IMG/VR virus record: IMGVR_UViG_3300021225_000284
Span: 1-46,900 of that record
Reading direction: 5' to 3' (one strand)
Length of the DNA: 46,900 nt
DNA from: a virus
The translations under genes were made by a program, and so were the position numbers. The notes beneath the pieces are model-generated. The model saw nothing but the letters and a program-made list of their open reading frames with translations. It ran no database searches and was not told the DNA's origin. This document shows positions 1-46,900 of the stretch, one piece after another; the stretch's first letter is position 1; the number at the start of each line of letters is the position of its first letter.

Positions 1-3000
1 ATAAACTTGGCATTACAAGTACTTTTACATTAAGCGGAGATGTTTCAGGTAGTGGAGTTTATAACTCAATTTCTACAACAGTAAATGCAATTAAAAATAA
101 AACTATACCAACACTTGCAACAGGATTATTAGGATATGATGGTACAAATTTTGTATTTGATAATGCTTATATTAAATTAACAAATTTATCAAGTACTGCA
201 ATTGGACTTACTTATACTAATACAACTGGAGTATTTAGTTTGACAAGTGGATATTCAATTCCTACTACTGCAAATCAAACAAATTGGACAACTGCATACA
301 ATAGAAGTATCACAGCAATTGCAATTAGTGGAACTATAACAAAAACATTAACATTAACAAAGCAAGATGGTACAACTTTAACAGCTAATTTTACTGATAA
401 CAATTCAGTTACAAGTGTAAACGGTTTATCTGGTGCAGTTGTATTAACTACTTCTAATATTTCAGAGGGTAGTAATTTATATTTTACAACTTCAAGAGTA
501 TTAAATACAGTATTAGCAGGATATACACTTGGACAAAATACTTCAATATTAGCAACAGATACGATATTAGGTGCATTTAATAAAATTCAAGCTCAATTAA
601 ATGCAAAATTAAGCTCAAATCAAACTATTACATTAACAGGAGATGCAACTGGTAGCGGTACAACAAGTATTGCAGTAACTTTAAATAGTGCATATTCAGG
701 TTTTACTAATTACTACACAAAAACAAATATTGATACTTTATTAACAAATTATTCATTAACTACTCATAATCATAGTTTAGATGGATTATCAAATGTAAGT
801 ATTAATACTAAAGCTAACAATGATGTTTTACAATGGAACGGAACTGCATGGGTAAATAGAAGTTTATCAAGTGCAGGAATAGCTTCAATATCTCATACTC
901 ATACAACAAGTCAAATAACAGATTTGTCAAGCTATTCAAGTTTTGCAAACTATTTTACATCATCTTATATTATTGCAAACTATTCTTTAAAATCACATAA
1001 TCATACATTAGATAGCCTTTCAAATGTAACAATAACAAGCAATGTAAATGGTGAAATATTGAAATGGAATGGCACTGCATGGATAAATAATACTTTAGCA
1101 GAAGCAGGTATTTCGGCAATTGGACATACTCATACGACTTCTGATATTACTAATTTATCAAGCTATACAGGATTTGATACGAGATATTCATTAACTACGC
1201 ATAATCACGCAGTAGATGGATTGAGCGATGTTACGATAAGCTCTAAAGCTAACAATGATATTCTACAATGGAATGGAACAAAATGGGTAAATAAAACATT
1301 GTCTAGTGCTGGAATTTCAGTAGTTGGTCATACTCATACAACAAGTCAAATAACAGATTTGTCATCTTATGCAAGTTTTGCGAATTATTTTACATCATCT
1401 TATATAACTGCAAACTATTCTTTAATATCACATACACACGTATTTAATAATATTACTGATGTTTCAATAACTTCTCCAGTAAATAACAATATTTTATTAT
1501 ATAATAGTGTAACTCAAAAATGGGAAAATAAAACATTATCACAAGCAGGTATAGCTTCAATATCTCATACTCATAATACATCTGATATTGTTGATTTAGC
1601 TTCATATTCAAGTTTTGCTAATTACTATAATAAAACAAGTATTGATGGGTTTTTAAGTGGAAAAGAAAATACTTTGCCAACATCAACAACAGCAGGAACT
1701 TATAGAAGCGTAACAGTAAATAATAAAGGATTAGTAACGGCAGGGACAAATCCAACTACAATAAGTGGATATGGTATTACAGATTTTTATACTCAACAGA
1801 TTACAGGAACTTTTACTCCTAATAATTCAGCAATAGCATTAAATGACACTTTATTAAATGCTTTACAAAAAGCACAAGGACAAATAAATAATAGTTTCAA
1901 AAAGACTGATATAAGCTCTAATAATAACTATTTAGTAAAATTTGCAAGTGCAACAAATACATTAACTCAAAGTTTAATATTTGACAATGGCACTTTAGTA
2001 GGAATAGGAACAACAACTCCATTGGCTAAATTGCACATCAAAGCAACAACAAGTAGAGGTTTAATATTAGAAGGCAATACTTCAACAGGGTTGAATTATA
2101 TTGAATTTTTAAATAATGCTGGTACAAGAACTGGTTATATCGGACATGGTTCTGCTTTAAGTAATAATTTATTTTATAATTTACCAAATGCCGATTCTCA
2201 TATTTTTGCTACAAATGATATTACAAGATTTACAATTGACGGAAGCGGAAATGTAGGAATTGGCACTTCAACGCTTACTTATAGATTAAATGTAGATGGT
2301 GATATTAACTTGACATCTGGTAGTAAATTAAGATTAAATGGAAGTACAGGTACAAACGGTCAATTTTTAAAAACTACTGGAACTGCTAATACTTGGGCAA
2401 GTATATCTTTATCTGATTTAACAGATAAAGATACAATTGTTAAATACGAATTAGACAATGGAGAACGTGGTATTAAGTTCTATACAGCAGATAAAACTAA
2501 TAATGTATTTAACAACAATGATACACTAGGGTTTATATTTACTAACGAAGATACAGGTATATTTGGTATTCATGGATATAGTTTAAACGCTGATAAAGTT
2601 TTACAAGAATATGGCATACAAATAGACCAAGATACAAACATTTATAGATTAAAAGCTGATGGGAAAAGAGCAAGAATATTGACAACAGACGATTCGATAA
2701 CTGGCGGAGGTACTACATATTCTTTTAGTTCTCCATTGATTTTATCAAATAATTCTGTTTCAATACAAAAAGCTAGTAGTACAAGCGATGGTTATTTAAG
2801 TGCTGACGATTGGAATAGATTCAATTCTATTTCAGGTGGTAGTGCTAATATAACAGCATCAAGTCCTTTAATTTATAGCAATGGCAATTTATCAATACAG
2901 CAAGCCACCTCAACTCAAAATGGATTTTTAAGCTTTGAGCATTGGAATACTTTCAATAATAAAATTGGAGCGAATGGCGGAAGTATAATAAGCGGAAACT

Positions 3001-3263
3001 TAACTGTAAGTAATGCAAATATTCAATTAGCTAAAAATACTGCAAGATTAGACGTTGGAGATGCTGGTATATTTGCTCAAAATTTAAAGTTATTTATAGC
3101 AAATGATTTAAGCGGTGGCGATATTGAAATACGCTCTAATGATGGAATAGTCAAAATGAATACAAATAATTTTTATATAGGTAGTGTAAAAATAGACATG
3201 AGTACTTATGGTTCAGGGAGAAAATTAACCTACTATTCGCCAACAGAGGCGAGATGGGTATAG
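1..3263 (+). CDS. Giant tail hub-fibre protein, C-terminal 1086 residues (continues from 42049-46900)
   Basis: This reading frame is open from the left edge and has no credible internal start, so it is the 3' part of the gene that begins at 42049. Near 765-1574 it holds eight HxH motifs (HNH or HTH) inside tandem units containing an LQWNGT.WVN segment and an SSAGI..ISHTHTTS segment. Further on come GIGTTTP..KLHI and VGIGTSTL..LNVDGD motifs and two copies of a GYLS.DDWNRFN motif (about 2790 and 2925). These are typical of modular fibres of Bacteroidota phages. HxH motifs bind iron in the needle of T4 gp37, so a trimeric metal-bound fibre is inferred. No S74 chaperone domain is visible at the end. 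The role is host contact at the tail tip. Confidence 0.85.
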   Translation, partial: KLGITSTFTLSGDVSGSGVYNSISTTVNAIKNKTIPTLATGLLGYDGTNFVFDNAYIKLTNLSSTAIGLTYTNTTGVFSLTSGYSIPTTANQTNWTTAYNRSITAIAISGTITKTLTLTKQDGTTLTANFTDNNSVTSVNGLSGAVVLTTSNISEGSNLYFTTSRVLNTVLAGYTLGQNTSILATDTILGAFNKIQAQLNAKLSSNQTITLTGDATGSGTTSIAVTLNSAYSGFTNYYTKTNIDTLLTNYSLTTHNHSLDGLSNVSINTKANNDVLQWNGTAWVNRSLSSAGIASISHTHTTSQITDLSSYSSFANYFTSSYIIANYSLKSHNHTLDSLSNVTITSNVNGEILKWNGTAWINNTLAEAGISAIGHTHTTSDITNLSSYTGFDTRYSLTTHNHAVDGLSDVTISSKANNDILQWNGTKWVNKTLSSAGISVVGHTHTTSQITDLSSYASFANYFTSSYITANYSLISHTHVFNNITDVSITSPVNNNILLYNSVTQKWENKTLSQAGIASISHTHNTSDIVDLASYSSFANYYNKTSIDGFLSGKENTLPTSTTAGTYRSVTVNNKGLVTAGTNPTTISGYGITDFYTQQITGTFTPNNSAIALNDTLLNALQKAQGQINNSFKKTDISSNNNYLVKFASATNTLTQSLIFDNGTLVGIGTTTPLAKLHIKATTSRGLILEGNTSTGLNYIEFLNNAGTRTGYIGHGSALSNNLFYNLPNADSHIFATNDITRFTIDGSGNVGIGTSTLTYRLNVDGDINLTSGSKLRLNGSTGTNGQFLKTTGTANTWASISLSDLTDKDTIVKYELDNGERGIKFYTADKTNNVFNNNDTLGFIFTNEDTGIFGIHGYSLNADKVLQEYGIQIDQDTNIYRLKADGKRARILTTDDSITGGGTTYSFSSPLILSNNSVSIQKASSTSDGYLSADDWNRFNSISGGSANITASSPLIYSNGNLSIQQATSTQNGFLSFEHWNTFNNKIGANGGSIISGNLTVSNANIQLAKNTARLDVGDAGIFAQNLKLFIANDLSGGDIEIRSNDGIVKMNTNNFYIGSVKIDMSTYGSGRKLTYYSPTEARWV
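893..929 (+). repeat. 37-bp perfect direct repeat, copy 1 (copy 2 at 1328-1364)
   Basis: The 37 bases at 893-929 recur exactly at 1328-1364, 435 bases (145 codons) later and in the same frame. They encode the HTHTTSQITDLS segment of the tail fibre repeat. Flanking copies at about 1135 and 1565 are diverged. This indicates recent unit duplication or gene conversion within the fibre. Confidence 0.9.
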
Positions 3264-3294
3264 TTTAAATATTTTATTATAAACTTTTTTAAAT

Positions 3295-3302
3295 TAACTT
3301 TG
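3295..3302 (+). promoter_or_regulatory. Possible -7 promoter box TAACTTTG
   Basis: TAACTTTG matches the Bacteroidota TAnnTTTG box and lies 58 bases upstream of the ATG at 3360, in the gap after the fibre gene. No TTG or TTTG is seen at the expected upstream distance, so the call is weak. Confidence 0.3.
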
Positions 3303-3359
3303 TAAAAACATAAATTCATTAAATAAATCTTTATTCATTAAATTTTAAACTTTAAAAAA

Positions 3360-3713
3360 ATGACAAACAAACAAGCGTACAATTTAGCAACTATCTGCGG
3401 TATTTTAACAAACTCAAAACAGCTTTCATTTGGAGTAATTCGTAGATTATCAAAAAATGCAAAGATTATCGATAGCATTTCAAAGGAAGCACAAGAAATA
3501 TTTAAGTTAGGGAAAGATAAAGAAAAAACAGAAGAAGAAATTAAAGAAGAGGTTGAGGCATTTGAAAATGAAGAGTTTAAAGGTGAGTTTGAGCCTATTT
3601 CCTTAAGAATTGTTGAAGATGTCAAACCCGAAACTATTTCTGTAAAAGGTTATTCAGATTTAGAACTTACAGCAGGATTATTAGTACTTGAAAACAATGA
3701 TATTTTAAAATAA
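3360..3713 (+). CDS. Small acidic phage protein, unknown function
   Basis: A 117-residue protein with no recognised motif. The N-terminal half (MTNKQAYNLATICGILTNSK) looks helical. The middle is a charged Lys/Glu stretch (about residues 48-75) that could form a coiled coil. The gene lies between the giant fibre gene and the enzymatic tail protein, so a small tail-associated or assembly role is possible. Its position and length recall the DUF1617 type of small phage proteins found between tail and lysis genes in Firmicutes phages, but I cannot support that assignment from motifs. The ATG follows an A-run, as for most genes here. Confidence 0.6.
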   Translation: MTNKQAYNLATICGILTNSKQLSFGVIRRLSKNAKIIDSISKEAQEIFKLGKDKEKTEEEIKEEVEAFENEEFKGEFEPISLRIVEDVKPETISVKGYSDLELTAGLLVLENNDILK

Positions 3714-3741
3714 ACTTTTATTTAAACAAAACTTGAATACC

Positions 3742-6306
3742 ATGCCAAGCACAAAGCCAATTTTTATGGGTAAATTGATTTATAGTTCAACGCAAAATAA
3801 ATATGCTGGGTTGTACTTTAAATCTGAAAAAATAGACGGTAGCGGAACTGCGGAAGACCAATTTTATTGGATTAATACTGATTCATCTGGTGCTATACAA
3901 GATTATAGAAGTAATATGTTAAATGGGTGGTATTCAAGTCAAGCAAGTGCAGAATCTAATTTGCCAAGTACTTATAGTATTACCGATATTCCTATCATCA
4001 TTGACGATAAATATATGATTGGATTTATGCCTGCTTGGTACACAGATGGAAGTTTTGGTTTTCCTTATACAGTCAATGGTGTAGTGCAAACAAACAATAT
4101 GCACAAATATAATCTTGATAGTATAAAATCAATGATAGATGCAGGTGCTACTTATGTAATTATACCTATTAATCTGGCAACTTTATATTATTCAATAACA
4201 GACTACAACAACGATACTAATAATACAAATAATGATATAATTTATAGCGAAACCGTAAAGACAAATCTTGATGGACTTGTTAAAAATCTAATGGACTGGA
4301 TTCAAGTTAATAATAAAAAGGTTCAAATATCATTTAGACTTGAAACAATATTTACACGTGAAGGATGGAATGATATGCGAACATGGAGTACAAGATTATT
4401 TGAAGATTCAGACTTAATGTTAGATAATACTGGAAACATTGCAAGTGGTATTTATGGAAGAGGTTCATTATCTTATTCATCTACAAAAGCTTTACAGGTA
4501 GCGAAGCAATTTATAATAAACATACTTAGAAGATACAAATCTTATGCTAATGATAGAAAAATACCTATTTATTGGGTATCTTTAGTAAATTCTCAAACGT
4601 CGGAAGCTGAATATGGGTACGAAAATAGTTTAACAATATTTGGAGGTACAAGTCCAAGATTTATGGATTATTCGGATAATGCTTTAAGTGCTTTTAGAAC
4701 ATGGTTGCAAAGTTCGTCTGGTGGCAATTATGCAAGTATTGGAGCAGTTTCTAATGCTTGGAATGACGGATTCACTTATACAAGTTTTTCGCAAGTAACA
4801 AAAGAAAGAATGCCAGCGTGGGGCGTTTCAGATACTGATAGCTTAAATTCAACTAAATTTTTTGCAACAAAAAAAGGTAAAGACTGGTATAATTTCTGCG
4901 TTAGTCAATATGTTAAATTTTACACAGAATTAAAAACATTGGTAAATACTTATGTAAATATTGGTGCGGGCGGACAAACGGTAAAATTTATGCTTGAATC
5001 TGGGGCGGATTTGCAAGAATTTGACTTTAATTCAAGTAGCTATAAAAGAATGACATTTGAGCAATCTAAAATAAAAGATGCTTATGATATTCACAAAACT
5101 TGGTCGAGCTTTTATGCTGGTGCAGGTGATAATAGAAACAAGTGGGGAGCTTTTCAAACTGATTTTGCAAGAACAAATGCAGATTTGTATAGTAAACGAA
5201 TGGGTACTGAATTATATGCTAATGACCTATTAACACAACAAGGAATATCAGCAAATGTAAACGATATGCTAAATGCTTTTAAAGGATTAAATACGTCTTT
5301 AATTAAAAATAAAATAAAAGACATAGTTTATATTGCTCCTAATACTTTTAAAGCTGATATGGTTTACCAAAACGAATCGGCAAGACTTGCAATTGCTGAT
5401 GCGGTTACTCAAATATCATCTATAAGTACATTTGAAAATCCAACAACGGCAGTAACATTTACAATTGATTATTTATTAGAAAATGGCATAACTTCTATAT
5501 TTAATTTGTGGTCGTCAAATGGCGGTTCGACATCTAATAGATTAAGTTTAAGTATAGGATCTACTACTACTGGCGGAGGGTCGTCTGGAGGTGGCGGAGG
5601 TACTGTTTTATGTTCAGGTGTAAAATCATATACAATCTATTCAGATTCGCAAGGAGATTATCATAAATATTGCTTATTTGCTTCAAAATATGCTTCAAAT
5701 ATTGACAATTCAGGTAGTAATAATGGAGGTAACAAATATTATAATTTTGATTCTGCTGGTAAATATACAGGAACAGATGGTGGATTAGCTAATACTCATT
5801 TTGTATTTGCATTACCTACTCACTCGATTACAAATGACAATACTACTACTTCAACTCTAGTAATGCACCAAGTTGAAATTTATGACAATGCCACTAATGC
5901 TTTGTTATTTAAAAATTCACAATTTAGAGGATATAGAAAAACATCTGACAATAGCGGTAATTTCAACCCTAATAATTCGCATCCATCAAATGGGCAAATA
6001 GGTATAAGTCCAATATATTTAAACGGTGATTCTACATTTTTCTTTGAGCTTAATAGAAACTATAAAGTAATAATTAAAAATTTAGCTGGTGTATTTACTG
6101 CTAAATTAGAGAATATCAATGCCGATGCTAATACTTACAGAGTTTATTATGAGGGAAAAATGAACACTAGCTCAACTTTAGAAATAACCATAAATCCTAC
6201 TAAGATTTTAACAGCATATATTAGAGGATTAAAGTTGGTATTAGATAGATTTACTACAACAGATACTATATCTACAACAGATAACAGAAGCCTATTAGCA
6301 CCATGA
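3742..6306 (+). CDS. Tail protein with glycoside-hydrolase-like (GH42-like) barrel
   Basis: 854 residues from the ATG at 3742; a TTG three codons upstream is less likely. Residues about 90-560 look like a TIM barrel. The segment after SEAEYGYEN (284-294) continues with YSDNALSAFRTWL and then AVSNAWNDGFTYTSF, which strongly resembles the YSD.A..AFR.WL...LN.AWG stretch after the acid/base Glu of GH42 beta-galactosidases. E288 or E290 would be the catalytic candidate; the usual Asn-Glu pair is not conserved. A glycine-rich linker (611-620) leads to a C-terminal domain (621-854) that may be a beta-sandwich or carbohydrate-binding module. There is no signal peptide. Its place next to the fibre and its ATGA overlap with the endolysin gene suggest a virion enzyme degrading surface polysaccharide. 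The enzyme activity is inferred. Confidence 0.65.
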   Translation: MPSTKPIFMGKLIYSSTQNKYAGLYFKSEKIDGSGTAEDQFYWINTDSSGAIQDYRSNMLNGWYSSQASAESNLPSTYSITDIPIIIDDKYMIGFMPAWYTDGSFGFPYTVNGVVQTNNMHKYNLDSIKSMIDAGATYVIIPINLATLYYSITDYNNDTNNTNNDIIYSETVKTNLDGLVKNLMDWIQVNNKKVQISFRLETIFTREGWNDMRTWSTRLFEDSDLMLDNTGNIASGIYGRGSLSYSSTKALQVAKQFIINILRRYKSYANDRKIPIYWVSLVNSQTSEAEYGYENSLTIFGGTSPRFMDYSDNALSAFRTWLQSSSGGNYASIGAVSNAWNDGFTYTSFSQVTKERMPAWGVSDTDSLNSTKFFATKKGKDWYNFCVSQYVKFYTELKTLVNTYVNIGAGGQTVKFMLESGADLQEFDFNSSSYKRMTFEQSKIKDAYDIHKTWSSFYAGAGDNRNKWGAFQTDFARTNADLYSKRMGTELYANDLLTQQGISANVNDMLNAFKGLNTSLIKNKIKDIVYIAPNTFKADMVYQNESARLAIADAVTQISSISTFENPTTAVTFTIDYLLENGITSIFNLWSSNGGSTSNRLSLSIGSTTTGGGSSGGGGGTVLCSGVKSYTIYSDSQGDYHKYCLFASKYASNIDNSGSNNGGNKYYNFDSAGKYTGTDGGLANTHFVFALPTHSITNDNTTTSTLVMHQVEIYDNATNALLFKNSQFRGYRKTSDNSGNFNPNNSHPSNGQIGISPIYLNGDSTFFFELNRNYKVIIKNLAGVFTAKLENINADANTYRVYYEGKMNTSSTLEITINPTKILTAYIRGLKLVLDRFTTTDTISTTDNRSLLAP

Positions 6307-6752
6307 CAACAAGCGAGAATGGATATAACTTAATAAAGGAGTTTGAGGGTTGGTCTTCAACTCCTTATATTTGCCCAGCTGGCAAGCCTACAATTGGCTG
6401 GGGTTTGACATTTTATGCAGACGGTAAGTCTGTAACAATGAAAGACCCTTCGCTTACAAGAATACAGGGTGATATTTTGCTTGAAAAAATCTTTATGCAA
6501 GTGTTTCATAGGCATATACCTACAAATGTCAATCAAAATCAATTTGATGCTTTATCAAGCCTTATTTGGAATATTGGCGTAACTAATTTTAATAAAAGTA
6601 CGTTAAGAATGAAAGTTAAAAACAATCCAGACGACATAAGTATCAGAGATGAGTTTATGAAGTGGAATAAGGCTCGAAAAGGAACAAAACTTGTAGTTTT
6701 AGATGGATTAACACGTAGGCGTAAAAAAGAAGCAGATTTATATTTTAGTTAA
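6303..6752 (+). CDS. Endolysin, GH24 (T4/P21-type) lysozyme
   Basis: 149 residues. The N-terminus carries the GH24 active-site block: E15 in KEFEGW, C24 in YICPAG and T30 in KPTIGWG. The spacing E-x8-C-x5-T is that of P21-type endolysins, with Cys replacing the Asp of T4 lysozyme. The middle segment NQNQFDALSSLIWNIG and the late GLTRRRKKEADLY are also standard for the family. It cleaves the beta-1,4 bond between MurNAc and GlcNAc in peptidoglycan. There is no signal peptide or N-terminal anchor, so it should need the holin encoded at 8884. It overlaps the upstream gene by ATGA, pointing to coupled translation. A second lysozyme of the same type is encoded at 9911-10531 on the other strand. 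Confidence 0.93.
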   Translation: MTTSENGYNLIKEFEGWSSTPYICPAGKPTIGWGLTFYADGKSVTMKDPSLTRIQGDILLEKIFMQVFHRHIPTNVNQNQFDALSSLIWNIGVTNFNKSTLRMKVKNNPDDISIRDEFMKWNKARKGTKLVVLDGLTRRRKKEADLYFS

Positions 6753-6771
6753 AAAAAAACAAACAATAGCC

Positions 6772-7173
6772 ATGAATGATGAAATTGCAATTAACGAATT
6801 ACTTGGAGATTTTATCTTTAAAGTAAATGCAAAAAGCTTTACAGATGAAATTGGAGTAAGTAGAACAGTAACAGGAATAAAAGCAAAGATTATAGGGAAT
6901 ATTGAATGTAATTTAAGCGAAGAATTTAGCCGTACGTTTTATATCGCTTTTGTGTTAAATACAGGAGTTTTATATGGCGAAAGAAATGCAAGTACAAATG
7001 AGTTTATTGCACGTATGATTCAAGCTGGAGCGGACGAAGCAACGGCAAAAGCAAATGTGTTTAATATTTGCAAAAATCTTGAATATGGTACAAAAGAACA
7101 GAAATATAATGCAGGTAATTATCTAGCAAATGCCTATGGATACGAGTTACAACCGATTGAGAACCAAAATTAA
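6772..7173 (+). CDS. Hypothetical protein in lysis block
   Basis: 133 residues, soluble, with no recognised motif. The first 70 residues look beta-rich (FIFKVNAKSF...TVTGIKAKIIGNIECNL) and the C-terminal half looks helical. It sits 20 bases after the endolysin gene, and its 3' end overlaps the next gene by 44 bases, so all these genes are probably co-transcribed. The A-run before the ATG is the only start signal. A virion or lysis-associated role is only a guess from position. Confidence 0.6.
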   Translation: MNDEIAINELLGDFIFKVNAKSFTDEIGVSRTVTGIKAKIIGNIECNLSEEFSRTFYIAFVLNTGVLYGERNASTNEFIARMIQAGADEATAKANVFNICKNLEYGTKEQKYNAGNYLANAYGYELQPIENQN

Positions 7174-7522
7174 GGTTAATAAGAGTGGATTAAAATATAA
7201 TCTTTTTGAAATTTCAGAAGCATTTTACTTTATAGTAAATGAGAAAAGAATATATGTGATGAGTGGATTTATAACGGATCTAGCAAGCATACCGCAATTT
7301 TTGTGGTGGCTATTTCCTCCGCATTGCAACGCTTTTGTTGCATCAATTATACATGACTATATTTCACAGTTGAAGCTATTTGATAGAAAAGAATGTGATA
7401 AGATATTTTTAAATTTACTATTGCAATCTGGAATGGGTAAATTTCAAGCATATATTATGTATGCTTTTGTAAGTATATTTAGTGTTAAATATTATGGAAA
7501 AATAAAATTTACAAAAAAATGA
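7130..7522 (+). CDS. DUF1353 phage protein
   Basis: 130 residues. The core SGFITDLASIPQFLWWLFPP, then ASIIHDYI, then DRKECDKIFLNLL and IMYAFVSIFSVKYYG, follows the DUF1353 pattern (TD.ASIP, HD, D.iF, mY..V). The conserved Asp and His residues suggest a metal-binding pocket, but the family has no established function. DUF1353 genes are common near the tail and lysis genes of phages. The start overlaps the upstream gene by 44 bases; a second ATG two codons later (7136) is equally possible. It is followed by an ATGA overlap with the spanin-like gene. Confidence 0.75.
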   Translation: MPMDTSYNRLRTKIKVNKSGLKYNLFEISEAFYFIVNEKRIYVMSGFITDLASIPQFLWWLFPPHCNAFVASIIHDYISQLKLFDRKECDKIFLNLLLQSGMGKFQAYIMYAFVSIFSVKYYGKIKFTKK

Positions 7523-7905
7523 TACAGAAAATTAAAGATTATGCATTAATAACAGTAGTTTTGATATTAATAGGAACTATTACTTATTTTGTTGCTACTT
7601 ATACAGTCGTTAAGGTTAAATATTTAGAAGAACTAGAGCATCAAATTAAAAAAGACAGTTCACTTATAAGTGAATTAAATGCAAAAGTTATAAAGCAAGA
7701 TAGTATAATTAGTAATTTAAAAGATGAAAATGCACTATATTCATCAAATGTAGGCAAAATGCAACAAGTTTTTATTGATTTAAAAAGAGAAAATACTATA
7801 TTAGCGGACAAGATGGACAAAATAGAGAAAAATGGCAATGTAAGATATTTTGTCAAATCTTTTTGGTCTAAAAAATATGAAGAAGTTTTCGACAAACCGA
7901 AATGA
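7519..7905 (+). CDS. Membrane-anchored coiled-coil protein, probable inner-membrane spanin (Rz-like)
   Basis: 128 residues: one N-terminal transmembrane segment (about residues 9-29, ALITVVLILIGTITYFV), then a long heptad-type stretch (about 33-105, ELEHQIKKDSSLISELNAK... and onward) and a short basic tail. This is the topology of an Rz-type i-spanin, with the coiled coil in the periplasm. It lies between endolysin and holin and overlaps both neighbours by 4 bases. Spanins fuse inner and outer membranes in Gram-negative hosts, which fits a Bacteroidota host. No separate Rz1-like lipoprotein is seen embedded in it; the lipoprotein at 11885 is far away. Assignment rests on topology and context. 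Confidence 0.65.
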   Translation: MIQKIKDYALITVVLILIGTITYFVATYTVVKVKYLEELEHQIKKDSSLISELNAKVIKQDSIISNLKDENALYSSNVGKMQQVFIDLKRENTILADKMDKIEKNGNVRYFVKSFWSKKYEEVFDKPK

Positions 7906-8879
7906 AATTAGAAAATATACAAATATTAGATGAGCATTATAATCCAGAGTTATCAAATATTGATAATGTCAATGTCTTACTGAAAAAAGGCATTTGGAAT
8001 TATGCAATTCGTCACGCACAAGATTTGGTAAGCCTTTATGTTAGATTTCATTTAGCTGATAGAGAATCAAGAAAACAAATTGCAAAAGAAAAAGTATTAC
8101 AAGAATTAAAAATTGAGCTTCCAGACAGTTTAATTGCTACTAAAGAAGATTATTACCTACCTTCGCATCTTAAAAATATACTCATACTTTCTGATATACA
8201 TTTGCCTTACTACGATAAAGAAGCTGTTTTAACGGCTATTGAGTTTGGTATTAATCAAAATGTTGATACAGTCTATCTAAATGGTGATATTGTCGATTTT
8301 AATAGCGTTTCAAGGTGGCAAACAAGCCCTAACGAGCGAGATTTAATGAATGAGGTTAAAATATCAAGACTATTCTTTAAATACCTTAGAAACGTGTTTC
8401 CTACACAAACAATAATTTGGAAATTAGGCAATCACGAGGAGAGATGGGAAAGTTTTCTATCAAGTAAGGCATCAGAGATTTTCAACTTAGACGTATTATA
8501 TTTAGGTAAGTTGTTTCAAGTTGATGAGCTTGGGATTGAGTTAGTAGATGGCAAAACAATTGCACATTTCGGAAACCTAACTGTTGTGCATGGTCACGAG
8601 CTTCCACGTGGAATAGGTTCTCCAGTCAATCCTGCGAGAGGTCTTTATATGAAAGCAAAAGAATCAGCTTTGTGCGGACATCATCATCAAACATCAGAGC
8701 ATACAGAAAAAAGCATTAACGGGAAGATTGTAAGTTGTTGGACTACTGGATGTCTTTCAGATTTAAGACCTTCATATAGTACAGTAAATAAATACAATCA
8801 TGGATTTGCACACGTACAACTTGACAACGAACAATTTGAAGTAAGAAACTATAAAATCATAAACAACAAAATATATTAA
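7902..8879 (+). CDS. Calcineurin-like metallophosphoesterase
   Basis: 325 residues. All signature motifs are present in order: LILSDIHLP, LNGDIVDF, LGNHEERW, VVHGHELP and CGHHHQTSEH. These ligate a di-metal centre that hydrolyses phosphomonoesters, phosphodiesters or nucleotides. About 90 residues precede the catalytic domain (PEL..IDNVNVLLKKG... ADRESRKQIAKEKV), resembling a small DNA-binding or adaptor region. It overlaps the spanin-like gene by 4 bases and is followed by the holin gene 4 bases later, so it is expressed with the lysis genes. The substrate cannot be told from sequence; DNA-end processing, RNA turnover or cyclic-nucleotide hydrolysis are options. Confidence 0.9.
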   Translation: MKLENIQILDEHYNPELSNIDNVNVLLKKGIWNYAIRHAQDLVSLYVRFHLADRESRKQIAKEKVLQELKIELPDSLIATKEDYYLPSHLKNILILSDIHLPYYDKEAVLTAIEFGINQNVDTVYLNGDIVDFNSVSRWQTSPNERDLMNEVKISRLFFKYLRNVFPTQTIIWKLGNHEERWESFLSSKASEIFNLDVLYLGKLFQVDELGIELVDGKTIAHFGNLTVVHGHELPRGIGSPVNPARGLYMKAKESALCGHHHQTSEHTEKSINGKIVSCWTTGCLSDLRPSYSTVNKYNHGFAHVQLDNEQFEVRNYKIINNKIY

Positions 8880-8883
8880 TGAG

Positions 8884-9408
8884 ATGCTTAGGAATATTAT
8901 CTACATAAAAACAAACTTTATTCAATTAATGGTGCAACATCCAGACGTGACGACTTTTATGTCAATGCTTTCGTTATTAATTAGCTTCGTTTTCAAGTCG
9001 TGGCAAATAGATATTCTATTGTTTGGACTTATGGTAACGCTAATAATTTTGGACACGTTATTAGGCGTTGCACGAGCCAAAAAAGAAAAGAAGTTTGACA
9101 GAAAAGTATTAACTGAAAAGATTATTGGAAAAGTTGTCGGATATTTATTATTTTTGGTATCTCTTTGGATATTTATAATGATGTTATTTATTATTAACAT
9201 CAAAGACGGCAAGCCTTTTATTGATGACTACTGGTTAAATTTACCAATGATGACTGCATTGCTATTCTTTAGTGCAGTAGAATATTTGAGTATTAGCGAC
9301 AAAATTAAGGACTTGTACGGCATTAAGCTCCCAACAGCGTGGCAAGATAAGATTGAGGATTTTGTAGAAAAGGGAGATATAGATGAGATTAAGAATTTAG
9401 GTAAGTAG
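8884..9408 (+). CDS. Holin (Phage_holin_4-like family)
   Basis: 174 residues with about four hydrophobic segments (near 26-36, 38-58, 85-108 and 122-138). The segment LIILDTLLGVARAKKEKKFDRK followed by EKIIGKVVGYLLF matches the D.LLG...A.......S..l..Kii pattern of the holin_4 (TcdE/BlyA-type) family. The cytosolic tail ends in a charged helix. It is the last gene of the rightward lysis block and is followed by a bidirectional terminator. It would permeabilise the inner membrane and release the leaderless endolysin encoded at 6303. Confidence 0.8.
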   Translation: MLRNIIYIKTNFIQLMVQHPDVTTFMSMLSLLISFVFKSWQIDILLFGLMVTLIILDTLLGVARAKKEKKFDRKVLTEKIIGKVVGYLLFLVSLWIFIMMLFIINIKDGKPFIDDYWLNLPMMTALLFFSAVEYLSISDKIKDLYGIKLPTAWQDKIEDFVEKGDIDEIKNLGK

Positions 9409-9477
9409 TTAAAAATAAAATATTATTTAATAAAATATTATTTAGTTATTTGGTTTTTCATTTGCAAGCAACAAAAA

Positions 9478-9508
9478 AGCACTCCGTTTGAGAGTGCTAT
9501 TTTTTTTT
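9478..9508. terminator. Bidirectional intrinsic terminator between lysis block and minus-strand operon
   Basis: AGCACTC (9478-9484) pairs with GAGTGCT (9492-9498), flanked by six A on the left and a run of T on the right. It can stop both the rightward late transcript and the leftward operon, whose last stop codon lies at 9507. The same GCACTC/GAGTGC stem is reused near 13969 and 16389. Confidence 0.85.
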
Positions 9509-9914
9509 AAATTTTAACATTATTTAACAGTTCACGTAATTTATTTATATATTCTATCTTATTCCATCCTTCAATTTCGCAAACCATTAAGTCAAATAAT
9601 ATTTCTTTTAATATATGTTCTTGAAATTTTAATCTAGCTAAATCATTAACATTTTTAGCAGGAAAAACATATATTTTACTTTTTTCTACCATTTCGTTTA
9701 CTTCAACGAAATGATTAATTTTTGGTATATCGTTTTTTGGTATATTTATATCTTGTTTTATTTCTACTTTTAATAAAGCTCTTTTTTGACCATTTAAAAC
9801 ACTTTTTCCATTTGTAATAAAAATTGTATTTTTAATAGGAGAACCAACTGTTTTATCTATTATCCAACCATTAGGTAATTCATCTAAAATATCCCAATCT
9901 TTATATTTTTTCAT
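9507..9914 (-). CDS. Hypothetical protein, last gene of minus-strand operon
   Basis: 135 residues, no signal peptide or membrane segment, no motif recognised. The sequence starts MKKYKDWDILDELPNGWIID and has a helical C-terminal third (KFQEHILKEILFDL...YINKLRELL). Its start overlaps the end of the exported lysozyme gene by 4 bases (ATGA), so the two are translationally coupled. The pairing suggests a linked function, for example regulation of or tolerance to the lysozyme, but a cytosolic protein could not directly inhibit an exported enzyme. Unknown. Confidence 0.65.
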   Translation of the reverse strand: MKKYKDWDILDELPNGWIIDKTVGSPIKNTIFITNGKSVLNGQKRALLKVEIKQDINIPKNDIPKINHFVEVNEMVEKSKIYVFPAKNVNDLARLKFQEHILKEILFDLMVCEIEGWNKIEYINKLRELLNNVKI

Positions 9915-10531
9915 TTTTCGTATTGATAAGCTTGTTGAGCATCTTTTTTTAATGATTCATAATCTTTCATGTCAAATGTGCCAGCGAGTAGTTTTGATTC
10001 AAATTCCCTGCGGTTTATAAGACCTTTACTAACTACATATTTAACATTTCCTTTTTTATCCTTTACTTGCACCTTATTCCATTTCTTAAAATAAGAAATA
10101 GCTTTTTTTGTATTTCCTGCAACAAGATGCTTTAAGAAATCTGATTTCTTAATAGCAGATAAGCTACCCGTATTATAGTATAATGATACGATAACAGACT
10201 TTTGCATATATGATAATGCAGGGAATGCCTTATTGACTTCATTGTATTTTTTAGTGATTAGATTTTTAAATAGTTCATCTGCATGAGCCTTGCTTTTTAC
10301 GCTTTTTATTCCAGTCGCTTCGGTGTTGAATCCCCAGCCTACTGTTTTCTTTTGAGCTTGACATTTATAAGCGTTTAATGTCAACTTTTCAACACGTTTT
10401 ACCTGCCAACACATTATCTGATACAATTGCGTGCTAGTAAAATTAGTTGTTTTTTTCTTAAATAATTGAGCTTCAGAATAGTTAATGTTTAACAATAAAG
10501 CTGAAAAAATTGTAATTACTATCTTTTTCAT
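9911..10531 (-). CDS. Exported GH24-type lysozyme with signal peptide
   Basis: 206 residues. Residues 1-21 form a Sec signal peptide (MKK, hydrophobic core, cleavage likely after YSEA). The catalytic block is E48-x8-C57-x5-T63 (KRVEKL..., YKC, KKTVGWGF), the same P21-type arrangement as the endolysin at 6303. MQKSVIVSLYYNTGSL and GLINRREFESKLL are typical of exported phage lysozymes. It should reach the periplasm without a holin. It lies on the minus strand in a five-gene operon controlled by the divergent promoter at 11262-11293, separate from the late lysis genes. A 35-codon membrane-peptide gene ends 12 bases upstream. Possible roles: second lysis pathway, wall remodelling at infection, or effects on competing phages. 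Confidence 0.88.
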   Translation of the reverse strand: MKKIVITIFSALLLNINYSEAQLFKKKTTNFTSTQLYQIMCWQVKRVEKLTLNAYKCQAQKKTVGWGFNTEATGIKSVKSKAHADELFKNLITKKYNEVNKAFPALSYMQKSVIVSLYYNTGSLSAIKKSDFLKHLVAGNTKKAISYFKKWNKVQVKDKKGNVKYVVSKGLINRREFESKLLAGTFDMKDYESLKKDAQQAYQYEK

Positions 10532-10543
10532 GTTTATAAATGT

Positions 10544-10651
10544 TTAGTTTTTATGCCTATTTTTTTTATTTGTATATTTGATATGCAAATACAAAGAGTA
10601 GAAGCCTATTATAAATAAATAAGCTTCTATGGTTTTAATAAACTCAATCAT
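10544..10651 (-). CDS. 35-residue single-span membrane peptide
   Basis: ATGATTGAG at 10651 opens a frame encoding MIEFIKTIEAYLFIIGFYSLYL and then HIKYTNKKNRHKN, ending at 10544. It has one hydrophobic helix (about residues 9-23) followed by a basic tail. Its start overlaps the stop of the upstream gene (ATGATTGA), and it ends 12 bases before the exported lysozyme start. The size, topology and position fit a small holin or pinholin-like peptide, though no family match can be claimed. An inverted repeat (TAGAAGC ... GCTTCTA) lies inside it. Confidence 0.5.
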   Translation of the reverse strand: MIEFIKTIEAYLFIIGFYSLYLHIKYTNKKNRHKN

Positions 10652-10895
10652 TTAACTCAAAGCTTATTTCGACATCAATATCAGCAACTTTAAAGCTAAA
10701 AACCTTGAAATTTGAATCTTCATCAATGACTGATTTTATTAATAGCTCCAGGTTATGTTCAACTTGTTTATTTTTTTCTCCTTGCAAACGAATAGCTTTT
10801 TTATAAAGTGCTATTGAATAAAAGATGTCTGACAAATCAATTACATTGAGCAATTTAGCTAAAAAGTTTAGAATTGTTATTTTGGTGCTTTCCAT
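10644..10895 (-). CDS. Hypothetical protein in minus-strand operon
   Basis: 83 residues: a helical N-terminal part (ITILNFLAKLLNVIDLSDIFYSIALYKKAIRL) and a C-terminal beta-like, acidic end (FKVFSFKVADIDVEISFELND). No motif recognised. It is second in the leftward operon, 30 bases after the 101-residue gene, and overlaps the membrane-peptide gene by 8 bases. Probably an early or regulatory small protein; function unknown. Confidence 0.55.
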   Translation of the reverse strand: MESTKITILNFLAKLLNVIDLSDIFYSIALYKKAIRLQGEKNKQVEHNLELLIKSVIDEDSNFKVFSFKVADIDVEISFELND

Positions 10896-10925
10896 TGTAT
10901 TAAAGATTAAAGATTAAAAATATGA

Positions 10926-11231
10926 TTAAATGTTAAAATAAGTTCTGACGATTGGGTACATATTCCAGGTATCAACACGTTTTTCAAACTTTCCTAGTTC
11001 TGAATCTAAGCAAAAGGCAGATTCGTATTTTGTTTCAAGATCCGATATGCCGTAGAAGTCTGGATTGTGTTTTCTCATTATATCTAGCTCCGACAATTGT
11101 TTACCATCTATATTATAATAGATTTGGTTAATTAAGAAGCTTTCATATCGTGAGCGACTTTTTTTAGCACGATATACAGATAATTTAATATCTATAATTG
11201 CTTGTTCGATTGTTTTGTTTTGGTTTTGCAT
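10926..11231 (-). CDS. Hypothetical protein, first gene of minus-strand operon
   Basis: 101 residues, soluble, no known motif. The basic segment YRAKKSRSRYESFL (about residues 19-32) might contact nucleic acid. It is the promoter-proximal gene of the leftward operon, starting 31 bases downstream of the -7 box of the minus-strand promoter. Being first next to a palindromic operator, it is one of two candidates (with the 53-residue gene at 11393) for a regulator of the divergent promoters, but no helix-turn-helix can be made out. Confidence 0.6.
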   Translation of the reverse strand: MQNQNKTIEQAIIDIKLSVYRAKKSRSRYESFLINQIYYNIDGKQLSELDIMRKHNPDFYGISDLETKYESAFCLDSELGKFEKRVDTWNMYPIVRTYFNI

Positions 11232-11261
11232 ATTAGTAATTGTTTAGTTGTTATTACATTG

Positions 11262-11293
11262 CAAAGTAAGTAATTAAATTTTATATCTACAAA
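11262..11293 (-). promoter_or_regulatory. Leftward promoter of divergent pair
   Basis: On the minus strand, TTTG (complement of 11290-11293), 20 bases, then TTACTTTG (complement of 11262-11269). This fits the Bacteroidota -33/-7 form with one mismatch in TAnnTTTG. It drives the operon from 11231 to 9507. Confidence 0.75.
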
Positions 11294-11295
11294 TA

Positions 11296-11318
11296 TTTTA
11301 GTAAAAAAATTACTAAAA
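11296..11318. promoter_or_regulatory. Palindromic operator between divergent promoters
   Basis: TTTTAGTAA (11296-11304) and TTACTAAAA (11310-11318) are perfect 9-base inverted arms around AAAAA. The dyad lies between the two -33 boxes. Flanking ATTAGTAAT (11232-11240) and ATTACTAAT (11342-11350) add half-site-like copies in mirror positions. Likely a binding site for a dimeric regulator. Confidence 0.65.
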
Positions 11319-11336
11319 AAATAATAAATAATTTTA

Positions 11337-11368
11337 TTTGCATTACTAATTATTTTGTATTTACTTTG
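11337..11368 (+). promoter_or_regulatory. Rightward promoter of divergent pair
   Basis: TTTG (11337-11340), 20 bases, TTACTTTG (11361-11368). Boxes and spacing are identical to the leftward promoter. It would start transcription near 11374, just upstream of the ATG at 11393. Confidence 0.75.
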
Positions 11369-11392
11369 CAAAAGAATCAAATAGATAACAAT

Positions 11393-11554
11393 ATGACAAA
11401 GCCAAAAGTTAGTGCAAAAAACCTACTTGCATACCTGCACAAGCAAGGATTAACAGATTATAATATACATAGAATATATAATCATACAGCAGGAAAGATT
11501 TTTGATAAAAATATCGAAAAAGCAATAATCAAACTGAATAAATTAATTAGCTAA
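11393..11554 (+). CDS. Small basic protein, possible regulator
   Basis: 53 residues from the ATG at 11393. An upstream in-frame TTG at 11366 lies inside the promoter -7 box and is rejected. The protein is Lys-rich and mostly helical. LLAYLHKQGLTDYNIHRIYNHTAGKIF could form a short helix-turn-helix, but this is not a confident match. It is the first gene after the rightward promoter, a place often held by a Cro-like regulator. Function unknown. Confidence 0.55.
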   Translation: MTKPKVSAKNLLAYLHKQGLTDYNIHRIYNHTAGKIFDKNIEKAIIKLNKLIS

Positions 11555-11558
11555 AAAA

Positions 11559-11870
11559 ATGGGATTAAAAGTTTTTAAAGAATGTTGCAAAAATTGTCTT
11601 TTATCAGAAGATAGAATTGTAAGCTCAAAACGAGCAAAAGAAATTATCAAAAATTGTGCAGAAAAACAAACTCACTTTATTTGCCACAAAGCAACTATGA
11701 ATGGCGATGAAGTTGTTTGTAAAAAATTCTTTGATAAAATGGGTTATAAAAGTCAAATGGTGAGAATTGCTGAACGACTTAATGCAATAGAGTATATTGA
11801 ACAATCAGACACAAAAAAGTTGACAACTTATAAAGAAATGCAAACACGTATAAAGAATGTAATAAAGTGA
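11559..11870 (+). CDS. Cysteine-rich, probably metal-binding protein
   Basis: 103 residues. Cys9, Cys10, Cys13, Cys33, Cys42-His43 and Cys54 form a CC..C...C...CH...C pattern typical of a small zinc or iron-sulfur site. Small proteins with a HFVCHK-type segment are frequent in Bacteroidota phages. The C-terminal third is a basic helix (KKLTTYKEMQTRIKNVIK). It starts 4 bases after the 53-residue gene, so the two share the rightward promoter. Its stop overlaps a GTG at 11867 that could start the next gene. Function unknown; a nucleic-acid-binding or host-takeover role is possible. Confidence 0.6.
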   Translation: MGLKVFKECCKNCLLSEDRIVSSKRAKEIIKNCAEKQTHFICHKATMNGDEVVCKKFFDKMGYKSQMVRIAERLNAIEYIEQSDTKKLTTYKEMQTRIKNVIK

Positions 11871-11884
11871 AAATAATACAAAAT

Positions 11885-12256
11885 ATGAATAGAAATAATA
11901 AACTTGAATTTAGTATGCTATACAGATTTTTAGGAATATTATATTGTGTATTCTGTTTTACTTCTTGTAATAAACTTAAAGAAGGTATTATAATAGAAAA
12001 GTGGTATGAACCTACACGTAAATATGTTTCAGTTATGCCTATATCAACAGGCAAAACTATAATTATGATACCTTATATAATTACTGATTATGAAGATTGG
12101 TGTATAAAAATAAAAGGCAAATATAAAAACGAAGAAAGAATTGAAACAATTTATGTCAGCCAAAAACTATATGAAAATTTAAAAATTGGTAGCAATTTGA
12201 AATTAAATAATGATTATTATATGTTAGATAATAATAATAGTGAAGTACCTAAATAA
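11885..12256 (+). CDS. Predicted phage lipoprotein
   Basis: 123 residues from ATG 11885. A GTG at 11867, overlapping the previous stop, and an ATG at 11915 are alternative starts; the last gives the most compact signal peptide. The hydrophobic stretch LYRFLGILYCVFCFTSC ends in a lipobox-like cysteine followed by NKL. The exported part includes KWYEPTRKYVSVMPISTGKT, YEDWCIKIKG and IYVSQKLYENLKIGSNL, a pattern seen in small lipoproteins of Bacteroidota phages. Likely anchored in the periplasm or outer membrane; superinfection exclusion is a possible role by analogy with other phage lipoproteins, not shown here. Confidence 0.65.
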   Translation: MNRNNKLEFSMLYRFLGILYCVFCFTSCNKLKEGIIIEKWYEPTRKYVSVMPISTGKTIIMIPYIITDYEDWCIKIKGKYKNEERIETIYVSQKLYENLKIGSNLKLNNDYYMLDNNNSEVPK

Positions 12257-12311
12257 ATACAGTATATAATATTTTAACAAAACTTATTTCTTAATTAAAA
12301 CAATTACAATT

Positions 12312-12611
12312 ATGAAAAGCATGAAAAGTACGCAAGAAGTAGAGGTAATCTGGAATGAAGCACTTTTATACATAGGTGCATGGTCTATTACAGACATTTT
12401 AAAAGAGTGTGAATGGAGTTTCGATGAAGATTCACAATTATTCACTATCGAGTACGTAAACGACATTGATTTTACACGAAGCGACATTGATGGAGAAAAT
12501 GAAACTTCATTTTATAGAAATGATACTTACAATTTCAATAACTACACAGAAGAAAGTTTCATTGAATTTTTGACTGATGTAGCAGAAAAAGATGCAAGAT
12601 TTAATATTTAA
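12312..12611 (+). CDS. Acidic hypothetical protein
   Basis: 99 residues, strongly acidic (many Asp/Glu, e.g. ECEWSFDEDSQLF, DFTRSDIDGENE), no membrane segment. The first six codons read MKSMKS, so ATG 12321 is an alternative start. The protein has no recognised motif. Very acidic small early phage proteins sometimes mimic DNA or inhibit host nucleases, but nothing specific supports that here. Confidence 0.6.
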   Translation: MKSMKSTQEVEVIWNEALLYIGAWSITDILKECEWSFDEDSQLFTIEYVNDIDFTRSDIDGENETSFYRNDTYNFNNYTEESFIEFLTDVAEKDARFNI

Positions 12612-12616
12612 AAAAC

Positions 12617-12634
12617 GGAGGTAGCAATACCTCC
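12617..12634 (+). promoter_or_regulatory. GNRA-capped hairpin in thyX leader
   Basis: GGAGGTA (12617-12623), GCAA loop, TACCTCC (12628-12634): a perfect 7-bp stem with a GNRA tetraloop, ending 16 bases before the thyX start. No U-run follows, so it is not a terminator. It may stabilise or gate the leader. The left arm contains a perfect GGAGGT sequestered in the stem. Confidence 0.6.
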
Positions 12635-12650
12635 ACAAACCAATAAAAAA

Positions 12651-13286
12651 ATGAAAGTAGAATTATTGTCAATAATGGGAAATGATGCAATGGTAGTAGA
12701 TGTTGCTAGGGTGTCATATCAGAAGGAAGCATCAAACTTTACAGAGGATCAAAATATTAAATTGATTAACTACCTAGCAAAATACGGTCATTGGTCACCT
12801 TTCTCGCATCCGCAACTTCAATTCAGATTAGAAATTCCTATTTACGTTGAAAGGCAATTAGTAAAATCGGAAGCTGGAAGAGTGTATAATAGCATTTCGG
12901 GTAGATACGTTGATTTTTCAGATACTTATACAAAGATTAAGGAATGGAGAAAGCAGTCTAAAAGCAGTAAACAGGGTTCTGATGGGTTGATTGACAAACA
13001 ATTACAAGCAAGTAATATTGAAGAATCTGTAATTGCTACTTGTAAGCATTTTTATAATAAACTAATTGACTTAGGCGTATCTAAGGAACAAGCTAGAACG
13101 GTATTGCCACTAAGTTTAAATACTACAATGATATGGACTGGAAGTCTTTATACATTGATTAGACTATGTCAGCAACGGTTAAAACCAGACGCTCAGGCAG
13201 AAACTAGAGAAGTAGTTCAGCTAATGCTTGACGAGGTTAAAAAGACAGGATTATTTGTTGAATCACTAAAAGCGTATAATTTGTAA
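12651..13286 (+). CDS. thyX: Flavin-dependent thymidylate synthase ThyX
   Basis: 211 residues. ThyX makes dTMP from dUMP using methylene-tetrahydrofolate and FADH2. Recognisable parts are the early LLSIMGNDAMVVDVARVSY, the HWSPFSHPQLQFRLEIP segment, ERQLVKSEAGRVYNSISGRYVD (the signature region), and ARTVLPLSLNTTMIWTGSLYTLIRLCQQRL followed by DAQAETREV. In the signature the usual K/R-H-R/Q is K-S-E and the N-E before the Ser is N-S. SGRYVD, the LPL block and AQ.E.R are intact. The altered signature might change FAD binding, so activity is likely but not certain. It supports thymidine supply for an AT-rich genome. Confidence 0.88.
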   Translation: MKVELLSIMGNDAMVVDVARVSYQKEASNFTEDQNIKLINYLAKYGHWSPFSHPQLQFRLEIPIYVERQLVKSEAGRVYNSISGRYVDFSDTYTKIKEWRKQSKSSKQGSDGLIDKQLQASNIEESVIATCKHFYNKLIDLGVSKEQARTVLPLSLNTTMIWTGSLYTLIRLCQQRLKPDAQAETREVVQLMLDEVKKTGLFVESLKAYNL

Positions 13287-13303
13287 ACTAAATAACTAAT
13301 CAA

Positions 13304-13693
13304 ATGACTAACCAAGAAAGAATCAAAAAAAGCGTTGATGATAGCTTTATATTCATCACTACTGCACAGTTTTTACTTGATTTCGCAGAAGAAAATATCG
13401 TGCCTAAACAATGGGCAACTACTAAGCTAAAAAGTAGCTTAAAAACGACTATTTCTCTTATACAAGAACGTATCAATGTATTGTTCGGGTTTAAGGCAGA
13501 TAAAAAAGCCTTGGCACAACATTTTAACGCTTCAATAATTATGGAAAACAATATGAAGCTGGTTTTATATTTAGCAACTTTAGAAAAAGAAAAAGCTAAA
13601 GAATTTGAAAACGACTATATGGAGTTATTAAAAAAGTATGGAGCAGATAAGTTGGAGTATAGAGATTTAGATTCAACTGGAATTGATAAGTAA
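13304..13693 (+). CDS. Hypothetical helical protein
   Basis: 129 residues, nearly all predicted helix, no motif recognised. It starts 17 bases after thyX and is probably co-transcribed with it. The C-terminal part is rich in charged residues (KEKAKEFENDYMELLKKYGADKLEYRDLD). No membrane segment or cysteine cluster is seen. It is the last gene before the long non-coding, RNA-rich stretch. Confidence 0.55.
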   Translation: MTNQERIKKSVDDSFIFITTAQFLLDFAEENIVPKQWATTKLKSSLKTTISLIQERINVLFGFKADKKALAQHFNASIIMENNMKLVLYLATLEKEKAKEFENDYMELLKKYGADKLEYRDLDSTGIDK

Positions 13694-13709
13694 AAAAACA
13701 AAATAGTTC

Positions 13710-13740
13710 TTGCAAATAATTTAGTAGCAAACTAACTTTG
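13710..13740 (+). promoter_or_regulatory. Promoter of the 13746-13992 RNA
   Basis: TTG (13710-13712), 20 bases, TAACTTTG (13733-13740): a full match to the Bacteroidota promoter form. No open frame follows; the transcript would start near 13746, just before the first RNA helix. Confidence 0.8.
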
Positions 13741-13745
13741 TACAG

Positions 13746-13992
13746 TTAAGTCTGCAATGCACAGGAATTGAAACATACAGGTAAATTGTTAATTATTAAT
13801 CGTACCACCGCATTGCAGACAAATATTTACTACGTGGTGGAAATAGTTAGACACACCGAATAAATAAGAGGGGAATAGGCTAAACGTTAATCCTATTCAT
13901 GCTTGGGCAGGTCAAGCCGTAGTAGCAACAAAAAGCCTCCTTTAGATTTGTTTTGGTTACTGATAAAGGCACTCCAATTGTGAGTGCTTTTT
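13746..13992 (+). ncRNA. Structured, pseudoknotted non-coding RNA of about 247 nt
   Basis: A gene-free stretch with its own promoter and terminator. Hand-found helices: 13750-13760 with 13810-13820 (11 bp, perfect). CCACC 13805-13809, in the loop of that helix, pairs with GGTGG 13836-13840, making an H-type pseudoknot. TACTACG 13828-13834 pairs with CGTAGTA 13918-13924 and encloses hairpins GAATAGG/CCTATTC (13873-13879, 13892-13898) and GCTTG/CAAGC (13901-13905, 13913-13917). CCTTTA 13939-13944 pairs with TAAAGG 13964-13969. The RNA ends in an intrinsic terminator. It does not have the form of tRNA, tmRNA or 6S RNA. Function unknown. Confidence 0.75.
13969..13992 (+). terminator. Terminator of the structured RNA
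   Basis: GCACTC (13969-13974), 7-base loop, GAGTGC (13982-13987), then five T. It has the same stem sequence as the terminators near 9478 and 16389. Confidence 0.85.
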
Positions 13993-14058
13993 ATTACAAA
14001 ACAATATTAAAATATAAAAAGTTAGAGTAGCATAGGTTGAATGATTAATTAATAAAAG

Positions 14059-14084
14059 ACAGTCTAAATTAGGCTGTTTTTTTT
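14059..14084 (+). terminator. Intrinsic terminator
   Basis: ACAGTCT (14059-14065), AAATT loop, AGGCTGT (14071-14077) with one G-U pair, then seven T. It is probably a backup for the RNA gene upstream; no open frame lies between the two terminators. Confidence 0.75.
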
Positions 14085-14094
14085 GTTTATAGGC

Positions 14095-14177
14095 ACAAAA
14101 AAAGGCATAGACTATAAAATCAATGCCTTTGCCATTCTCTACACTAAAACGTCAATTTTGTGAATAAAAAATGTTAA
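14095..14177 (-). ncRNA. Short minus-strand RNA (about 83 nt)
   Basis: A minus-strand promoter (14183-14211) is followed after about 85 bases by a minus-strand terminator hairpin: AAAGGCAT (complement of 14123-14130), a 14-base loop, ATGCCTTT (complement of 14101-14108) and more T. No meaningful open frame fits inside. It converges on the 13746 RNA and ends just beyond the 14059-14084 terminator. Boundaries are inferred from promoter and terminator only. Confidence 0.55.
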
Positions 14178-14182
14178 TTGCA

Positions 14183-14211
14183 CAAATGTAGTAAAAAGTA
14201 ATCAATACAAA
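14183..14211 (-). promoter_or_regulatory. Promoter of short minus-strand RNA
   Basis: On the minus strand TTTG (complement of 14208-14211), 17 bases, then TACATTTG (complement of 14183-14190), a full TAnnTTTG match. Confidence 0.65.
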
Positions 14212-14233
14212 ATAAAATATTTTCAAATAATTA

Positions 14234-14263
14234 TTTGCTATTACGAATTATTTAGTAATTTTA
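14234..14263 (+). promoter_or_regulatory. Probable promoter of the 14288-16283 small-gene operon
   Basis: TTTG (14234-14237), 18 bases, TAATTTTA (14256-14263), one mismatch from TAnnTTTG. TTTAGTAA (14251-14258) overlaps it and matches one arm of the operator dyad at 11296-11318. Confidence 0.5.
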
Positions 14264-14287
14264 CATAAAATTTAAACTAATACAATT

Positions 14288-14482
14288 ATGACAGAACAAC
14301 AATTCCAAACCAAAGTAATTAATCATAGACGAAAGATTGACTACTACGATAATCTAATTGATAATGAGAAAGACCACGACAACAGAATAGTTTTGTATGA
14401 TAAATTTGTAGCAAGCCTATTATCATTATCAAGACTAGAAAATAGATATAAAAAACAACAATTAAACAATAAAACAAAATGA
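14288..14482 (+). CDS. Small hypothetical protein
   Basis: 64 residues, helical and highly charged (HRRKIDYYDNLIDNEKDHDN...SLLSLSRLENRYKKQQ). It is the first gene of an operon of seven small genes and overlaps the next one by 4 bases (ATGA). No motif recognised. A small coiled-coil protein is plausible. Confidence 0.55.
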   Translation: MTEQQFQTKVINHRRKIDYYDNLIDNEKDHDNRIVLYDKFVASLLSLSRLENRYKKQQLNNKTK

Positions 14483-14664
14483 AAAAACGAATAAATATAA
14501 TTTTAGAATCAATTATGATATTTTTTATATTTTATCTAGTTGGATGCTTTATAGAAGTATCATTTGACATAAATAAATGGGATATAGTTACAAGGTTTTT
14601 TATAGCTATATCTAGTCTAGCCATATCTAGTCTTACCTATGCACTTAAAAATGATTCAATTTAA
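14479..14664 (+). CDS. Small membrane protein with two spans
   Basis: 61 residues with hydrophobic segments at about 10-26 (ESIMIFFIFYLVGCFIEV) and 36-53 (VTRFFIAISSLAISSLTYAL). Coupled to the upstream gene by an ATGA overlap. Its final codons and the following gap (14657-14683) are repeated exactly at the end of the next gene (15017-15043), so the 3' end may have been formed by recombination. Function unknown. Confidence 0.55.
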   Translation: MKKRINIILESIMIFFIFYLVGCFIEVSFDINKWDIVTRFFIAISSLAISSLTYALKNDSI

Positions 14665-14683
14665 AAACAAATAAGATATGAAA
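14657..14683 (+). repeat. 27-bp gene-junction repeat, copy 1 (copy 2 at 15017-15043)
   Basis: 27 bases spanning the stop codon, the A-rich ribosome region and the ATGAAA start of the next gene are identical at 14657-14683 and 15017-15043. Each copy sits at the junction of two genes. Confidence 0.9.
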
Positions 14684-15034
14684 AATCAAGAAACTAACCA
14701 AGAATGCAACCACGAAATAGTTGTAAAATTCGGTATAGCAGAATGTCAAAACTGTGGAATGGAAGAAAGTGAAATTATTTCTTTAAAGAAAAAAGAAACA
14801 CTTGAAAAATTTATTCAAAGACAATTGTCATTAGGTAAATATCAAGACCAAGAAAGTGCTATATATCACTCAATAGAGTTAACTGCATCTTGGATGCAAA
14901 AAAGAATGTATTCAGAAGAAGAAGTTATTTATATTTTTAAAAAATGGGAAGAATTTAACATTATTCAAGATTCTTTCGATAGTCAAGATGATTTGACATT
15001 TATAGAATGGTTTAAACAATTTAAAAACAAATAA
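14678..15034 (+). CDS. Small protein with zinc-ribbon-like N-terminus
   Basis: 118 residues. C10-x-H12 and C23-x2-C26 (ECNHE ... ECQNCG) form a short zinc-ribbon-like site. Later parts KKETLEKFIQRQL and SWMQKRMYSEEEVIYIF...FIEWFKQFKNK recur in the genes at 15273 and 15536, so the three are related modules. This W...RMYSEEE...EW.KQ. arrangement is common in small proteins of Bacteroidota phages. The function is not known. Confidence 0.6.
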   Translation: MKNQETNQECNHEIVVKFGIAECQNCGMEESEIISLKKKETLEKFIQRQLSLGKYQDQESAIYHSIELTASWMQKRMYSEEEVIYIFKKWEEFNIIQDSFDSQDDLTFIEWFKQFKNK

Positions 15035-15037
15035 GAT

Positions 15038-15259
15038 ATGAAACAGACAGCAGTAGAGTGGTTAGTTGAGCAATTAGATAACTTATTAGAGCTTTATCCA
15101 AGTGAAATTCAAAAAGTTAATAGTTTATTCCAACAAGCTAAAAAAATAGAGCATCAACAGATTATTGATGCTCATGATAATGGATATATTGATGGTGGAA
15201 ATCAAAAAACTACCACAGCAGAACAATACTACAAAGAAATATTTAAACAAAACAATTAA
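15038..15259 (+). CDS. Small hypothetical protein (MKQTAVEWLVEQL family)
   Basis: 73 residues. MKQTAVEWLVEQL at the start and KKIEHQQIIDAHDNGYIDG then AEQYYKEIF are recurrent in small proteins of Bacteroidota phages. Soluble, mostly helical, no catalytic motif. It follows the previous gene by 3 bases. Confidence 0.6.
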   Translation: MKQTAVEWLVEQLDNLLELYPSEIQKVNSLFQQAKKIEHQQIIDAHDNGYIDGGNQKTTTAEQYYKEIFKQNN

Positions 15260-15280
15260 ACAATAAGAAAAAATGAAAAA
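15250..15280 (+). repeat. 31-bp gene-junction repeat, copy 1 (copy 2 at 15513-15543)
   Basis: 31 identical bases at 15250-15280 and 15513-15543, each covering the end of one gene, the A-rich ribosome region and the ATGAAAAA start of the next. Confidence 0.9.
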
Positions 15281-15539
15281 TCAAGAAACACTTGAAGAAG
15301 TTGCTGAAAAATATGCAAAGTATCAACTAAAAGGAATATCTGACAAGACTTCAAAATTTGAATGTATAAATGATTTTATAGCAGGTGCTAATTGGCAAGC
15401 TGAAAGAATGTATAGTGAGGAAGAAATGGCTGAAGCATGGGTAGAAGGGTATCACAGAAAAGTAGATGAACTAAATGGAGATGGTAATCTAACTTCTTTT
15501 AATGAATGGCTCAAACAATTAAACAATAAGAAAAAATGA
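15273..15539 (+). CDS. Small hypothetical protein, RMYSEEE module
   Basis: 88 residues. MKNQETLEEVAEKYAKYQL, then FIAGANWQAERMYSEEEM and SFNEWLKQLNNKKK. It is a paralogue in pieces of the 118-residue protein at 14678, sharing MKNQET, the W...RMYSEEE core and the EW.KQ..NK end. Its 3' end overlaps the next gene by 4 bases. Function unknown. Confidence 0.6.
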   Translation: MKNQETLEEVAEKYAKYQLKGISDKTSKFECINDFIAGANWQAERMYSEEEMAEAWVEGYHRKVDELNGDGNLTSFNEWLKQLNNKKK

Positions 15540-15859
15540 AAAAGAAAGAAACGCTTGAAGAATATAATTTAAGACAACTATTTAAGAATAAAGCTAAATT
15601 AGAAGAACTTATCAATAAAGACTATAAGCAATTAGTTTTTGATATTGATTATAAGATATTTATGTTAAATAGATACTCTTATTGGGAATTATTGAATACT
15701 GATAGTTTAATAAAGAAGCTGGAAAATGAAAAATTTGAATTGATAAATTCTTATAAAAATCTTCAAGATGGATATTATCAAAAAGAATTAGAAGGATTGG
15801 ATAAAGAAATTGAACGATTAAAACAACTAACACTTAGTGTAAATCAAAAAAACAATTAA
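15536..15859 (+). CDS. Small coiled-coil protein
   Basis: 107 residues. The start MKKKETLEEYNLRQLF resembles the beginning of the 15273 protein and the middle of the 14678 protein. The rest is charged helix (LIKKLENEKFELINSYKNL, ELEGLDKEIERLKQL) likely to form a coiled coil. It overlaps the previous gene by ATGA, within the 31-bp duplicated junction. Function unknown. Confidence 0.55.
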   Translation: MKKKETLEEYNLRQLFKNKAKLEELINKDYKQLVFDIDYKIFMLNRYSYWELLNTDSLIKKLENEKFELINSYKNLQDGYYQKELEGLDKEIERLKQLTLSVNQKNN

Positions 15860-15863
15860 GCAA

Positions 15864-16283
15864 ATGAAAAAAACAATTTTAGCTATCGGAATTTTAGCTT
15901 CAACAGTAAGCAAAGCACAATCTATGTTTCAAGTATATGCAGACTTAGACGGTATATGTAACAAGTCTAATATGTATGTATCAAAAGCATTTAATTTAGA
16001 TCCAATTGACGGTTCTAAGACACTAACACATATTGGACAAATAAGTGATGGCATATTAACTGCAACTCCTTACCCAGAAGATAGGATTTTTAAATTTTAC
16101 TATACTATAAAGTTTAAAGATAGAGAAACTTTTAACGCTAATGTCAAGTATATTATCGTCAATAGAGAGGGAGATTATGAGCAAGATGGAGACAGGATAT
16201 TGCTAACTACAAAGAATAAAAATACTGTTGCATTGTATCCAGGAGAATGGATGGTGCTTTTTCTTTGTGCAAATAATAGGTAA
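15864..16283 (+). CDS. Exported protein with signal peptide, unknown function
   Basis: 139 residues. Residues 1-18 (MKKTILAIGILASTVSKA, then QS) form a Sec signal peptide with likely cleavage after SKA. The mature part is predicted beta-rich, ending CANNR. No lipobox. It is the last gene of the small-gene operon, which ends at the terminator 16307-16341. A periplasmic protein in an early operon could affect entry of other phages, but no motif supports a specific role. Confidence 0.6.
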   Translation: MKKTILAIGILASTVSKAQSMFQVYADLDGICNKSNMYVSKAFNLDPIDGSKTLTHIGQISDGILTATPYPEDRIFKFYYTIKFKDRETFNANVKYIIVNREGDYEQDGDRILLTTKNKNTVALYPGEWMVLFLCANNR

Positions 16284-16306
16284 AATTTACATCGTATAAA
16301 AGATAG

Positions 16307-16341
16307 AATAACTACTCTAGATTGAGGGTAGTTATTTTTTT
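16307..16341 (+). terminator. Terminator of the small-gene operon
   Basis: AATAACTACTC (16307-16317) pairs with GAGTAGTTATT-like bases at 16326-16336 (11 bp, one G-U), followed by a run of T. Confidence 0.85.
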
Positions 16342-16382
16342 ATAATGGGGACAATTTCGCCCATTTAGAAATAGCATATATG

Positions 16383-16423
16383 AAAAAAGCACCCAAGCGT
16401 CCAAACCAGAGTGCCTTTTTTCT
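16383..16423. terminator. Bidirectional terminator
   Basis: AAAAAAGCACCC on the left and GAGTGCCTTTTTT on the right form a six-bp core stem (one G-U) with A/T runs on both sides, so it works for both strands. It ends the minus-strand RNA above. Confidence 0.75.
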
Positions 16424-16500
16424 AAATATTTTCAATACTGGTTTAGTTCAATTATGCTTTTGAGCAGATGCTTTTTGGCATTATAGACCTCCCCGTATTT
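16383..16500 (-). ncRNA. Short minus-strand RNA (about 118 nt) with terminator-loop pseudoknot
   Basis: A minus-strand promoter lies at 16506-16536 and a minus-strand terminator at the low end. The 5' part carries GGGGAGGT, a strong Shine-Dalgarno-like match, 5 bases before an ATG that opens a nine-codon frame (MPKSICSKA). Further on, AAACCA (complement of 16439-16444) can pair with TGGTTT in the loop of the terminator hairpin (complement of 16412-16417), giving a pseudoknot. The stretch 16284-16672 has no ordinary gene; this RNA, two terminators and the kilA-N promoter account for most of it. Confidence 0.6.
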
Positions 16501-16505
16501 ATATG

Positions 16506-16536
16506 CAAAGGTAGTATAAATAATTTTTACAAACAA
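16506..16536 (-). promoter_or_regulatory. Promoter of the 16383-16500 RNA
   Basis: On the minus strand TTG (complement of 16534-16536), 20 bases, TACCTTTG (complement of 16506-16513), a full match. TTTG at 16530-16533 is an alternative -33 box. Confidence 0.7.
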
Positions 16537-16623
16537 TTAATATTTTGATAAAAATTTTAAATGTGTGGAATTATATATATTTAATTATTTTATGAAAAAA
16601 AATATTAAAATCTAATTTAATTT

Positions 16624-16644
16624 AATGTAATTTAATTACATTTG
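16624..16644 (+). promoter_or_regulatory. kilA-N gene -7 box with overlapping palindrome
   Basis: AATGTAAT (16624-16631) and ATTACATT (16635-16642) are perfect inverted arms around TTA. The right arm overlaps TACATTTG (16637-16644), a TAnnTTTG box 29 bases before the ATG. No clear -33 box. The arrangement suggests a repressor or autoregulatory site. Confidence 0.55.
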
Positions 16645-16672
16645 TGAAATTTTTATTTTTAACATATATATT

Positions 16673-17287
16673 ATGAAAACAAATCAAATTGTTATTAGAG
16701 AAAGTGGATTCGTTCAAAGAACTATGGATGGATATTTTAATGCCAATAAATTAATTGAGCAATGGAATATACAAAATGGTCAAAAAAAATTACTAGGTAA
16801 TTATATGGGAATACAGGCAACAAGTGAGTTTATTGAACAATTAAAAAAAGAAGGAATTGAAAATCCTATAATTACTAAAAGAGGTCGTTCAGAAAGCTCT
16901 GGTACTTGGGTTCATCCTAAAATATTTATAGACTTGGCTATGTGGGTAAGCATAGAATTTAAAAGCAAAGTTATTGATTATGTTTTGGATGGACTAATAA
17001 GGTCAAGGCACGATGCTGGGGATTATGTAAACGAGATGAATGCTGTAATTTTAGATGCGTATGTAAAATATAAAAAGACAAAACCGCCTTTTTATGTATT
17101 TATAAATGAAATGCGAATGATTAGAGATATTTGCCAACTGGGAGATAAAGAACGTAATGAGATGACAGAAAAGGAGCTTAATAATTTAACTTTACTTCAA
17201 AAGGTAAATTCTACTTTGATAAAAGATGGAGTTGGTAAAGATTCAAGAAAAAGACAATTAGAGTTAATATATAAATCTGTAAAATAA
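16673..17287 (+). CDS. KilA-N domain protein
   Basis: 204 residues. Residues about 5-110 are a KilA-N DNA-binding domain: DGYFNANKLIEQWN, LGNYMGIQATSEFIEQL, then SSGTWVHPKIFIDLAMWVSIEFKSKVIDYVLDGL, the most diagnostic part. The C-terminal region (about 120-204) is helical and charged. KilA-N proteins of phages act as regulators or antirepressors. It sits directly upstream of the replication initiator gene (4-base gap) behind a palindrome-covered promoter, so it may control early or replication genes. Confidence 0.85.
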   Translation: MKTNQIVIRESGFVQRTMDGYFNANKLIEQWNIQNGQKKLLGNYMGIQATSEFIEQLKKEGIENPIITKRGRSESSGTWVHPKIFIDLAMWVSIEFKSKVIDYVLDGLIRSRHDAGDYVNEMNAVILDAYVKYKKTKPPFYVFINEMRMIRDICQLGDKERNEMTEKELNNLTLLQKVNSTLIKDGVGKDSRKRQLELIYKSVK

Positions 17288-17291
17288 TATT

Positions 17292-18143
17292 ATGAAAAAG
17301 AAAAATTCAAAAAAAGACATCACAAATTCATTTGTAAATGTTCAAGGATGGATGGTTCAAAAATTAAATTTATCTGGAAATGAACTTTTAGCTTATGCTT
17401 TGATATATGGATTTTCACAAGAAGAAAATACAAAATTTACAGGGTCTATTAATTATGTAAGTACTTGGTTAAATTGTTCTAAACCAACTGTTATTAAAAC
17501 GCTTTTAGAATTATGCAAAAAAGAGCTTGTATTTAAAGAAAGTTTTGAGGTTAATAATGTTCAATTTAATACATATAAAGCAAATTTACAGGTAGTAAAA
17601 AATATTGACTGGGGTAGTAAAAATGACAGCGATGGGGGTAGTAAAGAAAATTTACCCAATAATATATATAAAGATAATATAGATAATAATATATATTCTA
17701 ATAATACACCTCCGCAAAAAAATGAAAATTTGAAAAGTAAAAAATCAAAAAAAGAAGTTGAGGTGATAGAAGAAAAATTTTCTTTTGGAGAACATCAAAA
17801 CGTCAAGCTATCTTTAGATGAAAAAGAAAAATTACTCCAGCGGTGGGGGGCGGACGTTTTTCAACAAATTGTTGATAAACTTTCAAACTATAAATTATCA
17901 TCAGGAACAAAGTATAAAAGCGACTACGGAGCGATAAACAACTGGGTAGCAAAACAAGTAGAAAAAGATAATAGATTCAGTAAACCTTTAAACAACAACA
18001 ACAATGGAAATAGTCAAAGCAAATCAAAAAAGCAGTATTTCAATCTCGAACCAGGCTGGTCAAATCTTACAGGCGATGAGTGGTGGATGCGTCCATACAC
18101 TTACAAGGGAGGCACTGGAGAGGATGATAACGTACCTAAATAA
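17292..18143 (+). CDS. Replication initiator (winged-helix, lambda O-like organisation)
   Basis: 283 residues. Residues about 10-105 form a winged-helix domain (FVNVQGWMVQKLNLSGNELLAYALIYGFSQ, INYVSTWLNCSKPTVIKTLLELCKKELV). A low-complexity linker (about 106-160, Asn/Lys rich) follows. The C-terminal domain holds KSDYGAINNWVAKQV, typical of phage replisome-organiser proteins. The linker DNA contains three evenly spaced repeats and an AT-rich stretch, like the origin inside lambda gene O. It would bind the origin and load the replisome. The last 20 bases overlap the next gene. Confidence 0.75.
   Translation: MKKKNSKKDITNSFVNVQGWMVQKLNLSGNELLAYALIYGFSQEENTKFTGSINYVSTWLNCSKPTVIKTLLELCKKELVFKESFEVNNVQFNTYKANLQVVKNIDWGSKNDSDGGSKENLPNNIYKDNIDNNIYSNNTPPQKNENLKSKKSKKEVEVIEEKFSFGEHQNVKLSLDEKEKLLQRWGADVFQQIVDKLSNYKLSSGTKYKSDYGAINNWVAKQVEKDNRFSKPLNNNNNGNSQSKSKKQYFNLEPGWSNLTGDEWWMRPYTYKGGTGEDDNVPK
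17591..17705 (+). other. Candidate replication origin: three iterons plus AT-rich stretch
   Basis: GGTAGTAAA occurs at 17591-17599, 17613-17621 and 17637-17645, spaced 22 and 24 bases (about two helix turns). A nearly pure A/T stretch (about 17660-17705) follows. All lie in the linker-coding part of the initiator gene. This is the layout of the lambda origin within gene O. No replication assay is implied. Confidence 0.55.
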
Positions 18144-18813
18144 GTTAGTAGGAGCAAGATATAAAGACAGCATAGAACAAAGCGAAAACAATAATTTCTT
18201 GCTTATTAAAATTATGCAAGATTTTAAAAACACAAAAGTCGAAGAAATTCATTTAGCTTTTGAGTTAGCAGTAAAAGGAAAGCTAAACTTAGAGGTTTAT
18301 CGTATCTTAGATTATAAAGCTTTTTGCGATGTTATGTTAGCGTATGAAGAGTACAAAAAAGAGAATATAGGACAACTGGTACAAATGCAAATGCTATCTC
18401 CGAATCGTCCAAAGAAATCATATACCGAAAACGACACAAAAAACGGCATTATAGAGTTTTTAAAGGAATCTTGGGAACTTACTACGAAAGGTAAATTAAA
18501 TGAGCTTACAGGCGTTATTTTGTACGACTACTTAAAGCAATTTGGTTTAATAAATTTTAGTCGTGAGGAAAAGTTTAATATCTTGCATGAAGCTAAAGAA
18601 TATACTATTAAAACTTTGGAGGAAAAGAAGCAAGAAAGCAATCTTTATGAGATGCGAGATATTACAAGAATCTTGAAAAACCTTGCTGATACAGATGACG
18701 AGGTAATTATTAACTGCAAAAGATTCGGGTTGAAGCGACAAATAAATGACTGGATTAAGTCTGGAGTAAGTATTGAATCAGTAATAAAAACTATATGGGA
18801 ATCGAACCTTTGA
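18124..18813 (+). CDS. Unknown protein next to replication initiator
   Basis: 229 residues from ATG 18124, overlapping the initiator gene by 20 bases. An earlier in-frame ATG at 18004 would create a 140-base overlap and is less likely. The protein is largely helical and charged: FLLIKIMQDFKNTKVEEIHLAFELAVKGKLNL, then RILDYKAFCDVMLAYEEYKKE. No Walker motifs or other catalytic signature. Its place after an initiator is where helicase loaders or replication accessory proteins often sit, so such a role is possible but unsupported by motif. Confidence 0.6.
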   Translation: MITYLNKLVGARYKDSIEQSENNNFLLIKIMQDFKNTKVEEIHLAFELAVKGKLNLEVYRILDYKAFCDVMLAYEEYKKENIGQLVQMQMLSPNRPKKSYTENDTKNGIIEFLKESWELTTKGKLNELTGVILYDYLKQFGLINFSREEKFNILHEAKEYTIKTLEEKKQESNLYEMRDITRILKNLADTDDEVIINCKRFGLKRQINDWIKSGVSIESVIKTIWESNL

Positions 18814-19013
18814 GCGATAATCACAAAAAAGCATTGAATTGGGCAATAGGAAGGGTAAAACATTCAACGTGCGAGCTTAAAACAAGTTCGCATTATATTT
18901 CAGATGTCAATAAAACTTTAATAGCTCAAATCGAACTTATAACAAGTAATAACAAGGTAAACAGAAAACTCGCTTTTATGCGAATTAAATTTATAAAAGA
19001 CAATGTATCTTGA
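18795..19013 (+). CDS. Small hypothetical protein in replication operon
   Basis: 72 residues, basic and helical (LSDNHKKALNWAIGRVKHSTCEL...NRKLAFMRIKFIKDNVS). It overlaps the upstream gene by 19 bases and the downstream gene by 11, a tight packing that supports co-translation. No motif recognised. Confidence 0.5.
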   Translation: MGIEPLSDNHKKALNWAIGRVKHSTCELKTSSHYISDVNKTLIAQIELITSNNKVNRKLAFMRIKFIKDNVS

Positions 19014-19233
19014 ATCAAACGAACAGAAAGCAAACTTTAAAAAGCATTTTAATTGGTTAAAAAATAATCAAATAAAAGTAGTTTGCGAAATTGACTACGA
19101 AACATTATCAGTTGAGATAAAAACTTTTAATGCAGATAAGTTAGTCCAGACCGATAAAGTGCCTTTTGATAAAGAATTTTATAGTTATTACAGGCGAAAA
19201 ATATCTCGAATGTATGAATACTTTAAAAAATAG
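19003..19233 (+). CDS. Small hypothetical protein
   Basis: 76 residues, Lys-rich, no known motif. MYLESNEQKANFKKHFNWLKNNQIKVVCEIDYE is followed by a Tyr-rich end (FYSYYRRKISRMYEYFKK). It overlaps the previous gene by 11 bases. The gap after it carries TTACTAA (19234-19240), one arm of the operator motif found at 11296 and 27732. Confidence 0.5.
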   Translation: MYLESNEQKANFKKHFNWLKNNQIKVVCEIDYETLSVEIKTFNADKLVQTDKVPFDKEFYSYYRRKISRMYEYFKK

Positions 19234-19291
19234 TTACTAAAAAATTTGTAAATAAATACTTTGTTTGTAATTTTACTTTATAATTAAAACA

Positions 19292-19510
19292 ATGGCAATA
19301 AGGAATAAACAAAAAAAGGTGCATGGCGTATTTTTGGAATATCGAATAGAGAAACAAAAGCCATACGCTGGTGAAATAGCATCAACATTGGACTTGATTT
19401 GGTTCTTTGTAGATGGAGTAAAGACAGGAATTAAACAATCACAATTAGAAAACAAATTACAGCAATGGAAAAACGAAGGAAAAAAAGTACAGAAGATTGG
19501 TCAGGAATGA
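19292..19510 (+). CDS. Small hypothetical protein
   Basis: 72 residues, basic. KQKKVHGVFLEYRIEKQKPYAGEIASTLDLIWFFVDGVKTGIKQ and a Lys/Gln-rich end. No motif recognised. A 39-codon membrane-peptide frame overlaps its last 46 bases in another reading frame. Confidence 0.5.
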   Translation: MAIRNKQKKVHGVFLEYRIEKQKPYAGEIASTLDLIWFFVDGVKTGIKQSQLENKLQQWKNEGKKVQKIGQE

Positions 19511-19584
19511 TTTTATCTTGGTCGATAGTAATAGTATCATTTATCATCATCTGGCGTTTAATTTACGCTTTAACCCTAATGTAA
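19465..19584 (+). CDS. 39-residue single-span membrane peptide
   Basis: MEKRRKKSTEDWSG, then a hydrophobic helix (about residues 15-37, MILSWSIVIVSFIIIWRLIY), ending ALTLM. A strongly basic N-terminus puts the tail in the cytosol. It overlaps the previous gene by 46 bases and the next ATG follows after one base, which fits a translated frame. The overlap keeps confidence moderate. Confidence 0.45.
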   Translation: MEKRRKKSTEDWSGMILSWSIVIVSFIIIWRLIYALTLM

Positions 19585-19585
19585 A

Positions 19586-19768
19586 ATGAAAAAATATCTT
19601 TTAATTGCAGTAAGCTATAACTGGGTAGTTAGCTTTGTTTTAGCATTAATTTCAGTAGTTTGGCATTTAATTTCTTTTAGCCATACCTCTCATATTGCTT
19701 TTGTTATCATTACAATTTACTTTTTAATAAGTACATTTTTGCTTGCAAAGGTATTTTTTTCAGAGTAA
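19586..19768 (+). CDS. Small two-span membrane protein
   Basis: 60 residues with two hydrophobic helices (about 4-28 and 36-57), no motif. It follows the 39-residue membrane peptide by one base, so the two may act together in the inner membrane. TTACTAA (19770-19776) lies just after its stop codon. Function unknown. Confidence 0.5.
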   Translation: MKKYLLIAVSYNWVVSFVLALISVVWHLISFSHTSHIAFVIITIYFLISTFLLAKVFFSE

Positions 19769-19797
19769 TTTACTAAATATAAATAGCTGTATAAATA

Positions 19798-19845
19798 AAC
19801 CGTGACCTATCAGGTGGTTTCAAAGTTCGATTCTTTGCACGGTTC
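19798..19845 (+). ncRNA. tRNA-like minihelix (acceptor stem plus T-arm, no D or anticodon arm)
   Basis: AACCGTG (19798-19804) pairs perfectly with CACGGTT (19838-19844), as a 7-bp acceptor stem. Directly before the 3' strand is a canonical T-arm: CAAAG, loop TTCGATT, CTTTG (19821-19837). Position 19845 (C) would be the discriminator; no CCA is encoded. Instead of D and anticodon arms there are 16 bases with a small ACCT/AGGT hairpin (19805-19815). It could be a tRNA remnant, a functional tRNA-like element or an attachment-site relic. It cannot decode. Confidence 0.6.
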
Positions 19846-19850
19846 AACCT

Positions 19851-19858
19851 TAATTTTG
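19851..19858 (+). promoter_or_regulatory. -7 box for the DUF3127 gene
   Basis: TAATTTTG matches TAnnTTTG 24 bases before the ATG at 19882. The nearest TTTG is 13 bases upstream inside the tRNA-like T-arm, too close for a normal -33 box, so the promoter is tentative. Confidence 0.4.
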
Positions 19859-19881
19859 AGGTAATTTAAACAATAAATACA

Positions 19882-20238
19882 ATGGAATTAGTGATTAAAG
19901 GCACTATCAAAACAATCGGAGAAGTAAATGTAGTATCCGATAAGTTTAAAAAAGTAGAATTCAGTATTGAAACTGAAACATCCAACCAATATCCAAAGGT
20001 TGTTGCGTTTCAAGTAACAAACGACAAAATAGACAACTTTTTAAAGTACAATAAAGTTGGTCAATCTGTCGAGGTTAAATTCAATGCAGAAAGTAAAGAA
20101 TATAATGGCAGGTTCTTCACAAATTTAACAGCGTGGAGGGTTCAAAACTTAGCTACTAATGCACAAGTACAAAATACAGCTCCAGCATTGCCTACGCAAA
20201 ATGAGGTAGCAGTAGAAGAAAGTGATTTACCTTTTTAA
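19882..20238 (+). CDS. DUF3127 protein, probable single-stranded DNA-binding protein
   Basis: 118 residues. The pattern MELVIKGTIKTIGEVN, KKVEFSIETETSNQYPKVVAFQVTNDKIDNF, GQSVEVKFNAESKEYNGRFFTNLTAWRV matches the DUF3127 family, common in Bacteroidota, which has an OB-fold-like strand pattern. The disordered C-terminal tail ends in EESDLPF, close to the acidic DDDIPF tip by which SSB recruits partners. It stands immediately before the ERF annealing gene. A role as the phage SSB is inferred from fold pattern, tail and context. Confidence 0.75.
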   Translation: MELVIKGTIKTIGEVNVVSDKFKKVEFSIETETSNQYPKVVAFQVTNDKIDNFLKYNKVGQSVEVKFNAESKEYNGRFFTNLTAWRVQNLATNAQVQNTAPALPTQNEVAVEESDLPF

Positions 20239-20263
20239 TTTTAAACCATAAACAAAAAACAAC

Positions 20264-20824
20264 ATGAAAGGATTATCTTTATTACAAAAACTTGCTTTAA
20301 TTCAAGAAGAATTTAAAGCCAACAAGTCAAAGTATAATAGCTTTGGCAAATACAATTACCGCTCAGCAGAGGATATATTAGAAGCCTTAAAACCTTTTAA
20401 TTCTAAATTTGGAGTAGTATTTACTATCAATGAAGAGTTAATCGGAATGGTTATCAAATCTACTGCTACTATTTATGATACCGAACACGATAACTCAATA
20501 AGTGTTTCTGCATTTGCTGGTATAGATTTAGAGCAAAAAGGTATGCAAGTACCACAAGCATTTGGTTCTGCTTCTAGCTACGCTAAAAAATATGCTTTAG
20601 GCAATCTTTTAATGATTGATGATACAGCAGATCCAGACGCAACCAATACTCATACTGGAGATAAGCCTAAAATGCAAACTACAATTGCGTACTTAAATCC
20701 AAACACAGAAGCTTGGATAAAAGCAGTTGAGTATCTAAAAGGCGGAGGTAGTATCGAATCTATAACTAAAAAATATAGATTAAGTGCTGAAAATCGCCAA
20801 AAGTTAATGGATGAATCTGTATAG
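20264..20824 (+). CDS. erf: ERF-family single-strand annealing protein
   Basis: 186 residues. The ERF core is clear: LLQKLALIQEEFKANKSKYNSFGKYNYRSAEDILEALKP (about 5-43) and QAFGSASSYAKKYALGNLLMIDDTADPDA (about 98-126), whose SYA.KYAL..LL.IDD is diagnostic. ERF proteins anneal complementary single strands in phage recombination and genome circularisation. The C-terminal part (about 127-186) resembles a small helical tail. It lies after the SSB-like gene and with nin-type genes downstream, forming a recombination block. Confidence 0.9.
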   Translation: MKGLSLLQKLALIQEEFKANKSKYNSFGKYNYRSAEDILEALKPFNSKFGVVFTINEELIGMVIKSTATIYDTEHDNSISVSAFAGIDLEQKGMQVPQAFGSASSYAKKYALGNLLMIDDTADPDATNTHTGDKPKMQTTIAYLNPNTEAWIKAVEYLKGGGSIESITKKYRLSAENRQKLMDESV

Positions 20825-20836
20825 TTAATAAACCGA

Positions 20837-20856
20837 GCTGGAGCGGTTACTCCAGC
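20837..20856 (+). promoter_or_regulatory. Hairpin before the 54-residue gene
   Basis: GCTGGAG (20837-20843), 6-base loop, CTCCAGC (20850-20856): perfect 7-bp stem ending 8 bases before ATG 20865. No U-run follows. It may control translation or mark an mRNA end. Confidence 0.55.
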
Positions 20857-20864
20857 ATACAATT

Positions 20865-21029
20865 ATGAAAAAGCAAATAACTTATCAAACTGGAGAAAAC
20901 GTACTACTTGATGGTCTTTATATCGTTCAGCTTGTAAAAATTGGACAAATAATGTCCACGATAAAAGACGATTTTACTGAAAGAATAGTGTTTAATACAA
21001 GATTTAAGAAACTTAAAAAAGCTAAATAA
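20865..21029 (+). CDS. Small protein of 54 residues
   Basis: The frame encodes MKKQITYQTGENVLLDGLYI, then VQLVKIGQIMSTIKDDF and a basic end. It lies between the ERF gene and the 145-residue gene, whose ATG comes one base after its stop, so it fills an otherwise empty 206-base gap. Beta-rich, small-barrel-like; no family recognised. Confidence 0.55.
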   Translation: MKKQITYQTGENVLLDGLYIVQLVKIGQIMSTIKDDFTERIVFNTRFKKLKKAK

Positions 21030-21030
21030 C

Positions 21031-21468
21031 ATGGAAAAATCATTAGTATTTCAATCCAGCCAACCTTTAGTCGAATATAGCAAATGTGAAATTTTAAACT
21101 TAGCTGACGATGTAGCAAAAGAAATAGAACAAGCTGATAGCTACGAGCAAGCATGGGCATTTCTTTCTAAAATAGAGTTACTTTGTGAAGAAATTAAAGA
21201 CAAAATAAAAGACGGAGTTATTGCAAATGTTGATAAAGGCAATGACTTTGCAACAGGAGTAAAGATGAGAGTAATGGAACGTACTCAAAACTCGTTCAAA
21301 AACGATGAAACTTGGATTAGGCTAAATGATATGCTTAAAGAGCGTGAAAGTCTTTTAAAGTCACTAAAAGAGCCTACAACGTTTTTAGATGAAACAACAG
21401 GAGAGGTTATAAAGCTTAATCCTCCAATAAAAACTACTACTACTTACATTAAAAACGAAATATTATGA
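21031..21468 (+). CDS. Hypothetical protein in recombination block
   Basis: 145 residues. The middle is helical (ILNLADDVAKEIEQADSYEQAWAFLSKIELLCEEIKDKIKDGV). The C-terminal part contains FLDETTGEVIKLNPPIKTTTTYIK. No catalytic motif. It is located between ERF and nin-type genes and overlaps the next gene by 4 bases. This position often holds recombination accessory or host nuclease-inhibiting proteins, but no such identity is shown. Confidence 0.6.
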   Translation: MEKSLVFQSSQPLVEYSKCEILNLADDVAKEIEQADSYEQAWAFLSKIELLCEEIKDKIKDGVIANVDKGNDFATGVKMRVMERTQNSFKNDETWIRLNDMLKERESLLKSLKEPTTFLDETTGEVIKLNPPIKTTTTYIKNEIL

Positions 21469-21896
21469 AAACAGTATTTGAAACAGGGGATAGAGTATAT
21501 GATTTTACAAAGGCTCTGGGATGGGGGACTATTAAACAAATAATTCCTAATAGTCATATTGACTATCCTATTATGGTTAGCTTTGATAATGGGGAATTAT
21601 TAGTTTCATATACATTAGATGGGAAAATCTATGAAAACGACCCTCTCCCCACATTATCTTTCACGGAATACGATTTAGTAAAAGGAGGTTTTAGTCAAGA
21701 AAGACCTGAAATATTACCCGAAAGAGGAGATATAGTTTGGGTAAGGGACAATGAAGATGGAATTTGGAAAATAGCACATTTCATCCAAAAATTACAAGCA
21801 GGTCCGTATTATTTTGAATGTTCTGATTATACAAATTTAGTGGACAGGGATACATATAAATTTATGACTACTAAAAATCCTTACAAGAATGATTGA
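21465..21896 (+). CDS. Hypothetical protein with small-barrel repeats
   Basis: 143 residues. FETGDRVYDFTKALGWGTIKQIIPN...YPIMVSFDNGELLVSYTLDG and later ERGDIVWVRDNEDGIWKIAHFIQ look like two SH3-like or KOW-like small beta barrels. Similar small-barrel proteins occur in Bacteroidota phages. It overlaps the neighbours on both sides (4 and 8 bases). Nucleic-acid binding is possible; unproven. Confidence 0.6.
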   Translation: MKTVFETGDRVYDFTKALGWGTIKQIIPNSHIDYPIMVSFDNGELLVSYTLDGKIYENDPLPTLSFTEYDLVKGGFSQERPEILPERGDIVWVRDNEDGIWKIAHFIQKLQAGPYYFECSDYTNLVDRDTYKFMTTKNPYKND

Positions 21897-22275
21897 TTTA
21901 GTAATCGACTTTGACAGCTTAGACGATAAATCTAAGCTGTTTGCTACCTTAAAAGTATTGAAAGGTAAGCAGAATATAAAGATTCAGAAGCATAGAAATA
22001 AACGCTCCGATAAGCAAAATAAGTATTACTGGGGCATTGTAATTGCTTACATATCTAACGAAACTGGATTTACCGATGAAGAGGTTCATGAGTTGTTAAA
22101 GTTTAAATTTTTACAAACTTCAAAAGTTTCAAAACAAGGAAGTATGGAAACATTTATACAAAGTACAACCGAACTTGATACCTTAGAAGCAGAAGAATAT
22201 TTGGACAAAATACGAATCTGGGCGTTAAATTTTTTAAATTTGCCAATACCATTACCAAACGAAGTAGTTTTATGA
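21889..22275 (+). CDS. NinB-like recombination protein
   Basis: 128 residues. RSDKQNKYYWGIVIAYIS, TDEEVHELLKFKFL, STTELDTLEAEEYLDKIRIWA and the end LPIPLPNE match a phage family related to NinB/Orf. These are single-stranded-DNA-binding recombination mediators in lambdoid phages. The N-terminal LVIDFDSLDDKSKLFATLK and KIQKHR also fit. It lies upstream of a clear NinG gene. Assignment to NinB rests on pattern memory; the broader family is frequent in Bacteroidota phages. Confidence 0.65.
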   Translation: MIDLVIDFDSLDDKSKLFATLKVLKGKQNIKIQKHRNKRSDKQNKYYWGIVIAYISNETGFTDEEVHELLKFKFLQTSKVSKQGSMETFIQSTTELDTLEAEEYLDKIRIWALNFLNLPIPLPNEVVL

Positions 22276-22499
22276 TATTATCACCGAAAGAAAAAGCAAA
22301 AGAGTTGGTTGAATATTACGCAGAAACTGTTAAACCGATAGATTTTGGAGTAATGTTAGAAAGAGATTGGAAAACATCCAAACAATGTGCATTAATAGCA
22401 GTAGATGAGATTATAAAAGCATTGCGTAAATCTTTGCCTGAGATAGGGAAAGGAAAAGGCTATTGGTATAGTGTTAAACAAGAAATTAAAAAACTATGA
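22272..22499 (+). CDS. Small tandem paralogue 1
   Basis: 75 residues: SPKEKAKELVEYYAE, QCALIAVDEIIKAL, YWYSVKQEIKKL. The next two genes share the same three blocks (KEKA.EL, CAL.AVDEII, W..V..E.K), so this is one of three tandem copies with diverged middles. ATGA-type overlaps link all three. The family is widespread in Bacteroidota phages, with no known function. Confidence 0.65.
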   Translation: MILSPKEKAKELVEYYAETVKPIDFGVMLERDWKTSKQCALIAVDEIIKALRKSLPEIGKGKGYWYSVKQEIKKL

Positions 22500-22699
22500 C
22501 AGCAAAAGAAAAAGCAATCGAGCTAGTAAATAAATTTAGCAATATTGGATTGCAACAAAGAAACGAAGGTATAGCTTGTGCATTAACAGCAGTAGATGAG
22601 ATAATAAGAGCAAACCCACATAGTAATCCATTTAATACAGATATTTATTCAACTATGAATTTTTGGCAAGAAGTTAGAAATGAAATAAAAAAACTATGA
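22496..22699 (+). CDS. Small tandem paralogue 2
   Basis: 67 residues: TAKEKAIELVNKFS, CALTAVDEIIRA, FWQEVRNEIKKL. The second of three tandem related genes, coupled by 4-base overlaps on both sides. The end EIKKL is shared exactly with copy 1. Confidence 0.65.
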   Translation: MTAKEKAIELVNKFSNIGLQQRNEGIACALTAVDEIIRANPHSNPFNTDIYSTMNFWQEVRNEIKKL

Positions 22700-22974
22700 G
22701 ACCTGAAGAAAAAGCAATTGAACTAATAGAAAAATATTATCTTTTATTTTCAATAGAATTAGAAAATACAATAGATTATAGAGAAGCGATACAATGTGCA
22801 TTAAAAGCAGTTGATGAGATAATAAAATCAGACCCAAGACTACCAAACGATGTAAATTGGAATGATGTTGGCAGAGATTATAATTACTATCACTTAGCAC
22901 AAAGAGAAGAAGCATTGGAATTTTGGAAACAAGTTAAGCAAGAATTAAAAAGGATATTAGAAAAGTTATCATGA
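22696..22974 (+). CDS. Small tandem paralogue 3
   Basis: 92 residues: RPEEKAIELIEKYY, QCALKAVDEIIKSD, EFWKQVKQELKRI. The third and longest of the tandem copies, with an inserted segment (DPRLPNDVNWNDVGRDYNYY). It overlaps the ninG gene by 4 bases. Confidence 0.65.
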   Translation: MRPEEKAIELIEKYYLLFSIELENTIDYREAIQCALKAVDEIIKSDPRLPNDVNWNDVGRDYNYYHLAQREEALEFWKQVKQELKRILEKLS

Positions 22975-23486
22975 AGTGTATTATTTGCAAAAAAACGCTT
23001 GAAAATAGGATGCAGAAAGGAGTTTGTTCTGTCGAATGTGCAATTGCCTACTCAAAGACAAAACAATGCCATAACGAAGCTAAAAAGATGCAAAAAGAGA
23101 AAGACAAGAAGCAGAAAGAACAACTTGCAACTTCATCCGAATTGAAAGCTAAAATAAAGCGAATAGTACAAAAGCAAGCAAGGGAGCGAGATGCCGTAAA
23201 ACCTTGTATTTCTTGCGGTAGGTTATCTGCCGACGAGTGGCATGGTGGACATTATTTCCCTGCTGGCACTCATAGCGGAGTAATGTTTGATTTACGTAAC
23301 ATACATAAGCAGTGTAATTATTGTAATATACATCTGCACGGCAATCAAATAAACTACCGTGAAGGACTTATAAGACGATATGGATTAAATTATTTATTAG
23401 AGTTAGAAGAATATGCTATTAGAACTAAAAAAAGAAAATGGCATAGAATAGAATTAGTAGAAATTTTAAACGAACTGAAAAAATGA
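22971..23486 (+). CDS. ninG: NinG-type recombination protein
   Basis: 171 residues. N-terminal zinc-binding cluster C3, C6, C19, C23 (CIICKKTL ... GVCSVECA), a basic coiled helix (about 33-65), then KPCISCGRLSADEWHGGHYFPAG and HKQCNYCNIHLHGNQINYREGL. This matches lambda NinG (Rap), which promotes recombination by acting on branched DNA, with HNH-like His/Cys residues. The whole length and domain order agree with NinG. It overlaps copy 3 of the paralogues and the membrane-protein gene by 4 bases each. Confidence 0.9.
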   Translation: MKCIICKKTLENRMQKGVCSVECAIAYSKTKQCHNEAKKMQKEKDKKQKEQLATSSELKAKIKRIVQKQARERDAVKPCISCGRLSADEWHGGHYFPAGTHSGVMFDLRNIHKQCNYCNIHLHGNQINYREGLIRRYGLNYLLELEEYAIRTKKRKWHRIELVEILNELKK

Positions 23487-23677
23487 AATTTTTAAAAAAA
23501 ATGTTTTTATTTATTTTTTTATCATTGATATGTCAATTAGTAATAATAATAAGCATGAAATTTATATTTCGTGATTATTATCCTGACAATTGGGGTGCTT
23601 TAGGTAGAGCTTCGTATTTAGTATTAACAATAATTTTTGCATCAAAAATATACGATACAATAGAAGAATTAAATTAA
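23483..23677 (+). CDS. Small two-span membrane protein
   Basis: 64 residues: hydrophobic helices at about 7-28 (MFLFIFLSLICQLVIIISMKF) and 44-56 (ASYLVLTIIFASK). Coupled by ATGA to ninG. No motif. Function unknown. Confidence 0.5.
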   Translation: MKFLKKMFLFIFLSLICQLVIIISMKFIFRDYYPDNWGALGRASYLVLTIIFASKIYDTIEELN

Positions 23678-23730
23678 AAATAATATATAGTTAAATCAAT
23701 TATTAATAAATTAAAAAAAAACAGAAAAAA

Positions 23731-24132
23731 ATGGAAAATTACGTAGGTAAAAAATGTAGGGGATTTTTTTTTGGAGAACAAGATAATAGCGAATATTCTT
23801 TTTATTCAGTCATGGAAGATTATATAGGGGTAATAGGAGTTATTGTTGAGGAAGATAACGACTATGTTTTGATAGATTTTAATGGATCTTCATGGTATTA
23901 TCCTATTTCAGAAATTGAAAAACATTTAGTTAATGAAGAAAAAGATACAATTGTAGAAGCAGTACGAGATGACTTACAAAGACGTTCAGAGATTGGAATT
24001 AAGAAATACAATACAACGCTTGACAGAACAGATTTAACCGAAATTGACTGGTTAAATCACGCATACGAGGAAGCATTAGATTTAGCACTTTACTTAAAAA
24101 AAACAATAACTTTAAAACAAGAAAGCAAATGA
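23731..24132 (+). CDS. Two-part protein: small barrel plus MazG-like helical domain
   Basis: 133 residues. Residues 1-65 (YVGKKCRGFFFGE, YIGVIGVIVEEDNDYVLIDFNGSSWYYP) look like a small SH3-like barrel. Residues about 72-128 (VRDDLQRRSEIGIKKYNTTLDRTDLTEIDWLNHAYEEALDLALYLKK) match a phage family in which HAYEE..D...YLK resembles the EExxD helices of all-alpha NTP pyrophosphatases. A nucleotide-pool role is inferred, supported by the MazG-like gene that follows with an ATGA overlap. Confidence 0.65.
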   Translation: MENYVGKKCRGFFFGEQDNSEYSFYSVMEDYIGVIGVIVEEDNDYVLIDFNGSSWYYPISEIEKHLVNEEKDTIVEAVRDDLQRRSEIGIKKYNTTLDRTDLTEIDWLNHAYEEALDLALYLKKTITLKQESK

Positions 24133-24569
24133 GAGAATTGATTAAAAATGTAATTACTTGGGCAAACGAAAGAAATCTTATTCATGCAGAAAATGCAGGC
24201 AGACAATATTTAAAAGTACTAGAAGAGGTTGGAGAAACTGCAAGATGTATTATCAAAAACGACTTGGAGGGAACAATTGATGGCTTTGGTGATATAGCAG
24301 TAACGATAATTATTCTTTACGCTCAATTAAACGGAGGCAAAGAAATTATTTATTACAATAACGAACTGCCGAAGTTAGACCAGTTTTCAGACTTTTTAAG
24401 ACACGTTACAGAAGATTGTTGTGCAAATAATGCTTTAGCAGTTTTAAGTCAAATTACAGAGCGTTATGGACTTAATTTAGAGCAATGTTTAGAATCAGCT
24501 TACAATGAGATTAAGAATCGCAAAGGAAAGACTGTAAACGGCAATTTTATCAAGGATGAAAATAATTAA
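24129..24569 (+). CDS. MazG-like nucleotide pyrophosphohydrolase
   Basis: 146 residues. The helices LKVLEEVGETARCII and TIDGFGDIAVTIIILYAQLNG give the EExxE ... DxxxD-type metal sites of the MazG superfamily. The end CLESAYNEIKNRKGKTVNGNFIK is also standard. Such enzymes cleave NTPs or dNTPs to monophosphate and pyrophosphate, or degrade alarmones. The last codons and following bases (24557-24579) are repeated after the HNH gene at 26283-26305. Confidence 0.85.
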   Translation: MRELIKNVITWANERNLIHAENAGRQYLKVLEEVGETARCIIKNDLEGTIDGFGDIAVTIIILYAQLNGGKEIIYYNNELPKLDQFSDFLRHVTEDCCANNALAVLSQITERYGLNLEQCLESAYNEIKNRKGKTVNGNFIKDENN

Positions 24570-24608
24570 AATTTTTCTTGCAATGAAAATTGGTTACTAT
24601 TAATTTTG
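24557..24608 (+). repeat. Duplicated gene-end/promoter cassette, copy 1 (copy 2 at 26283-26334)
   Basis: 23 identical bases (24557-24579 and 26283-26305) covering codons GAA AAT AAT TAA and the bases after them, then 14 identical bases including TAATTTTG (24595-24608 and 26321-26334), at the same 38-base offset. The two copies bracket the antirepressor and HNH genes. Confidence 0.8.
24578..24608 (+). promoter_or_regulatory. Promoter of antirepressor leader
   Basis: TTG (24578-24580), 20 bases, TAATTTTG (24601-24608): full Bacteroidota match. Transcription would start near 24614. Confidence 0.8.
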
Positions 24609-24613
24609 CATTG

Positions 24614-24720
24614 TTAGGAGTTTGATTGATTATAATTCGATACAACTACGGCAGGAATTTAATAAATGTCTATTTCGTTTGATTTTTTATTGAATTATCG
24701 GAAAAACCTGCCGTATTTTG
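24614..24720 (+). ncRNA. Leader RNA with mutually exclusive stems (attenuator-like)
   Basis: TACGGCAGG (24647-24655) pairs with CCTGCCGTA (24707-24715), followed by TTTTGTT. Inside it, 24656-24666 pairs with 24686-24696 (11 bp, one G-U). The alternative pairing 24632-24642 with 24688-24698 (11 bp, one G-U) uses almost the same 3' bases and excludes the inner stem. Two competing structures before a terminator-like stem suggest an attenuator or a switch. The gap 24570-24851 has no protein gene; this leader and the following RNA fill it. Confidence 0.65.
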
Positions 24721-24732
24721 TTAAAAATTTCT

Positions 24733-24768
24733 TATATTTGTGGAGAAGTTGAAATGTCCACAAATATA
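24733..24768 (+). promoter_or_regulatory. -7 box within a 12-bp inverted repeat
   Basis: TATATTTGTGGA (24733-24744) and TCCACAAATATA (24757-24768) are perfect inverted arms. The left arm contains TATATTTG, a full TAnnTTTG box, but no -33 box lies at a normal distance. It may be an operator-covered promoter or an RNA stem. Confidence 0.55.
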
Positions 24769-24838
24769 CTTCTAAAAGATATTAGAGCCTTAAATCGTGG
24801 ATGGAGTGGACACCTGAAGCGATTTAAGGCTAATTTTT
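24745..24838 (+). ncRNA. Kissing-loop RNA ending in a terminator just before the antirepressor gene
   Basis: Hairpin 1 is AGAAGT (24744-24749) with ACTTCT (24768-24773), presenting TGTCCAC (24755-24761) in its loop. Hairpin 2 is a 12-bp perfect stem (24786-24797 with 24820-24831) followed by TTTTTT, presenting GTGGACA (24806-24812) in its loop. The two loop segments are exactly complementary over 7 bases. The terminator ends about 12 bases before the ATG at 24852. The place, upstream of an AntA/AntB gene, is that of the c4 antisense RNA of phages P1 and P7. Homology is not shown. Confidence 0.65.
24786..24838 (+). terminator. Terminator in front of antirepressor gene
   Basis: AGCCTTAAATCG (24786-24797) and CGATTTAAGGCT (24820-24831), perfect 12-bp stem, then AA and six T. 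It would block read-through into the gene at 24852 unless relieved. Confidence 0.8.
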
Positions 24839-24851
24839 TATCAATATTTTC

Positions 24852-25496
24852 ATGGAACAGTTAATTAAAGTACAAGCAAATGAAAACGGTCAGCAAGTAG
24901 TTAGTGCAAGAGAGTTGCATGAATTTTTGGAGGTGAAAACAGACTTTACTGATTGGTGCAAAAGAATGTTTGAATATGGATTTGAAGAGGGTAGAGACTT
25001 TACCTCATATTTGGGGGAAAGTAACGGAGGGCGACCTTCTAAAGAATTTGCATTAACAATTGATTGTGCAAAAGAAATTTCAATGCTCCAAAGAACTGAT
25101 AAAGGCAAAGAAGCAAGACTTTACTTTATTGAGTGCGAAAAACAATTAAGCCTAAAAACTCCACAGACGTATCTGGAAGCATTAAAGGCATTAGTAGCAA
25201 CCGAAGAAGAAAAACAGCTACTTTTAGAATCAAACAAGCAGTTAGAAACAAAAGTAGATAATCTAAGTACTGCCTTTATGTACGAGAGTAATTGGTTATC
25301 TATTTTAAAAGTTTCCATGCACAACAAAGTAAGCGAGAAAGTATTTGATTGGAGAAAGCTAAAGCAAGCAAGCGACAAAATGGGTTATGAAGTAAAAAAG
25401 ATGCAATCCAGACGCTTTAAATATCAGAATTTATACCATATTGACACTTTCAGAGTATGCTATCCGCAGTATAATTATAACTTTAAAGAAAATTAA
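24852..25496 (+). CDS. AntA/AntB-domain antirepressor
   Basis: 214 residues. Residues about 15-98 match the AntA/AntB domain: VVSARELHEFLEVKTDFTDWCKRMFEYGF, EGRDFTSYLG, GGRPSKEFALTIDCAKEISML, GKEARLYFIECE. A coiled helix (about 115-140) links to a C-terminal domain (MHNKVSEKVFDWRKLKQASDKMGYEVKKMQSRRFKYQNLYHIDTFRVCYPQY) of the kind fused to phage antirepressors. Antirepressors inactivate prophage repressors. No repressor is recognised in this genome, so the target may be another element or a divergent regulator. Expression is probably gated by the leader RNAs upstream. Confidence 0.88.
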   Translation: MEQLIKVQANENGQQVVSARELHEFLEVKTDFTDWCKRMFEYGFEEGRDFTSYLGESNGGRPSKEFALTIDCAKEISMLQRTDKGKEARLYFIECEKQLSLKTPQTYLEALKALVATEEEKQLLLESNKQLETKVDNLSTAFMYESNWLSILKVSMHNKVSEKVFDWRKLKQASDKMGYEVKKMQSRRFKYQNLYHIDTFRVCYPQYNYNFKEN

Positions 25497-25497
25497 T

Positions 25498-26295
25498 ATG
25501 GAAAATCAAGAATGGTATCCGTTCTACTTTAATGGCAAAGAAACAGACATTGAAGTAACTAAAGATGGAAGAGCAAGAAGAGTTTATAAAGATTGGAAAA
25601 TTTATCCAAATGACAAAATAAGGAATTTAGTAGGGGAAATTGACTTTAATAAAAGAACCTTAGCTAGGGGGTATGTTTATGTTTCTTTTAGTGTAAAAGA
25701 TGAACAATCTAAAAGCAGAGGTTTGCATCAAATATTAGCAAGTGTATTTTTGGGTCATACTATAAATAAATTTGATAAGATTATTGACCATATAGATAAT
25801 AATCCATTGAATAATAACATAAACAATTTACAAATAGTAACTCCAAGATTTAATAGTATTAAAGATAAAAAAAATAGATTTATTATTAAAAAAAATGCAA
25901 ATGTGTATAGACTTAAATTTAAAATTAGAAATAATGAATACACAATAAATTTTGGAAGTATTGAAGAATCGGAAAATTTTAAAAATAAAATTTTAGATTT
26001 AGAAAATAAAAATATAAATGGAGAATTTGAAGCAGAAATAAATGATTTTATTAAAAATCTAAAAAATAAGCAAAAATTAGAAAAACAATCAGAAATTTAT
26101 ATTACTCAATTAGAAAAATATAAAAATAAAAGTAAAACATTTATTGCTGAGTTTTTACTACAATTTATTAAAGAAAATAACTTGAAAGATAATTTGAATG
26201 ATTTTTTTAATAATTATAAATTCAAAAACAAACATTATAAGCATAAAGTAAAACAAACAATGTTAATCTTTAATAGTAGATTTGAAAATAATTAA
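25498..26295 (+). CDS. HNH homing endonuclease (NUMOD4-HNH type)
   Basis: 265 residues from ATG 25498. The N-terminal EWYPFYFNGKETDIEVTKDGRARRVYKDWK is NUMOD4-like. The HNH core is LHQILASVFLG, then IDHIDNNPLNNNINNLQIVTPRFNS (about residues 80-125). The C-terminal half is Asn/Lys rich with long helices that probably bind DNA. Such free-standing HNH genes are mobile. It directly follows the antirepressor gene (1-base gap). Its last codons and downstream bases repeat those after the MazG gene, a possible insertion scar. Confidence 0.88.
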   Translation: MENQEWYPFYFNGKETDIEVTKDGRARRVYKDWKIYPNDKIRNLVGEIDFNKRTLARGYVYVSFSVKDEQSKSRGLHQILASVFLGHTINKFDKIIDHIDNNPLNNNINNLQIVTPRFNSIKDKKNRFIIKKNANVYRLKFKIRNNEYTINFGSIEESENFKNKILDLENKNINGEFEAEINDFIKNLKNKQKLEKQSEIYITQLEKYKNKSKTFIAEFLLQFIKENNLKDNLNDFFNNYKFKNKHYKHKVKQTMLIFNSRFENN

Positions 26296-26320
26296 AATTT
26301 TTCTTTTTTATCAATACCAA

Positions 26321-26334
26321 TACTATTAATTTTG
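26321..26334 (+). promoter_or_regulatory. Second copy of the TAATTTTG promoter box
   Basis: The same 14 bases as at 24595-24608 with TAATTTTG at 26327-26334. The upstream TTG of copy 1 is TTT here, so this promoter may be weaker. It would give a short leader ending at the hairpin at 26380. Confidence 0.5.
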
Positions 26335-26379
26335 TTTTGTAATTTTTTTCATAGTTGTAATTAGTTTAGGGTGATGAAT

Positions 26380-26410
26380 AAAGGTGTCGGATTCGATGCC
26401 TTTTATTTTT
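26380..26410 (+). terminator. Terminator-like hairpin in leader of the 26451 gene
   Basis: AAAGGTGTC (26380-26388), 6-base loop, GATGCCTTT (26395-26403) with two G-U pairs, followed by TATTTTT. It lies 40 bases before the ATG at 26451. With the promoter copy above it could make a roughly 70-nt RNA or act as an attenuator. Confidence 0.55.
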
Positions 26411-26450
26411 CAAAAATGAAAATAGAACCAAATTTTAAAAATATATTATT

Positions 26451-26672
26451 ATGCAAGAACTAAGACTTAAAATTTTTCAGCAAAACCTAATAGGAAAGCA
26501 AGTAAATGTATTACAACATAATTACGTTGAATGCACAGGTGAATTACTCGAATTAAGCATTTCTAGCGACTTACAATACATAACAGTAAGACAAGACTGC
26601 AAACACGGCAGAAAGATAACTAAAGATGCAAGAATCTACCTAAAAAATGTCAAATCAATTGATAAGGTTTAA
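26451..26672 (+). CDS. Small barrel-like hypothetical protein
   Basis: 73 residues. LIGKQVNVLQHNYVECTGELLELSISSDLQYITVRQDCKHGRKITKDARIYLKNVKSI has the alternating pattern of an Sm/SH3-like small barrel. No catalytic residues. It stands alone between two mobile HNH genes. RNA binding is a possibility, not supported by more than the strand pattern. Confidence 0.5.
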   Translation: MQELRLKIFQQNLIGKQVNVLQHNYVECTGELLELSISSDLQYITVRQDCKHGRKITKDARIYLKNVKSIDKV

Positions 26673-26710
26673 GCTACATAAAATATTTTTAAAAATAATA
26701 TTTTTATAAA

Positions 26711-27346
26711 ATGATACGCAAATGGACTGAAAACGAAAAAGAATTTTTAAGAAAGAATTACAAGGATATGCCTATTCAAACTATTGCTAAGAAACTAGAT
26801 AGATCCTTTCATGCAATAAATACTTATGCTTGTAAACTTAGATTAAAACGTAGTGAAGCTTATATATTAAAACAAAAAGCAGAACTTTTAAGAAATAGCA
26901 GAAAGCATCAATTCAAAAAAGGTAATATACCGCATAATTTAGGAGTGCAAATGCCTTTAGAGATTAAAGAAAAAATTAAACATACTTTTTTTCATAAAGG
27001 ACATACTCCACATAATAGCAAACCAATTGGAACTGAAAGAATTGATTCAGAAGACTATGTAGTAATAAAAGTTGCAGAGCCTAATGTTTGGAAATCAAAG
27101 CATATAGTTGAATATGAAAAAGTACATGGAAAAGTAAAAAAAGGATTTAAAGTAATATTTGCAGACGGTAATAAACGTAATTTCGACATAGATAATTTAC
27201 TATGTATTTCGGGAGCTGACTTACTTAAAAGAAATAATCCACGTTGCTATCCAGACGAATTACAAGAATTAAGATTAATGTTAAAAAAACTAAATAATAA
27301 AATAAACAGACTTACAAGACATGAAAAACAGTATCGAAGACCTTAG
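26711..27346 (+). CDS. HNH endonuclease with N-terminal helix-turn-helix
   Basis: 211 residues. Residues 1-50 (RKWTENEKEFLRKNYKDMPIQTIAKKLDRSFHAINTYACKLRL) form a SANT/Myb-like helix-turn-helix typical of phage HNH enzymes. Residues about 100-170 hold the nuclease: GTERIDSEDYVVIKV, KSKHIVEYEKVHGKVKKGFKVIFADGNKRNFDIDNLLCI, matching H...N..i.NL of the HNH_3 group. It is a second free-standing homing-type enzyme. It overlaps the next gene by 26 bases. Confidence 0.88.
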   Translation: MIRKWTENEKEFLRKNYKDMPIQTIAKKLDRSFHAINTYACKLRLKRSEAYILKQKAELLRNSRKHQFKKGNIPHNLGVQMPLEIKEKIKHTFFHKGHTPHNSKPIGTERIDSEDYVVIKVAEPNVWKSKHIVEYEKVHGKVKKGFKVIFADGNKRNFDIDNLLCISGADLLKRNNPRCYPDELQELRLMLKKLNNKINRLTRHEKQYRRP

Positions 27347-27545
27347 AAACAATCTTTTTGTAGCACTAGAACACGCAATCGATGATGAATCTAAAATGCC
27401 AGTACAAAAATTAATCGCAACGGCACAATTGGGCAAAGTAATATTAGATTCTGCTAAATTAGAACTTCAATTTTTAAAGCACAAAAAAGCAATTTCAAAA
27501 GAAATGAGTACTTTTATGAAAGATGATGATAGATTATTAGAATAA
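27321..27545 (+). CDS. Small helical phage protein
   Basis: 74 residues, all helix (IEDLRNNLFVALEHAIDDESKMPVQKLIATAQLGKVILDSAKLELQFLKHKKAI). Similar small proteins are often found near terminase genes in Bacteroidota phages. It overlaps the HNH gene by 26 bases and precedes a strong terminator. Function unknown. Confidence 0.6.
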   Translation: MKNSIEDLRNNLFVALEHAIDDESKMPVQKLIATAQLGKVILDSAKLELQFLKHKKAISKEMSTFMKDDDRLLE

Positions 27546-27614
27546 ATGAAATTTATAAATAAATAAAATTTATTAATAAATAAAATTCAAAATATCATAA
27601 GTTGAAATCTGCTA

Positions 27615-27652
27615 AACTATCTATGCCGTATTGAGTGTAGATAGTTTTTTTT
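27615..27652 (+). terminator. Terminator of the early region
   Basis: AACTATCTA (27615-27623) and TAGATAGTT (27638-27646), a perfect 9-bp stem (two further G-U pairs possible), then a run of eight T. It closes the rightward block that ends at 27545. Confidence 0.88.
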
Positions 27653-27724
27653 ATTACTTCACGATAATATTATCCTAAAGTTTATATTTTACAAAAATAC
27701 TCTTATTTTATTTGTTTGCAAGTA

Positions 27725-27754
27725 TTGTATTTTACTAAATTATTAGTAACTTTG
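27725..27754 (+). promoter_or_regulatory. Promoter with overlapping TTACTAA/TTAGTAA operator
   Basis: TTG (27725-27727), 19 bases, TAACTTTG (27747-27754): full match. TTACTAA (27732-27738), ATTA, TTAGTAA (27743-27749) is a perfect dyad between the boxes and overlapping the -7 box. The arms equal those of the operator at 11296-11318, so one regulator may control both. Confidence 0.75.
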
Positions 27755-27800
27755 TAATGTCAATAAGGCACAAAATAAACTAAACTAAACAATTACAAAA

Positions 27801-28235
27801 ATGGAACTTATTAGAGAATTTTCAGAAGGTGGAATTGGTAAAAAAGAGTATGCTCTCTTTCATAATGGAGAAGTATTCACCATTGGATTTCAAAATAACA
27901 AAACTAACTTTTTTTATATAAAAGGAAGCTCGTTCAAAATACATGAAATAGTTCGTAGCGAGTTTTCAAAAGAAGTTGCTATTACATCAATAGAAAAAGC
28001 AATAAAAGAAAGAATTGCAAAAAGAGAAATATATAATAAAGCAATCGCTCAAAAAAATGCGTTATTGTCAAAAGTGGTACTTGTTAGAGTACCAAAAAAA
28101 GATGATTTCAATAAAATGGCACATGGCGAAATTGACCCTGATGACATGGAGTATATAACGGCGTATGATGTAAAAAACTTAACAATTGAAGAAAAAGAAA
28201 CATTCATGTACTTATTTCGACAGAATTTAATATAA
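27801..28235 (+). CDS. Hypothetical protein under operator control
   Basis: 144 residues, no recognised family. N-terminal beta-rich half (MELIREFSEGGIGKKEYALFHNGEVFTIGFQNNKTNFFYIKG), then helices with Lys/Ala (ITSIEKAIKERIAKREIYNKAIAQKNALLSK) and an acidic C-terminal end. It is the first gene behind a clear promoter with the shared TTACTAA dyad, so it belongs with the regulated early genes. Function unknown. Confidence 0.6.
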   Translation: MELIREFSEGGIGKKEYALFHNGEVFTIGFQNNKTNFFYIKGSSFKIHEIVRSEFSKEVAITSIEKAIKERIAKREIYNKAIAQKNALLSKVVLVRVPKKDDFNKMAHGEIDPDDMEYITAYDVKNLTIEEKETFMYLFRQNLI

Positions 28236-28337
28236 TGACTGAATTAAATGTATTTACTTGCAAAGCAAAAAAAATAAACCAATAGTTAACCATTTAATCA
28301 ATCAATCCTTTCGGTGGTGGTAACCGAATATAAACTT

Positions 28338-28781
28338 ATGACAATGATAACAAATCAAACAGCTCTTGGATACCCATTTTCTTCAGCAGAAAAAATACTG
28401 CCAACGCATTTCCAATTAAAATGGGGTGCTGGCAGTAGACCAATAATTAATATTCCGTTTAACACGGAATACCAAAAAGTAAAAGCAGGAAAGCAAGGCG
28501 AGGTTTATTCTTGCGAAAGCTGGTCAGATTATGTGTCTGGCGGTTATGGATGCGGTATTGTCTTTAATAATGTCGATATTTCGACAAAATTTAGAGAAAA
28601 TAATAGTAGCGGATTAGATTCTATCTTTAAAGGATCTAACCCTATTATTAATCTTAAAGGCGGGGATAAAACAATTGCTATTTTTGAAGGAAATAGGGCA
28701 AAAGAATTTATTGAAAAGGTTGGGAGGTTTATTCCAACGTCAAATGGAGGGGGACAAGGTATAACTATTGTGTTTTTATAA
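28338..28781 (+). CDS. Hypothetical glycine-rich protein before terminase
   Basis: 147 residues from ATG 28338; ATG 28344 and an upstream GTG at 28314 are alternatives. GAGSRPIINIPFNTEYQKV, VSGGYGCGIVFNNVDISTKF and STSNGGGQGITIVFL have a beta-rich, compact look. No motif recognised. It is followed by a strong terminator, separating it from the late operon. Confidence 0.55.
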   Translation: MTMITNQTALGYPFSSAEKILPTHFQLKWGAGSRPIINIPFNTEYQKVKAGKQGEVYSCESWSDYVSGGYGCGIVFNNVDISTKFRENNSSGLDSIFKGSNPIINLKGGDKTIAIFEGNRAKEFIEKVGRFIPTSNGGGQGITIVFL

Positions 28782-28826
28782 AAAATACGAGCATCAGGCA
28801 AACAACTCTTAAAATAAAACTTAATT

Positions 28827-28854
28827 AGCTCAATTTTATATTGAGCTTTTTTTA
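28827..28854 (+). terminator. Terminator before the late operon
   Basis: AGCTCAAT (28827-28834), TTTAT loop, ATTGAGCT (28840-28847), then T-run. It isolates the packaging/head operon from the upstream gene. Confidence 0.88.
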
Positions 28855-28878
28855 TTTTATATTGTAATAGAGTTTTTG

Positions 28879-28886
28879 TATTTTTG
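28879..28886 (+). promoter_or_regulatory. -7 box of the late (packaging) operon
   Basis: TATTTTTG matches TAnnTTTG 16 bases before the ATG at 28903. The nearest TTG (28862-28864) is only 14 bases upstream, so a late activator or a degenerate -33 box may be involved. Confidence 0.45.
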
Positions 28887-28902
28887 TAAAAATTGTATTA
28901 TT

Positions 28903-29277
28903 ATGGCATACAAAACAGAAGAATTATTTGAAACAGCAAAAAAAGTAATTAAAAAACATAACCTTTTTTTTATTGAAGATGTAGTAGCTTATTTACCTTG
29001 TACTAAATCTACATTTTATTTGCATTTTTCGGTCGATTCGGACAACTATAAAGAAATAATAGAGGAATTGGAAAGAAATAGAAATAAAAAGAAAATTGAA
29101 TTAAGGAATAGATGGAGTAAATTAGACACTCCAGCTTTACAATTATCTCTTTATAAATTACTTTCAACTCCAGACGAATTAAGAAAATTATCAATGCAGA
29201 CAGTAGAACAAAATACTGAATTGAAATTAGTTTGGAACGAAGAAAAAACTTATAATACAAATGAAGCTATCGATTAA
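28903..29277 (+). CDS. terS: Small terminase subunit
   Basis: 124 residues from ATG 28903; a TTG nine codons upstream lies in the promoter and is rejected. A helix-turn-helix region (FFIEDVVAYLPCTKSTFYLHFSVDSDNYKEIIEEL) is followed by a helical stretch (RNRNKKKIELRNRWSKLDTPALQLSLYKLL) and an acidic end. This arrangement directly before the large terminase (17-base overlap) is usual for small terminases of Bacteroidota phages. It would recognise the packaging site on phage DNA. Confidence 0.82.
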   Translation: MAYKTEELFETAKKVIKKHNLFFIEDVVAYLPCTKSTFYLHFSVDSDNYKEIIEELERNRNKKKIELRNRWSKLDTPALQLSLYKLLSTPDELRKLSMQTVEQNTELKLVWNEEKTYNTNEAID

Positions 29278-30571
29278 ACAAACATTGACATTGGATTATT
29301 TAGAAAATAATAATGTTAATGAAATTTTATTCGGTGGAGGTGCAGGCGGTGGAAAAAGTATTCTTGGTTGCTATTGGCAAATAAAAACAAGGTTAAAATA
29401 CGCAGGTACACGTGGATTGATAGGTAGAGCATCTTTAAAAACTTTAAAGGAAACTACCTTGCAATCCTTTTTTTTTGTTGCTCAAATGCAAGGATTAAAA
29501 GCTAATGTACATTTTAAGTTTAATCAGCAGTCAAATGTAATTACTTTCTTCAATGGTTCTCAAATACTTTTAAAAGATTTGTTTCTATATCCAAGCGACC
29601 CAAACTTTGATGAGCTTGGCTCACTTGAAATAACTGATGCTTTTATAGACGAAGCAAACCAAATAGTTGACAAGGCAAAAAGTATTTTAAAGTCACGTAT
29701 TAGATATAAATTAGACGAAAATAATTTAATACCGAAAATACTTTATACTTGCAATCCTGCCAAAAATTGGACGTATCAAGAATTTTATTTACCTAGTAAA
29801 AAAGGTGAATTACAAGAAAATAAAAAGTTTGTACAAAGTCTTGTCACTGATAATCCTAACATTTCTAAGCATTATATTGAAAATTTAAAGCTATTACCAA
29901 AGGAGCAAAGGGAACGTTTATTGTATGGTAATTGGGAATACGACGACGACCCTTCATCCCTTATTAGCTACGAAAATATATTAAATTGCTTTACAAATAC
30001 ATTTGTACAGCAAGGAATAAGTTATATTACGGCAGATATTGCACGTTTTGGACGAGATAAAACCGTCATTGGTATTTGGTCAGGTTGGAGACTTGAACAA
30101 GTGCAAACGATTGAAAAAAGTTCTTTAGATGTAGTAGTTCAGAAAATAAACGATTTAAGGAATTTATTTAATATACCTTTATCAAATATTATTGTCGATG
30201 AAGATGGAGTTGGCGGAGGTGTCAAAGACTTTTTAAATTGTAAAGGTTTTATCAATAATTCATCACCTATCAAATTGAATAATTCTGATGCTAACTTTAA
30301 TAATATCAAATCTCAATGCTATTTTGGATTAGCTGAAAAAATAAATAAAAACGAAGTATTTTTTAATACAACTGGCATACATAAAGAAGCTATTATTGAA
30401 GAATTACAATATGTCAAACAAGACAAAATGGATTCTGATAATAAAAAGCAAGTGTTAAGAAAAGAAAAGGTCAAAGAATTATTAAATCGTTCTCCCGATT
30501 ATTCTGATATGATAATGATGAGATATTTTTTTGAGTTAAATAATAAACCAATCGAGTGGAAAATATACTAA
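29261..30571 (+). CDS. terL: Large terminase subunit
   Basis: 436 residues. Walker A at about 25-33 (GGGAGGGKS), Walker B with catalytic Glu at D130-E131 (DAFIDEANQ), and coupling motif CNPAKNW. The RNase H-like nuclease has D259 (ADIARFGRDKT), D313 (VDEDGVGGG) and D413/D416 (SPDYSDMIMM). The ATPase motor packages DNA into proheads and the nuclease cuts it. The length is at the low end of the usual range. The gene overlaps terS and is followed by the portal gene. Confidence 0.96.
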   Translation: MKLSIKQTLTLDYLENNNVNEILFGGGAGGGKSILGCYWQIKTRLKYAGTRGLIGRASLKTLKETTLQSFFFVAQMQGLKANVHFKFNQQSNVITFFNGSQILLKDLFLYPSDPNFDELGSLEITDAFIDEANQIVDKAKSILKSRIRYKLDENNLIPKILYTCNPAKNWTYQEFYLPSKKGELQENKKFVQSLVTDNPNISKHYIENLKLLPKEQRERLLYGNWEYDDDPSSLISYENILNCFTNTFVQQGISYITADIARFGRDKTVIGIWSGWRLEQVQTIEKSSLDVVVQKINDLRNLFNIPLSNIIVDEDGVGGGVKDFLNCKGFINNSSPIKLNNSDANFNNIKSQCYFGLAEKINKNEVFFNTTGIHKEAIIEELQYVKQDKMDSDNKKQVLRKEKVKELLNRSPDYSDMIMMRYFFELNNKPIEWKIY

Positions 30572-30592
30572 TATAAAATTTAATTAAAATTT

Positions 30593-31990
30593 ATGAATAT
30601 ACTTGAATTTTTAGGATTAAAAAAAAAGCAGTTAGTTTTGCCAGATTATGACAAGCTACCTGCACAACTTATATTTAGACAGTTCGGAGCTTCTCCCGTT
30701 TTATATTACGCTGAAAATTCAGACAACTATCTTAAAAAAGGGTTTGAGGGTAATCACGTAGTATTTACTATTGCCGATTATTGTGGCAGAAAGTTGACTA
30801 CTATTCCGCCAATTTTATACAAAGTAAAAGACAAATCAGCTCAAAAAGATTATAACTATCTACGTAAAGAAGGCAGTTATCATAACTACCGTGAATCTTT
30901 AAGAATAAAAGCAAAAGCATTTGATGAAGTTAGAAGTCATCCAATTTTAGATATATTAGCAAAACCAAACCCGACAATGAATTGGGATGAATTTGTTTAT
31001 GGATATTTTGTTTATAAAAAGTTTGTCGGACGTTCTGTAATTCAAGGAGTATCTACCGATACAGGAATTAACAAAGGCAAACCACAGGAGCTTTGGCTAT
31101 TACCTGCAAACTATATTCAAGCAGTATCAGGAAGTAATTTAAACATCATAGACTATTACCAAGATTCACGCAACCCAGAGTTTAAAATTCCGACAGACCA
31201 AGTTTTAATGATTAGAAATTTTAGTTCTGATTATAGCGTGCCTGGTGGTCATCTGTCGGGTATGTCTGTACTAAAGTCTGCATCAAAACTTTTAACAAAA
31301 AGTAATAGTGCAATGGATGCAGAAACAGAAAGCTTACAAAATAGAGGTGCAAGGACATTGGTTTATCCTCAAATACCTAAAGAAATGCTTGGCGGAGGAA
31401 TAACAATGCCCGATGGACAAACGATTGATGCTATGAATATGGCATTAAATAAACGTTTAAAAGAAGCAGGAAATCAAGGAGTAGTTTTAAACTCATTGCC
31501 TTTAGGAATTGCTCAAATAGGATTGTCGCCAGTTGATTTGCAAATATTAGAAACAAATCGTTTTGATATTCAAATGTGGTGTAGCTTATTTCACGTTGAT
31601 TCAAGAGTTATTTTCAATGACCATACAAGCTCAACTTTGGATAATATGAAAACAGCTCGTTTAAATACTATTACAGATGGAATATTCCCAGACATCGAAG
31701 CATTGAAAAACGGATTGAATGAGTTTTTGGTTAAGAAATGGGATAATACACTTGTACTTGACTTTGATTATACTATATTACCCGAAATTCAGGATAATCT
31801 TAGACAAGTAGCTAAAGATATGAAAGAGGCTGAGGTATTTACTGTAAATGAGATTAGGGAAATGTGGAAGTATGGAAATTATGAGGGAGAAAATGCAGAT
31901 AAAATACTAATTAGTAGCAGTAAACAAATTTTAGATGATTTATCGTCAAGTTTGCCAAATGTTACTGATACAAATGTAGCAGGTTATTGA
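30593..31990 (+). CDS. Portal protein
   Basis: 465 residues, HK97-type phage portal. Features: VVFTIADYCGRKLTTIPPILYK, HPILDILAKPNPTMNWDEFVYGYFVYKKFVGRSVIQ, ELWLLPANYIQAV, LMIRNFSSDYSVPGGHLSGMSVLKSASKLL and IQMWCSLFHVDSRVI. It forms the dodecameric ring through which DNA enters. Order terS-terL-portal-head protein is standard. Confidence 0.93.
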   Translation: MNILEFLGLKKKQLVLPDYDKLPAQLIFRQFGASPVLYYAENSDNYLKKGFEGNHVVFTIADYCGRKLTTIPPILYKVKDKSAQKDYNYLRKEGSYHNYRESLRIKAKAFDEVRSHPILDILAKPNPTMNWDEFVYGYFVYKKFVGRSVIQGVSTDTGINKGKPQELWLLPANYIQAVSGSNLNIIDYYQDSRNPEFKIPTDQVLMIRNFSSDYSVPGGHLSGMSVLKSASKLLTKSNSAMDAETESLQNRGARTLVYPQIPKEMLGGGITMPDGQTIDAMNMALNKRLKEAGNQGVVLNSLPLGIAQIGLSPVDLQILETNRFDIQMWCSLFHVDSRVIFNDHTSSTLDNMKTARLNTITDGIFPDIEALKNGLNEFLVKKWDNTLVLDFDYTILPEIQDNLRQVAKDMKEAEVFTVNEIREMWKYGNYEGENADKILISSSKQILDDLSSSLPNVTDTNVAGY

Positions 31991-31993
31991 TTT

Positions 31994-32035
31994 ACAATAT
32001 TGTAGTACAATATTGTTTACAATTGTAATACAATT
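31994..32035. repeat. Tandem palindromes ACAATATTGT between portal and head genes
   Basis: ACAATATTGT at 31994-32003 and 32007-32016 (each self-complementary), ACAATTGT at 32019-32026, then ACAATT at 32030-32035. Starts are spaced 13, 12 and 11 bases. All are in the 62-base gap between two late genes. A multi-site protein target, RNA element or packaging-related site is possible. Confidence 0.65.
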
Positions 32036-32052
32036 ATAATTTAATTAAGTAA

Positions 32053-32940
32053 ATGACAAGAAAAGAAAAGATTGAATATTGGAAACGATATAGCAAGATT
32101 AATAATAAATTAGAACGTTTTGCCTATAAAAGCATTTTAAACGTATTTAAAAAGCAAGGAATTGAATTTACAAATGTAGCTAATGAATTTAGTTTTGAAT
32201 ACGCTTTGAATCGTTTAAATGACATTGTTAAGCAATCTGATTTTCAATCTTTCTTTGATGACTATTATTTTAAAGCTGGGCAAATGCTTTTAAAATTCTA
32301 TAATGATGAATTAAAAAAGCAAGTTCAGCAGATGCAAAGTAAAAATATACAACCTATCAATATCGGATTTAGAGATAAGCAAAAGATTGAAGAATTAGGC
32401 AAAGTTTCACAAAGAGATGATGTTGGTCATAAAATTACAAGTATTACAGATTATACTCGTACATTAATTAGAAATGCAATTACTCAATCTATAAATGATA
32501 ACTTGCCAAAACGTGACATGGCAAAGAAAATATTTGATATTACACAAGGTCAAATAGGCAAGAAACGAGGTTTATTAATTGCACGTACTGAAACAACTTT
32601 TATAAGTTCAGTTTCTGCAGAAATAAATATCCAAGGAAACGGATTTAAAATGAATAAGATTTGGATAGCGACAGCAGATGCAAGAACTAGAGAAGCTCAT
32701 TTGGCAATGCTAAATTCAGAAGCTATCGGACAAGATGAATTATTTATGGTTGGAGGAGTTAAAATGAAGTATCCAGGTGATTGGGCAGGAGGTGCAGAAA
32801 ATTGTTGCAATTGTAGATGTGCAATAGCTTATATACCTGCACCATTAGAAGAACAAAATATACCACAATCAAACAATACACAAAGCGGTAATGCTTTAAG
32901 CAATGCAGTTTTAAGTTCTTTAATAGCACAATTATTTTAA
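32053..32940 (+). CDS. Minor head protein, Mu gpF-like
   Basis: 295 residues. After a helical N-terminal half the Mu F-like core is present: LLIARTETTFISSVSAEIN, NKIWIATADARTREAHLAM, and GGAENCCNCRCAIAYIP at the end (W.a..D.RTR..H ... NCRC). These proteins take part in head morphogenesis near the portal. The short C-terminal tail is Ser/Asn rich. Confidence 0.9.
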   Translation: MTRKEKIEYWKRYSKINNKLERFAYKSILNVFKKQGIEFTNVANEFSFEYALNRLNDIVKQSDFQSFFDDYYFKAGQMLLKFYNDELKKQVQQMQSKNIQPINIGFRDKQKIEELGKVSQRDDVGHKITSITDYTRTLIRNAITQSINDNLPKRDMAKKIFDITQGQIGKKRGLLIARTETTFISSVSAEINIQGNGFKMNKIWIATADARTREAHLAMLNSEAIGQDELFMVGGVKMKYPGDWAGGAENCCNCRCAIAYIPAPLEEQNIPQSNNTQSGNALSNAVLSSLIAQLF

Positions 32941-32953
32941 TCTAAATTAGATT

Positions 32954-33139
32954 TTAATCTAATCCATAAAAGTTTTTAAGCTGTTTATAAGTAATAAAAT
33001 CAGCTCCACGTTTACCATCTACTGAAGTACGCTTGTTTAATGCAATGCGTACTTTTTTCATTTTTGCTAAAGCGGCATTCCTTCCGCAGTTAAATATCTT
33101 CATAACGTCTTTCACGCATACTACTTGCCAATCTTCCAT
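32954..33139 (-). CDS. Small DNA-binding protein (excisionase/helix-turn-helix-like) on minus strand
   Basis: 61 residues: VVCVKDVMKIFNCGRNAALAKMKKVRIALNKR, then DFITYKQLKNFYGLD. This is the winged-helix pattern of small phage excisionase or MerR-like proteins (start-of-domain VKDV...F.CGR..A...M). It is the only minus-strand gene in the late half, with its own promoter at 33175-33204, so it is an independent insert (moron) or an antisense-oriented regulator of the head genes. Confidence 0.7.
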   Translation of the reverse strand: MEDWQVVCVKDVMKIFNCGRNAALAKMKKVRIALNKRTSVDGKRGADFITYKQLKNFYGLD

Positions 33140-33174
33140 ATTTATTAAAAGTCCAATTAAGTATTATTAAGTAC

Positions 33175-33204
33175 AAAGTTAGAATATTTAACTTTTTTTT
33201 TCAA
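33175..33204 (-). promoter_or_regulatory. Promoter of the minus-strand HTH gene
   Basis: On the minus strand TTG (complement of 33202-33204), 19 bases, CTACTTTG (complement of 33175-33182). The -7 box deviates in two of six defined positions. Its place in the gap before the gene and the good spacing support it. Confidence 0.5.
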
Positions 33205-33234
33205 TTAATTTCGTTCAAATCTATAAAAAGACGT

Positions 33235-33981
33235 ATGAGAGGACTAACGTACAAAAATATAAATACAGAAATATTGGATATTGACCCAAGCAAAAGAACC
33301 GTAGTAGCTTACGTTTCAAAGTTTGGAAATATTGATTTAGATGGTGATGTAATGATGCCTGGTTGTTACAAGAAATCTATTAATGAGCGTGGAAGTGCAG
33401 GCACAAATGAATTATTTCACTTGTCAAACCATAGAACACAACCCGAATTTGTACTTAGTAAACCTATTTTTGAAGAAGATTCATTTGGTTTAAAAATGAC
33501 TTCGACAATTAGAGATTCTTATCATGGAAATGATATTTTAAAAGGCTATCAGGATGGAATTTGGAATCAACATTCTGTTATGTTTTCAGTGCCAAAAGGA
33601 AAATATGAATGCAAAGTTGATTCAGACGGAAACGAGTATAATGTAATTTATGAAGCAAAATTATATGAGGGTTCAACGGTTCTATGGGGTGCAAATCCAG
33701 AAACGCCAACTCTCGAAGTAAAGAATATATTTTCACAAGTATTCAATAATGATTTAACAAAAGTATTTGGGCAGTTGCAAAAGCTAACTAAAGCTTATAA
33801 GAAAGGCACTTTTACAGATGAGTTTTTCCCATTATTGGAAATTGAAATTAAGATGTTAGAATCTATTATTACAGAAAACTTTGTCGAAAAAAATAGCATT
33901 GCAGTCGCAAATGAAGCATTGCAAACGCCAAAAACCGATGAAGGTTTGGAATTAATAAAATGGTTCTCAAATAATATTTAA
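33235..33981 (+). CDS. Prohead protease (HK97 family, U35)
   Basis: 248 residues. RTVVAYVSKFGNIDLDGDVMMPGCYKKSI, LSNHRTQPEFVLSKP (catalytic His candidate), LKGYQDGIWNQHSVMFSVPKGKY (Ser candidate) and YEGSTVLWGANPETP are the standard blocks. It cleaves scaffold segments of capsid proteins during head maturation. It lies directly before the capsid gene. The C-terminal 80 residues are a helical extension. Confidence 0.92.
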   Translation: MRGLTYKNINTEILDIDPSKRTVVAYVSKFGNIDLDGDVMMPGCYKKSINERGSAGTNELFHLSNHRTQPEFVLSKPIFEEDSFGLKMTSTIRDSYHGNDILKGYQDGIWNQHSVMFSVPKGKYECKVDSDGNEYNVIYEAKLYEGSTVLWGANPETPTLEVKNIFSQVFNNDLTKVFGQLQKLTKAYKKGTFTDEFFPLLEIEIKMLESIITENFVEKNSIAVANEALQTPKTDEGLELIKWFSNNI

Positions 33982-34004
33982 AACTTTAAAAACTACAAAA
34001 AAAG

Positions 34005-35240
34005 ATGAATATCGAAGAAGCAAAACAAGGTATCGAAAGTGCAATTGATGCACGTTTAAGTAAATATGAAGAGCAGGCTAAATTGTCAGCTAAAGGAATT
34101 GAAGAATCATTGAAAAATGAGCTTAACAACTTGCTTTCAAAGCACTCTGAAATCAGCGAACAAGTTAAGTCTTTAGCTAAACAACAAGATGCTATCGAAC
34201 TTGCAACAAAAAGAACAAATCAGCAGTTTGAAAATAAATCAAAGTCTTTTTACGCTGACTTAGCAGAACAAGCTAACAACGCAAAAGAAGAAATTGAAAG
34301 AATCCGCAATCGTAAATCAAGAGGTATCTCTTTTGATATTGAAGCAGGTCAAGAATTGTTACAAAGCAAAGCGGTTGGTAACGTAACAATCGGAGCATCT
34401 ACAACTGGTACTTTGCCAACAATGTTTGGTCAAAATATCACTTCAACTCCGAACCGTAAACAACACGTAAGAGGTTTGATTCCGTCAGTTCCTTTGACTG
34501 ATGCTATCTATTCATTCCCACGTTATACGAACGGAGAAGGTTCTGTAGGTATTCAAACAGAAGGTTCGGCAAAAGCTCAAACAGATGCTGACATCGCTTA
34601 TGTAACTTCTACTCCAATCGTAATTGCTCATTTCCAACGTCATTCGGAGCAAATCTTACAAGATATTCCTCGCTTGTTGGCATTTACTTCAGGTCGTATG
34701 GTTGAACAACTATTGGACAAAGAAGATGATGAAATACTAAATGGTGCAGGTGGCTCAAATCGTTTGAATGGTATCATTACACAGGCTACTGCATACGCTC
34801 CGACAGGTTCGGCAAACACTTCAAATGCTGATAGATTCTCGTATCTTTTGAATGCTATTTCTCAATTAGCACAAGCTAACTATACTCCAAACGGTGTATT
34901 GGTTAATCCTTATGCTTATTATGAATTGATGCAAATCAAGACTTCTACAAAAGAATATACAATGCCTTATGCTGGCGTAACTTTTGTTGATGGTACATTA
35001 AGAATTGCAGGTGTTCCAGTTTATCAATCAACAGCTTGTGCAACAAACGCATTTACAGTTGGTGATTGGTCGCAAGCTGAATTACTTGTAAGAAATGCAA
35101 TTCAAGTTGATATTTCACGTGAAGACAGCGACAATTTCCAAAAGAATTTAGTTACTGTACGTGTTGAGGAAAGAGTAGGATTAGCAGTTTATCAACCAGG
35201 TGCATTTATTACAGGAACTTGGACAGCCTTGGCATCTTGA
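34005..35240 (+). CDS. Major capsid protein, HK97 fold
   Basis: 411 residues. Residues about 1-105 form a charged coiled-coil delta/scaffold domain (EQAKLSAKGIEESLKNELNNLLSKHSEISEQVKSLAKQQ), expected to be removed by the upstream protease. The rest has HK97-fold segments: IPSVPLTDAIYSFPRYTNGEGSVGIQTEG, DIPRLLAFTSGRMVEQLLDKEDDEIL, GVLVNPYAYYELMQIKT, GVPVYQSTACATNAFTVGDWSQAELLVRNAIQVDISRED and TVRVEERVGLAVYQPGAF. Ends at a terminator. Confidence 0.95.
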   Translation: MNIEEAKQGIESAIDARLSKYEEQAKLSAKGIEESLKNELNNLLSKHSEISEQVKSLAKQQDAIELATKRTNQQFENKSKSFYADLAEQANNAKEEIERIRNRKSRGISFDIEAGQELLQSKAVGNVTIGASTTGTLPTMFGQNITSTPNRKQHVRGLIPSVPLTDAIYSFPRYTNGEGSVGIQTEGSAKAQTDADIAYVTSTPIVIAHFQRHSEQILQDIPRLLAFTSGRMVEQLLDKEDDEILNGAGGSNRLNGIITQATAYAPTGSANTSNADRFSYLLNAISQLAQANYTPNGVLVNPYAYYELMQIKTSTKEYTMPYAGVTFVDGTLRIAGVPVYQSTACATNAFTVGDWSQAELLVRNAIQVDISREDSDNFQKNLVTVRVEERVGLAVYQPGAFITGTWTALAS

Positions 35241-35282
35241 TAAATAGTTTTTAAAAATAAATTTTCCAAAAATTAGTTTTAT

Positions 35283-35318
35283 GGCTTGTCAAGTTCAAAT
35301 ATTTGGCAAGCCTTTTTT
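35283..35318 (+). terminator. Terminator after major capsid gene
   Basis: GGCTTGTCA (35283-35291) and TGGCAAGCC (35304-35312), 9 bp with one G-U, then TTTTTT. It may boost capsid mRNA by partial termination or shield the downstream glycosyltransferase. Confidence 0.88.
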
Positions 35319-35362
35319 ATAAAAAAGTTTTTTTCTAAATAACAAAGTTTATACTTAAAGTT

Positions 35363-36325
35363 ATGAATATATTATTTCATTTACACGCCTATCCAAACAC
35401 AAATCTTTCAGGAGCTGAAATGATGGCTCACAGAATAGCAAAGTTTCTACAATCAAAAGGACATAATATAAAAGTTATCAATGGAAGTTGTAATAATAAT
35501 TCTGTATTTGAAGGAATAGAAGTAATTGGATTTAATTTAAACAAGAATGACCACGATTTGTGGCTTTGGGCGGACGTTGTAGTCACTCACTTGGTAAATA
35601 CTCACTATTGTTTAAATCAGGCTCGTAAATACAATAAAAAGCTAATTCATCTTATACATAATAGTTTCAGTGACCATATTTTAAAAGTTCGTGAAAATGC
35701 AAACTATTTAGTTTATAATTCAGACTATGTAAGACTAATATTAGGTTATAATCATCCTTACACTATTTGTATTCCTCCAGTTAATTATAGAGATTATGAA
35801 GTAAACAATAAAGGGTCTTATATTACTTTGGTAAATCTAAACGAAAATAAAGGCGGTAGAATATTAATAGAAATTGCAAAAAGATTGCCAGAATATAAAT
35901 TTTTAGCAATAGAGGGCGGATATTATGACCAAATAAAAGATGAATCAATAAAGAATATCAAATACTTACCTCCGCAAGTAGATATGAAGAAGATTTATAA
36001 TAAAACTAAACTTTTATTAATGCCTTCCGAATATGAAAGTTGGGGACAAGTAGCAATAGAAGCAATAGCGAGCGGAGTGCCAGTGCTATCAAGTGAAGCA
36101 CAAGGATTAAAAGAAGCTTTAGGAAATGCTACTATATCAATTGATAGAAAAAATATAGATGCTTGGGTTAAATATATAAAAGTAGTTATGGAAGATTCAG
36201 CAGTTTATAGTAAATTGCAAGAGTTAAGCATTTTAAGAGCTAAAGAATTAGATCCAATACCTTATTTAGAGCGTTTAAATACATTTTTTGAACAAGTTAA
36301 AAACGTAAAATCATGGAAGCAATAA
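35363..36325 (+). CDS. Family 4-like glycosyltransferase (GT-B)
   Basis: 320 residues. N-terminal Rossmann-like part NILFHLHAYPNTNLSGAEMMAHRIAKFLQSKGHNIKVI. C-terminal donor-binding part LLLMPSEYESWGQVAIEAIASGVPVLSSEAQGLKEAL with the E-x7-E motif (ESWGQVAIE). GT4 enzymes transfer a sugar from a nucleotide-sugar donor with retention. It stands between capsid and connector genes, so glycosylation of a virion protein is a strong possibility. Modification of the host surface or of DNA is less likely, given its late location. Confidence 0.88.
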   Translation: MNILFHLHAYPNTNLSGAEMMAHRIAKFLQSKGHNIKVINGSCNNNSVFEGIEVIGFNLNKNDHDLWLWADVVVTHLVNTHYCLNQARKYNKKLIHLIHNSFSDHILKVRENANYLVYNSDYVRLILGYNHPYTICIPPVNYRDYEVNNKGSYITLVNLNENKGGRILIEIAKRLPEYKFLAIEGGYYDQIKDESIKNIKYLPPQVDMKKIYNKTKLLLMPSEYESWGQVAIEAIASGVPVLSSEAQGLKEALGNATISIDRKNIDAWVKYIKVVMEDSAVYSKLQELSILRAKELDPIPYLERLNTFFEQVKNVKSWKQ

Positions 36326-36492
36326 AAGTAAAACTATTAAAAGATTTTCACGGTGACGTAATAGCAAAAGCTGGAGAATCTATTGAAATGAATAAAGACA
36401 AAGCGTATTTTCACGCTAAACGTGGTAATGTTGAAATCGTAAAAACAAAAGAACTTAAAATCAAGAAAGAAAATGAAGACGTTGCTTTATGA
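36313..36492 (+). CDS. Small head-region protein of 59 residues
   Basis: MEAIKVKLLKDFHGDVIAKA followed by GESIEMNKDKAYFHAKRGNVEIV and a Lys-rich end. It overlaps the glycosyltransferase gene by 13 bases and the connector gene by 20. The KLLKDF.G....AGE.IE......A.....G..EI pattern recurs in small proteins beside capsid genes in many phages. Possibly a minor head or connector accessory protein. Confidence 0.7.
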   Translation: MEAIKVKLLKDFHGDVIAKAGESIEMNKDKAYFHAKRGNVEIVKTKELKIKKENEDVAL

Positions 36493-37006
36493 TGTTACTT
36501 TTTCAGATGAAGGTAGCGAGGTTGTCGATTTAGCTTATGTAAAATCTTTTTCTGCAATTACTACTACTACTCACGATGCTTTATTGACTAATTTAATTAA
36601 ATCATGTAGGGCGGAAATAGAAAAAGTTGCAGGTATTTCTATAATTGAAAGAACTATAACTGCTGAATGGTACTCGGTAAATGAAGAATGTTCTTTGCCT
36701 TATCCAATTATCAACTCTATTACAAGCGTAGAAAGTGACGGTACGGCATTAACGGCAAACGTTGGATACAAAGTGATAGGTACAAGTAAAAAAACGATTA
36801 TAGGAACTTTTCCAAGAGGTTTAAAGGTTGTTTATACTGCTGGATATGGTGCTAATTGTCCAGAAGATTTAAAACTTTGTATTGCAAAGGCAGTATTAGA
36901 AATATTTGAAAATAGAACGGGAATATCAGTTGAAAATTCAAATTTATTGCCAAATAGTTGGCGTAGTGTAGCAATTAATTATCGACCGACATGGTTAATA
37001 TTTTAA
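36473..37006 (+). CDS. Head-tail connector protein (gp6-like)
   Basis: 177 residues. LIKSCRAEIEKVAGISIIERTITAEWYS, LPYPIINSITSVESDGT, GYKVIGTSKKTIIGTFPRGLKVVYTAGYG and CPEDLKLCIAKAVLEIFENRTGI match the HK97 gp6-like adaptor. It forms a ring under the portal. The start overlaps the 59-residue gene. Confidence 0.85.
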   Translation: MKTLLYDVTFSDEGSEVVDLAYVKSFSAITTTTHDALLTNLIKSCRAEIEKVAGISIIERTITAEWYSVNEECSLPYPIINSITSVESDGTALTANVGYKVIGTSKKTIIGTFPRGLKVVYTAGYGANCPEDLKLCIAKAVLEIFENRTGISVENSNLLPNSWRSVAINYRPTWLIF

Positions 37007-37012
37007 AATAAA

Positions 37013-37354
37013 ATGGTAGATAAACTAACATTAAATGCTGGTAAATTACAAGATGAATTAAGCTTTTATAATGTAACTGCAACAAGAGATGACGCTGGCG
37101 GTTTTGGAACTTCAACTAAAACGTTAGCATTTACTACGCTTGCATACATTGTTCCAGACGGATCACGTAGAACATTTGAAGCAAATAAAAATGAATATAT
37201 AGAAAGCTATAAAGTTGAGATACGCTATGAGAATGGCAAAGTACCAAACGAGAATCAACTTGTACTTTTTAATTCTATTTGGTTTAATATTGTTTCAGTA
37301 GAAAACGTAATGGCTCGTAATTTAGTAATTAAGCTTATTTTAGTAAAAAAATAA
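37013..37354 (+). CDS. Head-tail adaptor / head-closure protein
   Basis: 113 residues. LQDELSFYNVTATRDDAGGFGTSTKTLAFTTLAYIVPDGSRR, YIESYKVEIRYENGKVPNENQLVLFNSIWFNIVSVENV matches the phage head-tail joining family (SPP1 gp16-like). Six bases after the gp6-like gene. It would seal the filled head and present the tail-docking surface. Confidence 0.85.
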   Translation: MVDKLTLNAGKLQDELSFYNVTATRDDAGGFGTSTKTLAFTTLAYIVPDGSRRTFEANKNEYIESYKVEIRYENGKVPNENQLVLFNSIWFNIVSVENVMARNLVIKLILVKK

Positions 37355-37373
37355 CTTTTAAAAATTAGTTTTT

Positions 37374-37817
37374 ATGGCAGTTAGAGGTAGAGATGAAATA
37401 ATTAGAAACTTACAAAGATATTCTCAATCTATGATTAGGGAATTTGAGTATGAATTATTACGTGCTTCATCTACTATGGAAATGAAAGCTAAAATGAATG
37501 CACCAGTTGGAAAAGGGAAAAAAACAAAAGGTGTTCCAGTTGATTTAGGAAAATTAAGACAAAGTATTTTTCATAAAGTTGATAATAAAAAACTAAGAGC
37601 AAAAATTGGAGCAACTGAATTTTATGCTCCTTACGTTGAATTTGGAACAGGGCAATATGTAGAAGTTGATCCAGAATTTGAAAAGTTAGCAATGAAGTTT
37701 TATGTAAATGGAGAAGGTAAAATGCAAGCACAGCCATTTTTAATACCTGCTTTTTATTCTGAAAGAAATAAGTTTATTCAAAACATTAAAAATATAGTTA
37801 AAAAATATTCGGCATGA
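37374..37817 (+). CDS. HK97 gp10-like tail/neck protein
   Basis: 147 residues. MAVRGRDEIIRNLQRYSQSM, KMNAPVGKGKKTKGVPVDLGKLRQSIFHK, IGATEFYAPYVEFGTGQY, and AQPFLIPAFYSERNKFI are the standard HK97 gp10 blocks (P..TG.Lr.Si, YA..vEfGt, pfl.pa). It joins the neck and tail. Overlaps the next gene by 4 bases. Confidence 0.9.
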   Translation: MAVRGRDEIIRNLQRYSQSMIREFEYELLRASSTMEMKAKMNAPVGKGKKTKGVPVDLGKLRQSIFHKVDNKKLRAKIGATEFYAPYVEFGTGQYVEVDPEFEKLAMKFYVNGEGKMQAQPFLIPAFYSERNKFIQNIKNIVKKYSA

Positions 37818-38233
37818 AAGACACTACTTATCCATTACGCAAAGCATATTATTCGCTTATTAGCGGACTTGGATATGATTGTTATGACACTAAAGCTCCA
37901 AATTCTGTAAATAAGCCTTATGTAATTTTAGGAACACAAACATCAGCAGAAGAAAGTACAAAAAACTCTTTTAATATGCGATGTTCTATTACTTTGGATA
38001 TTTATGCAGGATTTACAGACTTTTATTCAAGCAGAAAAGGTTTAGATTTAATAGTTAATAATATACTTACAAATTTAATGCCTTCGCCTGGTCAATGTAG
38101 TTTTACTTTAACGGATTTTGATATATTTGCAACCAAGAAAGTAATTGATAACGATTTTGACCCAATAGTAACAGATACTCAAAGTATTTTTAGAAAAATT
38201 ATAGTAATTGAACATTTATTAAAACAAAAATAA
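37814..38233 (+). CDS. Tail terminator (DUF3168-like)
   Basis: 139 residues. LRKAYYSLISGLGYDCYDTKAPNSVNKPYVILGTQTSAEES, SITLDIYAGFTDFYSSRKGLDLIVNNIL, and IFRKIIVIEHLL at the end agree with tail-terminator proteins that cap the tail tube. It stands between gp10-like and tail-tube genes, as in most siphophages. Confidence 0.82.
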   Translation: MKDTTYPLRKAYYSLISGLGYDCYDTKAPNSVNKPYVILGTQTSAEESTKNSFNMRCSITLDIYAGFTDFYSSRKGLDLIVNNILTNLMPSPGQCSFTLTDFDIFATKKVIDNDFDPIVTDTQSIFRKIIVIEHLLKQK

Positions 38234-38237
38234 AAAA

Positions 38238-38660
38238 ATGGCAAAAAGTAACGCATCATCGCACAAATTGTATATCGTTGAAAGCAATGCAAATAAATTA
38301 GTTGCAGAATTGACTAATATTTCGCTTTCATTTTCGGGAAATACTATTGATTTGACATCTAAAGACAATAATGGATTTAGAGATTTTATTGTAGGTCTTA
38401 AATCATTCTCATTGTCTATTGAGGGATTTGTAGATTTTCAAGCAGGTACAGATGAAAGAAATTTCGATGACTTAATGACATCGGCAAAAGCTGGTAGTTC
38501 TTTAAGTTTATTGTTGAAAAATACAACGTCAGGAGATTCAACTCACGCTGGCACGGCTTATGTAACAGCATTGCAATTAACTTCAGGAACTGAAACAGGT
38601 TTGACATTTACTGCTACATTGGAATTTAGCGGAGATATTACAGTTGGAACTGTTGCTTAA
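38238..38660 (+). CDS. Major tail (tube) protein
   Basis: 140 residues of the TP901-1-like tail-tube type: SHKLYIVESNANKLVAELTNISLSFSGNTIDLTSKDNNGFRDFIVGLKSFSLSIEGFVDFQ, LSLLLKNTTSGDSTHAGTAYVTALQLTSGTETGLTFTATLEFSGDITV. Beta-rich, stacked in hexamers around the tape measure. Order and size agree. Confidence 0.92.
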   Translation: MAKSNASSHKLYIVESNANKLVAELTNISLSFSGNTIDLTSKDNNGFRDFIVGLKSFSLSIEGFVDFQAGTDERNFDDLMTSAKAGSSLSLLLKNTTSGDSTHAGTAYVTALQLTSGTETGLTFTATLEFSGDITVGTVA

Positions 38661-38714
38661 CTAATTAAATCATAAAAACGAAATACAAATCTTTGAAGTA
38701 TTAAAAGTTAAATT

Positions 38715-39131
38715 ATGAAAGGACGATTTTATATAAATGGTTTAGGAAATTGCTTAGTTGGTACGTATGCTTTACGTCATCTAACTAAGCATTTTTTATG
38801 TGATGCACAACAATTATTGTTTTTAGCAACACAACAAGGTATGAGTTTAGAATTTACTTCATATTTTCTAAAATATACTTATGAAAATGCTTTGATGCAA
38901 AGCGAAGGGTCAGGATTTAAGCCTAAAAGTGTGGAGGAAATAGATTTGTTTTTAGATACAAATACTCCATCAACCGAAGAGTATAAAGGTGCAATAGATG
39001 CTTTATGGATTTCAGTTGTAGGTATGACAGCGGAAGAATTTGCACAAAAAAATAATATTAAAAAAGAAACAGGTGAGGCAAAAAAAAAGAATGGCATGAG
39101 TTCTGGAAAGAAATTGACAAAATTGGATTAA
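38715..39131 (+). CDS. Tail assembly chaperone, short form (G-like)
   Basis: 138 residues. ALRHLTKHFLCDAQQLLFLATQQGMSLEFTSYFLKYTYENAL and ALWISVVGMTAEEFAQKN are typical of the short chaperone upstream of a tape-measure gene. Near the end is A AAA AAG at 39083-39089, where some ribosomes shift -1 to make a longer form. The short form ends KKNGMSSGKKLTKLD in the zero frame. Confidence 0.88.
   Translation: MKGRFYINGLGNCLVGTYALRHLTKHFLCDAQQLLFLATQQGMSLEFTSYFLKYTYENALMQSEGSGFKPKSVEEIDLFLDTNTPSTEEYKGAIDALWISVVGMTAEEFAQKNNIKKETGEAKKKNGMSSGKKLTKLD
39083..39089 (+). promoter_or_regulatory. Programmed -1 frameshift site A AAA AAG
   Basis: In the zero frame the codons are GCA AAA AAA AAG. The heptamer A AAA AAG ends at 39089. 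The -1 frame continues open to 39400, past the zero-frame stop. It is the same slippery heptamer as in E. coli dnaX. Confidence 0.88.
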
Positions 39132-39400
39132 AAAACGGTTTTACTATATTTCAAATATTTTCTTTTACTTTATATGACATCTTTATTTTGCATGAAGCTA
39201 ACGAGGAAGATAAAGAATTTGAATTGTTTCAGATACGTGAGCAAATATATTGGGGTATAAATATTCATACTCAAAAACATATTTCACGAGATAAAATATT
39301 CAAATTGCCTTCCGAAAATAAGAATATAGAAAGAGATTTTGTAAAAGAATATGAGCAACGATATGCAGAACGTCAGCTCGCAAAACTATTAAAGAAATGA
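39089..39400 (+). CDS. Tail assembly chaperone, frameshift extension (T-like)
   Basis: After the shift the frame reads EWHEFWKEIDKIGLKNGFTI, then FQIFSFTLYDIFILHEANEEDKEFEL..., ending AERQLAKLLKK, 103 residues. There is no independent ribosome start before the first in-frame ATG (39191), and the open frame begins exactly at the slip site. The fusion would be 228 residues, as G-GT in lambda. It precedes the tape measure with an ATGA overlap. Confidence 0.85.
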   Translation, partial: EWHEFWKEIDKIGLKNGFTIFQIFSFTLYDIFILHEANEEDKEFELFQIREQIYWGINIHTQKHISRDKIFKLPSENKNIERDFVKEYEQRYAERQLAKLLKK

Positions 39401-42045
39401 ATGCAGGATTAGGAAGCTTTTTTTTATCAATAGGAGTTGATATTGATGATTTAAACAAAGGGTTAAAAAATGCACAAAAAGATATAGATAAATTTGGTAG
39501 TAACCTTGAAAAAATAGGTGGTAAATTATCTGTATTAGTTTCAGCACCTTTAGCTTTAGTTGCTAAATCTGCATTAGATGCGAGTGGTGAATTTGAAAGC
39601 TTGCAAACATCTTTTAATACTATGTTAGGTAGTGTTGAAGCTGGAAAGAAAATGATGCAAGATTTGCAAAAATTTAATTTATCTACTCCCTTTGAATCTA
39701 AAGAAGTTGCAACAGCTACAAAATCTCTATTAGCATTTGGATTTGCACAAGAACAAGTAATTCCTAATCTTAGTCGTATTGGTGATATATCCGCAGGCGT
39801 TGGAATGAGTGTTAAGGAACTTGCTGATATTTATGGAAAAGCAAGAGTATCAGGCACTTTGATGGCGGAAGACATAAATCAATTAACAGGACGAGGCATT
39901 CCAGTCATTCAAGAATTTGCAAAACAATTAGGAGTTTCAGAAAGTCAAGTAAAAGCATTAGGTAGCGAAGGGAAAATATCTTTTGCAAACTTAGAACAAG
40001 CATTTATATCATTGACAAGTGAGGGCGGAAAGTTCTTTGGAATGACCGCAAATCAAGCTACTACTTGGCAAGGTGTTATGTCAAATGCAAGTGACAGTAT
40101 AAATCAAAGTTTGGTTACATTAGGAGATACTATAATTAAATCTTTAAATCTTAAAGAAGTAATTCCGCAAGCTACTGCTTATTTATCTGAATTAGTTGAT
40201 GCTTTTAAAAATTTATCTCCCGAAGCACAAAAAGCAATAGTTATAATAAGTGGATTAGGAATAGTTATTCCTCCAATATTAGTTTTAGTTGGTGAAGTAT
40301 TGCCAATGATGGCAAAAGGTTTTACAGCAATAATTTCTCCAGTTGGGTTGGTAACTGTTGCAATCGGTGCTTTAGTTGCAGTATTAGGCGAGCATTATTT
40401 GACTACAAAAAAAATAGAATCTGCCGTCAATGCAATGAATGAAGTAAACAAAGAGGTTTCATCTACTATAAGTAATGAAATTGATGAAGTTACTAAATTG
40501 AATGATATATTACAAAGCAATACAAGTTCTTATGAAGATAAAAAACAAGCATTAGCAAAATTAAAAGAAATAAATACAGAGTATTTTAAAGGATTAAATG
40601 CTGAAAATTTGAATTATAGTTCATTAAATGAAGCTATTTCTAAATATGTAACTAATTTACAAAATGCTACAAAAGCAAAAGCATTATTTGATAAAATACA
40701 ATCTAATAAAGAGTTAATTAAAACCTTAGAGAAAGACCCTACTCAATCAGTTAGTTATTTAGACCAAGCTAAGAATTTTTTAACAGGAGGTATTTTAAAT
40801 CCACAAGCCGGATATGCTAAAAGTGCTTTACAAGCAAAAGATAATATTGATAAACTTAAAAAAAGCACTAGTGATTTAGAGAAAAATTTACAATCTTTAG
40901 AAAAACAAGGATATAAAGCATTGGGAGGTTTAAGCGGAGCAAAACCTAGCGGTGTTGTTGGTGTAACAGGTGTTGGAGCTGGTGCAGGTAGTGGAAAAGC
41001 AAATAAAGATTTACAAAAACAATTAGAAGAAGATTCAAAGCTTTATGAAGGGTTGATAAATGATATACAAAAAATGTATATTAACTCAATGACAGATACA
41101 AATAGACGTGAAATAGAGCTATTAAAATATAATTCAAATGAAGAGTTAAAAGAATATGAAAAAAGAATAAAAGGACGTGAAGGGTTTGAAAATTTGTTTG
41201 CTTTTTACAGATTAAATAAAGAAAAAGAAGTACAAGAAAAGATTTTTCAACTTGAACAAAAGAATAAATTTATACCTAAAGAAATAAAAGGTGCTGGATT
41301 TTTTAAAGGGTTTGATTTAACCGCAGTTCAAAAATCATTACAATTAACTAAAAATAGTGTAAATGATTTAAAATCTTTTGATGTTAGTAAAGGATTTGAT
41401 TTAGGAGCAGTAAGTAAGAATATGCAAAAACATCTTGCTGATATGATTGGCGGTGCAGAAAAATTAAAACTTGGATTAAACATTCCTCAATCTGTTGATA
41501 AAAGAATGGAGAATCGTTTAAACAATATGCTTCAATTAGGTGTAAATGCTCAAATTGCTGGTAATAACATTGCTAATTTAGAAAAGTATTTAGGATTAGC
41601 ACAAGGAACAATAGACAAAACTAATTATCAAGCATTTGCAGACCAAGCAAGCGTAGTATTAGAAAGTACTAATATTATGCGAGATGCTTTGACAAACTTT
41701 GCTATTGATGCAACTGCTACAAGTTCAATTATGATTGGAGAATTAATAGCAGGAACAAAAACTTTACAAGATATTGGGCAGACAATTAAATTGTTAATTG
41801 CTGATATGTTAAAATCTTTAGCTTTTTCAGGAATTGCACAAGGTATTCAAAGTTTAGTTCAAGGCAATCCGCTTGGAGGTTTGCAAATATTTGGAGGTAT
41901 TGGAGCAGGTATATTTTCAGGTATATTAAAAGGAAAAGCACAGAATCAGCAACAACCTACAAATCAACAACAACAATATTCAGTAATTCGTGGAGGTGAT
42001 ATTTTCACAGCACAAAATCGCTATCAATTAATTAAAGGATTCTAA
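39397..42045 (+). CDS. Tape measure protein
   Basis: 882 residues. The N-terminal tape-measure block is clear: SFFLSIGVDIDDLNKGLKNAQKDIDKFG, LQTSFNTMLGSVEAGKKMMQDLQKFNLSTPFESKEVATATKSLLAFG, GKARVSGTLMAEDINQLTGRGIPVIQEFAKQLGVS. Two or three hydrophobic segments lie at about 283-335 (AIVIISGLGIVIPPILVLVG, VGLVTVAIGALVAVLG). Long coiled coils follow, and a Gln-rich C-terminus. It sets tail length and probably enters the host membrane. The length suggests a tail of the order of 130 nm by the usual 0.15 nm per residue rule. Confidence 0.95.
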   Translation: MNAGLGSFFLSIGVDIDDLNKGLKNAQKDIDKFGSNLEKIGGKLSVLVSAPLALVAKSALDASGEFESLQTSFNTMLGSVEAGKKMMQDLQKFNLSTPFESKEVATATKSLLAFGFAQEQVIPNLSRIGDISAGVGMSVKELADIYGKARVSGTLMAEDINQLTGRGIPVIQEFAKQLGVSESQVKALGSEGKISFANLEQAFISLTSEGGKFFGMTANQATTWQGVMSNASDSINQSLVTLGDTIIKSLNLKEVIPQATAYLSELVDAFKNLSPEAQKAIVIISGLGIVIPPILVLVGEVLPMMAKGFTAIISPVGLVTVAIGALVAVLGEHYLTTKKIESAVNAMNEVNKEVSSTISNEIDEVTKLNDILQSNTSSYEDKKQALAKLKEINTEYFKGLNAENLNYSSLNEAISKYVTNLQNATKAKALFDKIQSNKELIKTLEKDPTQSVSYLDQAKNFLTGGILNPQAGYAKSALQAKDNIDKLKKSTSDLEKNLQSLEKQGYKALGGLSGAKPSGVVGVTGVGAGAGSGKANKDLQKQLEEDSKLYEGLINDIQKMYINSMTDTNRREIELLKYNSNEELKEYEKRIKGREGFENLFAFYRLNKEKEVQEKIFQLEQKNKFIPKEIKGAGFFKGFDLTAVQKSLQLTKNSVNDLKSFDVSKGFDLGAVSKNMQKHLADMIGGAEKLKLGLNIPQSVDKRMENRLNNMLQLGVNAQIAGNNIANLEKYLGLAQGTIDKTNYQAFADQASVVLESTNIMRDALTNFAIDATATSSIMIGELIAGTKTLQDIGQTIKLLIADMLKSLAFSGIAQGIQSLVQGNPLGGLQIFGGIGAGIFSGILKGKAQNQQQPTNQQQQYSVIRGGDIFTAQNRYQLIKGF

Positions 42046-42048
42046 AAA

Positions 42049-45000
42049 ATGGCATACGGTTTAAAATATACAGCAACAGCTTACGGACTTTCAAATGTTG
42101 CTTGGAAAGTAGAATTATTAGAAAATGGATATTCAGGTTCAAGTTCAGAAATTCAACTTGTCGGTAATGGCATAAAAATCGGATACGACAACGAAGACGA
42201 CAGATTCAATAATATTTATTCTCGTTATGCAATTATAGATTTAAAGGTAACATCTACTTTTAATTTAGATTCACTTCAATTTGATGACGAAAGAAAGTTC
42301 CAAGTAAAAATATATAAAAATAATGCCGTTGAATTTATTGGCTGGTTAATACCTTTTTATTCTTCACAAGAATTTGAAGATGAAACTTTGGCTACTATAT
42401 CCATACAAGCAAAAGACGGGATTAATCAATTAAAAAACATTGCATATTATAACTCAAATCCAACGTCTATTAGCTTTAAACAAAGCTTTAAAGATGTTAT
42501 TTCACAATCTTTAAGTCAAACGGGATATGCTTTAGATTTAGAAATATATTACAATAAATATGATGCTTCAATGGCAAAAACAACAAGTGATTGTCCATTG
42601 GCACAACTTTATTTTAATGTAAATACTTTATCAAAAAACGAGACAGAATGGTATAATTTTTATGAAGTATTACAAAGGTTATTAACTATTCACAATCTTA
42701 GATTATTTCAAGGTGCTGGAAAATGGGTAATAATCGACCAAATGGACTTGATAGAGGGAATTATCTATGGTCGAAAATACAATAGTTCAGGAACGAAAAT
42801 TGCAAATGTTTCTTTAAATTCAGATTCAGTAATTCATACTGGCGGATTAAAAGTAAAAACAAATACAATTGTAAGAAAAGATATACCTTACAAACAATAT
42901 TCAGCATTTTTTAACGCTGGAGCTTTATCAAATTTGCTTAAAAATGGTGAATTAACAAGCTTTAGCGGATTAATGCCAAACGGGTGGAGTAAAGTAGGTA
43001 CTTGGGGATTTGGTGATTATGGACCAAACGTTACAGATGGCGTAAATAATGGTATTAAATTTCAAAACAAATATACTCAAAGCTTAAATTATAATGACAC
43101 ACACTATTTTGAAAGTGAAGAGATTGACGTATCAAGTTACGACGCATTTACTCTCGATTTTGAAGCTTATGCTGATTCAACCATAGATGCTATAAAGATT
43201 GGTATTAAATTATATGACAATACAGGCATAAGTTCAGCTGAATATTTTGTCGATAAAATGGGTATTCCAAGACAAGATGGACGAGCTGCAATAATTGAAA
43301 AAGGATTTTTAGATACATTTTTTAAGTTTCAAATTGAATGTATTATCAGTTCAGCGACATTGTATTTAGGAAATATTACTGCTTTAAAAGTTAGAATATA
43401 TCCTGGTTTTACTTATAATACCGTACCGACAAATACAATTGTAAAATATAGAAATTTACAATTAAGGGCAAAAGATGAAGAAGTATCTAAATTTAAAGGT
43501 AGATATTTTCAAGTAACAAATACAGATTTGCCAAAAACGTCTAAAAATGCAGAAACTTATGACGTTTATTATCAGGATAATTTAGATTATATAAAAGCTA
43601 ACTATAATAATTTTTTATATGTTGGTGATTCTGATATTGAAACGCAATCTTGGAAGCGAAACACAGATACTGAAAGCAATCCTTTAGTAGTTTCGGTATT
43701 AAAAGATAAATTAGCCGTTACGGCAACTTATAATGACATTTTAGAAGGTAGTGTATTTGGATTTTTAGATTTTATAAATACTCCTATCATTACAGCTTCA
43801 AATAAACGTTTTTTAGTATTAAATACTGCTTATAATTTACAAGAAAATGCAACTGAATTAAATTTAGTTGAGCTAAAATCAAGTGAAGTACAATATAATA
43901 CAAGTACAACAGACGATTATGGTGGTAATAATACCGTAAATTCGACAAGTTCTCATGGATCATTCAATTTAGATTCTAATGCAGTAAGAAAATATATTCC
44001 CGAAGCAGGCGGTAATATGTACGGAGAGTTATTGGTAACGGGAAGTATTGATGCTGTACCTTTGACTTCTACTGATATTCTCGCTATAAATAAAGGTATT
44101 TTAAATATTGCTCCCGATTATGCTACTACCGTAAACTTAGGCAATGATTTAAGCACTTTAAATATATTTGGTGATACAATATTAGATACAGGACTACTAC
44201 AATTAAATGCAGACGGGAACACTAATATAGGTTTATCAGTACTTACAAGCGGAGTAGAATCTAATTATTTTAAATTAATAAGTGATACTTGGACAACCGA
44301 TACAGGATTTAAAGGTGATTATTTAGACTTTAATATTTCAAGTACGGCATTGGGTGCAATTGGTCGTTTAAAGTGGAATGACCAAGACGGTACTTTAGAC
44401 TTAGGATTAAAAGGTGGTAATGTTACTTTACAAATTGGGCAAGAGCAAGTTTTAAGAGTAGTCAATAAAACTGGTGCCACATTAAATGAAGCTGATTTTA
44501 GAGCCGTAAGAATTAGAGATGTTAGCGAGGGAGGTTCACAAGGTAATAGATTAGCAGTAAAATTAGCACAAGGAAATAGTGATGCGGATTCAGCGACAAC
44601 AATTGGAATAGTAACAGAAACAATTGGCGATAATCAAGAAGGTTTTATAACTACAAGCGGAAATGTAAGTAATATTAATACTACTGGCACTAAAAGCTTT
44701 GGCGGTGCTGAAACATGGAATGCTGGCGACATTCTTTATTTAGACCCAGTAAATGCAGGTTATTTAACCAATGTAAAGCCACAAGCTCCGAATCATACTA
44801 TTATAGTTGGATGGGTTGTAAATGCTCATCAAAATCAAGGTAAAATATTTGTAAAAGTTGATAATGGTTATGAAATAGACGAACTACATAATGTTAAAAT
44901 TACTACCGTAGCGGACAAAGATGTTTTGATTTATAATAACACTTTAGGTGTTTGGGAAAACAAATCAATACTAAATGCAGGTTTATTAGATGGTAGTGGT

Positions 45001-46900
45001 ACAGCTAATTATCTACCAAAATGGACTGATTCCAATACTTTAACTAACTCTATTTTATATGAATTAAATGGAAATATTGGTATTGGAACAACTACACCAG
45101 CAAGACTACTTGATGTCAATGGAGAAGTTAGATTAAAATCTATAAATATTATAAATACAGGTTCAGATACATTTACTATTGGTTCTGGAACTACTGGATT
45201 TTATATTTATAATAATACAGATGCAATAAATCCTTTTGCAATTAGTAATAATAATAATGTTTTAATTGGAACATTAACAGATATAGGGGTTAAATTATCT
45301 GTTGTAGGAGATAGTTATTTTAGCAATAGAGTTGGAATTGGCAGTTCAACATTAACAAATTTTGGTTTAAGGCTATCAACAAATATTAGTGGCTCAACTA
45401 CATCATACGGATTTTTTCAAAGTGGAAATGTTGCAAATGATGTTACAGTAAGCGGATTTGGCATATACAATCAAAGTAATATGGCAACTGGAACTACGCT
45501 TACAAATTATTTTCATTTTACAGCAGGGCAAGGTACACTTACTACTTTAACAAATCAATATTTATTTTATACAACAAATGCCATAGGTGCTACAAATAAT
45601 TATGGATTTTATGGTAGTATGAATATAGGTTCTAATAATAATTGGAACTTGTACATGGCAGGCACTGCACCTAATTATTTAGTTGGAAGTTTAGGTATTG
45701 GAAGTACTTTATTAACAAGTAACAATTTAAGAGTTTCAAAAAATATAACTGGAGCATCTACTGCTATATCTGTTTATCAAAATGGAGTTGTACAAACAGA
45801 TGTGTCAGTAGCTTATGGATTTAGAAATGATGCACAATCTGCATCTTCAATAACAAGTTTTACTGATTATCAGCATTATTCTGCAAATCAAGGAACAATG
45901 AATACAGCTCCAACAAATCATGTTGGATTTAATGTAGCAAACTTGACATCTGGGGCTAATATTTATGGTTTTTTTGGGAATTTATCATCTGCATCTACAA
46001 AATGGAACTTGTACATGGCAGGCACTGCAAAAAATTACTTAAATGGTTCTTTGCTAATAGGAACAACAACAGATAGCGGATATAAGTTAGACGTAACAGG
46101 AACAGGTAGGTTTACAGGTGTAGTTCAATTTGATGCAATACCTACTCATTCATTAACTCCAAGTTTAGCAAATCATATTGTAAATAAAGCGTATGTTGAT
46201 AGTTTAGCATTAGTTAAAAGAGGTGATAATGTTAAAACTATATCTTTAACAAATATTACTTTAAGCGGTACACAAACTATTAATGGAGTTGCTTTAGTTG
46301 CTGGCGATTTGATATTAGTAGCAGGGCAAACAACACAGACAACTAACGGAGTTTACGTTGTATCAGGTGGAGCTTGGACAAGAAGTGCAAATAATGATTC
46401 AGATGCAGAAATTAGAGGAGCTTATCATTTTATTACTGCTGGTACTTATGCAAATCAACGCTACATAAATACAAATACAAGTACAATTAATATAGTAGCT
46501 GGAGTAAGCACAACAAATATTACTTATGCAATAGATTTTGGAGCTGAAACAGACCCAGTTTGGACTGCTTTTAAAACTGAAAACTCTATTACGCCAACAT
46601 CAATATCAAATTGGAATACTGCATATACAAACACAACAAACGGAACATTTTATTTAGCTACAAATCCAAGTAATTATATTACTTTAAGTAATTTGTCGGC
46701 AGGTGCAGGCTTATCTTATAATTCAGCAACAGGCGTATTTAGCTATTCAGGAACTATTTATACAGATAGTTTAATTAGAGGTTTAATTAGTGGCATTGCT
46801 CCTATAAGTTATAATAGTACAACTGGAGCAATTTCAATGCTTTCAGCAACATCATTACGTGATGGATATTTAACAAAAGAAGATTGGGTTACATTTAATA
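42049..46900 (+). CDS. Giant tail hub-fibre protein, N-terminal 1617 residues (continues at 1-3263)
   Basis: ATG 42049 lies 3 bases after the tape-measure stop and the frame is open to the right edge. The last base plus bases 1-2 give one codon (AAT) and the frame goes on to 3263, giving 2704 residues. The N-terminal about 600 residues are hub-like, as in Tal-type baseplate proteins: AWKVELLENGYSG, KIGYDNEDDRFNNIYSRYAIIDLKV, EFIGWLIPFYSSQEFEDETLATISIQAKDGINQLKNI, FYEVLQRLLTIHNLRLFQGAGKWVIID. After about residue 640 come repeated fibre modules with GIGTTTPARLLDVNGEV, LIGTTTDSGYKLDVTG and a GYLTKEDWVTFN motif at the junction. It would form the hub and host-binding fibre in one polypeptide. Confidence 0.9.
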   Translation, partial: MAYGLKYTATAYGLSNVAWKVELLENGYSGSSSEIQLVGNGIKIGYDNEDDRFNNIYSRYAIIDLKVTSTFNLDSLQFDDERKFQVKIYKNNAVEFIGWLIPFYSSQEFEDETLATISIQAKDGINQLKNIAYYNSNPTSISFKQSFKDVISQSLSQTGYALDLEIYYNKYDASMAKTTSDCPLAQLYFNVNTLSKNETEWYNFYEVLQRLLTIHNLRLFQGAGKWVIIDQMDLIEGIIYGRKYNSSGTKIANVSLNSDSVIHTGGLKVKTNTIVRKDIPYKQYSAFFNAGALSNLLKNGELTSFSGLMPNGWSKVGTWGFGDYGPNVTDGVNNGIKFQNKYTQSLNYNDTHYFESEEIDVSSYDAFTLDFEAYADSTIDAIKIGIKLYDNTGISSAEYFVDKMGIPRQDGRAAIIEKGFLDTFFKFQIECIISSATLYLGNITALKVRIYPGFTYNTVPTNTIVKYRNLQLRAKDEEVSKFKGRYFQVTNTDLPKTSKNAETYDVYYQDNLDYIKANYNNFLYVGDSDIETQSWKRNTDTESNPLVVSVLKDKLAVTATYNDILEGSVFGFLDFINTPIITASNKRFLVLNTAYNLQENATELNLVELKSSEVQYNTSTTDDYGGNNTVNSTSSHGSFNLDSNAVRKYIPEAGGNMYGELLVTGSIDAVPLTSTDILAINKGILNIAPDYATTVNLGNDLSTLNIFGDTILDTGLLQLNADGNTNIGLSVLTSGVESNYFKLISDTWTTDTGFKGDYLDFNISSTALGAIGRLKWNDQDGTLDLGLKGGNVTLQIGQEQVLRVVNKTGATLNEADFRAVRIRDVSEGGSQGNRLAVKLAQGNSDADSATTIGIVTETIGDNQEGFITTSGNVSNINTTGTKSFGGAETWNAGDILYLDPVNAGYLTNVKPQAPNHTIIVGWVVNAHQNQGKIFVKVDNGYEIDELHNVKITTVADKDVLIYNNTLGVWENKSILNAGLLDGSGTANYLPKWTDSNTLTNSILYELNGNIGIGTTTPARLLDVNGEVRLKSINIINTGSDTFTIGSGTTGFYIYNNTDAINPFAISNNNNVLIGTLTDIGVKLSVVGDSYFSNRVGIGSSTLTNFGLRLSTNISGSTTSYGFFQSGNVANDVTVSGFGIYNQSNMATGTTLTNYFHFTAGQGTLTTLTNQYLFYTTNAIGATNNYGFYGSMNIGSNNNWNLYMAGTAPNYLVGSLGIGSTLLTSNNLRVSKNITGASTAISVYQNGVVQTDVSVAYGFRNDAQSASSITSFTDYQHYSANQGTMNTAPTNHVGFNVANLTSGANIYGFFGNLSSASTKWNLYMAGTAKNYLNGSLLIGTTTDSGYKLDVTGTGRFTGVVQFDAIPTHSLTPSLANHIVNKAYVDSLALVKRGDNVKTISLTNITLSGTQTINGVALVAGDLILVAGQTTQTTNGVYVVSGGAWTRSANNDSDAEIRGAYHFITAGTYANQRYINTNTSTINIVAGVSTTNITYAIDFGAETDPVWTAFKTENSITPTSISNWNTAYTNTTNGTFYLATNPSNYITLSNLSAGAGLSYNSATGVFSYSGTIYTDSLIRGLISGIAPISYNSTTGAISMLSATSLRDGYLTKEDWVTFN
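45643..45669 (+). repeat. 27-bp perfect direct repeat, copy 1 (copy 2 at 46003-46029)
   Basis: 27 identical bases at 45643-45669 and 46003-46029, exactly 360 bases apart and in the same frame. They encode WNLYMAGTA within two related fibre modules of about 120 residues. Confidence 0.92.

What the first reader, a model, noticed from the sequence alone, without database searches (positions are those of the whole stretch)
13746..13992. Undescribed-looking pseudoknotted RNA with own promoter and terminator
An 11-bp perfect helix, a pseudoknot (CCACC/GGTGG) crossing it, a 7-bp long-range helix enclosing two hairpins, and an intrinsic terminator occupy a gene-free stretch behind a full promoter match. 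I do not recognise it as tRNA, tmRNA, 6S or any phage RNA I know.
Basis: partly seen in the sequence, partly recalled or inferred. Interest (0 to 1): 0.8.

Follow-up and report, generated by a model that had tools for sequence, protein, structure and literature searches.

The report
Phage tRNA-mimic RNA without an anticodon
The stretch encodes a small RNA, very probably from a phage of Bacteroidota bacteria, that copies the outer shape of a transfer RNA but carries a different conserved module where the anticodon arm should be; it belongs to a large and apparently undescribed family of such RNAs in environmental phages.

Summary
The "7-bp long-range helix enclosing two hairpins" is the acceptor stem of a tRNA-like structure (TLS, 13827-13925) that encloses a D-arm, a variable-arm-like hairpin and a T-arm. 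The anticodon arm is missing. In its place is a module with AATAAGA and a hairpin with the loop CTANRCGYTRAT. A search pattern made only from this module hits 27 IMG/VR stretches; 26 lie inside the same tRNA-like frame, with compensatory changes in acceptor, T-arm and module stems (0/500 shuffles reach the observed values). A covariance model built without the window finds the window at 71 bits, E about 6e-16. The module is one of many. I collected 151 unique TLS with acceptor AGTCAGG, carrying 123 distinct modules, often several per phage and mixed with ordinary tRNA genes. A second module, searched by its own letters, sits in the frame in 21 of 21 hits. Rfam and ARAGORN report nothing in the window, GenBank phages gave no such element, and 395 genomes of one Bacteroidota class hold it only in the query assembly. 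The CCACC/GGTGG pseudoknot is not supported. Function is inferred: a processed, stable, non-decoding tRNA mimic used as decoy or adaptor.

The parts
13710..13740 (+). Bacteroidota-type promoter: TTG (13710-13712), 20-nt spacer, TAACTTTG (13733-13740)
   Evidence: Sequence and pattern scan; 97% conserved in L002
13750..13820 (+). Upstream hairpin: 11-bp perfect stem GTCTGCAATGC/GCATTGCAGAC with a 49-nt loop
   Evidence: identical stem in L002; unrelated 12-bp stem in the same place before a TLS of L111
13827..13925 (+). tRNA-like structure (TLS), positions -1 to 73
   Evidence: Covariance model built without the window: 71 bits, E 5.7e-16
13828..13834 (+). Acceptor stem, 5' strand TACTACG (pairs with 13918-13924 CGTAGTA)
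   Evidence: 6 of 7 pairs show compensatory changes in relatives
13835..13854 (+). T8 G9 and D-arm: stem GTG/CAC (13837-13839/13852-13854), loop GAAATAGTTAGA
   Evidence: tRNA-Leu-like D-arm; GTG/CAC versus GCG/CGC in relatives is compensatory
13855..13900 (+). Module in place of the anticodon arm ('alpha' module): AATAAGA (13863-13869) and hairpin GAATAGG/CCTATTC (13873-13879/13892-13898) with loop CTAAACGTTAAT
   Evidence: Module-only pattern: 26 of 27 hits in IMG/VR lie in a tRNA-like frame; stem covaries with up to 4 Watson-Crick types per position
13901..13917 (+). T-arm GCTTG-GGCAGGT-CAAGC (non-standard loop)
   Evidence: 5 bp and 7-nt loop; 4 of 5 pairs compensated; GGCAG loops recur in four other TLS
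13918..13925 (+). Acceptor stem, 3' strand CGTAGTA, and discriminator G73
13965..13992 (+). Intrinsic terminator: GCACTC-CAATTGT-GAGTGC followed by TTTTT
   Evidence: Sequence; same element after the TLS of L002 and L111; not listed by the scanner

Best explanation
The stretch is a small transcription unit for a non-decoding tRNA mimic. SHOWN: RNA 13827-13925 has tRNA geometry (7-bp acceptor stem, T8, 3-bp D-stem, 5-bp T-stem with 7-nt loop) but no anticodon arm; a conserved module (AATAAGA plus a hairpin with loop CTANRCGYTRAT) fills that place; the paired parts are kept by compensatory change; the same frame carries over a hundred other modules in environmental phages. INFERRED: transcription from the Bacteroidota promoter to the terminator; trimming by the host's RNase P and 3' tRNA-processing enzymes, with CCA addition, which makes a stable small RNA; the tRNA-like part serves as a scaffold that attaches the RNA to tRNA-binding proteins, and the module is the variable business end. 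My preferred function is a decoy or adaptor that interferes with host proteins acting on tRNA (translation take-over or counter-defence), each module fitting a different target. The tRNA-Leu-like D-arm and the A73 of most relatives make leucine charging without an anticodon thinkable; the window copy has G73 and a changed T-loop, so it may not be charged.
For: Independent model hit 71 bits, E 5.7e-16, one strong site in the window. Covariation: 99.0% of cells paired, 11 pairs with double changes against 2.4 in shuffles, 0/500; without the window 98.5%, 11 against 3.8, 0/500. The module-only pattern recovers the frame with acceptors AGTCAGG, AGTCATG, GGGGGTG, AGTCCTG. A second module recovers the frame in 21/21 hits with near-invariant module letters. 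151 unique AGTCAGG TLS, 123 module clusters; modules fold better than shuffles (mean z -0.70 against -0.21 for controls, p 7e-5); N73 is A in 132/151. TLS lie among 27-29 ARAGORN tRNA calls in L330 and L332, where decoding is already covered. The T-arm/acceptor motif is in 1 of 395 genomes of one Bacteroidota class, and that one is the query MAG.
Against: No expression or processing data. The window copy departs from the family in T-loop (GGCAGGT), D-loop (no GG) and discriminator (G73), so standard tRNA enzymes may not act on it. No module target found: no complementarity to the phage's own locus beyond chance (longest match 9.5 nt against 9.6 expected). The decoy/adaptor function rests on analogy only.
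Confidence: 0.55

Rival explanations
1. Decayed tRNA genes: the phages once carried tRNA genes whose anticodon arms are drifting away; the remaining arms are relics.
For: The frame is tRNA-Leu-like; some TLS still pass the Rfam tRNA threshold (31-40 bits); modules look hypervariable (123 clusters among 146).
Against: Stems are kept by compensatory changes. Individual modules are conserved across phages with different flanks. Modules are more structured than controls. Many phages share one acceptor sequence while their true tRNAs each have their own.
Confidence: 0.1
2. Processing signals: the TLS are cleavage sites for RNase P and 3' processing enzymes that cut polycistronic phage transcripts, and the inside is irrelevant.
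For: TLS lie between genes and tRNAs in L002, L111 and L330.
Against: The inside is conserved by class. In the window the TLS has its own promoter and terminator and separates no genes. The acceptor sequence is conserved, which RNase P does not need.
Confidence: 0.15
3. Y RNA-type partner of a Ro/TROVE protein: a tRNA-like domain plus a long stem that binds the Ro ring.
For: YrlA RNAs also have D, T and acceptor arms without an anticodon (PMC8394870). The window has an 11-bp helix next to the TLS. One TLS-bearing record of 14 has a TROVE gene (G008).
Against: No TROVE match in the window record, in L002's or L111's record, or in 13 of 14 records tested (several may be fragments). The long helix is a separate upstream hairpin, not a stem formed by the RNA's two ends. 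No Rfam Y RNA hit.
Confidence: 0.07
4. Functional tRNA with an unusual intron or odd anticodon arm: splicing or refolding gives a decoding tRNA.
Against: No anticodon stem-loop can be drawn in the alpha module; modules share no splice-like ends; phages with nearly full tRNA sets carry many TLS besides.
Confidence: 0.08

Closest known systems
Transfer RNA (Rfam RF00005), in particular tRNA-Leu
   Same: Acceptor, D- and T-arm geometry, T8, D-arm letters TGGYGGAATTGGTAGACRC, and in most relatives T-loop TTCRAAT and A73
   Different: No anticodon arm; 20-150 nt module instead; below Rfam threshold in the window; T-loop and discriminator differ in the window copy
tmRNA (RF00023)
   Same: tRNA-like domain with the anticodon arm replaced by something else
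   Different: About 100 nt, no mRNA-like domain, many modules per phage; Rfam tmRNA does not match it although it does find a true tmRNA in L331
Bacterial Y RNA, YrlA
   Same: tRNA-like domain with D, T and acceptor arms, no anticodon (PMC8394870)
   Different: No Ro-binding terminal stem seen; no TROVE gene in the record; frame and size differ
Phage T4 RNA C and RNA D (stable RNAs of the T4 tRNA cluster; from memory, not tested)
   Same: Small non-tRNA RNAs encoded among phage tRNA genes, function unknown
   Different: No sequence or fold comparison was made here

Membership tests
TLS 'alpha' class defined here | Match to a covariance model of the class built without the window | tested here: met
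   R2: 71 bits, E 5.7e-16
TLS 'alpha' class defined here | Module AATAAGA plus hairpin with loop CTANRCGYTRAT inside acceptor/D/T frame | tested here: met
tRNA (RF00005) | 7-bp acceptor stem, 5-bp T-stem with 7-nt loop, D-stem | tested here: met
tRNA (RF00005) | 5-bp anticodon stem with 7-nt loop | tested here: not met
   Module occupies the place; ARAGORN none in window
tRNA (RF00005) | Rfam gathering score | tested here: not met
   No match in window at gathering, none at E up to 10 in 13600-14140
tRNA (RF00005) | T-loop TTCRANN | tested here: not met
   GGCAGGT in the window; TTCRAAT in most relatives
tmRNA (RF00023) | Rfam match and tag-encoding domain | tested here: not met
   No Rfam match in window; ARAGORN finds no tmRNA
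Y RNA (YrlA) | Ro/TROVE protein encoded nearby | tested here: not met
   PF05731 absent from the window record and 12 of 13 other TLS records; the host could supply one
Y RNA (YrlA) | Long stem formed by the 5' and 3' ends of the RNA | tested here: inconclusive
   11-bp helix is upstream of, not around, the TLS; transcript ends unknown
Any of 4227 Rfam 15 families | Gathering score | tested here: not met

The most novel reading that the evidence does not exclude
A virus-specific superfamily of modular tRNA mimics: one tRNA-Leu-like frame, shared and exchanged between environmental phages, presents well over a hundred interchangeable RNA modules in place of the anticodon arm, used as an arsenal of decoys or adaptors against host tRNA-handling or defence proteins.
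Probability: 0.4. Interest if true: 0.92.

Novelty: new variant of a known kind. Interest (0 to 1): 0.78.

Why it matters
tRNA-like RNAs without an anticodon are known only as a few types such as tmRNA and Y RNA. Here environmental phages carry a family with one frame and many conserved modules, which standard annotation misses or files as odd tRNA genes. If the RNAs are stable and the modules have targets, this is a new class of phage effector RNA and offers a way into how phages handle host translation and tRNA-directed defence. It also warns that some phage 'tRNA' counts include genes that cannot decode.

Tried and rejected
Rfam at E up to 10 on 13600-14140: best CRISPR-DR63 (25.9 bits, threshold 37), with its two halves 53 nt apart; treated as chance. 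blastn of 13640-14300 against GenBank phages: only short chance matches. The protein upstream (13304-13693) has no relative but L002's record. The 11-bp hairpin as a family: pattern CCACCGCATTGCAGAC finds only L002's record plus unrelated hits. Modules as antisense RNAs to their own locus: no excess complementarity. Long hairpins before TLS in general: 4.5% against 1.5% in controls, too few to claim. Ro/TROVE association: 1 of 14 records. Ten literature searches found no description of such a family in the open-access library held; subscription papers and preprints were not searchable. The scan with TACTACGTGGYGGAA gave mostly unrelated matches, with two true relatives, L111 and the record of L002.

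Full report
What was checked. The stretch 13746-13992 lies between small genes of a 46.9 kb virus record. The record has terminase, portal and major head genes and a thyX gene just upstream. The stretch has no ORF of 60 aa or more on the + strand between 13694 and 14287. The promoter is of Bacteroidota type (TTG, 20 nt, TAACTTTG). Rfam at gathering threshold and ARAGORN report nothing in the window. The stretch folds better than dinucleotide shuffles (z -2.74).

First clue. A near relative, L002 (ThyX protein 99% identical), shares the promoter and 11-bp hairpin (98% over 126 nt) and the terminator end (92%), but has about 1.5 kb where the window has 108 nt. That 1.5 kb holds two elements with tRNA geometry: 7-bp acceptor, T8, 3-bp D-stem, and 5-bp T-stem with a 7-nt loop. 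The window has exactly one such element with a non-overlapping fold, 13828-13924, and its acceptor TACTACG/CGTAGTA is the same as that of the second L002 element. A third virus, L111, has four elements, one of them with the same acceptor just after the same DUF4406 gene as in L002 and before a similar terminator.

The family. Nearly all read AGTCAGG-TG-GCG-loop-CGC-[module]-ACAGG-TTCGAAT-CCTGT-CCTGACT-A. A geometry search found 151 unique elements with acceptor AGTCAGG. Their modules form 123 clusters, 107 of them single, with a median length of 53.5 nt. The discriminator is A in 132 of 151. The modules fold better than shuffles (mean z -0.70, controls -0.21, p 7e-5). Because most loci were fetched with an acceptor-bearing pattern, the dominance of AGTCAGG is partly ascertainment. 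Copies in the same records that were not used as anchors also often carry AGTCAGG, while the ordinary tRNA genes there each have their own acceptor.

The decisive test for the window. A pattern taken only from the module (AATAAGAN{3,14}GGCTANRCGYTRATCC) hit 27 IMG/VR stretches; 26 lie inside the tRNA-like frame, with acceptors AGTCAGG, AGTCATG, GGGGGTG and AGTCCTG besides the window's TACTACG. On 16 distinct sequences 99.0% of cells pair, and 11 of 18 pairs have changes on both sides (shuffle mean 2.4, 0/500); slid controls pair 31-46%. The module hairpin has up to four Watson-Crick types per position. Without the window, on 13 sequences, 98.5% pair and 11 of 22 pairs have double changes. A covariance model from those 13 finds the window at 71 bits, E 5.7e-16. 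A second module (ACTTAAGCA..GCTGGGTAA), searched by its own letters, lies in the frame in 21 of 21 hits, on contigs with different genomic flanks in most cases. So modules are conserved units, not drift.

The 7-bp helix is the acceptor stem; the two hairpins are the module hairpin and the T-arm. GGTGG is part of the D-arm, so the pseudoknot has no support, and L002 does not keep it. The 11-bp hairpin is genuine by chance standards, but only one near relative shares it; its three nearby substitutions fall outside the stem, so covariation cannot be tested.

Peculiarities of the window copy. Its T-loop is GGCAGGT and its D-loop has AG where relatives have GG. The same pairing of a GGCAG T-loop with an AG D-loop is seen in four other elements (L002, L111, L136, L218), which hints at a changed but kept elbow contact. 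The module loop contains RCGY, always ACGT or GCGC in the members found, a self-complementary core that could pair between two molecules.

Distribution. GenBank phages gave no element with both D-arm and T-arm/acceptor halves. Of 395 genomes of one Bacteroidota class, only the query MAG has the T-arm/acceptor motif. True members in the genome collection are in MAG contigs, e.g. Sediminibacterium, Chitinophagaceae, Peregrinibacteria, which may be viral contigs binned with the host. Some records carry 27-29 ARAGORN tRNA calls (a few of which are TLS) in the same cluster, and part of those TLS pass the Rfam tRNA threshold at 31-40 bits, so pipelines may list them as odd tRNA genes.

Mechanism. 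The frame is what RNase P, 3' processing and CCA-adding enzymes recognise (established knowledge), so maturation into a stable RNA is likely but not shown. Absence of an anticodon excludes decoding. Since LeuRS does not read the anticodon (general knowledge), leucine charging is thinkable for members with A73 and standard loops, less so for the window copy. I favour a decoy or adaptor role; no target was found, and complementarity to the own locus is at chance. Compared with tmRNA and YrlA it works alike in having a tRNA-like part without anticodon, but it is a member of neither.

Noticed in passing
L002:7351-7430, L111 reverse strand 7359-7440, L136 reverse strand 4034-4116, L218 reverse strand 10332-10411: A third TLS class with D-arm GAGTAAAAGTAACTC, conserved GTGAGC...GCAAAA and T-loop GGCAGTA; its short inner stem changes as TGG/CCA, TTG/CAA, TGT/ACA.
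   Followed up: partly
L307:7590-7655: The alpha module outside a tRNA-like frame: closed by an 8-bp stem GACCGGGG/CCCCGGTC, shortly before a gene; suggests the module can act on its own.
   Followed up: partly
L189, L199, L200, L211, L216, L240, L310: TLS with hairpin insertions in the D-loop (GGAA-[hairpin]-GGTAGACGC).
   Followed up: no
L002:8625-8830: Further structured, gene-free stretch before the terminator, not recognised.
   Followed up: no
L331 / record G008: A 94 kb TLS-bearing virus record with a tmRNA (L331:15310-15804) and a TROVE-domain gene (about 29834-30610 of the record).
   Followed up: partly
L332:9259-9749: GOLLD RNA with a tRNA-Lys inside it, next to a cluster of ARAGORN tRNA calls and several TLS.
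   Followed up: no
window 14054-14082 and about 14095-14135: Second terminator-like hairpin, then a further inverted repeat (AAAGGCAT...ATGCCTTT) before the next gene.
   Followed up: no
window 28565-28653: Very weak match to the TLS model (14.4 bits, E 0.29), probably chance.
   Followed up: no
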